From assembly GCF_018729455.1 (NCBI RefSeq), contig NZ_JAHHZF010000008.1, positions 1-64,000 of the forward strand: a DNA stretch of 64,000 nucleotides, given 5' to 3'. This document shows positions 1-64,000 of the stretch, piece after piece. Source of the stretch: Prosthecodimorpha staleyi. GTDB taxonomy: Bacteria; Pseudomonadota; Alphaproteobacteria; Rhizobiales; Ancalomicrobiaceae. The notes under the pieces are model-generated. The model saw only the letters and a program-made list of their open reading frames with translations. It searched no databases and was not told the origin of the DNA. Position numbers and translations under genes: made by a program. Each line of letters starts with the position of its first letter. Within the stretch, counting starts at the first letter, position 1.

Positions 1-261
1 AACCGATTCAAGCTCTTGCGGCAAGTTGACGGCAGAGTGGGTCCCGGCTCTCCGCTTCGCTGCGGCCGGGAATGCGCCGGGAGATCGGCAACCGCTCGCG
101 GCTTCGGGTATTCCTCCGACACCGCCTACCCACCGTGCCGGTCAAACGCGAAGCCTAGCCGACCCGGGTCGGATTGCGGGCTATAGTGTCGGGGCGGGCG
201 GAGGCCCGTTGCGTCGCCGGTGGCGACGTCATCGCTGTTCAGACGGGAGCCGACGCCGCCG

Positions 262-693
262 ATGATCCGGATTTCGACCGCCATTCTGGCCCGAGTCCTG
301 CGGCACGATCCGGCCTACGGCCTGTCGACGCTGCATTTCGCCGACGGGGAACTGCGCGTGCCGCAGGTCGCGCTCGACCCCGGGGCCGGCGTGCGGATCG
401 CCATCGATGCGCGCGATGTGGCGCTGGCGCTGACGCGGCCGATGGATGTCTCGATCACCAACCGGCTACCGGGAACCATCGCGGCGGTCGAGCCCCTGGC
501 GCTGCCCTATGTGCGGGTCGCGCTCGATCTGGGCGCCACCCGGCTCGACGCGCTGGTGACGGCCGAATCGGTCGAGCGGCTGGCGCTGGAGCCGGGCTTG
601 CACGCCTGGGCGATGATCAAGACCGTGGCGATCGAGCCGGCCATGATCAGTCCGGCCGATCTGCCGCCGCCGCGTCCCTGGCCGTCTCCGTGA
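262..693 (+). CDS. Stand-alone TOBE-domain (molybdate-binding type) protein
   Basis: This 143-residue protein resembles only the C-terminal TOBE region of molybdate ABC ATPases; it has no Walker A, signature or Walker B motif. It aligns by eye with the tail of the ModC encoded 2.5 kb downstream: both share an AYGL core near the start, a GTIAA motif in the middle and a final KTV-x-(I/L) strand. TOBE domains bind molybdate or tungstate, so a small oxyanion sensor or buffer is plausible, but it may be a remnant of a second modC. I chose ATG at 262; an in-frame GTG at 220 adds 14 unconserved residues. Its 3' end overlaps the 3' end of the convergent ModE-like gene by 47 bases. Confidence 0.65.
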   Translation: MIRISTAILARVLRHDPAYGLSTLHFADGELRVPQVALDPGAGVRIAIDARDVALALTRPMDVSITNRLPGTIAAVEPLALPYVRVALDLGATRLDALVTAESVERLALEPGLHAWAMIKTVAIEPAMISPADLPPPRPWPSP

Positions 694-1099
694 TGGCGGC
701 CGTGGGGGGAACGGCCGCCTCGAAGCGCCAGTCCAGGCTGGCGACGATCTCGTCCAGCGCCCGGGCGGTGGTGGCGTTGGCCCGGCGCTCGGCCGAGCGG
801 TAGAGGGCGACGAGGCGGCGGCCGAAATCGGTCACCTCGGCGCCGGCCTGGCGCCGGCCCGGGAAGGTGTCGACCACCCGGCTCTCGAACATGCGGTTGA
901 GCGCGTCGACCATCAGCCAGGTCTTGCGGTAGGACTGCCCGAGCGCGCGACCGGCCCCGACGATCGAGCGTTCGCGGGCGATCATCTCGATCAGGGCGAT
1001 GTCCTCCGGGCCGATCCGGCCGCCATGCGGCAGGTCGACGGTCAGCGACACCCGCGCGGCGGCGGGTCCGGTCTCCGGCGTGGCATAGACGTCTCCCAT
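647..1099 (-). CDS. ModE-family winged-helix regulator lacking a TOBE domain
   Basis: This 150-residue protein matches the N-terminal DNA-binding half of ModE. It has a LysR-like helix-turn-helix (IEMIARERSIVGAGRALGQS, then a YRKTW segment) followed by a short wing and a basic, Arg/Ala-rich helix. Full-length ModE is about 260 residues and carries two C-terminal TOBE modules that bind molybdate; these are absent here. It lies 44 bases downstream of modA on the same strand, so co-transcription with modA and autoregulation through the modA/modB operator are likely. How it senses molybdate is unclear; the neighbouring stand-alone TOBE protein is a candidate partner (inference). ATG 1099 was chosen because homology begins just after it. 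Confidence 0.75.
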   Translation of the reverse strand: MGDVYATPETGPAAARVSLTVDLPHGGRIGPEDIALIEMIARERSIVGAGRALGQSYRKTWLMVDALNRMFESRVVDTFPGRRQAGAEVTDFGRRLVALYRSAERRANATTARALDEIVASLDWRFEAAVPPTAAITETARDAAAADRPD

Positions 1100-1143
1100 G
1101 GCGCCGACTATGCCGCGCCGGCCGGCGCCAGGGAAGCCGGCAT

Positions 1144-1926
1144 TCAATAGAGGACCGTGAAGCCCTGCTTCTCGTAGGCCTTGCGCGCGGCGGCCGAACG
1201 CATGAAGGCCAGGAAGGCGGTACCGTCCGCTCCCGCGTCCTTGACCAGGGTGGCCGGGTAGAGGATCGGCGTGTGCGATTCGGGCGGGAAGGTGCCGACC
1301 ACGGCGACATTCGGGTCGGCGGCTGCATCGGTCTGATAGACGATGCCGTAGGGGGTCTCGCCGCGCGAGACCAGCAGGAGCGCAGCGCGCACCGATTCGG
1401 CCTCCGCCAGCTTGCCCTTGACGCCGTCCCAGGCGCCGAGCTTTTCGAGCGATTCCTTCGCGTAGGTACCGGCCGGCACCGACGCCACCGCACCGATGGC
1501 AAGACGGCCGTTGCCGAGGAATTTGCCGAGGTCGAAGCCGGCCTTGATCTCGATCGGCTTGGCGACGTCCTTCGGGGCGACCAGAACGATGCGGTTGCCC
1601 AGGATATCGGACCGGGACGCCGGTTCGATCAGCCCCTTGGCGGCGGCATAGTCCATCCATTTCTGATCGGCGGAGACGAACACCTGGGCCGGTGCGCCCT
1701 GCTCGATCTGGCGCGCGAGCGCCGAACTGGCCGCGTAGGAGATCGCGACCTTCTTGCCGGTCTTTTTGGTGTAGTCCGCCGCGATCTCGTCGAGGGCGTT
1801 CTTCAGGCTGGCGGCGGCGAAGACGACCACGTCGCCGGATTGGGCGACGACCGGGCGGGACGGGATGGCGACGGCGACCGCCAGGGCGGCGAGACCGGCG
1901 ATCAGGGAGCGGCGCAGAATCGACAT
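1144..1926 (-). CDS. modA: Molybdate ABC transporter, periplasmic substrate-binding protein
   Basis: This 260-residue protein is of ModA size. An N-terminal signal peptide (basic start, hydrophobic core, Ala-rich cleavage region ending near residue 29) precedes the hallmark VVVFAAASLKNALDE segment of periplasmic molybdate-binding proteins. Later motifs fit the family, including IEQGAPAQVFVSAD and SRGETPYGIVYQTDA. It binds molybdate or tungstate in the periplasm and delivers it to ModB. A clear GGAGG-type ribosome site lies 8-12 bases upstream of ATG 1926. The gene is divergent from modBC across a 122-base intergenic region and is followed by the ModE-like gene. This divergent layout differs from the usual modABC operon. 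Confidence 0.95.
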   Translation of the reverse strand: MSILRRSLIAGLAALAVAVAIPSRPVVAQSGDVVVFAAASLKNALDEIAADYTKKTGKKVAISYAASSALARQIEQGAPAQVFVSADQKWMDYAAAKGLIEPASRSDILGNRIVLVAPKDVAKPIEIKAGFDLGKFLGNGRLAIGAVASVPAGTYAKESLEKLGAWDGVKGKLAEAESVRAALLLVSRGETPYGIVYQTDAAADPNVAVVGTFPPESHTPILYPATLVKDAGADGTAFLAFMRSAAARKAYEKQGFTVLY

Positions 1927-2016
1927 CGGGGATAGTCCTCCGGCAAAATCATCCGCGGCGGGCTGGATTCCGCCGGTCAGCTCTATACGATCGTGCACGG
2001 CTTGAGCCGGAATGCA

Positions 2017-2032
2017 ATATCGTTTGCGATAT
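2017..2032. promoter_or_regulatory. Palindromic operator between modA and modB
   Basis: A perfect inverted repeat, ATATCG-TTTG-CGATAT, lies 17 bases before the modB start and 91 bases from the modA start. ModE binding sites in other proteobacteria are AT-rich dyads built from TATA and CG elements, which this resembles. Its place in the divergent promoter, beside a ModE-like gene, makes it the best candidate for molybdate-responsive control of both transcripts. Binding is inferred. Confidence 0.55.
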
Positions 2033-2048
2033 AGGACGACCCGCCAGC

Positions 2049-2747
2049 ATGATCGAATTCAGTGCAGAGGAATGGACCGCGATCCTGCTCAGCCTGCGGG
2101 TGGCCGGGGTTGCGACACTGGCGAGCCTGCCGGTGGCGATCCTCGTCGCGGTCGTGCTGGCGCGCGGCCGCTTTCCCGGCCGGGCGCTGGTCGACGGCCT
2201 CATTCATCTGCCGCTGGTGCTGCCGCCGGTCGTGACCGGCTATCTGCTGCTCATACTGTTCGGGCGGCGCGGCCTGTTCGGGGCCTTCCTGGCCGAGCAT
2301 CTCGGCATCGTACTCTCCTTCCGTTGGACCGGCGCGGCATTGGCCGCCGCCGTGATGGGCTTCCCGCTGATGGTGCGCGCCATCCGGCTGTCGCTCGAAG
2401 GCATCGACCCGCGGCTCGAGCAGGCCGCCGGCACGCTCGGGGCGGGCCGGATCGCCACCTTCTTTCTGGTCACGCTGCCGCTGGCGCTGCCCGGCATCGT
2501 GGTCGGCGCCATCCTGGCCTTCGCCAAGGCGCTCGGCGAATTCGGCGCCACCATCACCTTCGTCTCCTCGATTCCGGGCGAGACGCGCACGCTCGCCGCG
2601 GCCATCTATGCCGCCACCCAGGTGCCCGGCGGCGACGCCCAGGCGTTCCGGCTGACGCTGGTCTCGGTGGTGATCGCGCTGATCGCCCTGGTCGTCTCCG
2701 AGGCGCTGCAGGCGCGGGCGCGCCGCCAGACGGGTTTGATCGCATGA
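2049..2747 (+). CDS. modB: Molybdate ABC transporter permease
   Basis: This 232-residue inner-membrane protein has about five to six hydrophobic helices, the first around residues 15-40. The EAA loop that docks the ATPase is visible as EQAAGTLGAGRIATFFLVTLP. Length and the LPLVLPPVVTGYLLL segment are typical of ModB. It forms the channel through which ModA-delivered molybdate crosses the membrane. Its stop codon overlaps the modC start (ATGA at 2744-2747), indicating translational coupling. The operator palindrome lies directly upstream. Confidence 0.95.
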   Translation: MIEFSAEEWTAILLSLRVAGVATLASLPVAILVAVVLARGRFPGRALVDGLIHLPLVLPPVVTGYLLLILFGRRGLFGAFLAEHLGIVLSFRWTGAALAAAVMGFPLMVRAIRLSLEGIDPRLEQAAGTLGAGRIATFFLVTLPLALPGIVVGAILAFAKALGEFGATITFVSSIPGETRTLAAAIYAATQVPGGDAQAFRLTLVSVVIALIALVVSEALQARARRQTGLIA

Positions 2748-3865
2748 TCCGCTTCGAGGCCGACCATCGGCTGGCCACCGGTGAGGCGGGGTTCCGGCTC
2801 GAGGCCCGCTTCGAGAGCGCGGCGGCGGTGACGGCACTGTTCGGCGCCTCGGGGGCCGGCAAGACCACCGCCATGCGCATGATCGCCGGCCTGATCCGCC
2901 CGGATCGCGGCCGCATCGAGGTCGACGGCCAGGTGCTGGTCGATACCGAGCGGGGCGTCTTCCTGCCGCCGCGGCGACGGCGGATCGGGCTCGTGTTCCA
3001 GGACGCGCTGCTGTTTCCGCATATGAGCGTGCGGGCCAACCTGATGTTCGGCCGCTGGTTCGCCCCGCGCGGCAGCCGGGCCGTCCCCTTCGAGCCGGTT
3101 GTCGCGACGCTCGGCATCGGCTCTCTGCTCGGCCGCCGGCCGGCCAGCCTGTCGGGCGGCGAGCGCCAGCGGGTCGCGATCGGCCGCGCGCTGCTGTCGA
3201 GCCCGCGGCTTCTCCTGATGGACGAACCGCTGGCCGCGCTCGACCGGCCGCGCAAGCTCGAAATCCTGCCGCTGATCGAGCGCCTGCGCGACGAATTCGC
3301 GATTCCCATCGTCTATGTCAGCCATGCGGTCGAGGAGGTGGCGCGGCTGGCCGGCCATGTCGTCGTGCTCGATCGCGGCCGGATCGCCGGCGAGGGGGCG
3401 CCGGATCGCGTCTTCGGGCTCGCCGCCACGGCCGGGGTCGACCGGTTCGATCTGGTCTCGGTGCTGACCGGTCGCGTCGATGCCTACGAGCCCGCCTATG
3501 GGCTGACGCGCATCGTCCATCCGGCCGGCACGCTGTGGCTGCCCGGACCCGCCGGCGAGCCGGGGCGCGAGCTGGCCATCGTGGTCCGGGCGACCGACGT
3601 GACGCTCGCCGCCGAACCGCCGCCGGCGCGGATGAGCGTGCGTTCGGTCCTTTCCGGCACGATCGCGGCGCTGCACCCGACCGATCAGGCGCTGGCCCGG
3701 GTCGAGATCGCATTGCCGGGCGGCGGCACGCTGGTCGCCTCGGTCACCCGCATGGGCCTCGCCGCGCTCGGCCTCGGCCCCGGCGACACGGTCCATGCCC
3801 TGGTCAAGACCGTCTCGCTCGACGAGCGGCCGGTCTTGGGCGCGGACGGGCCGTCGGCGGGCTGA
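2744..3865 (+). CDS. modC: Molybdate ABC transporter ATPase with C-terminal TOBE domain
   Basis: This 373-residue protein energises molybdate import with ModA and ModB. The Walker A motif GASGAGKTT is at residues 34-42, the ABC signature LSGGERQR at 136-143 and the Walker B RLLLMDEP at 155-162, followed by a D-loop. Residues from about 290 to the end form a TOBE domain, which binds molybdate and is paralogous to the orphan protein at the left end of the window. It is coupled to modB by a 4-base overlap. Only 24 bases separate its stop from the convergent obgE stop, and no strong terminator is visible there. Confidence 0.95.
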   Translation: MIRFEADHRLATGEAGFRLEARFESAAAVTALFGASGAGKTTAMRMIAGLIRPDRGRIEVDGQVLVDTERGVFLPPRRRRIGLVFQDALLFPHMSVRANLMFGRWFAPRGSRAVPFEPVVATLGIGSLLGRRPASLSGGERQRVAIGRALLSSPRLLLMDEPLAALDRPRKLEILPLIERLRDEFAIPIVYVSHAVEEVARLAGHVVVLDRGRIAGEGAPDRVFGLAATAGVDRFDLVSVLTGRVDAYEPAYGLTRIVHPAGTLWLPGPAGEPGRELAIVVRATDVTLAAEPPPARMSVRSVLSGTIAALHPTDQALARVEIALPGGGTLVASVTRMGLAALGLGPGDTVHALVKTVSLDERPVLGADGPSAG

Positions 3866-3889
3866 AACGGAGCGCCGAGAAGGTGCCGT

Positions 3890-6155
<2,266 letters not shown>

Positions 6156-6177
6156 TCCTGGATCCTCCGGACGGAGT

Positions 6178-6241
6178 GATGGGGGGCGAAAACGAGTTGG
6201 AGGGGGGATGGTGCCCCATCACCCCCTCCGTCGCCCCCATC
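6178..6241 (-). terminator. Long G/C-run hairpin downstream of rpmA
   Basis: A nested stem occupies the gap between rpmA and the GNAT genes. The outer arms are GATGGGGGGCGA and TCGCCCCCATC, and the inner arms GGAGGGGGGATGG and CCATCACCCCCTCC. There is no T-tract, so it is not a textbook intrinsic terminator. It may attenuate transcription or stabilise the 3' end of the rplU-rpmA mRNA so that ribosomal proteins are made in excess of ObgE. Confidence 0.5.
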
Positions 6242-6320
6242 CGGGGATTTCAGGAATTCAGCGGAGCTCTGATCCGCCGGGGTCTTGGGACACCGGCGGA
6301 AGAGAGGTCATCTCGCCGGG

Positions 6321-6593
6321 TTACTCCGCTGCTGCTGCCATATTCGGCGCAACGGATACGTAGGTTCGGCCGTTGGCTTTGGCTTGGAAGAGAACCTTGC
6401 CTTCGACGATGGCAAAAATCGTATGATCCTTGCCCATGTCGACGCCCTGGCCGGGATGCCACTTGGTGCCGCGCTGGCGCAGAATGATGTTGCCCGGAAT
6501 GACGGCTTCGCCGCCGAACTTCTTGACGCCGAGGCGACGGCCGTCGGAGTCGCGGCCGTTGCGGGACGAACCGCCAGCCTTCTTATGAGCCAT
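6321..6593 (-). CDS. rpmA: 50S ribosomal protein L27
   Basis: This 90-residue protein matches bacterial L27 throughout: [20 protein letters not shown] at the start, then [18 protein letters not shown] and the [16 protein letters not shown] core. Its N-terminal tail reaches the peptidyl-transferase centre. It lies downstream of rplU in the same direction with a gap of about 230 bases, and a GGAG ribosome site precedes the start. A long hairpin follows the gene. Confidence 0.98.
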
Positions 6594-6823
6594 GATCGAG
6601 CTCCTTCACTTCGTCTGCGGGCGGTCCGGCCGGTCTCGGCGGTCACGCATCCGCGGGTGGATAACAGATCGGCGCCACACTAGCCCCGACATTCGGATTC
6701 GACAACCCGCGCAAGGCGCGGATCGGGTCTCCGTTCTGCGCGCGCCCTCCCGGGAGAGCCGCGCAGCCGGAAGGCGAGGCCGGTCGCCGGATCCCTGGCC
6801 ATCGGGCCGGAACCCGTCCCGCC

Positions 6824-7126
6824 TCAGGCCGCGGCGATGCCGGTGATACGCACGACCGTCAGCTCCTGCCGATGTCCCTTCTTGCGCTTCCAGCTCTTGC
6901 GGCGGCGCTTGACGAAGGCGATCGTCTTGTCGCCGCGGGTCTGTTCGACCACGATGCCGGTGACGGACGCGCCCGCCACGAAGGGCGTACCGATTTCGGT
7001 GCCGACCATCAGCACTTCGCCGAAGGTGACGGTCTCGCCGGGAGCGGCTTCGAGCTTTTCGATGGTAACGACGTCTTCGGCGGCAACCCGATACTGCTTG
7101 CCGCCGGTCTTGATGACCGCGAACAT
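6824..7126 (-). CDS. rplU: 50S ribosomal protein L21
   Basis: This 100-residue protein starts [14 protein letters not shown], the invariant L21 N-terminus, and contains the [17 protein letters not shown] basic segment that binds 23S rRNA. ATG 7126 is certain from homology; a longer in-frame extension upstream is not part of the family. It is the first gene of the leftward rplU-rpmA block. A strong promoter and a hairpin lie in the roughly 250-base leader upstream. Confidence 0.98.
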
Positions 7127-7335
7127 TGTGTAGTCCCTGTCTGAACGGCTGCCCCGCAGGCTGCGAGGTTCCGTTTTGCTTCGCGCGTCCTTCGGCGCCG
7201 TCCCGGACCCTGGTGTTTCGCCCGCCCCCATGGGGCGATCGAAACGGGGTCGATCCGTCCGGTCGAGGCCGGCGGAGGAGAACGGACTTGACGGCCATGC
7301 CGGCGAACCGGCGGCCAAGCCTCGAACAGCGCAAT

Positions 7336-7400
7336 GAGCCGGGCTTGCGGCCCGGCTCTCGCGAATGGGGGCGTTATATCGAGGGATCGGCCGAAGTCAA
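7336..7400 (-). promoter_or_regulatory. rplU: rplU promoter and leader hairpin
   Basis: Read leftward, TTGACT (7395-7400) and TATAAC (7373-7378) are 16 bases apart, a good sigma-70 promoter. Just downstream, at 7336-7358, is a perfect 8-bp stem (GAGCCGGG/CCCGGCTC) with a 7-base loop, inside the predicted rplU leader of about 240 bases. The stem lacks a T-tract. It could be the 3' end of the phaR transcript or a regulatory leader element. The remaining gap between rplU and phaR holds no gene. Confidence 0.5.
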
Positions 7401-7525
7401 GGAATTCGGCCGGAATATCGACCGCGCTCGGCGTGATGCGGCCTGTGGCGAGGATGGAGACATTGCGGCGCCGGGACGGGTGTTGCCGCAGCGGGCCGGC
7501 GGGGGCCGGCGCCGCGCGACCGGCT

Positions 7526-8101
7526 TCAGCTCTTGCGCTCGGCGATGGCGTCGAGGCGGCGCTGCATGTCCTCCATCTGCTGCTTGAGGCGGTCGAGCTC
7601 GTTGGGCTCCGGCTTCTCTTCCGCGCGCGCCTTCGGAACCTCGGTGGCGGTGCCGGAAAAGGGCATGAACATGCGCATGGCGCGCTCGAACATCTCGGTA
7701 TTGCGCCGGACCTGGTCCTGCATCGCCTCGAAGGCATTGTTGCCGAAGGCCTGGGTCATGTGATCGCGCAGCTTGCCCTGTTCGCGGGTCAGGCTGTCGA
7801 TGGAGAATTCGAGGTAGCTCGGCACGAGGTTCTGCATGGAATCGCCGTAGAACCGGATCAGTTGCCGGAGGAAGGCGATCGGCAGCAGGTTGGTGCCCTT
7901 GTTCTCCTGCTCGAAGATGATCTGGGTCAGCACGGACCGGGTGATCTCGTCGCCCGACTTGGCGTCGAAAACCACGAAATCCTCTTCGCCCTTCACCATC
8001 TCGGCGAGATCCTCGAGCGTCACATAGGTCGAGGTGCCCGTATTGTAGAGCCGCCGGTTGGCGTATTTCTTGATTATGGTCGGTTCTTTGGTCTTGGTCA
8101 T
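7526..8101 (-). CDS. phaR: Polyhydroxyalkanoate synthesis repressor PhaR
   Basis: This 191-residue cytosolic regulator binds both PHB granules and DNA and represses phasin and pha genes. The N-terminal PHB/PHA accumulation regulator DNA-binding domain (KKYANRRLYNTGTSTYVTLEDLA, within about residues 8-70) is clear. A helical middle with SYLEFSIDSLTREQGKLRDHM and a C-terminal predicted coiled coil (residues about 165-188) follow. The start was placed at MTKTKEP because homology begins there; an upstream in-frame extension is poorly conserved. The gene is divergent from phaA-phaB, an arrangement typical of alphaproteobacteria. Confidence 0.95.
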   Translation of the reverse strand: MTKTKEPTIIKKYANRRLYNTGTSTYVTLEDLAEMVKGEEDFVVFDAKSGDEITRSVLTQIIFEQENKGTNLLPIAFLRQLIRFYGDSMQNLVPSYLEFSIDSLTREQGKLRDHMTQAFGNNAFEAMQDQVRRNTEMFERAMRMFMPFSGTATEVPKARAEEKPEPNELDRLKQQMEDMQRRLDAIAERKS

Positions 8102-8304
8102 CGCGGTCAGTCCAGCCCCCCGGGTCTCGACGAATTCGGTCTCGACGGATTCCAGTGATCGGCGTTCCTCGCTGGCGACGGCCCGCCCGGGCCATGCGGG
8201 CGATGCGGCACCGGCCGGCCGTCCGCCTTTGTGGCGATCCGGCCTGCCGAACCCTCCTCCCGATCGCCTGGATCGGGATCCCTCGGAGGTCCGGATGTCT
8301 GACA

Positions 8305-8334
8305 TTATGAAGTTTCTCTCGCAGGGGCCACAAA
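8305..8334 (-). promoter_or_regulatory. phaR: Candidate phaR promoter
   Basis: On the reverse strand, TTGTGG (8329-8334) is followed after 18 bases by CATAAT (8305-8310), a near-consensus -10. It lies about 200 bases upstream of phaR in the 458-base phaR/phaA gap, which holds no gene. No convincing paired CTGC/GCAG PhaR site was found beside it. Confidence 0.4.
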
Positions 8335-8443
8335 TTTTCTCGCGCCTGCGAAACCGTGCCGCTGTAGTCGGCCGCCTCGGGAGAACTGCGCATCGGTCGC
8401 CGCCCCCCGACGGATTGCTGACCTCAAGTCGCGGGACCTCGGA

Positions 8444-8472
8444 TTGACACCGGGATCGGCCATGTCTCTATT
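8444..8472 (+). promoter_or_regulatory. phaA: Candidate phaA promoter
   Basis: TTGACA (8444-8449), a perfect -35, is followed after 17 bases by TCTATT (8467-8472). It is about 90 bases upstream of the phaA start, in the divergent phaR/phaA region, and is the best promoter match in that gap. Confidence 0.55.
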
Positions 8473-8559
8473 GCGCGGGACTGCCGGATCGCCCTCGGGG
8501 ACCCCCTGCCGTCCGGCTTCTCGGATCAAGGACTTCAACCCATCTCGGAGGAACATGCG

Positions 8560-9735
8560 ATGGCTAAAGACGTCGTCATCGTCGCTGCCGCCCGCACCGC
8601 AGTCGGCAGCTTCAACGGTTCGCTGGCCAGCCTGCCGGCCCATCAGCTCGGCGCCATTGCGATCAAGGCCGCGCTGGAGCGGGCCAAGGTGGAGGCCGCC
8701 GAGGTCAACGAAGTCATCCTCGGTCAGGTGCTCGCCGCCGGCCAGGGCCAGAACCCGGCCCGCCAGGCCGCCATCGCGGCCGGCATTCCGAAGGAGGCGA
8801 CCGCCTGGGGCCTCAACCAGCTGTGCGGCTCGGGCCTGCGCACCGTCGCGATCGGCATGCAGCAAATCCTGACCGGGGATGCCGACATCATCGTCGCCGG
8901 CGGTCAGGAATCCATGTCGATGGCGCCGCATGTCGCGCATCTGCGCAACGGCACCAAGATGGGCTCGCTGGAGATGGCCGATTCCATGCTCCGCGACGGC
9001 CTGATGGACGCCTTCCACGGCTACCACATGGGCAACACCGCCGAGAACGTCGCCAAGCAGTGGCAGCTGACCCGCGCCGCGCAGGACGAGTTCGCGGTCG
9101 CCTCGCAGAACAAGGCCGAGGCCGCCCAGAAGGCCGGCCGCTTCAAGGACGAGATCGTCCCGGTCGTGATCAAGGACCGCAAGGGCGACAAGATCGTCGA
9201 CCAGGATGAGTATATCCGCGCGGGTGCGACGCTCGACGCCCTCGGCAAGCTGCGCCCAGCCTTCGACAAGGAAGGCACCGTGACGGCCGGCAACGCCTCG
9301 GGCATCAATGACGGCGCCGCCGCGCTGGTGCTGATGTCGGCGGAGGAAGCCGCCCGGCGCGGCCTGACCCCGCTCGCCCGCATCGTCTCCTGGGCGACCG
9401 CCGGCGTCGATCCGGCGATCATGGGCACCGGCCCGATCCCGGCCTCGCGCAAGGCCCTGCAGAAGTCCGGCTGGACGGTCGACGACCTCGACCTGGTCGA
9501 GGCCAACGAGGCCTTCGCGGCGCAGGCCTGCGCGGTCAACAAGGACATGGGCTGGAACCCGGACATCGTGAACGTCAACGGCGGCGCGATCGCGATCGGC
9601 CATCCGATCGGCGCGTCCGGCGCCCGCGTCCTGGTCACGCTGCTGCACGAGATGCAGAAGCGCGATGCCAAGAAGGGCCTCGCCACGCTGTGCATCGGCG
9701 GCGGCATGGGCGTCGCCCTGACGGTCGAGCGCTGA
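8560..9735 (+). CDS. phaA: Acetyl-CoA acetyltransferase (beta-ketothiolase)
   Basis: This 391-residue thiolase condenses two acetyl-CoA to acetoacetyl-CoA, the first step of PHB synthesis and of the ethylmalonyl-CoA pathway. The nucleophilic cysteine is C89 in NQLCGSG. The catalytic histidine lies in [13 protein letters not shown], and the second active cysteine in TLCIGGGMG near the C-terminus. Length and motifs match biosynthetic PhaA. A GGAGG ribosome site precedes ATG 8560. It is followed by phaB after 186 bases on the same strand, and a TTGACA promoter lies upstream. Confidence 0.97.
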
Positions 9736-9921
9736 TCGGGCGGGTTCTCCCGCACCGGGCTTCGACGGGGGTGGCGCCATCGTGCCGCCCCGTTCCAATG
9801 TCCGGCAATCCGATCCGCGACTTTCGTCGGACGCCTTTTGTCCGACGCCGAATTGCCACCTCGACAGTCCAAAGAGTGACCGGCTATTGACCGGCTCCGA
9901 TTTCTGAACGGGAGAAATGTC

Positions 9922-10647
9922 ATGGGTAGGGTTGCACTGGTCACGGGCGGTTCGCGCGGCATCGGCGCTGCGATCTCCAAGGCCCTCAAGGCCGCCGGCT
10001 ACAGCGTCGCGGCGAGCTATGCCGGCAACGACGAGGCGGCCGCCAAGTTCACGGCCGAGACCGGCATTCCGACCTACAAGTGGGACGTGGGCGATTTCGA
10101 CGCCTGCACGGCCGGGATTGCCAAGGTCGAGGCCGAACTCGGCCCGGTCGACGTGCTGGTCAACAATGCCGGCATCACCAAGGACGGCTTCTTCCACAAG
10201 ATGACCAAGGAGCAGTGGTCCGCGGTCATCCGCACCAATCTCGACGGCCTCTTCAACATGACCCGTCCGGTCATCGAAGGCATGCGGGCGCGCAATTTCG
10301 GCCGCATCATCGTGATCTCGTCGATCAACGGTCAGAAGGGCCAGGCCGGTCAGGCCAACTACTCGGCCGCCAAGGCCGGCGACATCGGCTTCATCAAGGC
10401 GATCGCCCAGGAGAACGCCTCCAAGGGCATCACCGCCAACGCCATCTGCCCCGGCTACATCGCCACCGAGATGGTCATGGCGGTGCCGGAAGAGGTCCTG
10501 AAGACCCGCATCCTGCCGCAGATCCCGGTCGGCCGCCTCGGTCAGCCCGAGGAGATCGCGCGCGCGGTCGTCTTCCTCGCTTCCGACGACGCCGGCTTCA
10601 TCACCGGCTCGACCCTGTCGGCCAACGGCGGCCAGTATATGGCCTGA
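9922..10647 (+). CDS. phaB: Acetoacetyl-CoA reductase
   Basis: This 241-residue short-chain dehydrogenase reduces acetoacetyl-CoA to (R)-3-hydroxybutyryl-CoA with NADPH. The cofactor loop GGSRGIG is at residues 9-15, and the NNAG motif is at 81-84. The active-site residues are in VISSINGQ (Ser near 133-134) and in the YSAAK motif (Tyr147, Lys151). The sequence is collinear with PhaB to the C-terminal GGQYMA. The start has a GGGAG ribosome site. The PHB synthase phaC is not in the window. Confidence 0.97.
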   Translation: MGRVALVTGGSRGIGAAISKALKAAGYSVAASYAGNDEAAAKFTAETGIPTYKWDVGDFDACTAGIAKVEAELGPVDVLVNNAGITKDGFFHKMTKEQWSAVIRTNLDGLFNMTRPVIEGMRARNFGRIIVISSINGQKGQAGQANYSAAKAGDIGFIKAIAQENASKGITANAICPGYIATEMVMAVPEEVLKTRILPQIPVGRLGQPEEIARAVVFLASDDAGFITGSTLSANGGQYMA

Positions 10648-10930
10648 CGGCGGCTGCGGGCCCGGTCCGCAACTGGGCTCCTGTCGCGGCAACCGCTCGC
10701 CCGGAAGGGCGGGTCGTTTCCGTGTCGGCCGGTTGGCCGGTACCATGCGATCGATCGGCCCGCTGCGGGGAGCCCCGCGGCGGGCCGACGCGTTTCGGCC
10801 GGCGAGCCGGCGCCGCCCGACGGCCGATCGTGACCGGGATCGGTCCCGTTCGGTAGCGGCATTGACCTCCCGTTGTGACTCCGTGATAATGCACCGCATC
10901 CTCATCTTCGGATCAGTGCGAGGGATACAC

Positions 10931-11200
10931 ATGAGAGTCGCGATCGGTCTCGCCACCGGACTCATGGTCCTCGGGATCGCCGGCGGAACCGCCGTGGCGG
11001 GCAACTCGACGATCAACTATGCCGACGGGACGAAGGCCCAGGTGATCACCAGCCCGACCGGAACGATCGTGCTGCAGTTCGACCGCAAGGGCGCGCGGGT
11101 CGGCAAGCAGACGCTGCCCGATGCCGGCGCCGCGGCGCATCTCGGCGTCGTCCAGCGTCTGAGCAAGCCGGGAAGCTCCGTCGTCCACAACCCCGAATAG
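10931..11200 (+). CDS. Small secreted protein, unknown function
   Basis: This 89-residue protein has a clear signal peptide: MRV, a hydrophobic core to about residue 18, then an Ala-Val-Ala cleavage site before GNST. The mature part of about 65 residues is polar and beta-rich (YADGTKAQVITSPTGTIVLQF) and has no cysteines or recognised motif. I do not recognise the family. A periplasmic or extracellular location is inferred. It stands alone between phaB and the broken Uma2 gene. A short GGGA element before ATG 10931 could serve as ribosome site. Confidence 0.6.
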   Translation: MRVAIGLATGLMVLGIAGGTAVAGNSTINYADGTKAQVITSPTGTIVLQFDRKGARVGKQTLPDAGAAAHLGVVQRLSKPGSSVVHNPE

Positions 11201-11415
11201 GCGCGCGAGGCGAGGGGCGTATGCTCGCCCTTCTGACCTTCGGCGATGCCGGGGATTGCCGCCGCCTCGTGCTGCAGGCCGAGGGCGGCCGGTCCAGTGC
11301 GTGAGACCGGGCGATCCCGAGCTTTCGAGCCGGCCCGCTCCTGCGACCCGCAGGGCGGGCCGTTTCCCTTTCGCACCGCTGCGCCTATGCTGGAACCGGT
11401 TCGACGAGGGCAGTC

Positions 11416-11994
11416 ATGGCGGAAGCTGTCGAGCAGGAGCGCCCGATCACGCTGGCGGAATTCGAGCGGCGGGCTGCCGACGCCGCCGACGGTCTTCGTC
11501 TCGAACTGGTCGACGGCCGGATCGTGATGATGTCCAATCCGACCGAGACCCACGAGCAGATCGTCTCGAATTTGGGCGCGCCGCTGAAGCTCGCCATGGA
11601 TGACCGGAATTGCCGGACCTCTCTCGGCGGCATGCGGGTCCAGGCCAATGACGATCTCGGGCGCTTCGACGGATGCCGTCCGGATATCGTCGTCCGCTGC
11701 GGGCCTCGCGGCGACCGCACCTGGATCACCGATCCGGTCGTCGTGGTCGAGGTGCTGTCGCCGTCGACCATGGACGTCGACCGCGGTCGCAAGCTGTGGT
11801 TCTAAAAGTCGCTGGCCAGCGTCTCGCATATCCTTTTGATCTATACGGATCAGATGCGTGTCGAACACTACCGGCGCGCTGGCGGCGATTGGTCGATGGA
11901 GGTTCTGACCCGGCCCGGCGACGATCTCGTGCTCGATGCCGTCGCGTACCGGTTCGACCTCGGGCGCATCTATTTCGATCTTCCGATCGGTTGA
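11416..11994 (+). pseudogene. Uma2-family (DUF820) endonuclease, broken by an in-frame stop
   Basis: The first 129 codons encode a Uma2/DUF820 PD-(D/E)XK nuclease fold: RLELVDGRIVMM, RPDIVV and VVEVLSPST carry the expected acidic active-site residues. Translation then meets TAA at 11803-11805, where the family has a Phe-Tyr-Lys segment. Reading on in the same frame gives 62 more codons matching the family C-terminus (SVSHILLIYTDQMRVEHYRR, then RIYFDLP) to a TGA at 11992-11994. One base change from a Tyr codon explains the break. The catalytic core remains before the stop, so a truncated protein might still fold. Uma2 genes are often scattered accessory genes of unclear role. Confidence 0.85.
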
Positions 11995-12155
11995 TCGCCC
12001 CCGCCGCCTGGGCGACGGGCGGACGACAGCCGGCCGGACATCGCAGAGGCGGACGTGCCGAAGGCGTTGCGGCGTCGGCCCGGCTGAGGGCGGCGCCGGT
12101 TCGGGCCGCCGGAGCGCTTTCCCGTCCATCGGACGATTTCCTCCGAACGCGAATT

Positions 12156-12276
12156 GCTCTAGAGCCTGTCCCGTCTGGATCGAAGCGATCCAGACGAAAA
12201 GGACTGGCTCAGGGTGTTGATGCTGGAGCATTTCCTGATGGATCGGATGATTCCATCCGATCCGGAAATGCTCTAG
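12156..12276. repeat. Two-hairpin palindromic intergenic repeat
   Basis: The element lies in the 315-base gap between the Uma2 pseudogene and the hydrolase, which has no gene. It begins and ends with GCTCTAG boxes. The first hairpin (12172-12196) has an 11-bp perfect stem CGTCTGGATCG and a 3-base loop. The second (12226-12273) has outer arms GAGCATTTCC/GGAAATGCTC and inner 10-bp arms GGATCGGATG/CATCCGATCC around ATTC. Such GAGCATTTCC-type mosaics recur in Hyphomicrobiales genomes (general knowledge), so this is probably a dispersed non-autonomous repeat. Confidence 0.7.
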
Positions 12277-12309
12277 GGATCGGCCCAGTCCCGCCGGAGG
12301 CCGCCGTTT

Positions 12310-13083
12310 ATGTCGTCGATCCTGCCCCATTCCGCCCGCGGTCCGGAAGGCCGGACGCCGATCGTGTTCCTGCACGGTTTCGCCGGTTCGCGCGAGACCT
12401 GGCTCGGCCAGCAGATCGCGCTGGAGACGCGCCGGCGTACCATCGCGTTCGATCTGCCCGGTCACGGCGCCGCGCTCGACTGGCCGGAGATCGGCCATGC
12501 CGGCATCTCGGCCAAGGCGGTGATCCAGTCCCTGTCGGCGATGGGCATCGAGCGCTTCCATCTCGCCGGTCATTCCATGGGCGGGGCGACGGCAGTGCTG
12601 GTCGCCATGAAGCTCGCCGAGGCGGAACGGGTCGCCAGCCTGACCCTGCTGGCGCCGGGCGGCTTCGGCGACGAAATCAACCAGCGCCTGCTGCGCCGCT
12701 TCGCGGTGGCAGTCGCCGAACACGAGATCCATGCGCTGCTGGAGCAGTTCTTCGGCTATGAGCGGCCGGTGCCGTTGGAGATCGCCCGCCACATGGCGGC
12801 CGAGCGGCGCGACCCGCGCGTGACGGCGGCGCTCGCCCGTATCGTCGAGGCGATCCTCGACGGCGAACGCCAGAAGAGCTTCGATCTGTCCCTTCTCGGC
12901 GGCCTGCCGCATCCGGTGCGGCTGATCTGGGGCAACCAGGATCGCGTGCTACCGACCCGGCAGTCGCGCCGCGCGCCCGGCACGGTCGGCGTCCATGTCT
13001 TCGCCGGCGTCGGGCACATGCCGCATCTGGAGGTGCCCCGGGAGGTGACGCGCATCCTGGTCGAGACCTGCGCCGCCGAATGA
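12310..13083 (+). CDS. Alpha/beta-fold hydrolase
   Basis: This 257-residue hydrolase has an oxyanion motif HGFAGSRETW (residues 22-31), nucleophile elbow GHSMGG with Ser89, a likely acid Asp in IWGNQDRVLP and the catalytic His in GVGHMPHLE near residue 238. It most resembles small lipase/esterase-like or acetoin-dehydrogenase-E2-associated hydrolases, and the substrate cannot be assigned. No signal peptide is seen, so it is probably cytosolic. It stands alone, preceded by the hairpin repeat. A GGAGG ribosome site lies about 10 bases before ATG 12310. Confidence 0.85.
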   Translation: MSSILPHSARGPEGRTPIVFLHGFAGSRETWLGQQIALETRRRTIAFDLPGHGAALDWPEIGHAGISAKAVIQSLSAMGIERFHLAGHSMGGATAVLVAMKLAEAERVASLTLLAPGGFGDEINQRLLRRFAVAVAEHEIHALLEQFFGYERPVPLEIARHMAAERRDPRVTAALARIVEAILDGERQKSFDLSLLGGLPHPVRLIWGNQDRVLPTRQSRRAPGTVGVHVFAGVGHMPHLEVPREVTRILVETCAAE

Positions 13084-13158
13084 ACCGGACCGGCATGGGC
13101 GACCCGGATCGGCGCTCCTGCCCCGTCGAAGCCGGGGGAGCGTACTGAAATTAAGGAT

Positions 13159-13188
13159 TCCGACCGGTCGGATTCGTTTCAAGTTGAA
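13159..13188. promoter_or_regulatory. Two adjacent palindromes in an AT-rich gap
   Basis: In the 255-base gap before the small membrane protein, a perfect 14-bp palindrome TCCGACCGGTCGGA (13159-13172) is followed five bases later by TTCAAGTTGAA (13178-13188). The surrounding sequence is visibly richer in A/T than its neighbours. The arrangement looks like an operator with a promoter. The bound regulator is unknown. Confidence 0.4.
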
Positions 13189-13338
13189 CTAAAAAGTCTC
13201 TTCAGACAGTGTCTGCCGCCGGGATCGACGTCGATGCCGGCGGCAAGGTCCCGATCCGCTCCCGATGCTTGAACGCAGCATGGCAGGCAACCGGCCTTTC
13301 GACGTGAGACGAACCACCGCTCTGGAAGGCCGCGCGAC

Positions 13339-13638
13339 GTGATGGTCATCGCATGCATCGCCCTTGCCCTGGTCGGCATGGCGGCCGGACTTTACCTCAA
13401 GATCAGAGGTTTGGCGGCGTTGGCGCTGCTGGCGCTGATCGTCGCCCTGCCGGTCTCCGCCCTGCATGGCGAGACCCTCGGCGGCACCATCCTCAATCTG
13501 ATCGCATTCCCGATCGCCGTTCAGGTCGGATATTTCGTCGCCCTGGTGATGCGCGCCCTGCGCGCCAGCCCGCAGGTCAGTCCGGACCGCACGCGGTCGC
13601 CGTCCGATCGCGTCGGCCTGCACATCAGGCCGTTCTGA
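13339..13638 (+). CDS. Small membrane protein, unknown function
   Basis: This 99-residue protein has three hydrophobic segments: about residues 2-20, 26-44 and 50-71. A polar basic C-terminal tail follows (residues 74-99). No motif is recognised. Start codons GTG 13339 and ATG 13342 are adjacent and either may be used. The gene stands alone, with palindromic sites in its upstream region, and faces the convergent aldo-keto reductase. Confidence 0.55.
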   Translation: MMVIACIALALVGMAAGLYLKIRGLAALALLALIVALPVSALHGETLGGTILNLIAFPIAVQVGYFVALVMRALRASPQVSPDRTRSPSDRVGLHIRPF

Positions 13639-13702
13639 TCGTCCCGCAGCGCCGAACGCTGGGGAGCGCGGGCGCCCGCGTCCCCCAGCGTTCCGACGTC
13701 CG

Positions 13703-14797
13703 TCACGGGCAGGGATTGGTGTGGCGCAGGTGGATCGCGTCGATGGCGGCTTCCAGTTCGGGGCTGATCGTCACACCCGTGGCGCCCATGCAGGTGGTCA
13801 GCTGGGCCATCGTGGTGGCGCCGAGAATGACCGACGTCACGAACGGCCGGGAGACCGCGAAGGCCAGTGCCATCTGGGCAGGGTCGAGCCCGTGCTCGGC
13901 AGCCAGATCGCAGTAGGCGGCGACGGCGGCGTCGGCATGCGGGGTCTCGTAGCGCTGCAGCCGGTTGAACAGGGTCTTGCGCGCGCCGACCGGCAGGGCG
14001 CCGTTGCGGTACTTGCCGGTCAGGTAACCCTGCGCCAGCGCCGAATAGGCGAGCAGCCCGACCTTCTCGCGCAGCGCCACTTCGGCCAGATTGACTTCGA
14101 AGGTCCGATTGACCAGCGAATAGGCGTTCTGAATCGACTGCACGCGGGCCGCACCGCTTTGCGCGGCCGCACCGAGCCAGCGCATCGTGCCCCAGGCGGT
14201 CTCGTTGGACAGGCCGATATGGCGGATGCGGCCGGCCTTCACATGCGCGTCGAGCGCGTCGAGGCTCTCCTCGATGGCGGTCTCGTCGGCGGCCGGTTCC
14301 GGCGTGCGCCAGATCACCGGGTTGGAGCCGAACTGCGGCACCGGGCGCTCGGGATAGTGGACCTGATAGAGGTCGATATAGTCGGTCTGCAGCCGCTTCA
14401 GGCTCTTGTGCACGGCTTCGTCGATCTGCCGGCGGGTCAGCCGGGTCGGCGCACCGTCGTCGCGCAGCCAGCCGTTCGGGCTGCGGCCGCTGACCTTGGT
14501 GGCCAGGACGATCTTGTCGCGGTTGCCGCGCGCGGCCAGCCAGGTGCCGATGATCCGTTCCGTCGAGCCCTGCGTCTCGGGCTTCGGCGGGATGGCGTAC
14601 ATCTCCGCCGTATCGATGAAATTGATGCCGTGATCGAGCGCGAAGTCGAGCTGCGCGTGGCCCTCGGCCTCGGTGTTCTGCTCGCCGAACGTCATGGTGC
14701 CCAGACAGAAGGCGCTGACCATCAGCCCGGTCGTGCCGAGCGGGCGATACTCCATGGCGCCGGGCGCCAGCAGGCCGGTTTCAGTGCGGATATTCAT
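13703..14797 (-). CDS. Aldo/keto reductase (Tas-like)
   Basis: This 364-residue NADPH-dependent oxidoreductase has a TIM-barrel fold. The tetrad is visible: Asp and Tyr in FIDTAEMYAIPP, Lys in LATKVSG and His in YQVHYPER. The insertion between strands and the YAIPPKPET segment resemble E. coli Tas, a broad-specificity reductase. The C-terminal cofactor site includes SVILGATTMAQL. The true start may be ATG 14755 (MEYRPLGTTG), where homology usually begins; the longer start adds 14 residues. It lies just downstream of the SGNH esterase gene on the same strand. Confidence 0.9.
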   Translation of the reverse strand: MNIRTETGLLAPGAMEYRPLGTTGLMVSAFCLGTMTFGEQNTEAEGHAQLDFALDHGINFIDTAEMYAIPPKPETQGSTERIIGTWLAARGNRDKIVLATKVSGRSPNGWLRDDGAPTRLTRRQIDEAVHKSLKRLQTDYIDLYQVHYPERPVPQFGSNPVIWRTPEPAADETAIEESLDALDAHVKAGRIRHIGLSNETAWGTMRWLGAAAQSGAARVQSIQNAYSLVNRTFEVNLAEVALREKVGLLAYSALAQGYLTGKYRNGALPVGARKTLFNRLQRYETPHADAAVAAYCDLAAEHGLDPAQMALAFAVSRPFVTSVILGATTMAQLTTCMGATGVTISPELEAAIDAIHLRHTNPCP

Positions 14798-14831
14798 GCG
14801 TCGACGACTCCGGGTGGTCGGTGGCGGACCG

Positions 14832-15503
14832 TCACGACCGTCGTGTCAGGGCACGGCCGATCAGGTCCTCCACCATGGGCAGGATGCGACCCACGATCAG
14901 ATCCACGCCGGCGCGGTTCGGGTGGATTCCGTCGGGCTGGTTGAGGCGGGGATCGAGGACGACGCCCTCGAGAAAGAACGGATCGTATAGAGCGCCGTGC
15001 TTTTCCGCCACCTCCCGGAAGAGGGGGTCATATGCGTTCGCATAGGCTTCGCCCATGTTGCGCGGCGCGCGCATGCCGGTGACCAGGACCGGCATGCGGG
15101 CGGCGAGGCGGCCGACGATCTCGTCGAGCGCTGCGCGCGTGGTCGCCGGGGGCAGACCGCGCAACGCGTCGTTGGCGCCGAACTCGACGATCGCCGCATC
15201 CGCGTCCTCCGGTGTGGACCAGTCGAGCCGGGCGAGGCCCTGGTCGGAGGTGTCGCCGGAAACGCCGGCATTGATCACTTCGACGTGATAACCCTTCGCC
15301 TTGAGCGCCGCCTCCAGGCGGACCGGAAAGGCGTCGCCGGGCGGCAGGCCGTAGCCGGCGGTCAGGCTGTCGCCGAGTGCGACGATGCGGACCGTCCGGG
15401 CGGCGGGCGCGGCGGCCCATCCGGGGCCGGTGGCGGCTTGGCCGAGCGTCGCCAGGCTGGCCAGGGCGGCGAGAACGCTGCGGCGGGACGGGGTTGCGGT
15501 CAT
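14832..15503 (-). CDS. Arylesterase/lysophospholipase (TesA-like SGNH hydrolase)
   Basis: This 223-residue exported hydrolase has a twin-Arg-like, Ala-rich signal peptide (residues 1-32). SGNH block I GDSLTAGYG contains nucleophile Ser46, the GxND block is EFGANDALRG, and the Asp-His pair lies in QPDGIHPN near the C-terminus. It matches TesA, a periplasmic esterase/thioesterase/lysophospholipase. It is divergent from a YbbA-like ATPase and YbbP-like permease, the same arrangement as tesA-ybbA-ybbP in E. coli, which supports the assignment. Confidence 0.9.
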   Translation of the reverse strand: MTATPSRRSVLAALASLATLGQAATGPGWAAAPAARTVRIVALGDSLTAGYGLPPGDAFPVRLEAALKAKGYHVEVINAGVSGDTSDQGLARLDWSTPEDADAAIVEFGANDALRGLPPATTRAALDEIVGRLAARMPVLVTGMRAPRNMGEAYANAYDPLFREVAEKHGALYDPFFLEGVVLDPRLNQPDGIHPNRAGVDLIVGRILPMVEDLIGRALTRRS

Positions 15504-15605
15504 GGAAAAGACTCCGGCCTGTCATCTGGATCCCGGGCGGGCGCCTCCCATATGAGCCCGCTGAGGCCCCGCGACCAGGGGCGTCCCAACTGCGGAGCTT
15601 CGCTT

Positions 15606-16349
15606 TTGTCCGAACCCCTCGTCGACCTTGCGGATCTTCGCCTGACCCTCGGCAAGGGGGCCGTCGCCGTCGAGGTGCTGAAGGGGGCCACGCTCGCCGT
15701 CGAGGCGGGCGAATCGGTCGGCATCGTCGGGCCCTCGGGCTCGGGCAAGTCGACCCTGCTGATGGTCATGGCGGGTCTGGAGCGGGTCCAGTCCGGCCGG
15801 GTCCGCGTCGCGGGCGCCGACCTCTCGGCGATGGACGAGGACCAGCTGGCACTGTTCCGCGGCCGGCATGTCGGCATCGTGTTCCAGTCCTTCCATCTCG
15901 TGCCCAACATGACCGCGTTGGAGAATGTCGCCGTGCCGCTCGAACTGGCCGGCATCCCGCAGGCCTTCGAGCGGGCGCGCACCGAGCTGGCCGCGGTCGG
16001 TCTGGCGCAGCGGACCGGGCACTATCCGGCCGAGATGTCGGGTGGCGAGCAGCAGCGGGTCGCGATCGCGCGCGCCCTGGTCGGCCGGCCCGCCATCGTC
16101 ATCGCCGACGAGCCGACCGGCAATCTCGATGCCGCGACCGGCCGGCAGGTTGCCGACCTCCTTTTCGCCAAGCAGGCCGAGCGCGGGGCGACGCTGGTGC
16201 TGGTCACCCACGACGCCGCGCTCGCCCGCCGCTGCGCGCGCATGGTCCATGTCTCGGGCGGCCGGATCGTGGCCGGACCCGACGCGACGACCGAAGCCGG
16301 GGCGGCGGCGTCGGGAGCGGCCGCGGCCCTGTCGGCGACCGGGGCGTGA
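15606..16349 (+). CDS. ABC transporter ATPase, YbbA/LolD-like
   Basis: This 247-residue ATPase belongs to the MacB/LolD/YbbA group. It has Walker A GPSGSGKST (residues 42-50), the Q-loop VFQSFHLVPNMTALENV, signature MSGGEQQR and Walker B IVIADEPTGNLD. I place the start at TTG 15606 because homology begins there (SEPLVDLADLRLTL) and a GGAG ribosome site lies 8 bases upstream; no closer ATG or GTG fits. It pairs with the large FtsX-type permease starting 8 bases after its stop. The pair is thought to act on envelope lipids or lipoproteins rather than import. Confidence 0.9.
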   Translation: MSEPLVDLADLRLTLGKGAVAVEVLKGATLAVEAGESVGIVGPSGSGKSTLLMVMAGLERVQSGRVRVAGADLSAMDEDQLALFRGRHVGIVFQSFHLVPNMTALENVAVPLELAGIPQAFERARTELAAVGLAQRTGHYPAEMSGGEQQRVAIARALVGRPAIVIADEPTGNLDAATGRQVADLLFAKQAERGATLVLVTHDAALARRCARMVHVSGGRIVAGPDATTEAGAAASGAAAALSATGA

Positions 16350-16356
16350 TGCGGCG

Positions 16357-19041
16357 ATGACGGCTCTGCTTGAGAGGCTCCGGATGTTGATGTCGCCGTC
16401 CGCCGACCGGCATCCGCGTGCGGCTGGCGCGCCGGGCGGCGATCGGGGCGTCGCGGCCGCCCAATCCTTCGCGGCGGCCCAATCCCTGGCGACCGCGCTG
16501 CGCTTCGCCCTGCGCGAACTGCGCGGCGGGCTCGGCGGGTTCCGCATCTTCATTCTGTGCATCGCACTCGGCGTGGCGGCGATCGCCGGCGTCAACTCGG
16601 TGCGCCGCGCGATGACCGAGACCATCGCCGAGGAGGGGCAGAGCATCCTCGGCGGCGACCTCGCCTTCGCGCTGGTCAACCGCGAGGCGAGCCCGGCGGA
16701 GGCGGCCAGCATCGGCCGGCTCGGCACGGTCTCGGTCGCCGCGACGCTGCGCGCCATGGCACGCAAGGGCGACGGCGTCGACCAGACGCTGGTCGAGATC
16801 AAGGCGGTCGATGCCGCCTATCCGCTCTACGGCCGGCTGGAGGCCGAGACGGCCGGCGGCGTGATCGCGGACGACGCGCGCGGGTTGCTCGCCCGCGACG
16901 GGCGCGGCCGCTACGGCGCGCTGGTCGAGGTGCCGCTGATGGTCCGGCTCGGCCTGGCGATCGGCGACGAGATTTCGGTCGGAACCGCGCAATTCACCGT
17001 GGCCGGGGTGGTCCGGTCCGAGCCCGACAAGGTCGCCGGCGGCGTCGGCTTCGGGCCGCGGCTGCTGATCGGGGAGGCCGCATTGCGCGAGACCGGGCTT
17101 CTGCAGCCCGGCAGTCTGGTGCGCTGGCACTACCGGGTGAAGCTCGCATCCCAGGTCGCCGACGAGGCCGGGTTGCGGGCGCTGGCGAACGGAATCGAGA
17201 CGGCCCATCCGGATGCCGCCTTCGAAACGCGCAGCCGCGCCAATGCGGCACCGAGCCTGAAGCGCAACATCGATCGCTTCGCACAGTTCCTGACCCTGGT
17301 CGGGCTGACCGCGCTGATCGTCGGCGGCGTCGGTGTCGCCAATGCGGTCAGGGCCTATCTGGACGGCAAGCGCGACGTGATCGCGACGCTGAAATGCCTC
17401 GGCGCGTCCGGCAGCTTCGTCTTCCGGGTCTATTTCCTGCAGATCCTGGCGATCGCCGGCCTCGGCATTGTTGCAGGCCTGGTTCTCGGGTCGATCGCAC
17501 CGCCGATCGCCGGCTATTTCCTGTCCGGCGTGCTGCCGATCGGCGCGCGCGCCGTGCTCTATCCGGCCGAACTCGGCCTTGCCGTCGCCTATGGGTTCCT
17601 GGTCGCGGTCGCCTTCGCCAGCATACCGCTCGGCCGAGCCCACGACGTTCCGCCGACGGCGCTGTTCCGCGACGCCGTCGAGCCGGACCGGCGCCTGCCG
17701 CGGCCGCGCTATCTTGTGCTGGTCGGCGCGGCGCTCGCCGGCCTCGCCGCCCTGGCACTGGGGCTCGCCGAGGACCGCGTCGCGGCGCTTCTCTATCTCG
17801 CCGCGCTCGGCGCCGCCTTCGGGCTCCTGCGCCTCGTCGCCATCGGCGTGATTGCGCTCGCCGCCCGGATGCCGTCGCCGCCTTCGGCCGAACTGCGTCT
17901 GGCTTTGCGCAACATCCACCGGCCCGGCGCGCCGACTGGGTCGGTCGTGTTGTCGCTCGGCCTCGGCATGACGCTGCTCGTCACCCTGGCGCTCGTCGAC
18001 GCCAATCTGCGCGACCAGATCCGCCAGCAATTGCCGAAGCATGCGCCGAGCTTCTTCTTCATGGACGTGCCCAACCGCCAGGTGCCTGAGTTCAATGCCC
18101 TGGTGCGGCGCGAGGCCCCCGATGCCCAACTGGTCGACGTGCCCATGCTGCGCGGCCGGATCGTCGCGCTGAAAGGCGTGCCGGCGGCCAGCGTGACCCC
18201 GGCGCGCGAGGCGGCCTGGGTTCTGACCGGCGACCGCGGCATCACCTATTCGGACAGCCTGCCGGAAAACTCCCGGATGGTCTCGGGCTCCTGGTGGGCC
18301 AAGGACTATGCCGGCCCGCCGCTGGTCTCCTTCGAGGAGGATATCGCCCGCGGGCTCGGGCTTGCCATCGGCGACAGCGTGCGGGTCAACGTGCTCGGCC
18401 GGGAGTTCGAAGCGAAGATCGCCAATTTCCGCCGTCTGCAATGGGAGACGCTCGGCATCAACTTCGTGATGGTGTTCTCGCCCAACACCTTCCGCGGGGC
18501 GCCGCATTCCTTCCTGGCCACGGTCACCTGGGCGGATGGCGGCACGGCCGACAAGGAGGTCGACCTCCTGCGCAAGGTCACCGCGGCCTTCCCCGTCGTC
18601 ACTACGATCCGCGTCAAGGACGCCCTGCAGGCGGTCGACGATCTGGTCGGCAAGCTCGCCGACGGGGTCGGGGCGGCGGCCGGCGTGACGCTGGCGACGG
18701 CGGTGCTGGTGCTTGCCGGCGCACTCGCGGCGGGCCAGCGCCGGCGTATCTACGACGCCGTGGTCTTGAAGACGCTCGGGGCGACGCGTCGGCGCATCCT
18801 GACCGCCTTCGCCTTCGAATATGGCCTCGTCGGCCTCGCTGCGGCGCTGTTCGGCCTTGTCGCCGGCAGCGCGGCGGCCTGGATGGTCCTGTCCAGGATC
18901 ATGGGCCTGACCTTTGCGCTGGATGCCGCCGTGGCGATCGGTTCGGTCGCCCTGGCGCTGGCGGCCACGCTCGGATTCGGCCTCTACGACACCTGGCGGG
19001 CCCTCGGCGCCAAGGCGGCCCCGGTGCTGCGCCATTTGTGA
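16357..19041 (+). CDS. FtsX-family ABC permease (YbbP-like)
   Basis: This 894-residue inner-membrane protein has one N-terminal helix (about residues 65-85 in FIFILCIALGVAAIAGV) and a large periplasmic domain. Two FtsX four-helix modules follow, one in the middle and one at the C-terminus (YDAVVLKTLGATRRRIL marks the second). The duplicated FtsX plan and length match YbbP. It works with the YbbA-like ATPase encoded 8 bases upstream. The divergent TesA-like esterase suggests a shared role in periplasmic lipid or lysophospholipid handling (inference from conserved neighbourhood). ATG 16357 was taken as start; ATG 16384 is an alternative. Confidence 0.9.
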   Translation: MTALLERLRMLMSPSADRHPRAAGAPGGDRGVAAAQSFAAAQSLATALRFALRELRGGLGGFRIFILCIALGVAAIAGVNSVRRAMTETIAEEGQSILGGDLAFALVNREASPAEAASIGRLGTVSVAATLRAMARKGDGVDQTLVEIKAVDAAYPLYGRLEAETAGGVIADDARGLLARDGRGRYGALVEVPLMVRLGLAIGDEISVGTAQFTVAGVVRSEPDKVAGGVGFGPRLLIGEAALRETGLLQPGSLVRWHYRVKLASQVADEAGLRALANGIETAHPDAAFETRSRANAAPSLKRNIDRFAQFLTLVGLTALIVGGVGVANAVRAYLDGKRDVIATLKCLGASGSFVFRVYFLQILAIAGLGIVAGLVLGSIAPPIAGYFLSGVLPIGARAVLYPAELGLAVAYGFLVAVAFASIPLGRAHDVPPTALFRDAVEPDRRLPRPRYLVLVGAALAGLAALALGLAEDRVAALLYLAALGAAFGLLRLVAIGVIALAARMPSPPSAELRLALRNIHRPGAPTGSVVLSLGLGMTLLVTLALVDANLRDQIRQQLPKHAPSFFFMDVPNRQVPEFNALVRREAPDAQLVDVPMLRGRIVALKGVPAASVTPAREAAWVLTGDRGITYSDSLPENSRMVSGSWWAKDYAGPPLVSFEEDIARGLGLAIGDSVRVNVLGREFEAKIANFRRLQWETLGINFVMVFSPNTFRGAPHSFLATVTWADGGTADKEVDLLRKVTAAFPVVTTIRVKDALQAVDDLVGKLADGVGAAAGVTLATAVLVLAGALAAGQRRRIYDAVVLKTLGATRRRILTAFAFEYGLVGLAAALFGLVAGSAAAWMVLSRIMGLTFALDAAVAIGSVALALAATLGFGLYDTWRALGAKAAPVLRHL

Positions 19042-19163
19042 CGAAGTCGGTGACGGCTGTCATCCGATCAGGCCCGGGTGGGCGCGAATTCCCATTTCCG
19101 CCGAGACTGTTGACCTTGCGCGAGGAATGGGCCCCAAGATGATATTTTCCTGACCGATGCCGC

Positions 19164-19192
19164 TTGCGGAGGAACGCAACCCCTCCCATATT
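19164..19192 (+). promoter_or_regulatory. Candidate promoter of the BI-1 gene
   Basis: TTGCGG (19164-19169) and CATATT (19187-19192) are separated by 17 bases, 60 bases before the BI-1 start. This is a moderate sigma-70 match in the 210-base gap after the YbbP-like gene. Confidence 0.35.
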
Positions 19193-19251
19193 GTCGATGA
19201 CCGCCGCCTCCTGATGCGGTGGACCGTATCGATTTCGAAAGGATTTCACCG

Positions 19252-20049
19252 ATGTCGAACTTCGGGAACCAATACGCGCGGTTCGGCTCGACCGTGGCGC
19301 GCCCGGATGCCCAGGCCATCGATCAGGGCCTGCGCTCCTACATGCTCTCGATCTACAACTATATGACGATCGGCGTGGCCGTGACCGGCCTTGCGGCGTT
19401 CTTCATCTACACCCTGTCGATCACCACGCCGGGCGCGGCCGATGCCGTGCAGACCCTGCGCGGCGGTGTGGCGCTGACCCAGTTCGGCTACACGCTGTTC
19501 GTCAGCCCGCTGAAGTGGGTGATCATGTTCGCGCCGCTCGGCCTCGTGCTCCTGCTGGGCTTCCGCGTCCAGTCTATGAGCGTGGCGGCAGCGCAGGGCG
19601 TGTTCTGGCTCTACGCGGCCCTGGTCGGCGTCTCGCTGGCGACCATCTTCATGATCTACACGCACGCTTCCATCACGCGCGTGTTCTTCATCACTGCCGC
19701 CACCTTCGGCGCGCTGTCGCTCTACGGCTACACGACTTCTAAGTCGCTGTCGGCCTGGGGGTCGTTCCTGTTCATGGGTCTGGTCGGCATCCTGATCGCC
19801 AGCATCGTGAACATCTTCCTGGCCTCGTCGGCGCTGCAGTTCGCCATCTCGGTGATCGGCGTGCTGGTCTTTGCCGGCCTGACCGCCTACGACACGCAGA
19901 AGCTCAAGGAAGAGTATATCTACGCTCTCGACGGCGCCGATCAGGCCACCATCGGCCGCTCGGCCATCATGGGCGCTCTGACCCTCTACCTCGACTTCAT
20001 CAACCTCTTCACCATGCTGCTGCAGCTGTTCGGTCAGAAGAACGACTGA
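19252..20049 (+). CDS. Bax inhibitor-1/YccA family membrane protein
   Basis: This 265-residue protein has about seven transmembrane helices between residues 35 and 260. It carries BI-1 family signatures: YNYMTIGVAVTG near the start, FFITAATFGALSLYGYTT in the middle and the conserved AYDTQKLKEEY segment with pH-sensing acidic residues. The C-terminus ALTLYLDFINLFTMLLQLFG is typical. In bacteria the family is linked to membrane protein quality control and calcium leak. ATG 19252 is preceded by an AAAGGA ribosome site. It is a single-gene transcript by position. Confidence 0.95.
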   Translation: MSNFGNQYARFGSTVARPDAQAIDQGLRSYMLSIYNYMTIGVAVTGLAAFFIYTLSITTPGAADAVQTLRGGVALTQFGYTLFVSPLKWVIMFAPLGLVLLLGFRVQSMSVAAAQGVFWLYAALVGVSLATIFMIYTHASITRVFFITAATFGALSLYGYTTSKSLSAWGSFLFMGLVGILIASIVNIFLASSALQFAISVIGVLVFAGLTAYDTQKLKEEYIYALDGADQATIGRSAIMGALTLYLDFINLFTMLLQLFGQKND

Positions 20050-20215
20050 TCCGGGACGCCGCAGTCGGAAGGCATCCGATGACGGGGCGCGGTCCGCAAG
20101 GGCCGCGCCCCTCGCATTTCGGGGGGCCGCGTTCCGCATCGCGCCGGGGCGGTGCAAGGCTGCCGCGCCCGGTGCGACCGTTGCATGCGTGTCGTTGGCC
20201 CGCTAGGCCTGCGGG

Positions 20216-21103
20216 ATGAACGCACGCAGCCTCGGTCTTGGCCTGATCCCGGCCCTCTTCGTCTTCCTGTGGTCGACCGGATGGGTCGCTGCGCGCTATG
20301 TGACGCCCTATGCCGATCCGCTGACCTTCCTGGCGGTGCGCTTCGGCCTCGCCGCCGTGCTGATCGGCACCTACGCGCTGACCTTCGGCGCCGGCCTGCC
20401 GCGCAATCCGCGCTTTATCCTGCATGCGCTGATCACCGGCGCGCTGCTGCACGGCCTCTATCTCGGCGGCGTCTGGTGGGCGATCGCCCATGGCATCCCG
20501 GCGGGCCTCTCCGCCCTGATCGCATCGGTCCAACCGCTTCTGACCGCCCTGCTGGCACCGCGCCTGCTCGGCGAGATGCTGACCACCCGCCGCAAGCTCG
20601 GCGTTGCGCTCGGCTTCATCGGTCTGGTGGTCGCGCTGTCGCCGAAGCTCGCCGGTCTCGGCTCGGACCACGTCGCCGGCGTCCTCGGTCCGCTCGCCGT
20701 CAATCTGGTCGGCATGGTGGCGGTGACGGCCGGCACCTTCTGGCAGAAGCGATTCCTGCAGGGCGGCGACCTGCGCACCATCGCGGCGCTGCAATATTGC
20801 GCCGCCTTCGCGACCGTGGCGCCCTTGGCGCTGGCCACGGAATCCTTGCGTTTCGAGCCGACCCCGGAGCTGTTCTTCGCGCTGGCCTGGTCGGTGCTGG
20901 TGCTCTCGATCCTGACCATCGCGCTTTATCTATTCCTGATCCGGCGCGGCGAGGTCTCGCGCGCGGCCGTTCTCATCTACCTGGTGCCGCCGGTTTCCGC
21001 GCTCCAGGCCTGGGCTTTGATCGGCGAGGTCCTCAGTCCGATCCAGTTCGCCGGAATGGCGGTCACGGTCGCCGGGGTGGCGCTGGCCTCCGGCCGCGGC
21101 TGA
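20216..21103 (+). CDS. EamA/DMT-superfamily permease
   Basis: This 295-residue inner-membrane protein of the drug/metabolite transporter superfamily has ten predicted helices in two EamA repeats. The first repeat begins FVFLWSTGWVAARYV and ends near LSPKLAGLG; the second begins GMVAVTAGTFWQKRF and ends GVALASGRG. The first repeat holds the typical Pro-rich IASVQPLLTALLAPRLLGE motif. Substrate is unknown; family members export amino acids or metabolites. The gene is isolated between the BI-1 gene and mcd. Confidence 0.9.
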   Translation: MNARSLGLGLIPALFVFLWSTGWVAARYVTPYADPLTFLAVRFGLAAVLIGTYALTFGAGLPRNPRFILHALITGALLHGLYLGGVWWAIAHGIPAGLSALIASVQPLLTALLAPRLLGEMLTTRRKLGVALGFIGLVVALSPKLAGLGSDHVAGVLGPLAVNLVGMVAVTAGTFWQKRFLQGGDLRTIAALQYCAAFATVAPLALATESLRFEPTPELFFALAWSVLVLSILTIALYLFLIRRGEVSRAAVLIYLVPPVSALQAWALIGEVLSPIQFAGMAVTVAGVALASGRG

Positions 21104-21256
21104 TCGGCACGCCTCCCCCAGAATTGGCCGCGCGGGGCCCCTTGCGGCGAAAGGCCCACGAAGGTCGCGCTTGCGGTCCTGTGCGGCATCCATATTTTCC
21201 CGCACCGCAACACATGCGACAGTAGCGCGGAAGCCGCCGCGTTCCGGGAGGTCCTG

Positions 21257-22939
21257 ATGACACTTGCAGCCGTCTCGCTCGATCCTGTGCCCGCCCTGAT
21301 CCCGGCTGCCCGCGCCGCCGTCGGCGCGCTCGACCGGTTCCTCGACCGCGCCCGCGACCGGGTCCGCGCCCGGGTCGAGAAGGACGGCCGCATCTCGGCC
21401 GACTTGGTCGATCGCGAGCAGCGCGCCGCCCATGGCCTCGCCTGGCTGGCAACTTACGTGGAATCGCTGCGCGAGATGGCCGGCTATGCCGAGCGGCTGA
21501 CCGATCTCGGCCGCTTCGGCCCGGTCGAGGCGGCGATCGTGCACGTCGCCTTCGGCGAGTATCTGGCCCAGATCCCGGGCGGCATCCCGATGAACCAGGG
21601 CGAGTTCGTCCGTCCGGCCGATCTCGGCCTCGGCGAGGCCGACCTTGCGCTCTTGCGCACGCCGGAAATCCTGCACCTGATCGAGACCGGCAACACGGTC
21701 GCCAACCGCGCCGTGCTGGTCGAGGCGATGACCCGGTCGGAAGGCGCGCTGACGGTCGGCGATACCGGCCTCGACGACACGCTCGACCAGTTCCGGGCCG
21801 AGATGTTCAGGTTCGCCGCCGACGCGGTCGTGCCGCATGCCCACGAATGGCATCTGAAGAACGAATACATTCCGATGGAAGTGGTCGGCCAATTGGCCGA
21901 ACTCGGCGTGTTCGGCCTGACCATTCCGGAGGAGTTCGGCGGCCTGGGTCTCGGCAAGGAATCCATGTGCGTCGTCTCCGAGGAGCTGTCGCGCGCCTAT
22001 ATCGGCGTCGGCTCGCTCGGCACCCGCTCCGAGATCGCCGCCGAACTGATCCTTGGCGGCGGCACGCCCGAACAAAAGGCCGAATGGCTGCCGCTGATCG
22101 CCTCCGGTGCGGTTCTGCCGACGGCGGTGTTCACCGAGCCCAATACCGGGTCGGACCTCGGCTCGCTGCGCACCCGCGCGGTGAAGGACGGCGATGTCTG
22201 GAAGGTCTCGGGCAACAAGACCTGGATCACCCACCCGGTCCGCGCCGACCTGATGACGCTCCTGGTGCGCACCGATCCGAACCAGCCCGGCTATCGCGGT
22301 CTCTCCATGCTGCTGGCGCCGAAGCCGCGCGGCACCGATGCCGAGCCTTTCCCGGCGGAGGGCATGTCGGGCGGCGAGATCGAGGTGCTCGGCTATCGCG
22401 GCATGAAGGAATACGAGATCGCTTTCGACGGCTTCGCGGTGCCGGCCGCCAATCTGCTCGGCGGCGTCGAGGGGCAGGGCTTCAAGCAATTGATGCAGAC
22501 CTTCGAATCCGCCCGCATCCAGACGGCGGCCCGCGCCATCGGCGTCGCCCAGTGCGCGCTCGATCTCGGCCTGCGCTATGCCCAGGAGCGCATCCAGTTC
22601 GGCAAGCCGCTGATCGCCTTCCCGCGCGTCTCCGACAAGCTGGCCATGATGGCGGTCGAGGTGATGATCGCCCGCCAGCTGACCTATTTCGCCGCGCGCC
22701 AGAAGGATCACGACAAGCGCTGCGACCTGGAGGCCGGCATGGCCAAGCTGCTCGGCGCCCGCGTCGCCTGGGCGGCGGCCGACAACGCGCTGCAGATCCA
22801 CGGCGGCAACGGCTTCGCACTCGAATATCCGGTCTCGCGGGTCTTGTGCGACGCCCGGATCCTGAACATCTTCGAAGGGGCAGCCGAGATCCAGGCGCAG
22901 GTGATCGCCCGCCGCATCCTCGATGGCGGCAACGGCTGA
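21257..22939 (+). CDS. mcd: (2S)-methylsuccinyl-CoA dehydrogenase (acyl-CoA dehydrogenase family)
   Basis: This 560-residue flavoprotein is longer than ordinary acyl-CoA dehydrogenases (about 380) because of an extra helical N-terminal domain of some 170 residues. That domain is characteristic of methylsuccinyl-CoA dehydrogenase of the ethylmalonyl-CoA pathway. The core shows FTEPNTGSDLGSLRTRAV, VSGNKTWITHP, LQIHGGNGFALEYPVSR and a late NIFEGAAEIQAQVIARRIL segment. It oxidises methylsuccinyl-CoA to mesaconyl-CoA and passes electrons to ETF, whose genes lie 4 kb downstream. The pathway assignment also fits phaA/phaB nearby. A strong terminator lies about 100 bases after the stop. ATG 21257 has a GGGAGG ribosome site. 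Confidence 0.82.
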   Translation: MTLAAVSLDPVPALIPAARAAVGALDRFLDRARDRVRARVEKDGRISADLVDREQRAAHGLAWLATYVESLREMAGYAERLTDLGRFGPVEAAIVHVAFGEYLAQIPGGIPMNQGEFVRPADLGLGEADLALLRTPEILHLIETGNTVANRAVLVEAMTRSEGALTVGDTGLDDTLDQFRAEMFRFAADAVVPHAHEWHLKNEYIPMEVVGQLAELGVFGLTIPEEFGGLGLGKESMCVVSEELSRAYIGVGSLGTRSEIAAELILGGGTPEQKAEWLPLIASGAVLPTAVFTEPNTGSDLGSLRTRAVKDGDVWKVSGNKTWITHPVRADLMTLLVRTDPNQPGYRGLSMLLAPKPRGTDAEPFPAEGMSGGEIEVLGYRGMKEYEIAFDGFAVPAANLLGGVEGQGFKQLMQTFESARIQTAARAIGVAQCALDLGLRYAQERIQFGKPLIAFPRVSDKLAMMAVEVMIARQLTYFAARQKDHDKRCDLEAGMAKLLGARVAWAAADNALQIHGGNGFALEYPVSRVLCDARILNIFEGAAEIQAQVIARRILDGGNG

Positions 22940-23042
22940 GGTCCGCCGGACGCACCCGCAGAATTGGGGGGTTGGCAGACAGCCTCCCGTCATGGAGTTA
23001 TCCTAACGGCAGGTTTTCAGGGGATTCTTGCCAAAAACTTGT

Positions 23043-23075
23043 AAAACCGGTCGGTGTCCCCGACCGGTTTTTTTT
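23043..23075 (+). terminator. Intrinsic terminator after mcd
   Basis: A perfect 12-bp stem, AAAACCGGTCGG/CCGACCGGTTTT, with a 5-base loop is followed by a run of eight T (23068-23075). It is the clearest rho-independent terminator in the window and ends the mcd transcript or a short RNA upstream. Confidence 0.92.
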
Positions 23076-23309
23076 ATGGTTTGGCGGGTCCGTGGGGCGG
23101 CGCCGGGCGCCTCGACCGGGGGGCGCCGACGGCGCCGATCGCCGCCGAGGCACGGTTAACCGGAAGCCCCGCATCGCGGGCGGTCGCGTTAACCCTCCGG
23201 TAGGAATGGTGTTGCCGATTGTAATCGTCCATGCGATGAACTGCATACACGGTGATTGCATGCTCTGGGCGAAGCCGGTCGGGACCTCCCGACCGGCTTT
23301 CGTCTTTTT
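23076..23309 (+). ncRNA. Non-coding stretch ending in a second terminator; candidate small RNA
   Basis: The gap between mcd and the SDR (578 bases) has no convincing gene. After the mcd terminator there are two GTTAACC boxes (23155-23161 and 23188-23194, 33 bases apart). About 80 bases later comes a second terminator, stem AAGCCGGTCGGG/CCCGACCGGCTT (23272-23299) and T-tract to 23309. Its stem closely resembles the first terminator. A terminator with no gene before it suggests a short transcript of roughly 100-150 bases, which I call a candidate sRNA. Its 5' end and function are not determinable. An upstream sRNA before the first terminator is also possible. Confidence 0.35.
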
Positions 23310-23517
23310 GCGGTTCGGCGGCGGCGCGAGATCCGGGGCGCGCGGGCGTGCAACACGACGCGGGCGTGCGTCGGCACCGGGACGTGCTATGGGAGGGCCG
23401 AGACCCTTGCCGGGCCAGATCGGCCTTCGCCTTCCCGCAGGCGACGGATCGCGCCGTCCCCACCCCGATCGCGGTGCCCCTGCGGAAGCATCGGGAGACC
23501 GCTCAAAGGAGATCTGC

Positions 23518-24360
23518 ATGCTGCCGCGAACCATCCTGGTGACGGGCGCGTCGACCGGCATCGGCCGGGCGGCCGCCGTCATGCTGAAGGCGCGCGGCTG
23601 GCGGGTCTTCGCGACCGCGCGGGCCGAGGCCGACCTGGACGCGCTGGCGGCCCTCGACCTGGAGCCCCTGCGGCTCGACTATCGCGAGGCCGGCAGCATC
23701 GCAGCTTGCGCCGAGGCCGTGCTGGAGCGCACCGGCGGCCGGATCGGCGCCCTGTTCAACAACGGCGCCTATGGTCAGCCGGGCGCGGTCGAGGATTTGC
23801 GGACCGACATTCTGCGCGCGCAGTTCGAGGCCAACCTGTTCGGCTGGCACGATCTGACCTGCCGGCTGATTCCCGCCATGCGGGCCAACGGCGCCGGCCG
23901 GATCGTGCAGTGCTCCTCCGTGCTCGGGATCGTCGCGATGAAATATCGCGGCGCCTATATCGCCTCGAAATTCGCGCTCGAAGGCCTGACCGACACGCTG
24001 CGCCAGGAATTGCACGGCACCGGCATCGCGGTCTCGACCATCCGTCCCGGCCCGATCGCGACCCGCTTCGTGCCCAATGCGATGGCGGCGTTCCAGGCGA
24101 ATATCGACATCGACGGTTCGGCCCATCGCGACATCTACCGGCGCCGGCTCGGGCGGATGGAGCGTGGCGGGGCAGGGCGCTTCAAATTGCCGCCCGAGGC
24201 GGTGGTCGACAGGCTGATCCACGCCCTCGAAAGCGACCGGCCGAAGCCCTACTATTCGGTCACCGTGCCGACCTATGTGATGGACGTGGTCCGGCGCATC
24301 TTGCCGGGCCGCGCGCTGGTCGGCTTCCTGCGCCGGGTCTCCGATCGGGAAGACCGCTAG
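23518..24360 (+). CDS. Short-chain dehydrogenase/reductase
   Basis: This 280-residue classical SDR has the NAD(P) loop TGASTGIG (residues 9-16), an NNGAYG motif in place of the usual NNAG, the active-site Ser in QCSSVLG and the catalytic pair in a Tyr-x-x-x-Lys motif (AYIASKFALEGL). The C-terminal part (VVDRLIHALESDRPKPYYSVTVPTY) resembles oxidoreductases annotated as YbbO-like or retinol-dehydrogenase-like. Substrate is unknown. An AAAGGAG ribosome site precedes ATG 23518. It follows the non-coding region with two terminators. Confidence 0.88.
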   Translation: MLPRTILVTGASTGIGRAAAVMLKARGWRVFATARAEADLDALAALDLEPLRLDYREAGSIAACAEAVLERTGGRIGALFNNGAYGQPGAVEDLRTDILRAQFEANLFGWHDLTCRLIPAMRANGAGRIVQCSSVLGIVAMKYRGAYIASKFALEGLTDTLRQELHGTGIAVSTIRPGPIATRFVPNAMAAFQANIDIDGSAHRDIYRRRLGRMERGGAGRFKLPPEAVVDRLIHALESDRPKPYYSVTVPTYVMDVVRRILPGRALVGFLRRVSDREDR

Positions 24361-24610
24361 GACGGACTCCGATCCGATGCGCCCGCTCTCAGGGGGCGCC
24401 GCGCCTACGGTCGGCCGATCGCCGGGGTGTTGGTGGGGCCGGCCCGCCATCCGACCGCCCGCTTCCGGCGTATGACGGGTCGGCGGCGTCGGGGGTTGCG
24501 GGCCTGCCGGCAAGCCGGCAAGGTCGCGCGCCCGGAGCCGGCCTGCGATCGAAGGGAGCGGCCCGCTCGTCCCGTGTATCGCCTGCGCCGCCAAGGCCGA
24601 AGGACCCGCC

Positions 24611-24802
24611 ATGGAAAGTATCGTCAACATGCTCGTGCCTTTCGCCATCCTCGCGGTCGGCGTCGTCCTGCTGCTCGGCCTGATCAACATGGCGCGCGGC
24701 GGCAGCCCGAACACCTCGCAGAAGCTGATGCGCTGGCGCGTCGGCCTGCAATTCGTCGCCATCGTGGTGATCATGACCGCGATCTGGCTGATGGGCCGCT
24801 GA
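24611..24802 (+). CDS. Twin transmembrane helix small protein (HIG1-type)
   Basis: This 63-residue protein has two transmembrane helices (about residues 7-27 and 43-61) joined by a polar basic loop (ARGGSPNTSQKLMRWRVG). The Q/R-containing loop motif QKLMRWRVGLQF is the HIG1 domain signature known from alphaproteobacteria and mitochondria, where such proteins associate with cytochrome oxidase. It lies 91 bases upstream of a cobalamin adenosyltransferase gene; this pairing is frequent in Hyphomicrobiales (family knowledge). Function here is inferred to be respiratory-chain related. Confidence 0.85.
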   Translation: MESIVNMLVPFAILAVGVVLLLGLINMARGGSPNTSQKLMRWRVGLQFVAIVVIMTAIWLMGR

Positions 24803-24893
24803 GGCACGGGATCGGCCGGAGCGCGGCCGCACCAGAAACAGACGGCGCCGCCCGGATCTTCCGGACGGCGGCCCGCCAAGGGGAGACACGGAC

Positions 24894-25472
24894 GTGGTCG
24901 TCCTGAACCGCATCTATACCCGCACCGGAGACGACGGCTCCACGGCGCTGTCGACCGGCGAGCGCCGGCCGAAATTCGACCTCCGGATCGAAGCCTACGG
25001 CACGGTCGACGAGACCAACGCCACGGTCGGTCTGGCGCGTCTGCACACCGGTGCGGCGGCACCGGTCGTCGATGCCATGCTGGCGCGCATCCAGAACGAC
25101 CTGTTCGATCTCGGCGCCGACCTGGCGACGCCGGAGGGCAAGCCGGTCGCGTGGGAACCGCTGAGGATCACGCCGGCGCAGGTGGAGCGGATCGAGCGCG
25201 AGATCGACGAACTCAACGCCGACCTGAAGCCGCTGCGCTCCTTCGTGCTGCCCGGCGGGTCGCCCGCCGCCGCCCATCTGCACCTCGCGCGCACGGTCTC
25301 GCGGCGCGCGGAGCGGCTGATGGTCGAACTGGCCGGACAGCCGGACGAGATCGTCGGTACCGCGGCGCTGCACTACGTCAACCGGCTGTCCGACTTCTTC
25401 TTCGTGGCCGCCCGCTGGGTCAACGATCGCGGCGCCGCCGACGTGCTCTGGGTGCCGGGCCAGAACCGGTGA
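24894..25472 (+). CDS. PduO-type cob(I)alamin adenosyltransferase
   Basis: This 192-residue enzyme transfers adenosine from ATP to cob(I)alamin to make adenosylcobalamin. It has the PduO-type N-terminal ATP site YTRTGDDGSTAL and the VDETNATVGLAR helix. The C-terminal SRRAERLMVEL and YVNRLSDFFFVAARWVN segments carry the conserved Arg and Asp residues. The start is GTG 24894 with a GGGGAG ribosome site. Adenosylcobalamin is needed by methylmalonyl- and ethylmalonyl-CoA mutases, fitting the mcd gene nearby. No cobalamin riboswitch was seen upstream. Confidence 0.93.
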   Translation: MVVLNRIYTRTGDDGSTALSTGERRPKFDLRIEAYGTVDETNATVGLARLHTGAAAPVVDAMLARIQNDLFDLGADLATPEGKPVAWEPLRITPAQVERIEREIDELNADLKPLRSFVLPGGSPAAAHLHLARTVSRRAERLMVELAGQPDEIVGTAALHYVNRLSDFFFVAARWVNDRGAADVLWVPGQNR

Positions 25473-25606
25473 TCCGGCCAGGCCGGGGAAAGGCGGCCGC
25501 CGCCAGGCGCTTGCCGCCCCTGTCCGCGTGGAAGCTGGACCGGGGCCTATCCGGGGCGCGGCTTTCGCGCCTATGATGGGCCATCGCCCGCCGGAGCCGG
25601 CCGCCT

Positions 25607-26326
25607 GTGTTCATTCCCCTGCATGACGCCAATCCGCTGCGCCACGTCGCCTTTCCGTATGTCACCTGGGCGCTGATCGGCGTCACGGTCGCGGTTCATG
25701 CCGCGATCTGGCTGGCGGCCCAATCCACGCTCATTCCCAATGCCGAGACCGGCGCCACGGTCGCCTTCGGGGTGATTCCGAGCGTGGTCGAGGGCATCCG
25801 GCGCATGCCGGCCATCTACGACCTCGTCCCGCCGCCGGTGACGCTGGTCTCCTATGCCTTCCTGCACGCCGACATGTGGCATCTGGCCGGCAACATGGTC
25901 TTCCTCTGGGTATTCGGTGACAATGTCGAGGATGCCTTCGGGCATTTGAAGTTCCTCGCCTTCTATCTGGTTAGCGCGGCGGTCGCGGGCGGGGCCCATG
26001 TTCTCCTCAATCCGACCTCGGACCTGCCCCTGATCGGCGCTTCCGGGGCGATCGCCGCCATCGTCGCCGCCTATCTGATCCTGCACCCGCGGGTCAGGCT
26101 GTGGATCCTGGCGCTCGGACGGATTCCGCTGCCGATCCCGGCTTGGCTGGCGCTCGGCGCCTGGATCCTGTTCCAGTTCTACAATGTTGCGGTGCACCAA
26201 GGCGACAACGTCGCCTGGTGGGCCCATATCGGCGGGCTGGCGGCCGGCGCCGCGCTGGTGCTCGTGCTGCGCCGGCCCGGCGTCCGGCTGTTCGACAGCG
26301 GAACCGATCTCGGCGCCACCGCGTGA
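25607..26326 (+). CDS. Rhomboid family intramembrane serine protease
   Basis: This 239-residue membrane protein has six predicted helices. The rhomboid catalytic dyad is present: Ser146 in GASGAIAA (GxSG motif) and His207 in WWAHIGG. The oxyanion Asn96 is in HLAGNMVFLWVFG. It cleaves transmembrane substrates within the bilayer; targets are unknown. The start is GTG 25607 (the protein begins FIPLHDANPLR, typical of the family). It lies 134 bases after the adenosyltransferase gene. Confidence 0.93.
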   Translation: MFIPLHDANPLRHVAFPYVTWALIGVTVAVHAAIWLAAQSTLIPNAETGATVAFGVIPSVVEGIRRMPAIYDLVPPPVTLVSYAFLHADMWHLAGNMVFLWVFGDNVEDAFGHLKFLAFYLVSAAVAGGAHVLLNPTSDLPLIGASGAIAAIVAAYLILHPRVRLWILALGRIPLPIPAWLALGAWILFQFYNVAVHQGDNVAWWAHIGGLAAGAALVLVLRRPGVRLFDSGTDLGATA

Positions 26327-26688
26327 CCGGTTTCGATCCCTTTGGTCACGTTGACTTGGCCGCACTGCATCATTAGCGTCCCAGCGCACTTTCGTGTCGC
26401 TCTCGACAAAGACGATCCGCTTCCGTCAGGCCAGGACGTCATCGCACCGCGCTGAGGGTTCGGCGGATCGCCGGAGCATCCCGAAGCCGGATGGATTGAT
26501 CCGTGTGGCTCGGGATCCGGAACGGCGGAGCGCCGGTCTGCCTCCCGTCGGGGGCAGGGCGCTCGAAGTCGGGTCCGCAGTCGTCCGGCGCCACGGCGTC
26601 GCGTCGTCTTCGGAGGCGGCGGGGAATTCTGAAGGGCGCCGCCGGGCCCGGCCGGGTTCGCGGGCGCCGTGAGACAGGGCTGTCGATC
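26327..26688 (+). other. Intergenic region upstream of etfB, no gene
   Basis: The 362-base gap holds no supported gene. TTGACT (26351-26356) followed after 17 bases by TTAGCG (26374-26379) is a weak promoter candidate for etfBA. Nothing else stands out. Confidence 0.4.
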
Positions 26689-27438
26689 ATGAAGATACTC
26701 GTGCCCGTCAAGCGGGTGGTGGACTACAACGTCAAGATCCGCGTCAAGCCGGACGGCTCGGGGGTCGACCTCGCCAACGTCAAGATGTCGATGAATCCGT
26801 TCGACGAGATCGGCGTCGAGGAGGCCCTGCGCCTGAGGGAAGCCGGCAAGGCGACCGAGGTGGTGGTGGTCTCGATCGGGCCGGCCCAGGCGGCCGAGAC
26901 GCTGCGCACCGGCCTCGCCATGGGGGCCGACCGCGGCATCCTGGTGAAGACCGACGCCGCGCTGGAGCCGTTGGCGGTAGCCAAGATCCTGAAGGGCGTC
27001 GTCGAGGCGGAGGCCCCGGGCCTCGTCATCCTCGGCAAGCAGGCGATCGACGACGACTGCGCCCAGACCGGCCAGATGCTGTCCGCCCTGCTCGGCTGGT
27101 CGCAGGGCACCTTCGCCTCCAAGCTGACCGTCGACGGCGACATGCTGTCGGTCATCCGCGAGGTCGACGGCGGCCTGCAGACCGTCAAGCTGAAGATGCC
27201 GGCCATCGTGACCACCGACCTGCGCCTCAACGAGCCGCGCTACGCATCGCTGCCGAACATCATGAAGGCGAAGAAGAAGCCGATCGACGAGAAGACCCCG
27301 GCCGATTTCGGTGTCGACACGACGCCGCGGCTGAAGGTGCTGACGACCGTCGAGCCGGGCGCCCGCAAGGCCGGCGTGAAGGTCGGTTCGGTCGCCGAAC
27401 TGGTCCAGAAGCTGAAGTCCGAAGCCGGCGTGATCTGA
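26689..27438 (+). CDS. etfB: Electron transfer flavoprotein beta subunit
   Basis: This 249-residue protein begins [20 protein letters not shown], the standard EtfB start, and contains the AMP-binding and ETF-beta signature region [20 protein letters not shown]. With EtfA it forms the soluble carrier that takes electrons from acyl-CoA dehydrogenases (such as Mcd) to ETF:ubiquinone oxidoreductase. The lysine-rich [12 protein letters not shown] recognition loop is present. etfA follows after 19 bases. Confidence 0.97.
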
Positions 27439-27457
27439 GCGCGAGGAGACCGGAACC

Positions 27458-28402
27458 ATGACCATTCTTCTCGTCGCCGAACACGACAATGCGTCCCTGA
27501 AGGACGCCACCCACAAGGCGCTCTCGGCCGCCCAGGCCATGGGCGGCGACATCCATGTGCTGGTCGCGGGCGAGAATGCCGCCGCGGCCGCCCAGGAGGC
27601 CGCCGGCCTGGCCGGGGTCGCCAAGGTGCTGCATGCCGAAGGCGCCGGGCTCGCCCATGCGCTGGCCGAGCCGCTGTCGGCCTTGATCGTCTCGCTGGCC
27701 GGCCCCTACGACGCGATCGTCGCGCCGGCCACCACGACCGGCAAGAACGTCATGCCGCGCGTCGCCGCGCTGCTCGACGTGATGCAGATCTCCGACGTGA
27801 CCAAGGTCGTCTCCGCCGACACCTTCGAGCGGCCGATCTATGCCGGCAACGCCACTCAGACCGTGCAGTCTACCGACGCCAAGAAGGTCGTCACCGTGCG
27901 CATCGCCGCCTTCCCGGCGGCCGGCACGGGCGGCTCGGCCCCGGTCGAGACAGTCGGCGGCGCGGCCGATCCGGGTCTCTCCACGTTTGTCGGCGAGGAG
28001 CTGTCGAAGTCGGACCGTCCGGAACTGACCTCGGCGCGGATCATCGTCTCCGGCGGCCGCGCGATGCAGAGCCGCGAGAACTTCACGACCTATATCGAGC
28101 CGGTCGCCGACAAGCTCGGCGCCGCCATCGGCGCCAGCCGCGCGGCGGTCGATGCCGGCTATGCCCCGAACGACTGGCAGGTCGGCCAGACCGGCAAGGT
28201 CGTGGCGCCCGAGCTCTATGTGGCGGTCGGCATTTCCGGCGCGATCCAGCATCTCGCCGGCATGAAGGACTCCAAGGTCATCGTCGCGATCAACAAGGAC
28301 GAGGAGGCGCCGATCTTCCAGGTCGCCGACTACGGCCTGGTTGCCGACCTCTATCAGGCGCTGCCGGAACTGGCCGCCGAACTCGGCAAGCTCGGCCGCT
28401 GA
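27458..28402 (+). CDS. etfA: Electron transfer flavoprotein alpha subunit
   Basis: This 314-residue subunit has the alpha/beta N-terminal domain (residues 1-190) and the C-terminal FAD-binding domain. The FAD site shows [51 protein letters not shown] and [15 protein letters not shown] ribosome site precedes ATG 27458. It is co-transcribed with etfB. The 3-hydroxyacyl-CoA dehydrogenase gene follows after 377 bases. Confidence 0.97.
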
Positions 28403-28779
28403 ACGGGGGCCGGGTCATGGCCGCGGGGCCGTGAGGCGGACTGTCGCAGGTCGGAAGCGGGCGGGAGCCGGAGGTTCCCGCCCGTTTGCATGGCCGGCAC
28501 GGCGATCTTGGCGAACGCGATCAAGCCTTTCGGCCGCACGGACTGGGACGGCCCTCTCGAAGCCCGCAGCGCAGCATTTCGACCATCCGATGGCTTGTAC
28601 GCCAGACGGACCGCGTTAGGATGGCGGCCCGCTCGACGTCGCCCGCCGCGGCATTCGGAGACCCGGTTTCCGGGGCGGTGCCGCAACGGATTGCGGCGAT
28701 GGATCCGGCATGGATCGCATTCCATGCCTCCGGCCGGCGGTCCGGGGGCATGGCACGCGATCGGAGAGCGAGACGGACG
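28403..28779 (+). other. Intergenic region between etfA and the hydroxyacyl-CoA dehydrogenase gene
   Basis: No gene is supported in these 377 bases. A small stem GGCGGGAGCCGG...CCGCCCG at about 28460-28487 could form a hairpin after etfA, with no T-tract. I see no clear promoter for the next gene, so it may be read from etfBA. Confidence 0.35.
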
Positions 28780-29661
<882 letters not shown>

Positions 29662-29754
29662 GCTGGGGCGGAAAGGGTCCGGTCATGGTCGTTTACGAAT
29701 CGTGAAGGTGTGGCGTGCCATCCTCGTCGCCTGAACGATCTGGAAGCGGCCATC

Positions 29755-30006
29755 ATGGCGATCTCTGGCATCTCCAAATATCGGCCGCAGCTCTATACGC
29801 CGCGCAACCTGTCGGTCATGAACAAGCAGGCGGCCGACAGCGCGCGCGACTCGATCGCGTCGGCGGCCGACACCTTCGCCTCGCAGATGACGGATTTCGG
29901 CTCGAGCCAGGTGACGCTGATCATCCAGCAGACCGCCGAGCGGATCCAGGCGCAGGCCCGCGCCAAGCTCGCCGCCAGCACCAGTTCCCTGAACCTGCTC
30001 GCCTGA
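29755..30006 (+). CDS. Small Ala-rich protein, unknown function
   Basis: This 83-residue protein has no signal peptide or membrane segment. After a short N-terminal region (ISKYRPQLYTPRN) it is predicted almost entirely helical and amphipathic, rich in Ala, Ser and Gln. I do not recognise it. The length and helix pattern could suit a phasin-like or structural small protein, but this is speculation. ATG 29755 is chosen over an upstream in-frame ATG at 29710 for its better context. It sits between the 3-hydroxyacyl-CoA dehydrogenase and the acyl-CoA synthetase genes. Confidence 0.5.
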   Translation: MAISGISKYRPQLYTPRNLSVMNKQAADSARDSIASAADTFASQMTDFGSSQVTLIIQQTAERIQAQARAKLAASTSSLNLLA

Positions 30007-30055
30007 TCGCACGCCCGGACGTCCGGCGCGCGCGTCCGCGTGCCCGGAGCGCGGC

Positions 30056-31567
30056 ATGAGCGCGACGCCGCCCGTCCGCTTCAATCTCGCCGCCCATTGC
30101 CTGGCCGCTGCCGACCGCCAGCCCGACAAGGCCGCGCTGATGGTCGCCGAAGGCCCGCGCGGCCGGATCGCCGAGACCTGGACCTATGCGGCCTTCCGCG
30201 ACGCCGCGCTGGCCGCCGCCGGCGGTTTCGCCGAGGCGGGGCTGAACCGGGGCGACCGCATTCTGCTGCGGGTCGGCAACACCTCGCTGTTCCCGGTCCT
30301 GTTCCTCGGCGCCATCGCGGGCGGCTTCGTGCCGATCCCGACCTCAACCCAACTAACCGGACCCGAGGCCGACCTGATCCTCGGCGATTCGGGCGCCCGC
30401 CTGGTGGTCGGCGACGGCTCCGGCGCCATGCCGGCGGCGCGCGACGGCGTCGCGACGATCGACGATCCGTCGCGGCTGACCGCCGCCCGGCCCGCTGGCT
30501 TCGCCGACACGCTGGCCGACGATCCGGCCTTCCTGGTCTATACGTCCGGCACCAGCGGCCGTCCGAAGGGTGTGCTGCATGCCCAGCGCGTGCTGCTCGG
30601 CCGGCGGCCGATGTATCGCGGCTGGTATGGGATCGGGCCGGACGACCGCCTGTTCCATGCCGGCGCCTTCAACTGGACCTACACGCTCGGTGCCGGACTG
30701 ATGGACCCCTGGGTCAACGGCGCGACCAGCATCGTCCATCTCGGCGACCGGCCACCGGAGATCTGGCCCGACCTCCTGGAGGCGACCGGCGCGACGCTCT
30801 TCGCCGCGGTGCCCGGCCTCTACCGGCGCATCCTGAAATATGCCGATATCCAGCCGGAGCGGATGCCGGCGCTGCGCCACGGCCTTTCGGCCGGCGAGGC
30901 GCTGAAAGCGGCGCTGCACGACGAATGGGTCGCCCGCACCGGCCGCCCGCTCTATGAGGCGCTCGGCATGAGCGAGATCTCGACCTATCTGTCCTCCGGA
31001 CCGGACGTGCCGACCCGGCCGGGCAGCCCCGGCAAGCCGCAGGCCGGGCGGCGGCTCGCGGTTCTGCCCGTGGCCAGTGGCGAGACCCCGCTCATGCACG
31101 GCGAGACCGGCATCCTGGCGATCGACCGCACCGATCCGGGCCTGATGCTCGGCTACTGGAACCTGCCGGCCGAGACGGCGGCGCAGATGCGCGGCGAATG
31201 GTTCCTGACCGGCGACCTCGCGCGCTTCGATGCCGACGGCTATGTCTGGTATGAGGGCCGCGCCGACGACCAGATGAATGCGCAGGGCTACCGGGTCGCG
31301 CCGGAAGAGGTCGAGCGGGCGATCGCGGATCATCCGGACGTGGCCGAGGTGGCGGTTGCGGAGGTCGCCGGGGCGGCGATTTCGGTGGTCACCGCCTTCG
31401 TGGTGCTGCGCGAGGGAGCGGTCGCCGATGCGGCGGCGCTCGCCGCCCATGCGGCGCTGCGGCTCGCCGACTACAAGCGCCCACGCGCCTGGGTCTTTCT
31501 CGAGGAATTGCCGCGCACGGCCTCCGGCAAGGTCCTGAGGCGGGCTTTGCGCGGCTCGGAATCTTAA
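30056..31567 (+). CDS. AMP-binding acyl-CoA synthetase/ligase
   Basis: This 503-residue enzyme of the ANL superfamily activates a carboxylic acid as acyl-AMP and then as the CoA thioester. The P-loop YTSGTSGRPKG is at residues 162-172. The A5-type motif YEALGMSEISTYLS and the hinge region GRADDQMNAQGYRVAPEEVE are present, as is the final catalytic Lys in PRTASGKVLRRAL. It most resembles benzoate-CoA ligase-like or medium-chain enzymes; substrate is uncertain. It lies 50 bases after the small Ala-rich gene and 40 bases before the M20 gene. Confidence 0.9.
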   Translation: MSATPPVRFNLAAHCLAAADRQPDKAALMVAEGPRGRIAETWTYAAFRDAALAAAGGFAEAGLNRGDRILLRVGNTSLFPVLFLGAIAGGFVPIPTSTQLTGPEADLILGDSGARLVVGDGSGAMPAARDGVATIDDPSRLTAARPAGFADTLADDPAFLVYTSGTSGRPKGVLHAQRVLLGRRPMYRGWYGIGPDDRLFHAGAFNWTYTLGAGLMDPWVNGATSIVHLGDRPPEIWPDLLEATGATLFAAVPGLYRRILKYADIQPERMPALRHGLSAGEALKAALHDEWVARTGRPLYEALGMSEISTYLSSGPDVPTRPGSPGKPQAGRRLAVLPVASGETPLMHGETGILAIDRTDPGLMLGYWNLPAETAAQMRGEWFLTGDLARFDADGYVWYEGRADDQMNAQGYRVAPEEVERAIADHPDVAEVAVAEVAGAAISVVTAFVVLREGAVADAAALAAHAALRLADYKRPRAWVFLEELPRTASGKVLRRALRGSES

Positions 31568-31607
31568 GTGTGAGGTGCTCGTTCGAGCAACCGGACAGGG
31601 GTTCGCC

Positions 31608-32768
31608 ATGCCGATCGTCAATTCCCTGAACGCGGCCGCCGAGGAGGTCGCCGGCTGGCGGCGGCACCTGCACCGCCACCCGGAACTCGGCTATGCGGTC
31701 GAGGGCACGGCGGCCTATGTGGCCGACAAGCTCACCGCCTTCGGGGTCGATGCGGTGGCGACCGGGATCGGCCGCACCGGCGTCGTCGGCGTCATTCATG
31801 GCCGCGCGCCCGGGCGCACCATCGCGCTCCGGGCCGACATGGACGCGCTGCCGATCCTGGAGACCTCCGGCAAGGACTGGGCCTCCGAGGTGCCGGGCCG
31901 GATGCATGCCTGCGGGCATGACGGCCATACCGCCATGCTGCTCGCCGCCGCGCGCCACCTCGCCGAGACGCGCAATTTCGCCGGCACCGCGGTGCTGGTC
32001 TTCCAGCCGGCCGAGGAGGCCGGCGGCGGCGCCAAGGCGATGATCGACGACGGGCTGATGACCCGCTTCGGCGTCGACGCGGTCTACGGCATGCACAATG
32101 CGCCGGGCATCCCGGTCGGCCGTTTCGCGCTGCGCAGCGGGGCCTTCCTGGCCTCCTGCGACACGATCACGATCGATCTCGAAGGTGTCGGCGGCCATGC
32201 CGCGACCCCGCATCTGTGCTGCGACACGGTGCTGGCCGGTGCCGCGATCGTGCAGGCGGTGCAGCACATCGTCTCGCGCACCATCGACCCGATTGCCTCG
32301 GCGGTGATCTCGATCACCTGCTTCAATGCCGGCTTCACCGACAATGTCATCCCGCAGACCGGCCGGCTTGTCGGCACGGTCCGCACCTTGTCGCCCGCCG
32401 TGCGCGACCATGTCGAGGCGCGGCTGCGGCAGGTGATCGAGACGACGGCGGCGGCCTACGGGGTCAAGGCGGTGCTCGACTACAATCGCGAATATCCGGT
32501 GCTGGTGAACCACGAGCGCGAGGCGGGCTTCGCCGCCGAGGTCGCGCGCGACGTTGCCGGCGCGGACGCGGTCAACACGGCCATGCCGCCGGAACTCGGC
32601 TCCGAGGACTTCGCCTTCATGCTGGAGGAACGGCCGGGCGCCTTCATCTTCGTCGGCAACGGCAATACGGCCGGCCTGCACCACCCGGCCTATGATTTCG
32701 ACGACGCCGCGATCCCCTACGGCGCCTCCTACTGGGTTCGGCTGGTCGAGCGCGCCCTGCCGGCCTGA
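31608..32768 (+). CDS. M20-family amidohydrolase (hippurate hydrolase-like)
   Basis: This 386-residue metallohydrolase has the M20D signatures RADMDALP, HACGHDGHTAML and FQPAEEAGGGAKAMI, with metal ligands in these motifs and in the late SEDFAF segment. It also has the GGHAATPHL segment of the lid/dimerisation domain. Members cleave N-acyl amino acids such as hippurate. ATG 31608 follows an ACAGGGG ribosome site; ATG 31575 is a possible longer start. Proximity to the acyl-CoA synthetase could mean release of an acid followed by CoA activation (inference). Confidence 0.92.
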   Translation: MPIVNSLNAAAEEVAGWRRHLHRHPELGYAVEGTAAYVADKLTAFGVDAVATGIGRTGVVGVIHGRAPGRTIALRADMDALPILETSGKDWASEVPGRMHACGHDGHTAMLLAAARHLAETRNFAGTAVLVFQPAEEAGGGAKAMIDDGLMTRFGVDAVYGMHNAPGIPVGRFALRSGAFLASCDTITIDLEGVGGHAATPHLCCDTVLAGAAIVQAVQHIVSRTIDPIASAVISITCFNAGFTDNVIPQTGRLVGTVRTLSPAVRDHVEARLRQVIETTAAAYGVKAVLDYNREYPVLVNHEREAGFAAEVARDVAGADAVNTAMPPELGSEDFAFMLEERPGAFIFVGNGNTAGLHHPAYDFDDAAIPYGASYWVRLVERALPA

Positions 32769-32836
32769 GAAGGCCGATCGCGCGCGCCGGGGATTGCCCT
32801 CAGGCCGGTGATGCCGACAGCCGGGGGCGTCGCGCC

Positions 32837-34672
32837 CTACGATCCGCGCGGCGTCCGCATGCGGGCGAGCAGATCCTCGATCGAGACCTTGCGGACCGGG
32901 GCGGGGGCGGGCGCCTCACGCTCCAGGCCGGCAGCTGCGGAGGACGATGGGGCGGACTCGCCGGGGCCTGACGCATCCTCGTCACCCCCATCGTCATCGT
33001 CCGTTTCGTCGTCCCGGTCCGACCCGTCGTCGTCGGCCTCTTCGCCGTCCTCCGGATCGTCCTCATCCGGATCGCTGTCGTCTTCGGGCTCGTCCGCCTC
33101 ATCCGGCTCGTAGTCCGGCGCTCCGTCCGGATCGACCTCTCGCTCGGCTTCGGACCTTTCGGCACGAGCATGCCGCGGGAGCGGATGCAGGGTCTCCTCG
33201 ATGGTGATGCCGGCCGCCTCGGCGGCACGCTCCTGGTCGCCCGGCAGTGGTTCGGGTTCGACCGCCTCGCCCGGCGGGCCAGCGCGCAAGGCACCGACGA
33301 TCCAGGCGCCGACCATGGCGCGCTCGGCATCGGCCAGCACCAAGTCGGCATTGGCGGCGAGATAGAGCACCTGCCGGCGGAAGGCCTTGGCGAGCGACCC
33401 GGGCTTGTCGCCGGCGGCGAATTCATGGCCGCTGAGCATCAGCCCCTTGACGACGAAGGCGACCGATTGCGGACGCAGCTTCAGTCCGTGTTCGCTCAGC
33501 CGCCGCATCACGCCGTTGACGGTGCGGTTGAGACTGAAGCCGCGCTCGGCCACCTCGGCGGCCAGCGCCCGGAACAGCTGCGCATAGACCTCGGGGGCGA
33601 AGGCCGGCACGCTGGTCGCCGCCGAGACCCGGCGCGCGACACCCTCGATGTCATCCATCCGCCGCGCCGCCTCCGAACCGCTCTCCCGGCCCGCGCCGGC
33701 TTCGGCGGCACCGGATTCGGCGGCACCGGTCTGGGGGATACCGTCCTGAGAGACGCCTCCGGCGAGGCTTCCCTCCGGGAGGCTTCCCCTCGGGATGCCG
33801 CCGCCGTGGATTTCGCCGGCGGTGCCCCGTTCGGTCTCGGATCCGTCGTCCGGTGCCGCCTCATAGACTCCGGGCCGGGGGCGGAGCGGATCCTGTCGGC
33901 GCGCCGGCGGCAGCAATGGGTCGCGCGGGGCGGTGAGGTCGCGCGCCGCTTCGCGCCGATCGGAGCGCGTCGGCCCGTTGCGAACGGGTTCGGCACGGGC
34001 CGCTTCGGCCCGCATGGGTTCGGACCGGATCCGCTCGGGCCGGGCGGGAGCGGCGTCGGCACGCAGGGGCTCGGCCCTTGCGGGTTCGGGTTTCGCGGGC
34101 TCGGCCCTTGCGGGTTCGGGCGGGCGTTCGTAATCGTCGTCGCCGAAGCCGGTCAGGTCGATCAGCCGCTCCTCGGTGATCATGCCGTCGCAGAGCGCCT
34201 TGTAGGCGGCGGCGGTGACGGCATTGGAGTAGATCACGCTGCGCCGGTCATAGGCGCGCAGACGCGTCAGCACCGGTGTGAAATCGGCGTCGCCGGACAG
34301 GATGATGAATTCGTCGAAGCGGGTCTCGTGGCGCATCGCGTCGAGCATGTCGACGACCATGTAGATGTCGGCCGAATTCTTGCCCTTGCCGGTCAGGGGC
34401 GGGCAGTCGACGATCTGGAAGCCGGAGCGGGTGAAGGACGGGCGGAAATAGCGCATCACCGCCGGATTGGCGTAGCAGCGCCGCATCAGGATGCGTCGGC
34501 GGATCCGCTCGCTGCCGTCCGCCTCCTCGATCAGGACGCCGCTTTCGATCGCATCGAGCCAGCTTTGCGGATCGTTGGCGAAGGCGCGGGCGGCATCCTT
34601 GTCGGCGCTTTGCAGCGCAAAGAACACGTTGTCGAAGTCGACGAACAGAACGGATCGCAATGTCTCGGCCAT
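32837..34672 (-). CDS. NYN-domain (PIN-like) protein with C-terminal helical domain and acidic tail
   Basis: This 611-residue protein has an N-terminal NYN/PIN-like domain (residues 1-165) with acidic residues at VDFDN (11-15), ADIYMVVD (101-108) and SGDADF (126-131), the expected nuclease sites of the DUF88/LabA group. Next comes a low-complexity Arg/Pro/Glu/Ala linker with EPARAEP-like repeats (about 178-330). A helical domain at about 350-470, possibly an OST-HTH/LOTUS module, follows. A strongly acidic Asp/Glu tail (about 515-575) and a short conserved C-terminus (VSIEDLLARMRTPRG) complete it. It may bind or cleave RNA; the target is unknown. ATG 34672 was chosen because homology begins MAETLRSVLFVDFDN. 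Confidence 0.85.
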   Translation of the reverse strand: MAETLRSVLFVDFDNVFFALQSADKDAARAFANDPQSWLDAIESGVLIEEADGSERIRRRILMRRCYANPAVMRYFRPSFTRSGFQIVDCPPLTGKGKNSADIYMVVDMLDAMRHETRFDEFIILSGDADFTPVLTRLRAYDRRSVIYSNAVTAAAYKALCDGMITEERLIDLTGFGDDDYERPPEPARAEPAKPEPARAEPLRADAAPARPERIRSEPMRAEAARAEPVRNGPTRSDRREAARDLTAPRDPLLPPARRQDPLRPRPGVYEAAPDDGSETERGTAGEIHGGGIPRGSLPEGSLAGGVSQDGIPQTGAAESGAAEAGAGRESGSEAARRMDDIEGVARRVSAATSVPAFAPEVYAQLFRALAAEVAERGFSLNRTVNGVMRRLSEHGLKLRPQSVAFVVKGLMLSGHEFAAGDKPGSLAKAFRRQVLYLAANADLVLADAERAMVGAWIVGALRAGPPGEAVEPEPLPGDQERAAEAAGITIEETLHPLPRHARAERSEAEREVDPDGAPDYEPDEADEPEDDSDPDEDDPEDGEEADDDGSDRDDETDDDDGGDEDASGPGESAPSSSAAAGLEREAPAPAPVRKVSIEDLLARMRTPRGS

Positions 34673-35048
34673 CGGTTTCGGCCAGTCCTTTGAAATGGCG
34701 CCCGCGTCCGGTCTCGCCGGAAATGCGGGGGCTTGGGAAAGTGCGGTACGGTCGGCTGCCTGTCCGGGCGGCATCGGGTCGGCTGCAGGCTACCGCATGT
34801 GCCGGTCCGACGGAAATGTCGGACGCCCTTTAATCGTGCGGCGATGCCATCTTTCGTCATTCCAACGGCCGGCCGTGCAGCGACCGTCCGATTGATGCGC
34901 CGGTGCACGTCATGGGGGTGGACCCGCACCGGCCCGCAGGCTACAGGACGCGAGGTCTGCAGGCCGCCGGACGGCGGGCCGGCCGACACGCCGAGGCGCC
35001 GATTCGCCGCGCCCGACGCCTGTAACCCGCCTGATCCGGACCCCGCCC
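34673..35048. other. Divergent intergenic region, no gene
   Basis: This 376-base gap separates the NYN gene (leftward) from the second DMT permease (rightward). No gene, repeat or strong promoter was recognised. It should hold both promoters. Confidence 0.4.
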
Positions 35049-35963
35049 ATGACCAGCCGAAACGTCGCCACCCTGGTCGGCCTCAGCGCCGTCGCCATGT
35101 GGGCGACGCTCGGCGTGCTCGCCGCGGCGGCTGGCCCGGTGCCGCCCTTCCTGACCACCGCCCTGACCTTCGGCCTGTCCGGCACGCTGGCGACGCTCTG
35201 GCTCGCCGCGACCGGGCGCCTTGGCCTGCTGGTGCAGCCGGCCAAGGTCTGGCTGATCGGGACCGGCGGCCTGTTCGGGTTCCATTTCTTCTATTTCACG
35301 TCGCTGCAGCTGGCGCCGAAGGTCGAGGCCAATCTCGTCAACTATTGCTGGCCGCTGCTGATCGTCCTCTTCTCCGGCCTGCTGCCCGGCGAGCGGCTGA
35401 GGGCCCATCACGTCATCGGCGCCGCGATCGGCCTGTGCGGCGCGGCGGCGATCGTCACCGGCGGGCGGGGGCTGGTCATCGAGGCCGCCCATATCCCCGG
35501 CTATGCCGCCGCGGTGGTCTCCGCGTTGACCTGGTCGAGCTATTCGGTCGTCTCGCGCCGGCTCGGCGCGGTGCCGACCGAGGCCGTCGCGGGCTTCTGC
35601 CTGGCGACGGCGGTGCTCTCCGGGCTGTGCCATGTCGCGCTGGAACAGACGGTCTGGCCGGCGGGTCCCGGTGCCTGGGCGGCGCTGGTCGGACTGGGCC
35701 TGTTCCCGGTCGGCCTCGCCTTCTTCGTCTGGGACTACGGTGTCAAGCGCGGCGACATCCAGGTGCTCGGTGCGGTCGCCTACCTGTCGCCGCTGACCTC
35801 GACGCTGCTGCTCGTCGCCGCCGGCTTCGGCAGCTTCACGCCGGCGATCGCGGTCGGCGCCGTGGCGATCACGGCGGGCGCGCTGATCGCCTCGAAGGAC
35901 ATGTTGTTCGGCCGGAGCGCGGAGACCGGCGGCGGGCGCGGAGCCGCCGCCACCGACGCCTGA
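35049..35963 (+). CDS. EamA/DMT-superfamily permease (YddG-like)
   Basis: This 304-residue inner-membrane protein has ten predicted helices in two EamA repeats. The second repeat starts ALTWSSYSVVSRRLG and contains AYLSPLTSTLLLVAAG. The first has FHFFYFTSLQLAPKVEANLVNYCWPLL, close to the YddG aromatic amino-acid exporter group. Export of aromatic amino acids is a reasonable but unproved guess. It converges on the cupin gene with 15 bases between stops. Confidence 0.9.
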   Translation: MTSRNVATLVGLSAVAMWATLGVLAAAAGPVPPFLTTALTFGLSGTLATLWLAATGRLGLLVQPAKVWLIGTGGLFGFHFFYFTSLQLAPKVEANLVNYCWPLLIVLFSGLLPGERLRAHHVIGAAIGLCGAAAIVTGGRGLVIEAAHIPGYAAAVVSALTWSSYSVVSRRLGAVPTEAVAGFCLATAVLSGLCHVALEQTVWPAGPGAWAALVGLGLFPVGLAFFVWDYGVKRGDIQVLGAVAYLSPLTSTLLLVAAGFGSFTPAIAVGAVAITAGALIASKDMLFGRSAETGGGRGAAATDA

Positions 35964-35978
35964 GGGGCGTCGGACCGC

Positions 35979-36410
35979 CTAACCCTCAGCCGGATGCCAA
36001 CCCGCCGGGGCCATCTCGAAGCCGGCGAATTCGAATCCCGGCGCGACCGTACAGCCGACCAGGGTCCAGGCACCGAGGCTCCAGGCGCTCTGCCAGGCGC
36101 CGGGCGGCACGATGCCCTGCGGCACCTGACCGGCCAGCACGTCGCCGCCCAGAAGGGTCCGTTCGACATGGCGACCGGCCGGCGAGACCGCCAGTTCGAG
36201 CGGCGCGCCGGCATGCCAGTGCCAGATCTCGACCGCGTCGACCCGGTGCCAGGCCGAGCGCTCGCCTTCCGCCAGCAGGAAATAGATCGCCGTCGAGCGG
36301 GCGCGGCCGCCGGCCGGATCGGCATCCCGGAAGGTCTCGCGATAGTGTCCGCCCTCCGGATGGGGCACGAGCCCGAGGCGGCGGATGATCTCTTCGGCCT
36401 GTCGGTCCAT
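35979..36410 (-). CDS. Cupin-5 (DUF985) domain protein
   Basis: This 143-residue beta-barrel protein has the DUF985 signature LGLVPHPEGGHYRETFRD near the N-terminus, TAIYFLLAEGERSAWHRVDAVEIWHWHAG as the core cupin motif, and PPGAWQSAW with GCTVAPGFEFAGFE at the end. The His residues in WHRVD and WHWH may bind metal. Function in bacteria is unclear; some members are sugar-epimerase-like cupins. Its start is only 4 bases after the gloB stop, so the two are co-transcribed. Confidence 0.9.
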   Translation of the reverse strand: MDRQAEEIIRRLGLVPHPEGGHYRETFRDADPAGGRARSTAIYFLLAEGERSAWHRVDAVEIWHWHAGAPLELAVSPAGRHVERTLLGGDVLAGQVPQGIVPPGAWQSAWSLGAWTLVGCTVAPGFEFAGFEMAPAGWHPAEG

Positions 36411-36414
36411 GGCG

Positions 36415-37191
36415 TCAGCCCCGGAACTGGTTCTTGCCCTCGCGCAGGCGCGTGAACACCGCCACCGGGTCGGCGCCGGCCATGCCGAGGGCCGCGGCGA
36501 GATCCGGATCGTCGGCGCGCAGGAACGGATTGGTCTCGATCTCGCGCGCGATCGAGGTCGGCAGGGTCGGCAGCCCCTCCGCGCGCAGCTTCTCGATCTC
36601 GGCCAGCCGCGTGCGCAGCGCCGCGTTGTCCGGGTCGACCGACACGGCAAAGCGCGCGTTGGACAGGGTATATTCGTGCCCGCAATAGATCTCGGTCGAG
36701 ACCGGGAGCGCGCGCAGCTTCTGCAGCGAGGCCCACATGTCGGCCATGGTGCCTTCGAACACCCGCCCGCAGCCGAGCGCGAACAGGGTGTCGCCGACAA
36801 AGGCCGCATTGGCGTCCGGCAGCACATAGGCGATATGGCCCGCGGTGTGGCCCGGCGTGTCGAGCACCAGCACCTCATGGCCCGCGAAGGCGAGCCGGTC
36901 GCCCTCCTGGACCGGCACGTCCAGGCCCGGAATCTGGTCGGCCTCGGAACGCGGACCGATCACGCGCAGTCCGTAGCGGGCCTTCAGACCCGCCACGCCG
37001 CCGATATGGTCGTGGTGCTTGTGGGTGACCCAGATATCGGTCAGCCGCCAGCCGGTCTCCTCGAGCACGCGCAGGATCGGGCCTTCGTCCGGCGCGTCGA
37101 TCGACGCGGTCGCACCCGACGCCGGGTCGTGGACCAGAACGCCGTAATTGTCGGAGAGGCAGGCGAACTGGTAGATCTGCAGTCGGGCCAA
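36415..37191 (-). CDS. gloB: Hydroxyacylglutathione hydrolase (glyoxalase II)
   Basis: This 258-residue metallo-beta-lactamase-fold enzyme hydrolyses S-lactoylglutathione to lactate and glutathione, the second step of methylglyoxal detoxification. The metal motif THKHHDH is at residues 56-62. Further ligands lie in DTPGHTAGH, FVGDTLFALGCGR and YCGHEYT. The C-terminal helical substrate domain includes NPFLRADDP. It is divergent from a methyltransferase gene, a layout common in Hyphomicrobiales, and is followed by the cupin gene. Confidence 0.96.
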   Translation of the reverse strand: MARLQIYQFACLSDNYGVLVHDPASGATASIDAPDEGPILRVLEETGWRLTDIWVTHKHHDHIGGVAGLKARYGLRVIGPRSEADQIPGLDVPVQEGDRLAFAGHEVLVLDTPGHTAGHIAYVLPDANAAFVGDTLFALGCGRVFEGTMADMWASLQKLRALPVSTEIYCGHEYTLSNARFAVSVDPDNAALRTRLAEIEKLRAEGLPTLPTSIAREIETNPFLRADDPDLAAALGMAGADPVAVFTRLREGKNQFRG

Positions 37192-37442
37192 GCGGTCACT
37201 CCTTCTTCGTCACCCTGCCTCGCGGTCCATTCGATCCGACCTTTGCGTCCCGTGCATGTCAGATTGAATCGACCACGAAATCATAGCGTTAGTGGTTCGG
37301 ATCGACGAGGCGGACGGGAACCGTCCGCCCGGCTCGAACCCCTAGCATTCCGCCGATCCCGCGGCCAGAGTATCGTCAGGTCTCTGTCCGGGGCCGCAGC
37401 GGGATCGGCAGGACAACGCCGATCGCGAGCCATGGGTTCAGA

Positions 37443-38168
37443 ATGTATCTCGACATCGTCGATCTGAGGAATTTTTACGGCGAGCCGCTCGGTCGCGTGA
37501 CGCGCTCGATCCTCGGCCAGCGCCTGCGCGCCATGTGGCCGAAGGTGGCCGGCGACCGCCTGCTCGGGATCGGCCATGCCACGCCCTATCTGCGCCCGTT
37601 CAAGGACGAGGCGGAGCGCGTGATCGGCTTCATGCCGGCCCAGATGGGCGTGGTCAACTGGCCGAGCGAGGGGCCTTCGGCGACCGCGCTGGTGCACGAG
37701 AACGACCTGCCGCTGCCGGACAGCTCGATGGATCGTGTTCTCCTGGTGCATTGCCTGGAAATGGCGGAAAAGCCGGCGGAGGTGTTGCGCGAAGTCTGGC
37801 GCGTGCTGGCACCGGGCGGGCGCCTGATCGCGGCGGTGCCGTCGCGGACCGGCATCTGGGCGCGGATGGAAACGACCCCTTTCGGCTATGGTCGCCCCTT
37901 CTCGCGGGGACAGATGGACAAGCTGTTGAAGGATACTCTGTTTTCTCCGATCGACTGGCAGGGCGTCCTGTTCACGCCGCCATTCCAGCGCCGCTTCTTG
38001 GTGCGCTCCGCCCCGGCGATCGAGCGAATCGGGCAGAAATTCTGGCCCGCGCTGGCCGGCGTGATTCTGGTCGAAGCGACGAAGCAAATGTATCAGGGGT
38101 TGCCGGCACGTGTACGCGTCCGGGAGCGCCGGTCTGTGTTTCAACCGGTTCTGGTTCCGCAGAGTTAG
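37443..38168 (+). CDS. Class I SAM-dependent methyltransferase
   Basis: This 241-residue protein has a methyltransferase-11-like core: RLLGIGHATPYL takes the place of motif I, LPLPDSSMDRVLLVHCLEM covers the acidic and post-I motifs, and VWRVLAPGGRLIAAVPSR matches motif III. The glycine-rich motif I is degenerate (GIGHATPY). Substrate is unknown. It is conserved divergently from gloB in related genomes (family knowledge). The 251-base gap upstream holds the divergent promoters. Confidence 0.85.
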   Translation: MYLDIVDLRNFYGEPLGRVTRSILGQRLRAMWPKVAGDRLLGIGHATPYLRPFKDEAERVIGFMPAQMGVVNWPSEGPSATALVHENDLPLPDSSMDRVLLVHCLEMAEKPAEVLREVWRVLAPGGRLIAAVPSRTGIWARMETTPFGYGRPFSRGQMDKLLKDTLFSPIDWQGVLFTPPFQRRFLVRSAPAIERIGQKFWPALAGVILVEATKQMYQGLPARVRVRERRSVFQPVLVPQS

Positions 38169-38249
38169 TATCCGTAACCATACCTAGGGAGTAGTTCAAA
38201 GCGATTTGAATGAAAGTTCCTGGAAAATATCCGGGGTGATTAGTTCTGA

Positions 38250-38294
38250 TTTTAACATTTGGAAACAGCGCAATTCTAATTTTTAACCATTTGG
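38250..38294 (+). promoter_or_regulatory. AT-rich promoter region with a direct repeat before the chemoreceptor gene
   Basis: The 195 bases before the chemoreceptor are strikingly AT-rich compared with the rest of the window. Two near-identical boxes, TTTTAACATTTGG (38250-38262) and TTTTAACCATTTGG (38281-38294), start 31 bases apart, about three helical turns. A GATAT-CCA-ATATC dyad follows at about 38304-38316, then a TATATAAAAT stretch. Likely transcription-factor sites plus promoter. Confidence 0.45.
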
Positions 38295-38363
38295 TAATAA
38301 ATAGATATCCAATATCTCATATATAAAATGCGGTACCTCAGGACCGGTGAGGGGAGAAAATCC

Positions 38364-39839
38364 ATGCTCTTTGGAAGTTCGGAACTGCGCGACAAGTTTC
38401 GCGCCATCGACAGATCGCAGGCGGTCATCGAGTTCGATCCGACGGGGCGCATTCTCGACGCCAATGCGAATTTTCTGGCGGCACTCGGCTATACGCTCGA
38501 TGAGGTCAAGGGCCGGCATCATTCGATGTTTGTCGATGCCGCGGAACGTGAATCGTCGGCCTATCAACAGTTCTGGGACCGGCTGCGCCGCGGCGAGTTT
38601 CAGGCCGCCGAATATCGCCGCATCGGCAAGGGGGGGCGCGAGGTCTGGATCCAGGCCTCCTACAATCCCGTGCTGAATGGCGCCGGCAAGGTCTATCGGG
38701 TGATCAAGTTCGCGACCGACATCACGGCGACAAAACTGCGCAATGCCGAATATGAAGGCCAGATCGCCGCGATCGGCAAGTCGCAGGCCGTGATCCACTT
38801 CACGCTGGACGGCAACATCATCGAAGCGAACCAGAATTTCCTGAGCGCGGTCGGCTATACGCTGGACGAGATCAAGGGCAAGCACCATTCGATGTTCGTC
38901 GAGACCGGTGCGCGCAATTCGACGGAGTATCAGCGCTTCTGGGAGGGTCTGCGGCGCGGCGAGTTCCAGGCCGGTGAGTTCAAGCGCATCGGCCGGGGCG
39001 GCAAGGAGGTCTGGCTCCAGGCGACCTACAATCCGATCGCCGACGCCATGGGGCGCTACTTCAAGGTCGTAAAGTTCTGCACCGACATCACCGTCATGGT
39101 GCGCGAACGCCAGCGGCGCGAGGAGGCCCAGAAGGCGATCGCGACCGACCTCGACAAGGTCACGGAGGCCGTCTCGGAGGCCAACCGGCAGGCGTCGAGC
39201 GCCGCCAGCGCCTCGACGCAGACCTCCGCCAACGTCCAGGCGGTCGCCTCCGGCGCGGAGGAGCTTGCCGCCTCGGTGGAAGAGATCAGCCGGCAGGTTT
39301 CGGTGGCACGGTCGATCTCCTCGACGGCCGTTCAGCAGGCCGAACGCACCAACGAGATCGTGCAGGGACTGACCAGCGCCGCCCAGCGGATCGGCGCCGT
39401 GGTCGAACTGATCAACAATATCGCCGGCCAGACCAATCTGCTCGCCCTCAACGCGACCATCGAGGCGGCCAGGGCCGGCGATGCCGGCCGCGGCTTCGCC
39501 GTCGTCGCGTCCGAGGTCAAGAACCTCGCCGGACAGACCTCGAAGGCGACCGACGAAATCGGCCAGCAGATCGATGCCGTCCAGGTCTCGACCAGTCAGG
39601 CGGTCAATGCGATCGCCGGCATCGCCGATGTGATCGGCAAGATCAGCGAAATCTCGTCCGGCATCGCGGCCGCCGTCGAGGAGCAGACGGCCGTCACCCG
39701 CGACATGTCCGAGAACATGCAGACCGCGTCGAAGGGCGTCGAGGTGATCAGCCGGAACATGAACCAGATCGCGGAGCAGACGAGGTTCGTCGATCAGGCG
39801 ACCCGGACCGTGCGCGAGGCCAGCCGCGCCATCGCCTGA
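38364..39839 (+). CDS. Soluble methyl-accepting chemotaxis protein with two PAS domains
   Basis: This 491-residue chemoreceptor has no transmembrane segment, so it is cytoplasmic. Two PAS domains lie at about residues 15-125 and 135-250 and are near-duplicates of each other (both contain GYTLDE, HHSMFV and LRRGEFQA). The methyl-accepting signalling domain follows, with the hairpin tip [20 protein letters not shown] and [17 protein letters not shown]. It resembles Aer-like or haem/flavin-sensing soluble receptors. It controls the flagellar CheA-CheY pathway; ligand unknown. ATG 38364 has a GGGGAG ribosome site; ATG 38328 lies in frame upstream. Confidence 0.95.
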
Positions 39840-39858
39840 TCGCCATCGCCTGATCGCC
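39831..39858. repeat. Exact 14-bp tandem duplication across a stop codon
   Basis: ATCGCCTGATCGCC occurs twice in a row (39831-39844 and 39845-39858). The first copy contains the chemoreceptor stop codon TGA (39837-39839). It looks like replication slippage and does not alter the protein. Confidence 0.8.
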
Positions 39859-39976
39859 GCGGGCCATGCGTCGCCGGCTGAGGGGCCCGGCGAGCTTCGT
39901 CCGCGATCCGGTGAAGGCTGCCGGATCACCTCCGGCACGGGACGTGGGTCACGCCGGCACCGTCAAGACGGATCCG

Positions 39977-40645
39977 TCAGCGCCGCTTGAGCACGAAGAC
40001 GCCCTGTTCGCCGAACAGGTTCCAGAACCACCACGGCGCGTTGAGGCTCATCGCCTGACCGCCGGCATTGAGCGCCACGGCCTTTTCCATCTCGGCGCCG
40101 ACATCGGGCTCCTTGGTCAGTTCGACGAAATCCCGGATCGTGCAGAAATGGATGTTGGGGGTGTCGTACCAGCTGTACGGCAGATCCTCGGTGATCGGCA
40201 TGCGGCCGCGCAGCAGGAACTGCAGGCGGATGCGCCAGTAGCCGAAATTCGGCACCGAGACGATCGCCCGCCGGCCGATGCGCAGCAGGTGCTTCAGCAC
40301 TTCCTTCGGCTGCCCGGTCGCCTGCAGGGTCTGCGACAGGATGACCACATCGAAAGCATCGTCCGGATAGTAGACGAGGTCGGTGTCGGCATCGCCTTGG
40401 ATCACCGACAGGCCGCGCGCGACGCATTCGTTGACGCCCTTCTGACTGAGCTCGATGCCGCGGCCGTCGACCGCCCGGCTGCGGGCCAGCCATTGCAGCA
40501 AGGCGCCGTCGCCGCAGCCGACATCGAGCACGCGCGCGCCGCGCGGGACCAGATCGGCGATCACGCGCAGATCGACGCGCGGCTCCCCGCCGGCCTGGAA
40601 GAGGGTGCCCTGGCCTGCGGCCGTGGTCGTCGGCCGTTCGGTCAT
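39977..40645 (-). CDS. metW: Methionine biosynthesis protein MetW
   Basis: This 222-residue methyltransferase-fold protein has motif [17 protein letters not shown] and the MetW-specific [15 protein letters not shown] and [21 protein letters not shown] segments, ending in an FVLKRR-type tail. MetW is encoded with MetX and is thought to assist homoserine acylation. Its start overlaps the metX stop by 4 bases (ATGA), indicating coupling. Confidence 0.95.
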
Positions 40646-41832
40646 GCCAGCCCCCGGGCGCGGGCGGCGCTGTCGATGAAGCCGCGCAGGATGCCGAACA
40701 GTTCCGGCTCGTCGAGCAGGAAGGCATCGTGGCCGCGGTCGGTGACGATCTCGGCGAAGGACACGCTGGCGCCGGCCGCGTTGAGCGCATGCACCACGGC
40801 ACGGCTCTCGGCGGTCGGGAACAGCCAGTCGGAGGTGAAGGACACGATGCAGAAGCGCGTCCTGGTGCCGCGGAAGGCCTCCGCCAGCTTGCCGCCATGC
40901 TCGGCCGCGATGTCGAAATAGTCCATCGCGCGCGTCACGTAGAGATAGGAATTGGCGTCGAAGCGGTCGACGAAGGACAGGCCCTGGTGCCTCAGATAGC
41001 TCTCGATCTGGAAATCGGCGTCGAAGCCGAAGGTCAACCGGTCGCGCCCCTGCAGGCGGCGGCCGAACTTCGAATGCAGCGAGGCTTCCGACATGTAGGT
41101 GATGTGCGCGGCCATGCGGGCGACGGCCAGACCCTTGCGCGGGCTGGTGCCGGCATCGAGATAGCGGCCGCCGTGCCAGTCCGGATCGGCCATGATGGCC
41201 TGCCGGCCGACCTCGTGGAAGGCGATGTTCTGCGAGGAATGGCGCGCGCCGGCCGCGATCGGCGCGGCGGCGAAGACGCGCTCCGGATAGGCCGCGGCCC
41301 ATTGCAGCACCTGCATGCCGCCCATCGAGCCGCCCATCACCAGGAACAGCGTGTCGATGCCCAGATGGTCGATCAGCGCGGCCTGCGAGCGGACCATGTC
41401 GCCGATGGTCACGACCGGCAGGTCGAGACCGTAGGGCTTGCCGGTCGCCGGATTGACCGATGCCGGGCCGGTGGTGCCCATGCAGCCGCCGAGCACGTTG
41501 GCGCAGATGACGAAATAGCGGTCGGTGTCGATCGGCAGGCCGGGCCCGATGACCAGATCCCACCAGCCCGACTTGCCGGTGACCGGGTGGATGTTGTGGA
41601 CATGCTGGTCGCCGGTCAGCGCATGGCAGACCAGGATGGCGTTCGACTTGTCCGCATTGAGCCGGCCATAGGTCTGGTAGGCGATCTGCCAGGGACCGAG
41701 GCTGTGGCCGGAATCGAGCGGAAGCGGCTGGTCGGCGCCGAACCGCACGACCATGCTGTCCGGCGTCTCCGTCTGGCGCAGGCGGGCCAGTTCGACCGCA
41801 TCGTCCACGGCGTGAATTCCACCGTTACCCAT
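40642..41832 (-). CDS. metX: Homoserine O-acetyltransferase
   Basis: This 396-residue alpha/beta-hydrolase-fold enzyme transfers acetyl (or succinyl) from CoA to homoserine in methionine synthesis. The motifs are [15 protein letters not shown], the [17 protein letters not shown] oxyanion region, the nucleophile elbow GGSMGGMQ, and the late Asp/His in [11 protein letters not shown] and [11 protein letters not shown]. It is followed by overlapping metW. No SAM-II riboswitch was found upstream although some relatives have one; a TTGACA promoter is present. Confidence 0.95.
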
Positions 41833-41877
41833 CTGACCCTTCCGGGAGTTCCAGCCTGTCGCAGGCGGCGGGGCGCT

Positions 41878-41907
41878 CAGCTATTCGCCGCCGGCCGCCT
41901 CTGTCAA
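41878..41907 (-). promoter_or_regulatory. metX: Candidate metX promoter
   Basis: Read leftward, TTGACA (41902-41907) and TAGCTG (41878-41883) are separated by 18 bases. It lies about 45 bases upstream of metX in the 207-base gap shared with the divergent chorismate mutase gene. Confidence 0.45.
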
Positions 41908-42039
41908 TGGCATCGGCGACCGACCGGGTCACCGCACTGCCGTGGGATCGGCGGCCGAACACTTGAGCCAATCGCTGCCGTTTGATTTCGCGCGGGCTGT
42001 TCCCTATGAAGAAGCCCCGCTCCCGTTGCCGGTTCCGTC

Positions 42040-42912
42040 ATGTCCGATACGCCTCCGCCTGCAGATCTCGCCGTCCGGCTCGGGCAGTTGCGCACGGAGA
42101 TCGACGCGATCGACGAGGAGGTGCACCGGCTCCTGGTGGCGCGGTCGGCGATCATCGACGAACTGATCAAGGTGAAGCGCACCGACGTGACCGGCGCCGC
42201 CTTCCGGCCGGCGCGCGAGGCCGACATGATGCGGCGCCTCGTGGCGCGCCATCGCGGCATCCTGCCGATCATCGCGCTCGAGCATATGTGGCGCGAGATC
42301 GTCTCGACCTTCACCTTCCTGCAGGCCCACTACGAGGTCCATCTCGACGGCGGTCGCGATCCCGTCGCCATGCGCGATCTGGCCCGCTTCTACTGCGGCT
42401 TCACGGTGCCGGCCCACATGCTGCCCGGGCCCGACGAGGTGATCGAGGCGGTCGCGGCATCGGTCTCCGATCTCGGCATCATCCGCCTGTCGCAGCCGAG
42501 CTGGGTCGGCGCCTGGTGGAACCGGCTCGGCGGCGAGGGGCCGCGCGTGATCACGCGCCTGCCCTATATCGACATGCCCGGGCGCGTCGCCGACCTGCCG
42601 GCGCTGGTTGTCTCCAATCCGATCAGCGAGCCGATCGCACCGGAGGTGGACATCCTCGCCTGCTCGGGCGTCGGTGACCGCGATCCGGCGCGCGCGCTGG
42701 CCGATGCCGGCATCGAATTGCTGGCGCGTCACGACGAAGGCCCGCGCGCCGAATTCCTGATCGCCATACCGGCCGCGCAGGACCGCGCCACCGTTCCGGC
42801 CGCCTTCGCGGCGGCGGGTGTGGAGGTCAGGACCCCGCGCGTCGTCGGCGGCTATCCGGCGCCGATCCGCCTGCCGGCGGGCCCGCCCGCCCGCAGCGCG
42901 CCGGCCGACTGA
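42040..42912 (+). CDS. Chorismate mutase (AroQ-type) with C-terminal extension
   Basis: This 290-residue protein has a three-helix AroQ chorismate mutase domain at residues 1-95, with [21 protein letters not shown], the active-site Arg/Lys in IKVKR, and [13 protein letters not shown]. The remaining 195 residues are a conserved extension seen in Hyphomicrobiales homologues, with no clear prephenate dehydratase motifs. It converts chorismate to prephenate. It heads a rightward run with hisC and a prephenate dehydrogenase gene, giving the tyrosine/phenylalanine branch. Confidence 0.88.
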
Positions 42913-42973
42913 CCCGTATCGCTCCATACCGATCGCCTGCTCGTTCACTTTCCTGCCGACCACGAGGCCCGTC

Positions 42974-44077
42974 ATGACCGCCGCCCCCCTCGACCGCCCG
43001 ATCCCGCGCCCCGGCGTGCTCGACATCGCCCCCTATGTTCCGGGCAAGTCCAAGGCGACCGGCGGCGGCAAGCTCTACAAGCTGTCCTCGAACGAGACCC
43101 CGCTCGGGGCGAGCCCGAAGGCGATCGCGGCCTATCAGGCCCAGGCGGGCAGCCTGGAATTCTATCCGGACGGTTCGGCCACCGCGCTGCGCGACGCGAT
43201 CGGCCGGCTCTACGGCCTCGCCCCGGAGCGGCTGATCTGTGGCGCGGGCTCGGACGAGATTCTGAACCTGATCGCCCATGCCTATATCGGCCCCGGCGAC
43301 GAGGCGATTTATTCGGAGCATGGCTTCCTGGTCTATCCGATCGCGGTGACCGGGGCCGGCGGCACGCCGATCGCCGTCAAGGAGAAGAACCTGACTGCGG
43401 ATGTCGACGCGCTGCTGGCCGCCGTCACCGAGCGCACGCGCGTCCTGTTCCTGGCCAATCCGAACAATCCGACCGGCACCTATCTGCCTTTCGACGAGGT
43501 CAAGCGGCTGCATGCCGGCCTGCCGAAGCGGGTCCTGCTGGTGCTCGACGCAGCCTATGCGGAATATGTCCGGCGCAACGACTACGAGAGCGGCATCGAA
43601 CTGGTCTCGACCAGCGAGAACGTGATCATGGCGCGCACCTTCTCCAAGATCTACGGCCTCGCCGGCCTGCGCCTCGGCTGGGCCTACGGGCCGGCCGCCG
43701 TGATCGACGCCATGAATCGCATCCGCGGCCCGTTCAACCTCTCCGCCCCGGCGATCGCAGCCGGCGTGGCGGCGATCGAGGACCGCGACTTCACGGCGCG
43801 TGCCGCCGACCACAATGAGGAGTGGCTGCCGAAGGTGGTCGGCGCGCTCGAGGCGATCGGCCTGACGGTGACGCCTTCGGTCGGCAACTTCGTGCTGATC
43901 CATTTCCCGGACGCGGCCGGCAAGCGCGCGCCGGACGCCGATGCCTTCCTGCTCGACCGCGGCATCGTCGTGCGTCGGATGGATGCCTACGGACTGCCCA
44001 ATGCCCTGCGCATGACGATCGGCTCGGCGGAAGCCAACGAGGCGGCGATCGCGGCGTTGACGGAGTTTCTCCGGTGA
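42974..44077 (+). CDS. hisC: Histidinol-phosphate/aromatic aminotransferase
   Basis: This 367-residue PLP enzyme of the HisC group has [13 protein letters not shown] at the N-terminus, [23 protein letters not shown] and the Schiff-base Lys in [17 protein letters not shown], with a final Arg in LRMTIGS. It transaminates imidazole-acetol phosphate and, in many organisms, prephenate or aromatic keto acids. Its place between chorismate mutase and prephenate dehydrogenase supports an aromatic role as well. Its stop overlaps the next start (GTGA). Confidence 0.95.
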
Positions 44078-45030
44078 GCGCAGCGGAAAAGCCGATTTTC
44101 GGGCGCCTGACCCTGATCGGGATCGGCTTGATCGGCGGCTCGATCGCGCGCGTGGCGCGCCGCGACGGGCTCGCCGGCGAGATCGTCGTCTCGACCCGGC
44201 GCCAGGAGACGCTCGACCGGGCGGCCGAACTCGGCCTCGGCGACCGCTACACGACCGACATGGCCGCGGCGGTCGAAGGCGCGGACTGCGTGATCGTCTC
44301 CGTGCCGGTCGGCGCCTCGGAGGCCGTCGCGCAGGCGATCGGGCCGCATCTCAAGCCGGGCGCGATCGTCTCCGATGTCGGTTCGGTAAAGGCCGACGTG
44401 GTCCGCCAGATGGCACCGCACCTGCCGGCCCATGCTCATTTCGTGCCGGCCCATCCGGTCGCCGGTACGGAGCATTCCGGTCCGGATGCGGGCTTCGCGG
44501 AGCTGTTCCACAATCGCTGGTGCATCCTGACCCCGCCGCCCGGCACCGATCCGGCGGCTGTTGAGCACCTCGCCGCCTTCTGGCGCGCGACCGGCTCGAA
44601 GGTCGAGACCATGACACCCGAGCACCACGACATGGTGCTGGCTATCACCAGCCATATTCCGCATCTGATCGCCTACAACATCGTCGGAACGGCGGCGCAT
44701 CTCGAACAGGTTACCGCCTCGGAGGTGATCAAGTTCTCGGCCGGCGGCTTCCGCGACTTCACCCGCATCGCCGCCTCCGACCCGACCATGTGGCGGGACG
44801 TGTTCCTGCACAACAAGGAGGCGGTGATCGAGATGCTCGGCCGCTTCATCGAGGATCTGTTCGCGCTGCAGCGGGCAGTGCGTTTCTCCGACGGCGATGC
44901 GCTGTTCGAGCTGTTCACCAAGACCCGTGCGATCCGGCGCGGCATCATCGATGTCGGCCAGGATACCGCGGCGCCGGACTTCGGACGCGCATCCGCTGGC
45001 GGACCGGCCGAGATCCTGGCGAAGGGCTGA
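44074..45030 (+). CDS. Prephenate/arogenate dehydrogenase
   Basis: This 318-residue TyrA-type enzyme has the NAD loop [15 protein letters not shown] and [10 protein letters not shown]. The active-site segment [15 protein letters not shown] contains the catalytic His, and the helical dimer domain includes [21 protein letters not shown]. It performs oxidative decarboxylation of prephenate (or arogenate) to a tyrosine precursor. The start is GTG 44074, overlapping the hisC stop by 4 bases. The three aromatic genes form one operon by spacing. Confidence 0.95.
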
Positions 45031-45089
45031 GGCTGCCGGCGCGCGCCTCAGGCGCACCGGCGTCCGGTCACCGCCGGGCGGGTGTCCTG

Positions 45090-45419
45090 TCACCGCCGGG
45101 CGGTGGGGGGCGCCCGGCGGATCGCCTCGTAGGCGGCCCATTCGGCGCGCGCGACGCCATCGCGCGGCATCGCATGGGTGGCGCAGAACAGGAGGAAGCT
45201 CTGTTCGTCGAAGCGGATGCGCACCGTGCGTACGCCCTTGTCGGACATTTCCCGCTCGAAGGCCCAGCCTTCCTTGAGCCAGGTATCGTAGTCTTCGTAA
45301 AGCCGGTCGGCGTCCTCCATCAGCGCCTTGGCCTGCTCGTAGTCCTTGCGGCGGAACCAGCAGAGGGCCAACTGCCGGAAGCCGGAACTGGCCTGCGCGG
45401 CGGCGACGGGATCGGTCAT
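45090..45419 (-). CDS. Conserved small protein, unknown function
   Basis: This 109-residue protein is rich in aromatic and charged residues, with an N-terminal helical pair (ALCWFRRKDYEQAKALMEDADRL resembles a single TPR-like helix-turn-helix) and a beta-like region around VRTVRIRFDEQSFLLFC. No signal peptide or membrane segment. I do not recognise a function. It converges on the prephenate dehydrogenase gene and is divergent from the glycosyltransferase gene. Confidence 0.6.
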   Translation of the reverse strand: MTDPVAAAQASSGFRQLALCWFRRKDYEQAKALMEDADRLYEDYDTWLKEGWAFEREMSDKGVRTVRIRFDEQSFLLFCATHAMPRDGVARAEWAAYEAIRRAPPTARR

Positions 45420-45528
45420 GACGGAACTCCGGTTGGATGGTGCCGCAGCGCCGGCGGCGGCATCGCACGCGGCGACGACCGCTTCGGCGCGGCACCCAAG
45501 CGGCCACGCCTATAACACCGGGATCACG

Positions 45529-47775
45529 ATGGCGGAAGGCGGGCTGACAGGGACAGGCGGGACCGAGGGATTGACGGACGTCCGGGTGGCTGCGCGCCGT
45601 CACGTCGAGCCGGACGGTGCCCCGGCGGCCTGGCGGGCGACCGGCTTCGCGCCGTCGATCACCTTCGATCTCACCGCCGAGGCCCGGCCCGGCTGGTACG
45701 CGCTCGAAATCGGGATCCAGGCCGGCCACGACCTGCAGGTCCGCGTGTTGCCCGGCTTCGGCGGCCGGTTCGAGCGGACACGCTCGACCGTCCTGAAGCG
45801 GGATGCGGGCGGCATCTTCGTCGGGACCTTCCGGGCGCCCGAACCGTTCCGGCAGATCGAAGTCGAGCCGGGGCGCCTGCCCGGGCCGTTCCGGCTCGAG
45901 CGGCTCGTGCTGCGGCGGATGGGCCCCTTCGCGGTCGCCAGCATGGCGCTGGCGGGTGCCGTCCGCGCCGCCCGCCGGGGCCCCGGTCCGCTCGCCGGCT
46001 ACCTGAAGGCCGCGCTCGCCACGGTCCTGAACCCGCGCCGCTTCGAGACGGCCCAGCCGCCGGGCGGGGGCGGGGAGGGAAGTGACGATGCGCAACGGCG
46101 CTACGCGGCCTGGCTCGACGCCCGGACGGCGCCCGATCCCGCGGAGCAATCGCGTCCGCCAGCACCGATCGTCGTGATCGTCCCGATTCTTGATGCCGTC
46201 GCGGCCGATGCTGTGGCGGCGACGCTCGGGTCGCTCGCCGGGCAGGTCCGGCGCTTCGACGAACTGGTCCTGGCCGGCCCGGCCGATCGCCTCGCGGCGG
46301 CGGATGCGGCGCTGGCGACCGTTCGTGCGTCGGGATGTGCGGCGCGGATCGCGACCGTGCCGGTCGCCGGCGGGGCGACGGCGGCGGCGACCGTGACGGC
46401 CGGGGTCGAGGCCTCCGCGGCGGCGGCGATCACCGTGCTGCCGCCCGGCTGGATCGCCGATCCCGGTCTCGTCGGCGCCTTCGCGGCGGAGGCCGAGACG
46501 GCCGAGACGTTGGCGCTCGCCTATGCGGACGAGGACGAGACCGGGCCGGACGGGCATCGCCGGCATCCGCGGTTCAAGCCGTCCTGGTCGCCCGCGCTCC
46601 TGGAATCCCATGCCTATATGGGCGTGCCCCTGCTGATCGCCCGATCCTGCTGGCCGGCAGAGGCGGCCCGGCTCAGGTCCGGCGCCGAACCCTACGATCT
46701 CGCCTTCAGGGTGACCGAAGCCGCGCCGCCGGGCGCGATCCGGCGCGTCGCGCAGACGGTCGCCAGCCGGCGCGACGACGGCCCCGTTGACGGCTGGAGC
46801 CCGGCGACCGCGGCGGAGCGTGCGGCGGCGGCGGTCGCCTGCGTGGCGGATCATCTCGCCCGACGCGGCGAGGCCGGGCGCGTGGTTCCGGTTTCGGGGC
46901 ATCCGGGCTTCGTCCGTGTACGCCGGGCGCTGCCGTCGGCGGCGCCCCTCGTCAGCGTCATCGTGCCGACGCGGGATCGGGCGGACCTGATCGGCGCCTG
47001 TCTGGCGGGCCTGGCCGAGCGGACCGACTACCCGGCGCTCGAGATCCTGGTCGTCGACAACGGCTCGGTCGATCCGGACGCCCTCGCGGTGCTGGAGGCC
47101 GCCGCGGGTCGTCCGGGCATCCGGCTCCTCCGCGCGCCCGGCCCGTTCGACTATGCCGGCCTCAACAACCGCGCCGCGGCCGCGGCGCGTGGCGAAATCC
47201 TCTGTCTTCTCAACGACGACGTGGTGCCGATCGGGCCGGACTGGCTCGCCGCGATGGTCGGCGAGGCGCTGCAGGCCGATGTCGGCCCGGTCGGCGCGAC
47301 CCTGCTCTACCCGGACGGGACGGTGCAGCATGCCGGCATCCTGCTCGGCATGCACGGCACGGCCGGCCACATGGACCGGGGCCTGCCGGGCGACGCCGCC
47401 GGACCGGGCGGGCGGCTGCTGGCAAGGCGCGAGGTCGCCGCCGTCACCGGCGCCTGCCTGGTGGTGCGCAAGGCGGTCTGGGACCGGCTCGGCGGGTTCG
47501 ACCCGGCTTTCGCAGTTGCCTTCAACGATGTCGATTTCTGCCTGCGCGCACGCGCGCTCGGCCTCAGGACGGTGATCACGCCTGACGCCCGGCTGACCCA
47601 TTTCGAATCAGCCTCGCGCGGCGCCGACCGGGAGGGCGCGCGGCGCGCGCGGTTCGAGGCCGAAGCGGCGCGGTTTCGGGCACGCTGGGCGGCGTCGGTC
47701 CTCGACGATCCGATCGTCTCGCCGTCCTTCGACCGCGCCGAAGGCGCTTTCGCGGTGCGGGCCGCGGAAAATTAA
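45529..47775 (+). CDS. Family 2 glycosyltransferase with unusual N-terminal domain
   Basis: This 748-residue protein has three parts. Residues 1-170 form a beta-rich domain of unknown type. Residues about 200-470 resemble a degenerate GT-A fold (PIVVIVPILDA, then YADEDETGPDGHRRHPRFKPSWSP). Residues about 485-748 are a clear GT2 domain with SVIVPTRDRADLI, VVDNGSVD, CLLNDDVVPI and GFDPAFAVAFNDVDFCLRA. It probably adds sugars to a surface polysaccharide. I use ATG 45529, which follows a TATAAC-like box and a GGGA; an upstream in-frame ATG at 45418 overlaps the divergent gene's start codon. No membrane helix is evident. The export lipoprotein gene follows. Confidence 0.85.
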   Translation: MAEGGLTGTGGTEGLTDVRVAARRHVEPDGAPAAWRATGFAPSITFDLTAEARPGWYALEIGIQAGHDLQVRVLPGFGGRFERTRSTVLKRDAGGIFVGTFRAPEPFRQIEVEPGRLPGPFRLERLVLRRMGPFAVASMALAGAVRAARRGPGPLAGYLKAALATVLNPRRFETAQPPGGGGEGSDDAQRRYAAWLDARTAPDPAEQSRPPAPIVVIVPILDAVAADAVAATLGSLAGQVRRFDELVLAGPADRLAAADAALATVRASGCAARIATVPVAGGATAAATVTAGVEASAAAAITVLPPGWIADPGLVGAFAAEAETAETLALAYADEDETGPDGHRRHPRFKPSWSPALLESHAYMGVPLLIARSCWPAEAARLRSGAEPYDLAFRVTEAAPPGAIRRVAQTVASRRDDGPVDGWSPATAAERAAAAVACVADHLARRGEAGRVVPVSGHPGFVRVRRALPSAAPLVSVIVPTRDRADLIGACLAGLAERTDYPALEILVVDNGSVDPDALAVLEAAAGRPGIRLLRAPGPFDYAGLNNRAAAAARGEILCLLNDDVVPIGPDWLAAMVGEALQADVGPVGATLLYPDGTVQHAGILLGMHGTAGHMDRGLPGDAAGPGGRLLARREVAAVTGACLVVRKAVWDRLGGFDPAFAVAFNDVDFCLRARALGLRTVITPDARLTHFESASRGADREGARRARFEAEAARFRARWAASVLDDPIVSPSFDRAEGAFAVRAAEN

Positions 47776-47779
47776 GCTG

Positions 47780-47808
47780 TTGTTAGGATGCGGGTTTTTC
47801 TGTAACTG
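47780..47808 (+). promoter_or_regulatory. Candidate promoter of the polysaccharide export gene
   Basis: TTGTTA (47780-47785) and TAACTG (47803-47808), 17 bases apart, lie about 95 bases upstream of the export lipoprotein gene, in an AT-richer patch just after the glycosyltransferase stop. Confidence 0.35.
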
Positions 47809-47900
47809 TCTGTGTCTCTGGGGACACGCGTTTCGGAATTGGGCACCATCGCCAAAGTACGGCTCTGGCTCGCTTTAGACCGGAATGGTATGGAGCCGTC

Positions 47901-49091
47901 ATGGTGGCTCGTTTTTCTGGGCTTTGCGCCCTCACGGTTCGTGCACGCGCTCTGTTCGCGGCGGTCTGCATGCCATTGCTGGCGGCCGGCTGCTCCTCGC
48001 TGCCGTCGGACGGGCCGTCGGCGATGGCGATCACCAGCGAGCGCGTCGAGACATCCCTGCCGATCGACTCCTACGTCATCGTGCAGCTCGACGAACCGGT
48101 CGTACGGACCATAGGCCCCTGGCGGCCGCACACCTTCGCCGACCGCTTCGCCATCCGCTCCGGTCCGCGCGGCCAGCCGCTCGGCATCGGCGACGTGATC
48201 GACATCCGCGTGATGGAAGCGGGCGACAACGGCCTGTTTGCGAATTCCCAGACCCGCGGCGCGCAGTTCCAGGCGCAGATCGACGAGACCGGCAACATCT
48301 TCGTGCCTTATGTCGGCCGAATGCGGGCGGCCGGGCGCACCACCGAAGTGCTGCGCGAGGCGATCCAGACCGCACTGGCCGACAAGGCGATCCAGCCGCA
48401 GGTCCTGCTCGGCGTCGTCGGCAACCAGGCCAATGCGGCCGTGGTGGTCGGGGATGTGGCGAAGCCCGGCAAGTATCCGCTCAATGTCGGCGGCACCAAG
48501 CTGCTCGACATGGTCGCGCTGGCCGGCGGATCGCGCTTCACCACCTACGAGACGACGGTCACGCTGAAGCGCAAGACCGAAGCGGCCTCGATCCTGCTTG
48601 AAGATCTGGTTCTCGTTCCGTCCAACAACGTCTATCTGATGCCGGACGACGAGATTCTGCTGTCCTTCGCGCCGCAGACCTACACGCTGCTTGGCGCGGT
48701 CTACCGGCCGAGCGAGATCAAGTTCGAGACCAAGACCGTCACGCTGGCGGAGGCGGTCGCGCGCGGCGGCGGCCTCAATACGCTCGCGGCCGATGCCAGC
48801 GGCATCTTCGTGTTCCGCTTCGAGGAGCCGCATCTGGTCAAGGCGATCCGGCCGGACTGGCAGCCCAACAGCCCCGGCAAGGTGCCGGTCGTCTACCGCC
48901 TGAACCTGCTCGAGCCGAAGGGCCTGTTCCTGGCCCGGCAGATGTGGCTGCGCGACAAGGACATCGTCTACGTGGCGACCGCCCCGTCGGTGGAATTCGC
49001 CAAGTTCCTGGACATCGTCGGACGCACGGTCTCGACCGGCCGCGCCGGCATCGGCCTCGCCAACGACATCAAGGTCCTGAAGGCCAACTGA
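47901..49091 (+). CDS. Polysaccharide export outer-membrane lipoprotein (Wza-like)
   Basis: This 396-residue protein has a lipoprotein signal peptide with lipobox LLAAGC (Cys about residue 31). A poly-export domain includes LGIGDVIDIRVME and the GNIFVPYVGRMRAAG strand, and two SLBB-type domains follow (VVVVGDVAKPGKYPLN and YTLLGAVYRPSEI). It would form the outer-membrane exit channel for capsule or exopolysaccharide. No Wzc-type kinase or Wzx/Wzy genes are in the window, so it is an isolated export gene beside one glycosyltransferase gene. Confidence 0.93.
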   Translation: MVARFSGLCALTVRARALFAAVCMPLLAAGCSSLPSDGPSAMAITSERVETSLPIDSYVIVQLDEPVVRTIGPWRPHTFADRFAIRSGPRGQPLGIGDVIDIRVMEAGDNGLFANSQTRGAQFQAQIDETGNIFVPYVGRMRAAGRTTEVLREAIQTALADKAIQPQVLLGVVGNQANAAVVVGDVAKPGKYPLNVGGTKLLDMVALAGGSRFTTYETTVTLKRKTEAASILLEDLVLVPSNNVYLMPDDEILLSFAPQTYTLLGAVYRPSEIKFETKTVTLAEAVARGGGLNTLAADASGIFVFRFEEPHLVKAIRPDWQPNSPGKVPVVYRLNLLEPKGLFLARQMWLRDKDIVYVATAPSVEFAKFLDIVGRTVSTGRAGIGLANDIKVLKAN

Positions 49092-49173
49092 CCTGCGGCG
49101 GCGTCGGCCGCCGCCATGGCCCCGCCCTGCCGCGCGCCTGCCGGCGCGCCCGCAAGGGCAGCGGCAGGCGGTC

Positions 49174-49203
49174 ATCAACATCAACATCGACATCGACATC
49201 GAA
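49174..49203. repeat. Five-unit 6-bp tandem repeat
   Basis: Five consecutive hexamers, ATCAAC, ATCAAC, ATCGAC, ATCGAC, ATCGAA, lie in the 279-base gap after the export gene. No gene is supported there. One reading frame would encode alternating Ile-Asn/Ile-Asp but has no start codon. Confidence 0.6.
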
Positions 49204-49370
49204 AGCGGGACTTCGGTCGCGGTGAATTCGGTCGGGCGCGCACTGCATCTGTAGCGGGCGGCGCCGGTTCGGAACGGCGCGGCACGGGGCAGGGCGGGTG
49301 CCTGCGCGTCGTCCGGATGCGCGCGGGCATGGCTTCGGTGAAGCATGCCGCACGGCCGGCCGCTCCGGCC

Positions 49371-50282
49371 TCAGGTCGGGCGACGGGCTGCGAACTCTCC
49401 GGCGATCCGGACGACCGTCGGCCCGAGTGCCGGGACGCCGGGGCTCGCGTCACCGGCAAGCGTCGCCCCCGAGACCATGGCGGCGAGGCTGCCGAGCAGT
49501 CGCAGCGGCGCGGCCGGACCGGCCCGATCGGTCCCCGATCCGCCGGTCTCCCGTCCGCCGGCGTCCGACTGCCAAGCCGTCCCGGTCGCACTCGCCGTCA
49601 GGGCGGCGCCCTCGATCCCGGCCCGCAGGGCGCCATGGCTGAAGGTCGAGGCGGTCAGGATCGCGCCATCGGCGCCGGCCAGGACGATTGCCGGATCGTC
49701 GATCGAGAGCCGCGGCAGGTCGCGCGGGGTCAGCGGCCTGTCGGAGAGGGCTGCCAAGGCCTCGTCGAGGCTTGGATAGTTGCCGGGGTCGGGACCGAGC
49801 CGCCAGACCGGGCAGAAATGGGTCAGATCGGACACGGCCGCCTCGAAGCCTGCCGCTGCGTCGGCGCCGACCACCAGAAGCGCCGGCGCGGTCCGGTCGA
49901 TCGCGGCGGCCAGTTCCGGCCCGGCGGCAGGGCTGTCGTAGAGCACCGGGACGATGCCCGCCCGCATCAGCCCAAGCGCCAGGATGGCGGTCGCAGCCGG
50001 GTCCGGGGTCATCAGCCCGACCCTGGCACCGCGCCCGAGACCCTGCTGGCCGGCCCAGCGCGTGACCCGCTGCGAGGCGGCGAACAGGGCGCCCCAGGCG
50101 ATCCGTCCGGCATGGGGTCCGCCGGACGGGCTCGCAAAGGCGATCCGGTCGTGCCAGCGGTCGGCCCGGGCGGCGAGGCTGTCGACCAGGGTGTAGCCCG
50201 GATGGGCGGCGATGCGGCCGAACAGACGGCGGAGCCGCCAGCGGGCGAGGGCGGCGGCCACCCGCCGGCGGACGCCGGTCAC
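49371..50282 (-). pseudogene. Truncated AMP-binding (fatty acyl-CoA synthetase-like) protein
   Basis: This 303-residue reading frame resembles the N-terminal half of very-long-chain acyl-CoA synthetases (FadD6/FATP-like): YTLVDSLAARADRWHDRIAF, RVTRWAGQQGLGRGARVGLM and LGLMRAGIVPVLYDS are collinear. The phosphate loop that should follow, a TSGTTG-PK-type motif, is replaced by LAGADGAILTASTFSHG, and the whole C-terminal ATP/CoA half is missing (family length about 600). It is probably a decayed gene, although the frame is open. The start is set at GTG 50282, divergent from the TusA-like gene. Confidence 0.55.
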
Positions 50283-50333
50283 GCTTCGGTCCCGGGCTTG
50301 GCAATCCCGGCCCGGCGATGGCAGGAAGGTGCC

Positions 50334-50594
50334 ATGACCGACGAACGCCGCCTCGACTTGAAGGGTCTCAACTGCCCGCTCCCGGTGCTGAAGGCGCGCC
50401 GCGCGCTCGCCCGCCTGCCGGTCGGCACCCGGCTCGCCGTCGAGGCGACCGACCCGATGAGCGCCATCGACATCCCGCACATGTGTGCCGAGGACGGGCA
50501 CACCCTGATCGAGACCCGTCGGGACGGCCGGCTGCTGGTCTTCGTCATCGTCGCCGGCCCTCAGCCGAAGCGGCCGGAGAATCCCGAGACATAG
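50334..50594 (+). CDS. TusA-family (SirA-like) sulfurtransferase protein
   Basis: This 86-residue protein has the family motif LDLKGLNCPLPVLKARRAL with the active Cys in a CPLPVLK motif, followed by IDIPHMCAEDGHTLIE. TusA-like proteins carry persulfide sulfur for tRNA thiolation, molybdenum cofactor or other sulfur relay. The molybdate genes elsewhere in the window are too far away to imply a link. ATG 50334 has an AGGAAGG ribosome site. Its last 34 bases overlap the 3' end of the convergent COG0523 GTPase gene. Confidence 0.9.
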   Translation: MTDERRLDLKGLNCPLPVLKARRALARLPVGTRLAVEATDPMSAIDIPHMCAEDGHTLIETRRDGRLLVFVIVAGPQPKRPENPET

Positions 50595-51835
50595 AGCGGA
50601 TTGTCGGCGACAGCGGCCTGGTCCGGCGTGTCGGGGGCGACATGGCCGGCAAAGGCGTCGAACATGCGCCGCACGAAGCCCTCGTCGAGATCCTTGGTGA
50701 TGAAGACCAGTCGGGTGCGCCGGTCGGCGTCCGGCCAGGCGGGAAGTTGCACCGGCGGATGCAGAACGTGCTGCACGGCATGCAGCACCAGCGGGTGCTC
50801 CGGATCCTCGGCCAGCTTGACCACGCCCTTCATGCGCAGGAGGCGCGGGCCGTGGGCCGAGCGCAGCAGGTCGAGAAACAGATCCAGCGAGCCGGCCGGG
50901 ATCGCCGCATCGGTCGCCAGGCAGAAGGCCCGGATGCGGTCGTCGTGGCGGTTCGGATCATGATGGTGATCGTGGTCGCCGTGGGAATGGTCGTGCCCGT
51001 GCCCGTGCCCGTGATCATGGTCGTGCCCGTGATCATGGCCGTGATGATCGTGAGTCGGGCCGCCGCCGAGCCGCGTCTCCAGCCGGCGCCGCTCGGCCTC
51101 CCGGTCGCGGAAGGCCTCTTCCTGCAGCCAGCGGCGCACGTCGGCGGACTTGCGATCGGCGTTCCAGAGCCCGGTCTCGAGCAGGGCGGCCGGCGTCGCC
51201 TCGCCGCGCGCCGCGTCGAGGATCGCGGCGGCCGGATTGAGCACGCGCAGCCGGGTGGCGAGCATGACCAGCGCCGGGCGCCGTGCGGGTTCGACCAGAT
51301 CGGTCTTGGTCAGCACGATCCGGTCGGCGACCGCGGCCTGCTTGACCGCCTCCTCCTGGGCGTCGAGCGTCGCCATGCCGTTGACCGCGTCGACGACCGT
51401 GACCACGCCGTCGAGCCGGTAGCGCCGCACCAGATAGGGATGACGCATGACGGTGTGCAGGATCGGCGCCGGGTCGGCGAGGCCGGTGGTCTCGATCACG
51501 ACGCGCGAAAGCCGCCGGAGGCGGCCATTGTCGAGCCGCTTGAGCAGATCCTCCAGGGTCGCGACCAGATCGCCGCGGATGGTGCAGCAGAGGCAGCCGG
51601 AGGACAGTTCGACCACGCCGTCGTCGGCACGCTCGACCAGCACGTGGTCGATGCCGATCTCGCCGAACTCGTTGACGATCACCGCCGTGTCGGCCATCGC
51701 CGGATCGCCGAGCAGGCGGTTGAGCAGGGTCGTCTTGCCCGCGCCCAGGAAGCCTGTGATCACGGTGACGGGGATCGGCGCGCCCGGTTCGGGGCGCACG
51801 TCGCTGGGGTCGGCGGAGGCCATGGTCGGGTCCAT
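50561..51835 (-). CDS. COG0523 (CobW/YjiA/ZigA-like) GTPase metallochaperone
   Basis: This 424-residue G3E GTPase has Walker A TGFLGAGKTT (about residues 27-36) and the signature metal motif SSGCLCCTIRGD (C-x-C-C at residues 81-84). A G4-type TKTD motif and a CobW C-terminal domain are present. A His/Asp/Gly-rich insert of about 40 residues (around 255-295) precedes that domain and likely binds Zn, Co or Ni. Metal specificity cannot be read; ZigA/YjiA members handle zinc and others cobalt. ATG 51835 is used; ATG 51823 is possible. It follows the carboxypeptidase gene by 31 bases and lies 2 kb from the Ni-dependent urease locus. Confidence 0.92.
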   Translation of the reverse strand: MDPTMASADPSDVRPEPGAPIPVTVITGFLGAGKTTLLNRLLGDPAMADTAVIVNEFGEIGIDHVLVERADDGVVELSSGCLCCTIRGDLVATLEDLLKRLDNGRLRRLSRVVIETTGLADPAPILHTVMRHPYLVRRYRLDGVVTVVDAVNGMATLDAQEEAVKQAAVADRIVLTKTDLVEPARRPALVMLATRLRVLNPAAAILDAARGEATPAALLETGLWNADRKSADVRRWLQEEAFRDREAERRRLETRLGGGPTHDHHGHDHGHDHDHGHGHGHDHSHGDHDHHHDPNRHDDRIRAFCLATDAAIPAGSLDLFLDLLRSAHGPRLLRMKGVVKLAEDPEHPLVLHAVQHVLHPPVQLPAWPDADRRTRLVFITKDLDEGFVRRMFDAFAGHVAPDTPDQAAVADNPLYVSGFSGRFG

Positions 51836-51866
51836 CCTGGCGGGGGCGGTCGAGATGCGCCGGACC

Positions 51867-53492
51867 CTATTTCTTCTTGCGACGCGGGTCGACGGTTTTG
51901 GCTTCGGCGGCATGCGCCGTCTTGGCGGCCGGCTTCGCGGCGGCGAGCTTCGGCTTGCGTTCCGGCAACGGCAGGTCGACGGCCGCGATCGGTTCGGCGC
52001 CCCGCCGTGCCGCTCCGGGTGCCGTCGCGCCGCCCTGGCCGGCGATCACCATGGGGGTGCCGTTGGCGGGCGGCAGCACGGCATCGAGGCCGGCACCGGA
52101 GGCCGGTCCGGTCGCGGGCTTCGGAATGGCGCCCGGCGGGGTGTTGGAGAAGAGATTGAAGGCGCGCGCCGTGGTGCTCTGGCCCTCGGGCGGGGCCGCT
52201 TGGTCCTGGCCGGAGCCGCCGGGGAAGATCGCGCCCGGCGGCGGTTGACGGGCCGGCGCCACGAGCGCGGCGACGTTGGATCCGGCCGGCAGTTTGCCGC
52301 CGCCCGCCGCGATCGCCGTCGCGCCAGCGGGGGCGGAGGCATCGGCGCCGCCGGTCCAGACCTTCACCGGGGCGCCGATATCGAAGCGGGCGGTCAGCCA
52401 GGAACCGGCCTGCCCGCCCGCGCCACGCTTGGGGGTGCCCTGGCCGGCGATGATGATGCGGCCCTGGTCTTCCGGGGGCGGCGGCGGCGCGGCGGCGAGA
52501 TCGTCGGCGTCCTCGCCGACCTGCCGGCGGTTCTTGCCGCAGACCTCCTCGCGGATGTCGAGCGGCGGCATCGCTGCCTCCGGACCGGCCGCCATGGAGT
52601 CGATCTGCTCGCGGCTGGAGAACATGGTCATCAGGCCGCCGGAGCCGTCGAAGGCCTTGGTGAACAGTTCCGCCGCCTTCTCGGCGCGCACGCGCGCATT
52701 CGGCGAGCCGAGCACGACCGCAACCAGCCGCTTGTCGCCGCGCGTCACCGTCGCCACGACGTTGAAGCCGCCCGAGCAGATGAAGCCGGTCTTCATCCCG
52801 TCGGTGCCGGGATAGCGGTCCATCAGGTGGTTGTGGTTGCGGATCACCCGCTTGCCGAACTGGATGCCGGGCAGGCTGAAATAGCCGGCATATTCGGGGA
52901 ATTCGCGGATCAGCGCCCGGGCGAGCAGGCCGAGATCATGCGCGTTGGTATATTGCGCCGGGTCGGGCAGGCCGTTCGGATTGGCCCAGACGGTCCGGCT
53001 CATGCCGAGCCTGCGCGCCTGCGCGTTCATCTCCGCCACGAAGGCTTCCTTGGAGCCGCCGACCGCCTCGCCGAGCGCCCAGGCGACGTCGTTGGCCGAT
53101 TTGACCATGACCATCTTGAGCGCGTTGTCGACCGTCAGCACGGTGCCGGTCGGGAAGCCCATCTTGCTCGGCGGCTGGGTATTGGCCTCCGGCGACATGA
53201 CCACCGGCGAGGACAGCTTGAGGCGCCCGGCCTTGAGCGCCTGGAAGGTGACGTAGCCGGTCATCAGCTTGGTGACCGAGGCCGGATACCAGGCTTGGAA
53301 GGCATTGTGCCGGTCCAGCACCTCGCCGGTTCGGGCGTCGAAGACCAGATAGGCGTGGGCGGCATCCGAGCGGGCCGGCACCGCGAACAGTGCCACCAGC
53401 ATTGAGGCAGTCCCGATGAGCCGGCCGGCCTTGGCCGCGAAGGACAGCGGGAGCCGGCGGCCATGCCGCAGTCTGGTCGGATCGATCGGCAT
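51867..53492 (-). CDS. D-alanyl-D-alanine carboxypeptidase (DacC-like, penicillin-binding)
   Basis: This 541-residue exported peptidase S11 has a signal peptide ending near residue 45. The SxxK motif SVTK is at 72-75, SxN (SAN) at 132-134 and KTG in DGMKTGFICSG. The catalytic domain covers about residues 45-310. The C-terminal 230 residues are Ala/Pro/Gly-rich and low complexity, ending in a Lys/Arg-rich tail, where relatives often carry a SPOR domain that I do not see here. It trims pentapeptide stems in the periplasm. ATG 53492 is preceded by a CCGGAG ribosome site. Confidence 0.93.
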   Translation of the reverse strand: MPIDPTRLRHGRRLPLSFAAKAGRLIGTASMLVALFAVPARSDAAHAYLVFDARTGEVLDRHNAFQAWYPASVTKLMTGYVTFQALKAGRLKLSSPVVMSPEANTQPPSKMGFPTGTVLTVDNALKMVMVKSANDVAWALGEAVGGSKEAFVAEMNAQARRLGMSRTVWANPNGLPDPAQYTNAHDLGLLARALIREFPEYAGYFSLPGIQFGKRVIRNHNHLMDRYPGTDGMKTGFICSGGFNVVATVTRGDKRLVAVVLGSPNARVRAEKAAELFTKAFDGSGGLMTMFSSREQIDSMAAGPEAAMPPLDIREEVCGKNRRQVGEDADDLAAAPPPPPEDQGRIIIAGQGTPKRGAGGQAGSWLTARFDIGAPVKVWTGGADASAPAGATAIAAGGGKLPAGSNVAALVAPARQPPPGAIFPGGSGQDQAAPPEGQSTTARAFNLFSNTPPGAIPKPATGPASGAGLDAVLPPANGTPMVIAGQGGATAPGAARRGAEPIAAVDLPLPERKPKLAAAKPAAKTAHAAEAKTVDPRRKKK

Positions 53493-53844
53493 CTTGGCTC
53501 CGGAATTCCGACGGGCCTGACCGCGCCGAAGCGGGGCGAAGTCGGACATTGAATAGTCGATTTGCGGCCCGACGGCAAAGCCTCGTCGCGGCTTCGGTCG
53601 GGCATGGCGGCTGCGCCACAAGGGGCGATGAAAGGCGCGGCATACTGCCCAACACATGAGCATCCATGCGTCTGGGCAACCGGCGACCTGTTGGGCAAGA
53701 TGCCGAAAATTCCGACCACAATGCGGCATGCCCGCTGGCCCCGGTCTTGCTCCCGGGGCAGCCGGACTGCCGACCGGCCTTTCCGGGCCCGCCGACAGGC
53801 CTTTCCGGGACTGAGACGGCACGATCGGGGACAGACGGGGACGC
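53493..53844. other. Divergent intergenic region before ureD
   Basis: The 352-base gap between the carboxypeptidase gene (leftward) and ureD (rightward) has no supported gene. A GGCCTTTCCGGG-type segment repeats twice near 53776-53810. It must hold the urease promoter, which I could not pin down. Confidence 0.35.
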
Positions 53845-54798
53845 ATGCTGGCGACGGACGCGATCTTGGACAGGACGATGCCGGACCCGGCCGGGACGGC
53901 GTCGAGCCGCGCCGCAGCGTCCGATGCCGCCGCCGCCGCACGCGCTGACGCGGCCTGCGGCGCAAATGCCGCGGGTCCGGCCGTGCTGGAACGCGCGCGC
54001 GGCCGGGCCGAGATCGCCTTCAAGCTGTCGGCCGGCGCGACCCGGGTCGACCGCTTGTTCCAGGAGGGCCAGGCCAAGATCCGCCTGCCGCGCGGCGAAC
54101 CGGGCGATCCGCCGACCGCGGTCGTCATCAACACCGCCGGCGGCGTCACCGGCGGCGACCGGCTCGACATCGCGGCCTCCTGGGGACCCGGCACCACCGC
54201 GGCCGTGACCGGACAGGCGGCGGAGCGCATCTACCGGTCCTCGGGCGGCGCGGGCACGATTCGCAACCGGCTGTCGGTCGGCGCCGGCGCCACGGCCGAA
54301 TGGCTTCCGCAGGAAACCATCCTGTTCGACCGCAGCCGCCTGGCGCGCCGCCTGGAGGTCGATCTCGCCGCCGATGCGCGCTGCCTGATCGTCGAGAGCG
54401 TGTTCTTCGGGCGCGGCGCCATGGGCGAGCGGGTCACCGATGGCGCCATCACGGACCACTGGCGCGTCCGCCGCGACGGCCGGCTGGTTCTGGCGGAGAG
54501 CTTCCGGGCCGGTGGCGACACGACGGGACTGTTCGCCGGGCGCGCCACGGGTGCCGGCGCGATCGCCTTCGCCACACTGCTCTATGCCGCCCCGGATGCC
54601 GACCGGTATCTCGACAGGCTGCGCGGGCTCGTCGATGATGACGCTCGGGAACCAGCGGTGGAGGCCGGCACGAGCGCCTTCGACGGCTTCCTGGTGGCGC
54701 GTTTCCTGTCGCCCTCGCCGCAGGCGCTCCGGCGCGACCTCGTCCGCATCCTCGAAGCCTTCCGCGGCCGGCCGATGCCGCGGCCCTGGTCCTGCTGA
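53845..54798 (+). CDS. ureD: Urease accessory protein UreD
   Basis: This 317-residue protein is the scaffold for nickel delivery into apo-urease. The family motifs are [17 protein letters not shown], the AERIYRS segment, [14 protein letters not shown] and [15 protein letters not shown]. The C-terminus [21 protein letters not shown] is typical. An Ala-rich N-terminal extension of about 45 residues is present; ATG 53878 is an alternative start. It precedes ureA by 22 bases in the canonical ureDABC order. Confidence 0.95.
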
Positions 54799-54820
54799 TC
54801 AACGCGAAGAGAGACCCCGC

Positions 54821-55123
<303 letters not shown>

Positions 55124-55133
55124 GGAGACCGGC

Positions 55134-55439
55134 ATGATCCCCGGAGAAGTCATCCCCGCCGCCGGCGAGATCGAGCTCAATGCCGGCCTGCCGACCGTCA
55201 CGCTCGAGGTCGCCAATACCGGCGACCGCCCGGTCCAGGTCGGCTCGCACTATCATTTCTTCGAGACCAACCCGGCGCTCGTCTTCGACCGCGACAAGGC
55301 CCGCGGCATGCGGCTCGATATCCCCGCCGGCACCGCCGTGCGCTTCGAGCCCGGCCAGACCCGCAGCGTCACGCTGGTCCCCTATGGCGGCAAGCGCGAG
55401 GTCTATGGATTCCGCCAGGCGGTGATGGGGACGTTGTGA
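55134..55439 (+). CDS. ureB: Urease beta subunit
   Basis: This 101-residue protein starts [18 protein letters not shown] and contains [14 protein letters not shown] and the C-terminal end [14 protein letters not shown], typical of the urease beta subunit. Just after the stop, a diverged copy of the last eleven codons follows (see separate entry). Normally ureC follows directly; here it begins 1,342 bases later because an oppositely oriented RNA ligase gene intervenes. Confidence 0.97.
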
Positions 55440-55474
55440 ACGGGTTCCGCACGGCGGTGACGGGCGCCCTGTAG
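55407..55474 (+). repeat. Duplicated 3' end of ureB
   Basis: The last 33 bases of ureB (55407-55439), encoding [10 protein letters not shown]-stop, are followed by a second 33-base unit (55442-55474) that would read GFRTAVTGAL-stop in a frame shifted by two. The units agree at about 23 of 33 positions by my count, with changes mostly conservative. It looks like a remnant of another ureB 3' end, left when the locus was rearranged at the RNA ligase junction. Confidence 0.65.
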
Positions 55475-55489
55475 GCGGCCAAGTGCCGT

Positions 55490-56623
55490 TCAGGCCTCCA
55501 GATCCGGCAGGGACAGGCCTTGGAGAGACCAGTGCATTCCGAACAGATCGCGCACGGCACTGACCCTCGGCTCGGACTGGCTCGCAGCGGCGAGCAGGTC
55601 CATGAGCAGGGCGCGGCTGTCCTTGCCGTCGAGCACCGAGAAGGCGAGGCCGCGCAGCCGCGGATCGAATGTCGCGATGGCCCGGGCGGCGAAATCCTTG
55701 CGCGGCAGGTCCCGATGCTCCGCGACGAAGCGGTCGATTGCGGCCGCAAGGTTGGCCATGCCGCGGCCGACCTGGTCGCGATAGTCGAGAACGCGGTCGG
55801 CCACGTCCTCCGGCAGCAGGGGCACGATGTCGTCGACGCTTCCGGCGCAGACCCAGCCCAGCACATTCTTCTCGAACTCAACGAGGCTGAGCGCCTTGTG
55901 GCGGAGCACATAGGCCTCGGTCTTCAGTTTCAGCCGATGGCCGTCGTCGAAGGCCAGCACATAGCCCTCGATGCCGGTGGCGGCGCGCACGCGCGCGACG
56001 AATTCGGCGGCATCGTCGACCGTGCCGTGGTCCTCGACCAGGGCCACGCCGAAGCGCCCGGCGAGCCGCTCGATCTCGGCGCGCGGCAGATAGAGGCCCG
56101 AGACCATCTCGCGGGCCGCCAGAAGGGTCCATTGCGGCCGGTCATAGGCGAGAACGATGCGGTTCTCGGGCGCGGTGAACTCGAAGATCGGCGTGATGCC
56201 GGCCTCGACCAGATGCCGGCTGATGTCGAATTCCGGCGCCGCCGCGTGTCGTTGCGCGCGGGCGGACTGCTCGGTCTCTCCCATGCGCGTCATGAAGCGC
56301 AAGGCGCCGTCGATGAGAACCGGATGGATCATCGAGCCGTCGAGCTTCGCATGGATGCGGTGTGGCGCCGACCAGTCGACCTCCTCCAGGCGCTGGCGTT
56401 CGCCGAGGTTGAAGAACTTGTGGAACGGACGGCCGATCAGGCGCCCGTCGCGGTCGAATTTCAGGCCGCGGCATTCGAGCGAGATCGCGTCCGTGAACGT
56501 GTCCGAGACGGTATGCACATAGTCGACCACTGTGTGGTCGCCGCGGCGCGAGACGACGAAGCCCCGCTCGTAGGACACGTGCGGCGCCACGTCGGACAGC
56601 GTTTCGATGCGAGGGAAGTCCAC
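55490..56623 (-). CDS. T4 Rnl1-family RNA ligase
   Basis: This 377-residue ATP-dependent RNA ligase seals 3'-OH and 5'-phosphate RNA ends through a lysyl-AMP intermediate. Motif I is AKLDGSM with the nucleotidyl Lys93, preceded by ECRGLKFDRDGRLIGRPFHK. Motif IIIa is FEFTAPENRIVLAY (148-161), motif IV is EGYVLAFDDG (219-228) and motif V is LKLKTEAYV (231-239). A helical C-terminal region of about 130 residues has the size of the T4 tRNA-specificity domain. The start is set at GTG 56623 behind a GAAGGG ribosome site; GTG 56689 would add 22 residues. It lies on the opposite strand between ureB and ureC. Confidence 0.92.
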   Translation of the reverse strand: MDFPRIETLSDVAPHVSYERGFVVSRRGDHTVVDYVHTVSDTFTDAISLECRGLKFDRDGRLIGRPFHKFFNLGERQRLEEVDWSAPHRIHAKLDGSMIHPVLIDGALRFMTRMGETEQSARAQRHAAAPEFDISRHLVEAGITPIFEFTAPENRIVLAYDRPQWTLLAAREMVSGLYLPRAEIERLAGRFGVALVEDHGTVDDAAEFVARVRAATGIEGYVLAFDDGHRLKLKTEAYVLRHKALSLVEFEKNVLGWVCAGSVDDIVPLLPEDVADRVLDYRDQVGRGMANLAAAIDRFVAEHRDLPRKDFAARAIATFDPRLRGLAFSVLDGKDSRALLMDLLAAASQSEPRVSAVRDLFGMHWSLQGLSLPDLEA

Positions 56624-56781
56624 CGCGATGCCCTTCGAACCACAATCTATGGATGTACGATAGCCCGCGTTGGGTTGGTTCGCCAGCACGGGCGGGCCGC
56701 ACGGCGTTGAAATTCGACTGCAGGCACCGATCCCCCTTCGCGGCGCGACCCGGACGCGCCGTCGGTTAGACGAGGAACTCC

Positions 56782-58494
56782 ATGTCCTTCAAGATCTCCC
56801 GTTCCGCCTATGCCGACATGTTCGGCCCGACCGTGGGCGACAAGGTGCGGCTCGCCGATACCGACCTGATCATCGAGGTCGAGCGCGACCTGACCACCTA
56901 TGGCGAGGAGGTCAAGTTCGGCGGCGGCAAGGTCATCCGCGACGGCATGGGCCAGGCGCAGACCACGCGCGCGGACGGCGCGGTCGACACCGTGATCACC
57001 AACGTGCTGATCGTCGACCACTGGGGCATCGTGAAGGCCGATGTCGGCCTCAAGGACGGCAAGATCCATGCGATCGGCAAGGCCGGCAATCCGGACGTGC
57101 AGCCGGGCGTCGACATCATCGTCGGCCCGGGTACGGAGGCGATCGCCGGCGAGGGCAAGATCCTGACCGCGGGCGCGCTCGACACCCACATCCATTTCAT
57201 CTGCCCGCAGCAGATCGACGAGGCGCTGATGTCCGGCGTCACCACCATGCTGGGCGGCGGCACGGGACCGGCGACCGGCACGGCGGCGACCACCTGCACG
57301 CCCGGCCCCTGGCATCTGAAGCGGATGCTGCAGGCCGCCGAGGCCTTCCCGATGAACCTCGCCTTCGCCGGCAAGGGCAATGCCTCGCTGCCGGCCGCGC
57401 TCGCCGAGCAGGTCCTGGCCGGCGCCTGCGCTCTGAAGCTGCACGAGGACTGGGGCACCACGCCGGCGGCGATCGACAACTGTCTCTCGGTCGCCGACGA
57501 ATACGACGTGCAGGTGATGATCCACACCGACACGCTGAACGAATCCGGCTTCGTCGAGGATACCGTCGCGGCCTTCAAGGGCCGCACCATCCACGCCTAC
57601 CACACCGAGGGCGCCGGCGGCGGCCATGCGCCGGACATCATCAAGGTCGCTGGGCTGCCCAACGTCATCCCGTCCTCGACCAACCCGACCCGGCCCTATA
57701 CGCGCAACACCCTCGACGAGCATCTCGACATGCTCATGGTCTGCCACCATCTCGATCCGTCGATCCCCGAGGACGTGGCCTTCGCGGAGAGCCGCATCCG
57801 GCGCGAGACGATCGCGGCGGAAGACATCCTGCACGACATGGGCGCCTTCTCGATCATCTCGTCGGACAGCCAGGCGATGGGCCGCGTCGGCGAGGTCCTG
57901 ATCCGCACCTTCCAGACCGCCCACAAGATGCGCGTGCAGCGCGGGCGCCTCGGCGAGGAGACCGGCGACAACGACAATTTCCGCGTCAAGCGCTACATGG
58001 CCAAGGTGACCATCAACCCGGCCATCGCGCATGGCCTGTCGAACTATGTCGGCTCGATCGAGGTCGGCAAGTTCGCCGATCTGGTGCTGTGGTCGCCGGC
58101 CTTCTTCGGAGTCAAGCCGGACCTGATCCTCAAGCTCGGCACCATCGCGGCCGCCCCGATGGGCGACCCGAACGCCTCGATCCCGACCCCGCAGCCGGTC
58201 CACTACCGGCCGATGTTCGGCGCCTTCGGCAAGGCGCTGTCGGCCTCGGCCATCACCTTCGTCTCCAAGGCCGCCTACGAGGCCGGCATCGCCGAGAAGC
58301 TCGGCCTCGACAAGGTCGTGCTGCCGGTCGAGAACACCCGCGGCGGCATCGGCAAGGCGGCGATGGTTCACAACCACGCCACGCCGGACATCGAGGTCGA
58401 TTCCGAGACCTACGAGGTCCGCGCCGACGGCGAATTGCTGACCTGCGAACCGGCCACCGTCCTGCCGATGGCGCAGCGGTATTTCCTGTTCTGA
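56782..58494 (+). CDS. ureC: Urease alpha (catalytic) subunit
   Basis: This 570-residue subunit is complete and has all nickel-site residues: His136 and His138 in DTHIHF, carbamylated Lys219 in ALKLHEDWG, His248 in IHTDTLNE, His274 in [15 protein letters not shown] and Asp362 in SSDSQAMG. The flap Cys321 and His322-323 are in MVCHHLDP. The enzyme hydrolyses urea to ammonia and carbamate. Its promoter cannot be the ordinary ureDAB read-through unless transcripts cross the opposing RNA ligase gene. ATG 56782 has a GAGGAA ribosome site. Confidence 0.98.
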
Positions 58495-59415
58495 GGCGGG
58501 CGGTCGCGATCCGGCATCGACGCCCGGCAAGCATCGGGTCGTGACCTCGCCATCCGGGACGGGGTTCGGGGTATCGAGACGCGGCTCGTACGCGACCGCG
58601 GGTCCCGCGGCCCGGGATGCGCGACCGACCGAAGGGCGTCCGCACCGGTGGCGACATCGGAACGGTCAAGACGCGGCGCTGCCCGGTTTGCCTCGGGCCT
58701 CTTTGGCCTTGGCAGGATCGGAGGGTGACGTTGATGCCGGGTCGGTACGAGCGGCGACGACAAAGACGAGCAGTCAATCTCGACATGCGACCTGACGTCG
58801 CATAATGCAACCAAAAGATATATTCGATCTTGCGGATATTGGGATCTGGTAGTATTATTCCCGATATCGCGCAAGAAAATGCGGTGAGCTCATGCGGCGC
58901 ATCGAAGTTCATATCTTCCAATCGCGCAAAATCAGCTGAATTTGGCTTATCGATTCTACCATGGCGAGATAGGACTTATTTTGTCTGAATGAGATGGTCA
59001 GGCAGTAAGATCTATTGCGACATTGGTTTATTTCGATAGTTCAATGCAGGCATGATGAATGAAGATCGGCGGGGTTTGTCGGCGGTTTTGAGCCCGATAA
59101 CAGCATCGTCGCAAGAAATAAGCCTCCGATCTGAAGGAAGACCGTACGGGCGCTCTGCCGACGGAGATGCGGTCTGCCGACCGCTGTGCCGTGCGATCGG
59201 CGGCGCCTGATCGCGGCGAGAGCCTGGCTGATCGAGGATTTGAACGGACGTTGCTTCGGCGGCGGCGGCTCGCGCGCGCCCCGGATCGATGCCGCCTTGC
59301 TGCATTTCGCTTTCGGGAAGGCGGAAGCGCAGCCCTGAACGACATGCCTGCGGTGGCCGACGGGCCGGCATGGGTCCGGCCACCGCCCAGCAACACCATG
59401 CCCGCGGAGGACACC
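58495..59415. other. Long non-coding gap with an AT-rich block
   Basis: These 921 bases between ureC and the haloperoxidase gene contain no supported gene. The first 300 and last 250 bases are GC-rich like the neighbours. The block from about 58790 to 59130 is clearly AT-rich (runs such as AAAAGATATATTCG and TTTATTTCGATAG) and has stop codons in all frames. It probably holds the haloperoxidase promoter or is a scar of transfer. Confidence 0.55.
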
Positions 59416-61155
59416 ATGTGCCCATCGAACGGTGATACCGACAGGGAATGGGAAGTGGCGCCGGGCGTGTTCGCGGTCGGCATCGGCAGCTTCCACAAAT
59501 CCTTGAGACACAATGACTTCGGCGAGGTCGAGAGACCCGAATTCGAGAAACTCGTGAAGGCCACCCGTGGCCTCGGCAGCGAGTTCAAGCGGGTCCCGAA
59601 GGGTCCGGGACGGAATGGGGCGGACGCTGCGGCGCTGACCAATCCGCAGGGCGGTCTGGCGGCGGACCGCCTGACGCATCATCCGGCCGGCTACGCGATG
59701 CTGCCGGCGCCGAAGGTCGATTCCATCGGCACAGCGGCGGAAATGACCGAGCTCTACTGGATGGCGCTGCTGCGCGACTGCGATTTCGCGCATTGGGACG
59801 AGGGGCAACTGGTCTCGGATGCCGCGTCGGAACTTGACGGCTGCTTCGCGCGGGCCGTTGCCGATACGCAGGACGTCGGTCATCTGCGGCCCGGAATCGA
59901 CCTGCCTGGCAGTGCGTTGGCGCGGGCACCGGTGACCCCCCAAAATCTGTTTCGCCTCGGTCTGCCCGGCGAAGAAGTCGGGCCCCTGGTTAGCCAGTTC
60001 TTCCTGCGCGACGTCGCCTTCGGCACCCAGACGATCGACCAGATGCAACGGCCGTACAAATCCGGTGCGAACTATCTCACCGAATTTGCCGACTGGAAGG
60101 CGGCGCAGGACGGCGGGCAGGACAAGTTCGGCAAGGCCTATCCCGAAGCCAACGAGTACGATGAGTCATTCTACGAACCTGGCCGCCTGAAGCGGTATAT
60201 CAGCACGCCGCGCGACCTTGCGCGTTTCGTCAACAAGGATGCGCTGCATCAGGCCTATTTCAACGCCGCACTGATCCTGCTGTCGGGAGCGGCCAAGTGG
60301 ACGCCGGGCAATCCCTACAGCGACTGCGGTCCTCTCAAGGATCGCGAGGCCGGCTTCGGCGTTCTCGGCGGCCCGCACATCCTGGCGCTGGTCTCCGAAG
60401 TCGCCACCCGGGCGCTGAAGGTGGTCTGGAACCAGAAATGGCAGGTCCATCTGCGTCTGCGCCCCGAAGCCTATGGCGGCCTGGTCCATGTGCAGACCAT
60501 CGGCGCGAACGGGGCCGGCACCCGCGCCTACGGGCTGCCTGAGTGGGTCGCGGCAACCAAGGCCGCGATGATGGTCAAGCAAGACTGCAAGTCCCTGCTT
60601 CTGCCGATGGCCTATTCGCCCGGAAGCCCGACCCATCCGGCCTATGGCGCCGGCCATGCCACCGTCGCCGGGGCCTGCGTCACTGTCCTCAAGGCCTATT
60701 TCCAGACCTTCGAGTGCGACGACCCGATGTCGCCCCTGAAGTTCACTTCCCTCAAGGAGCGCTCCCAGCCCTTCGGTGAGAAGAAGGATGAGATCTCGTG
60801 CTTCGTGCCAGGGATGCTGGCAAACGGTACCTGGGGCCTGCTCCCACTGGATGAAGCCGTTACGGCGCAACTGACCATCGAGGGCGAACTCAACAAGCTG
60901 GCGCAGAATGTCGCCATGGGACGCTCCATGGGCGGCGTCCACTGGCGCTCCGACAATGCGCGCAGCCTGATTCTCGGCGAAGCGATCGCCGCGGAGATGC
61001 TCGCCGACATCACGCGGGATGCCAACGAATACCCGGAATTCACGTTCCGCACTTTTGCCCGCAAGGATGACGGCGAGCCCAAGCATGTCGTGATCAAGGG
61101 CGGCCGCATCTTCGTCGACGGCAACTTGACAAACACGCACATGAGCGCGTTGTAA
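59416..61155 (+). CDS. Vanadium-dependent haloperoxidase (algal-type)
   Basis: This 579-residue enzyme oxidises halides with hydrogen peroxide using vanadate. The vanadate site is recognised in KWQVHLRLRP (Lys341, Arg347/349), SPTHPAYGAGHATVAG (His414) and GVHWRSDNARSLILGE (His509, Arg511). The algal-type core usually reads SGH; here Ala precedes Gly-His. No signal peptide is seen. The start ATG 59416 has a GGAGG ribosome site 6 bases upstream, better than the upstream in-frame ATG 59398. The gene lies in urease orientation between ureC and ureE but has no known link to urease; an AT-rich block precedes it. Confidence 0.88.
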   Translation: MCPSNGDTDREWEVAPGVFAVGIGSFHKSLRHNDFGEVERPEFEKLVKATRGLGSEFKRVPKGPGRNGADAAALTNPQGGLAADRLTHHPAGYAMLPAPKVDSIGTAAEMTELYWMALLRDCDFAHWDEGQLVSDAASELDGCFARAVADTQDVGHLRPGIDLPGSALARAPVTPQNLFRLGLPGEEVGPLVSQFFLRDVAFGTQTIDQMQRPYKSGANYLTEFADWKAAQDGGQDKFGKAYPEANEYDESFYEPGRLKRYISTPRDLARFVNKDALHQAYFNAALILLSGAAKWTPGNPYSDCGPLKDREAGFGVLGGPHILALVSEVATRALKVVWNQKWQVHLRLRPEAYGGLVHVQTIGANGAGTRAYGLPEWVAATKAAMMVKQDCKSLLLPMAYSPGSPTHPAYGAGHATVAGACVTVLKAYFQTFECDDPMSPLKFTSLKERSQPFGEKKDEISCFVPGMLANGTWGLLPLDEAVTAQLTIEGELNKLAQNVAMGRSMGGVHWRSDNARSLILGEAIAAEMLADITRDANEYPEFTFRTFARKDDGEPKHVVIKGGRIFVDGNLTNTHMSAL

Positions 61156-61285
61156 GGCCTTTGATCGCCAGCGCGCCGGCATCCGGCGCGCTGCTGTCCC
61201 GTCCACGGCACCGCGATCCCGGCCGACTGCCCCTTCGCGATTGGGTGGGTCCTCGATCTCGGCGTCCTGCCGGACCTGCCCTGCT

Positions 61286-61326
61286 GCAGCGTCGGCCCCG
61301 GATCTTGGATCCGGGGCCGACGCTGC
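61286..61326. repeat. Perfect 19-bp inverted repeat
   Basis: GCAGCGTCGGCCCCGGATC (61286-61304) and its exact complement (61308-61326) are separated by TTG. It lies between the convergent haloperoxidase and rtcB genes. There is no T-tract on either side, so it is either a bidirectional terminator-like stem or, more likely, a dispersed palindromic repeat. Confidence 0.75.
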
Positions 61327-61347
61327 ATGGGCGTGCGCGACGGACCG

Positions 61348-62820
61348 TCACCCCTTCACGGTGAGGAGGGGCGCGAGGCGGGCCACCCGGGCGGCGATGC
61401 CGGCGTCCACGACGGTATCGACCACCGGGCCGATATCCTTGTAGACGCGCGGGGCCTCCTCGGCGAGGGCGCGGACGGCTTCGGCGGCCACGTCGCGGCG
61501 GCTGCGCTCGAGGTCGATCTTGCCGACCACCCGGATCGGGCGCGGGTCCTCCGGCCCGGCGCGCCCGGCATTGCGCGACAGCACCCGTCCGGCGCCATGC
61601 GGCGCGCTTTCCAGGCTTTCCGCTGCACCGAGCCCGCGCAGGAGCCAGCTGGCCGTACCCATCGAGCCCGGCACGATGACCGGATGGCCGTCGGGGAAGA
61701 CCGGATCGGCGGCGTCGTGCAGGGCCGGGCAGGCGCCCTTGCGGTGAAGCGCGCGGTTGCCCTGGCCCCAGACCAAGTTATGCGGCAGGTCATGGACCAG
61801 ATGCCAGCCGATCGCACGGCCGACCAGCCGCGACAGGGTCTCGGCCACCATCAGCGACATGGCCAGCCGGTTGACGATGGCGAAATTGGCCGCCGCCGCC
61901 ATGTCGGCCAGATAGTCGCCGCCGGGGCCGCCGCCCTCCGCGGTCAGCGCCAGCGGCAGGACGCCGTTGGCGGGCCGCTTCTCGCCGGCCGGCCAGAGCG
62001 CCAGGGCCCGGTCGAGATGGGCGAGCGCGACCGCCTTGCCGAGGCCGAGCGAACCGGAATGGACCATGACGGCGGCCCGCCCCCGCCGGACGCCCCAGTC
62101 CCAGGCCGCGCGCGGGTCGGCAATCGTCTCGACCCGCTGAATCTCGACGAAATGGTTGCCGCCGCCGACCGTCCCTAAGAAGCCGTCGCGGGTGACGCCA
62201 TCGCGTCCGCCGGGCCGCAGCCATTCGGACAGAACCGTCCCGACCCGCGCCCCGCCGATCCGCCCGCCGCCATGGCAGCGGGCCGCCGCGCGGGCGAGGC
62301 CGGTCGGACCGAGCCGATCGAACAGGCCGGTGTCGCGGGCGGTCGCGGCGAGGCCGGCGAGGCCGTCGACGAGCACGGCCTCGCGGGTCGCCGCATCGAG
62401 GCGGATATCGCGTCCACCCTCGAAGAAGGCGTGGCGCAGGGCGGTCTCCAGGGGGCGGCCGAGCGCGGCGATCTCGTCGGCCTCGATGTCGAGAACGGCG
62501 AGGCTCATGCCGCAGCCGATATCGCTGCCGGCCGCGCGCGGGATGACGAAGCCCTGTGTCTCCGCCACGGTGCCGACCGGCATGGCGGCCCCGCGGTGGA
62601 AATCCGGCGTGAGCACGATCCGGCCGAGGCCGGATCCGGGTGCGAGAATGCCCGCTTCGACCAGACGCGCCGCCGTGGCGGCGGTCTCGGCGAAGCCGGC
62701 AATGTCGTCGAGCGAGGCGCGGTCGATGTCGACGCGCGCATCGGCGAAGAGGGTGGCGACGACGCCGTGGCCGCAATCGACGAGCGACCGCACGGCATCG
62801 AGTCTTTCGATGACCGGCAT
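61348..62820 (-). CDS. rtcB: RNA-splicing ligase RtcB family protein
   Basis: This 490-residue enzyme joins RNA 2',3'-cyclic or 3'-phosphate to 5'-OH ends in a GTP- and Mn-dependent reaction. Conserved motifs are GSDIGCG (Asp100, Cys103), GGGNHF (His223), MVHSGSLGLG (His254; the usual Arg after Ser is Leu here), HDLPHN (His347), the guanylylated His359 in HRKGA, and PGSMGTASW. The start ATG 62820 has an AAGGA ribosome site. It opposes the urease genes and lies just upstream of, and divergent from, ureE. No RtcA or RtcR gene is seen. Confidence 0.93.
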   Translation of the reverse strand: MPVIERLDAVRSLVDCGHGVVATLFADARVDIDRASLDDIAGFAETAATAARLVEAGILAPGSGLGRIVLTPDFHRGAAMPVGTVAETQGFVIPRAAGSDIGCGMSLAVLDIEADEIAALGRPLETALRHAFFEGGRDIRLDAATREAVLVDGLAGLAATARDTGLFDRLGPTGLARAAARCHGGGRIGGARVGTVLSEWLRPGGRDGVTRDGFLGTVGGGNHFVEIQRVETIADPRAAWDWGVRRGRAAVMVHSGSLGLGKAVALAHLDRALALWPAGEKRPANGVLPLALTAEGGGPGGDYLADMAAAANFAIVNRLAMSLMVAETLSRLVGRAIGWHLVHDLPHNLVWGQGNRALHRKGACPALHDAADPVFPDGHPVIVPGSMGTASWLLRGLGAAESLESAPHGAGRVLSRNAGRAGPEDPRPIRVVGKIDLERSRRDVAAEAVRALAEEAPRVYKDIGPVVDTVVDAGIAARVARLAPLLTVKG

Positions 62821-63003
62821 GGAGATGGTCCTTGATCCGGGGAGCGGGGTCAGCAGCCGCGGCGGAAGCAAGGCATGCCGATGTCGTTACCCGGCCCTGC
62901 CTGAACGGCATCTGAACGGGCTTGCCCTCGTGCCCGATCCGGCGGAATGTCCCGCTTCGATCCGTCGGCCGGGAGCCGACAGCCAGCATCGGGAACCGCT
63001 TCC

Positions 63004-64000
63004 ATGATCCGCGCCAATGCCACCGTCGCCGCCGGGACCTATCCGGCCTCGTCCGTCGCCGACAGCGTCGAACTCGACTACGAGGACCGCAGCCGGCGCC
63101 GCCTGACCATGACCGGCCGCAGCGGCACGCTGTTCCATGTCGATCTCGCCGAGACGCCGTCCCTGGTCGAGGGCGACGGCTTCCTGCTCGAGGATGGCCG
63201 GGTGGTGGCGGTCGTCGCCAAGCCGGAGCGGCTGGCCGAGGTCGCCGCCGAGGATGGTCACCTGCTCGCCCGCATCGCCTGGCATCTCGGCAATCGGCAC
63301 ACGCCCGCCGAGATCCGGCCCGGCGCGATCCGCATCCGCGACGACTATGTGCTGGTCGAGATGCTGAAGAAGCTCGGCGCCGGGGCGGTCCGCTTCGTCA
63401 CCGAGGCCTTCGCGCCGGAGGGCGGCGCCTATGGCCACGGCCATACCCTGGCGCACGACCATGCGCCGCGCCCGGCCGAGGCTTCGGCCACCGCTGCCGC
63501 ATCGGCCGCCGCCGCTGCGGCCGGGCCGGCGATCGCTGCCGTCGACGATGCCGAGATGGCCGCCGCCCTGGAGCGCCGCCGCCAGCGCCAGGCCGCCCGC
63601 GCCGCCCGCGAGGCCGAGCATGTCCACGGCCCGGATTGCGGCCACGACCACCATCACCACGACCATGGTCACAGCCATGGTGATCATGATCATGCCCACG
63701 AGCATCACGGGCATGATCACGATCACGCCCATGATCATGGGCACCATCACGAGCATGGCCCGGGCTGCGGCTGCGGCCACGATCACGCCCATGAGCATGG
63801 ACATTCCCATGCCCATGCGGATGCGCATCACGACCACGATCATGGACCGGCCCACAATCATGACCATGGGCACGATCACCACGCCCACGATCACGAGCAT
63901 GGGCACGACCATGAGCACGCCCATGCTCACACCCATGAGCATGGCCCCGGCTGCGCCTGCGGGCATGCCCACGATCATGACCACGCTCACGACCATGCCC
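63004..64000 (+). CDS. ureE: Urease accessory protein UreE, partial, with very long His-rich tail
   Basis: The UreE nickel chaperone domain covers residues 1-155: an N-terminal beta domain ([14 protein letters not shown], then [12 protein letters not shown]) and a metal-binding domain ([27 protein letters not shown]). An Ala/Arg linker (about 155-212) leads into a His/Asp/Gly/Glu tail of more than 115 residues (from about 213) that is still open at the window end. The tail contains two copies of a HEHGPGC-x-CGH motif with CxC pairs. It should store or chelate nickel. ureF and ureG presumably follow outside the window. Confidence 0.93.

What the first reader, a model, noticed from the sequence alone, without database searches (positions are those of the whole stretch)
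55490..62820. Two RNA ligases of opposite end chemistry nested in a urease operon
A T4 Rnl1-type ligase (3'-OH/5'-phosphate chemistry, Lys93 in AKLDGSM) sits between ureB and ureC, and an RtcB (2',3'-cyclic phosphate/5'-OH chemistry, His359 in HRKGA) between ureC and ureE. Both are antisense to urease. Together they could repair either kind of broken RNA end, for example tRNAs cut by stress or anti-phage anticodon nucleases. T4 Rnl1 does this in phage. Their co-occurrence inside a metabolic operon looks like repeated insertion at one site. A joint RNA-repair function is inference; no kinase/phosphatase or nuclease partner is visible.
Basis: partly seen in the sequence, partly recalled or inferred. 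Interest (0 to 1): 0.72.

Follow-up and report, generated by a model that had tools for sequence, protein, structure and literature searches.

The report
RNA ligase lodged in urease operons
A bacterial gene for a phage-like RNA-mending enzyme has settled several times in the same small gap inside urease gene clusters, a gap where related bacteria sometimes keep RNA-cutting toxin genes; the second RNA ligase nearby looks like a separate, local arrival.

Summary
Both are antisense to urease, keep their active sites and are under purifying selection. The RtcB nucleophile is the HGAGR histidine, not HRKGA.

A joint system is not supported: the two are neighbours only in Prosthecomicrobium, and 11 of 34 other ligase genomes hold any RtcB.

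"Repeated insertion at one site" is right and stronger than stated. Nine species carry this ligase clade antisense in the ureB-ureC gap. The ligase tree nests Prosthecomicrobium inside Methylobacterium, while its ureC is native. A second ligase type (about 30% identical) lies co-directionally before ureC in two more genomes. Of 24 ligase-free operons read, 19 hold cargo in that gap, 7 of them PIN-toxin modules (one decayed, in the window's genus).

Elsewhere the ligase sits between ruvA and ruvB. In 22 of 42 ligase rows a terminator-like hairpin ends 15-26 nt before the start (0 of 258 control genes).

Best reading (inferred): a mobile, kinase-free repair gene sealing 5'-P/3'-OH RNA breaks.

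The parts
55490..56623 (-). Rnl1-type ATP-dependent RNA ligase, 377 aa from the likely GTG start (longest ORF to 56689); Lys93 nucleophile in AKLDGSM
   Evidence: PF09511 2.4e-22; T4 Rnl1 best in sequence and fold (Z 27.8 over 337 residues); nucleotidyltransferase residues invariant in 24 aligned ligases; dN/dS 0.17
56624..56781 (.). Divergent ligase-ureC intergenic stretch (158 bp); no consensus promoter and no terminator-like hairpin found here
55134..55439 (+). ureB, left border of the gap
   Evidence: PF00699 5.6e-47
56782..58494 (+). ureC, right border of the gap; groups with ligase-free relatives of the same family (native)
   Evidence: TIGR01792; ureC tree
54821..55123 (+). ureA (start inferred from relatives; not tested against Pfam)
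   Evidence: ORF; matches among relatives
53845..54798 (+). ureD
   Evidence: PF01774 6.9e-51
59167..61155 (+). 662-aa PAP2-like (haloperoxidase-like, recalled) protein, cargo in the ureC-ureE gap
   Evidence: PF01569 E 0.0087, below its cut-off; 87% identical in P. hirschii
61348..62820 (-). RtcB, 490 aa from the internal Met (ORF to 62871); metal ligands and HGAGR nucleophile present
   Evidence: PF01139 4.9e-82; alignment to PH1602; positions and dN/dS 0.14
63004..64000 (+). ureE with a His-rich tail, cut by the window end (name by position and relatives, start inferred, not tested against Pfam)
   Evidence: matches in relatives

Best explanation
The ligase is a catalytically complete cellular member of the T4 Rnl1 family that travels as a single gene without the polynucleotide kinase found beside several phage relatives. 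It has entered the ureB-ureC gap, a recurrent cargo site in Hyphomicrobiales urease operons, most simply three times in urease lineages that are not each other's closest relatives (ligase and ureC trees conflict: shown; number and direction of moves: inferred). In Prosthecomicrobium it most simply came from a Methylobacterium-like donor and took the place that some relatives fill with PIN-domain (VapBC-type) toxin modules. Function (inferred): it seals RNA breaks with 5'-phosphate and 3'-hydroxyl ends directly, without end-healing. Such ends are left by metal-dependent nucleases acting on tRNA, so it works as a one-gene repair or antidote. RtcB and the PAP2-like gene are separate cargo in the neighbouring ureC-ureE gap, not partners.
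For: Fold and residues of Rnl1, both domains. Same gap, same antisense orientation in 9 species; all 6 subfamily-A copies found in 111 Methylobacterium genomes are there. Ligase tree: urease-gap clade 100/99, Prosthecomicrobium nested in Methylobacterium 97/91. ureC tree: window ureC with G002/G007 98/94, Methylocystis with G033 96/89, three changes forced. Between the window gap and six gaps of other genera only the ligase ORF is alike. The steps next to the gap are native: ureB end 82-88% to G002/G007 against 68-72% to the Methylobacterium/Methylocystis operons; ureC start 91-93% against 70-79%. Gap in 24 ligase-free operons: 5 under 60 bp, 19 with cargo, 7 PIN modules incl. a decayed one in G002 of the same genus. 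Phage relatives: 3 of 4 read have an AAA_33 kinase directly downstream; a strong match to those kinases is in 1 of 36 ligase genomes. The own genome holds 8 PIN matches. The metal-dependent tRNase AriB leaves 5'-P/3'-OH ends (PMC12409363, passages).
Against: No substrate, expression or phenotype data. PIN modules are only 7 of 19 cargo cases and were never seen together with the ligase; LysE, LprI-like and other cargo share the gap, so this may be no more than a shared hotspot. That VapC leaves 5'-P/3'-OH ends is recalled; no passage read states it, and one (PMC7790460) takes VapC induction of the E. coli rtc operon as consistent with a cyclic-phosphate signal, which would not suit this ligase. 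Weak matches to the phage kinases (E 1e-10 to 1e-3) exist in 11 further genomes, the window's included, and could supply a kinase in trans. No ligase-free Methylobacterium operon was put in the ureC tree, so gains and losses inside that genus are unknown; three changes may also be one gain and two losses. One copy (L068/G985) is frameshifted.
Confidence: 0.5

Rival explanations
1. Joint repair system: Rnl1 and RtcB are co-selected to seal both kinds of broken RNA ends.
For: Complementary chemistry; neighbours in two Prosthecomicrobium species; 9 of 12 PF09511 genomes in the order sample have RtcB, p 1.7e-5 uncorrected; some jumbo phages hold Rnl1, Rnl2 and RtcB together (PMC7824862, passages).
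Against: Adjacency of this pair only in Prosthecomicrobium; 23 of 34 ligase genomes lack any RtcB, 9 of 14 in a second set; the RtcBs found are of several types by score and length; four relatives of the window's RtcB stand in stretches without urease or ligase.
Confidence: 0.08
2. Operon-linked function: the ligase or its antisense transcript acts on urease expression, which is why it keeps returning to ureB-ureC.
For: Several urease lineages, always antisense for subfamily A; a second ligase type before ureC.
Against: The two subfamily B copies are co-directional; the gap holds many unrelated genes; subfamily A outside urease sits between ruvA and ruvB and elsewhere; the antisense sRNA match RF02514 appears in ligase-free ureC too.
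Confidence: 0.1
3. Plain cargo: a phage-derived gene resting in a tolerant gap, moved by recombination between conserved ureB and ureC, with a role only during phage infection (counter-defence or superinfection exclusion).
For: Phage relatives at 33-36%; subfamily B copies in surroundings that look prophage-like by eye in Methylobacterium; patchy presence, 12 of 397 and 5 of 318 genomes.
Against: Purifying selection (dN/dS 0.17) and, outside urease, a conserved leader hairpin argue for regulated host use.
Confidence: 0.24
4. Single ancestral insertion in an old urease operon, lost in most lineages.
For: The urease-gap subfamily A ligases are one clade; the changes on the ureC tree could be losses.
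Against: ureC and ligase trees conflict; sister genomes G002 and G007 have no ligase and G002 has a PIN-module remnant instead.
Confidence: 0.14

Closest known systems
T4 RNA ligase 1 (Rnl1; PF09511, TIGR02308)
   Same: Both domains, catalytic residues, best match in sequence and fold.
   Different: About 24% identical, under the TIGR02308 equivalog cut-off (111 of 242 bits); cellular, no adjacent kinase, lodged in operon gaps.
Phage ligase-kinase gene pairs (Caulobacter phage Cr30, Roseobacter phage DSS3P8, Rhizobium phage RHph_I1_18)
   Same: Relatives of the window ligase, 33-36% identical.
   Different: Directly followed by an AAA_33 kinase; no match to these kinases beside the window ligase or the loci L036-L072.
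HARP-Rnl3 pairs (PMC12153264)
   Same: RNA ligase tied to a PIN-superfamily (VapC-group) nuclease; a toxin-antitoxin reading is proposed there (part 1 of 3 and passages).
   Different: Rnl3 not Rnl1; often co-located there, whereas here PIN modules and ligase were seen in the same gap of different genomes, never together.
RtcB/RtcA and Pnkp1-Rnl-Hen1 repair operons
   Same: RNA repair enzymes in bacteria (starts of abstracts).
   Different: Dedicated operons with partner enzymes or a regulator (abstract starts and recall); none seen here.
RtcB (PF01139)
   Same: Window RtcB meets the family model and keeps the active site.
   Different: Long divergent type, under the cut-offs of the NCBIfam RtcB models it matches.

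Membership tests
T4 Rnl1 family | Nucleotidyltransferase residues (R52, K93, E148, E219, K232, K234 in the window; assignment to motifs recalled) | tested here: met
   Invariant in the 24 aligned ligases, window included; nucleophile region aligned to T4 Rnl1
T4 Rnl1 family | Rnl1-specific helical C-terminal domain | tested here: met
   AlphaFold model pLDDT 94 aligns over 337 residues, model 5-367, to T4 Rnl1 0-374, Z 27.8; rmsd 14.5, probably because the two domains are turned differently
T4 Rnl1 family | TIGR02308 equivalog score (242 bits) | tested here: not met
   111 bits; hence a Pfam/fold family member, not a T4 RnlA equivalog
T4 Rnl1 family | ATP-dependent sealing of 5'-P/3'-OH RNA | not testable with these tools
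   biochemistry needed
RtcB family | PF01139 match, Cys/His metal ligands and guanylated His (assignment recalled) | tested here: met
   276.9 bits against a cut-off of 27; C120, H240, H271, H364, H425 of the ORF by alignment to PH1602 (positions, which printed the first His of HDLPHN, 360; the aligned one is 364)
Joint Rnl1-RtcB repair system | Conserved gene neighbourhood | tested here: not met
   2 of 37 named loci, one of them P. hirschii (one RtcB query, flanks of unequal length)
Joint Rnl1-RtcB repair system | Genome co-occurrence | tested here: inconclusive
   9 of 12 against 11 of 34 and 5 of 14; the sets overlap in a few genomes
Phage-type ligase-kinase pair | Kinase beside the ligase | tested here: not met
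   no match at E 0.01 to the four phage neighbour proteins in the window or L036-L072
Known anti-phage defence systems | PADLOC model match | tested here: not met
   0 matches for four proteins

The most novel reading that the evidence does not exclude
A one-gene RNA repair cassette, an Rnl1 ligase without kinase, competes with PIN-domain RNA-cutting toxin modules for the same operon gaps and moves between families as their counterpart: it reseals the 5'-P/3'-OH tRNA breaks that such toxins make. Outside urease its expression is held by a terminator-type hairpin set 15-26 nt before the start codon, a possible attenuator that opens on RNA damage.
Probability: 0.2. Interest if true: 0.75.

Novelty: new variant of a known kind. 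Interest (0 to 1): 0.55.

Why it matters
Bacterial RNA repair is known mostly as operons with healing enzymes (recalled). A lone ligase that keeps returning to one operon gap, where relatives hold RNA-cutting toxin modules among other cargo, offers a direct test of whether cells carry kinase-free repair against metal-dependent tRNases. It also shows that gaps between subunit genes of a metabolic operon can be exchange sites for conflict genes. The conserved leader hairpin gives a concrete handle on how such a ligase is switched on.

Tried and rejected
Joint RtcB-ligase operon: rejected on neighbourhoods. Kinase partner in the window genome: only a weak match, E 2.1e-6. Urease antisense sRNA (RF02514): it also hits ureC in all seven loci tested, five of them ligase-free, so it reflects ureC coding conservation. 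Transfer of urease together with the ligase into Prosthecomicrobium: rejected by the ureC tree and by the identities next to the gap (mid-ureB is as close to Methylobacterium, 85-87%, as to G002/G007, 83-88%; L038, 82%). Promoter in the ligase-ureC stretch: none found by consensus, which proves little. Defence-system membership: no PADLOC match. Literature: a search for RNA ligase with urease operon terms found 102 papers with 4 of 5 terms; the 20 listed have 0 occurrences of 'RNA ligase'. A search for Rnl1 with Alphaproteobacteria and genomic context found 0 papers. Earlier reports of extra ORFs in rhizobial urease operons are recalled only; the 12 listed of 40 papers have no orf135. The review on RNA damage in biological conflicts (recalled) is not held.

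Dropped rows: the ligase tree has 45 rows chosen by hand, leaving out truncated, frameshifted or near-identical copies (for example L048, L052, L057, L058, L066-L069, L071, L072); L045 has one internal stop, written X. The ureC tree has no ligase-free Methylobacterium. Of 28 other genomes with a ureC match, 24 were read; G009, G011, G012 and G032 (fragments or weak) were not. In the leader count L042 and L043 also show the hairpin but fail the rule because the script chose another start; L059 and L071 have it at other distances; L052 is a spurious weak hit. Several rows are near copies or the same contig, so 42 rows are not 42 independent genomes; there are 21 distinct hairpins (L042 and L052 left out). 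Gene calls were mechanical (length and codon-position GC), so neighbour names not tied to a Pfam call are by eye.
Full report
What is there. The window comes from a Prosthecomicrobium close to P. hirschii (ligase 91% identical in L036). An Rnl1-type RNA ligase lies antisense between ureB and ureC, and an RtcB lies antisense between ureC and ureE, with a 662-aa PAP2-like gene between ureC and rtcB. Both enzymes keep their active sites. The predicted ligase structure (pLDDT 94) matches T4 Rnl1 over both domains (Z 27.8, 337 residues, rmsd 14.5). dN/dS against P. hirschii is 0.17 for the ligase, 0.14 for RtcB and 0.05 for ureC, so both ligases are under selection.

No joint system. With the window's RtcB as query, RtcB was found in the held flank of 2 of 37 named ligase loci (L036-L072; one is labelled Anaerolineae, two lie on one contig, flanks are of unequal length): P. 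hirschii itself and L053, where a different RtcB type lies about 9.5 kb away. Of 34 other genomes with the ligase, 11 have any RtcB; of 14 more, 5 (one of them apparently already in the 34); of the 9 species with the urease-gap clade, 4. In the order sample the link looks stronger: 9 of 12 against 71 of 397, p 1.7e-5. But kinship and genome size are uncontrolled, two of the twelve (G050, G051) carry a longer protein that looks kinase-fused, and the RtcBs are of several types. Relatives of the window's RtcB in G037, G051, G154 and G415 lie in stretches without urease.

Recurrent site. The nearest ligases, in Methylobacterium oryzihabitans, Methylorubrum suomiense, Methylorubrum rhodinum, a Methylocystis MAG and Methylobacterium sp. 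R2-1 (frameshifted), all lie antisense between ureB and ureC. In 111 genomes of one Methylobacterium genus 9 hold a ligase; all 6 copies of this subfamily are in that gap (two in further species, G968 and G978), and the 4 copies of a second subfamily are in surroundings that look prophage-like by eye. With P. hirschii and the window this makes 9 species. The second subfamily, about 30% identical, is co-directional with urease in G278 (between ureB and ureC) and in G559 (directly before ureC; the contig ends before ureB).

Transfer without urease. In the ligase tree the urease-gap clade of subfamily A is supported at 100/99, and Prosthecomicrobium lies inside Methylobacterium (97/91; the tie to M. 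oryzihabitans itself is weak, 87/39). In the ureC tree the window groups with ligase-free G002 and G007 of its own family (98/94) and Methylocystis with G033 (96/89); three changes of the ligase label are forced, which could in principle be one gain and two losses. No ligase-free Methylobacterium was in that tree. Between the window gap and six gaps of other genera only the ligase ORF is alike, and the stretches next to the gap are native. So the gene most simply moved into the same gap of several native urease operons. The constant orientation suggests recombination through short conserved flanks (inference).

The gap is a cargo site. In 24 ligase-free operons read, the ureB-ureC gap is under 60 bp in 5 and 424-1349 bp with ORFs in 19. 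Six hold a PIN protein (Pfam for all six) behind an antitoxin-like gene (MazE-type by Pfam in G003 and G024, by eye in G005, G008, G014, G033). G002, of the window's own genus, holds a decayed version: an antitoxin-like start (PF04014) and a PIN C-terminal remnant 67% identical to that of G014, although the remnant alone has no Pfam match. Four hold LysE-like translocators (G010 and G028 tested) and several LprI-like proteins (G026 tested). Thus in the window's genus the ligase stands where a relative has the wreck of a PIN-toxin module.

Outside urease. In Mesorhizobium, Jiella and Aurantimonas (L047, L056, L067, L070) the ligase lies between ruvA and ruvB (Pfam for L047 and for ruvA of L056), and the three of them put in the tree form a clade (99/96). 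In 22 of 42 ligase rows an intrinsic-terminator-like hairpin ends 15-26 nt before the start codon, against 0 of 258 other genes of those loci (in a wider stretch 3 of 258 have any such hairpin, none in that position). The 21 distinct hairpins differ in sequence but stay paired with few mismatches. The hairpin is present also where the upstream gene call is divergent (L046, L048, L054, L059), so it belongs to the ligase. It was not found before the urease-gap ligases. That it is an attenuator is inference.

Function. Phage relatives read here are followed by an AAA_33 kinase in 3 of 4. No match to these lies in the window or L036-L072, and 1 of 36 ligase genomes holds a strong match, 11 more only weak ones. 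A ligase without kinase fits breaks that already carry 5'-P and 3'-OH ends, as metal-dependent nucleases leave. This is reported for AriB (PMC12409363, passages read). For VapC it is recalled: passages of PMC5408214 call VapC metal-dependent and a tRNA cutter without naming the ends, and a passage of PMC7790460 counts VapC among inducers of a system thought to sense cyclic-phosphate ends, which speaks against it. The window genome has 8 PIN matches. A related idea, an RNA ligase paired with a PIN-group nuclease, is in print for HARP and Rnl3 (PMC12153264, part 1 of 3 and passages). The step from gap-sharing to antidote is unproven: no operon read holds both ligase and PIN module, and other cargo shares the gap.

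Verdict. Observation confirmed; the joint system is not supported; the repeated insertion at one site is supported and extended. The enzyme is a known kind in a new setting. On re-checking, the VapC passage and the missing ligase-free Methylobacterium operons made me lower the best explanation from 0.55 to 0.5 and the novel case from 0.22 to 0.2, and raise the plain-cargo and ancestral-insertion rivals by 0.02 each.

Noticed in passing
L047, L056, L067, L070 around 9-12 kb: The ligase lies between ruvA and ruvB, genes that overlap by a few bases in G050 (L102).
   Followed up: partly
ligase loci among L041-L061, L066, L067, L070, L094, L096, just upstream of the ligase: Terminator-like hairpin with T-run ending 15-26 nt before the ligase start codon; 22 of 42 rows against 0 of 258 control genes.
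   Followed up: partly
L147 8958-10160: A subfamily B ligase directly after groEL (Pfam; groES by eye) on the same strand in G852.
   Followed up: no
L102 3.7-10.8 kb: A TROVE-like gene, an RtcA-like gene and a 751-aa protein that looks like a kinase-ligase fusion in a row in G050; names by eye, only the PF09511 part tested.
   Followed up: no
window 59167-61155: 662-aa PAP2-like protein inserted between ureC and rtcB; PAP2 match under the cut-off.
   Followed up: no
G000:C11:88758-89519 (L113): A second, distant RtcB paralogue elsewhere in the window's genome.
   Followed up: no
L042 and L043: A contig labelled Anaerolineae carries an almost identical ligase to an alphaproteobacterial MAG, probably mis-binned.
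   Followed up: no
window 56934-57223 (-): Rfam 5' ureB sRNA match antisense to ureC; it appears in ligase-free ureC genes too, so it reflects coding conservation.
   Followed up: yes
L095 (G181): AT-rich stretch with an Rnl1 ligase and a phage-type kinase, likely phage or foreign DNA in that assembly.
   Followed up: no
window 63500-64000: ureE carries a long His-rich tail that continues past the window.
   Followed up: no
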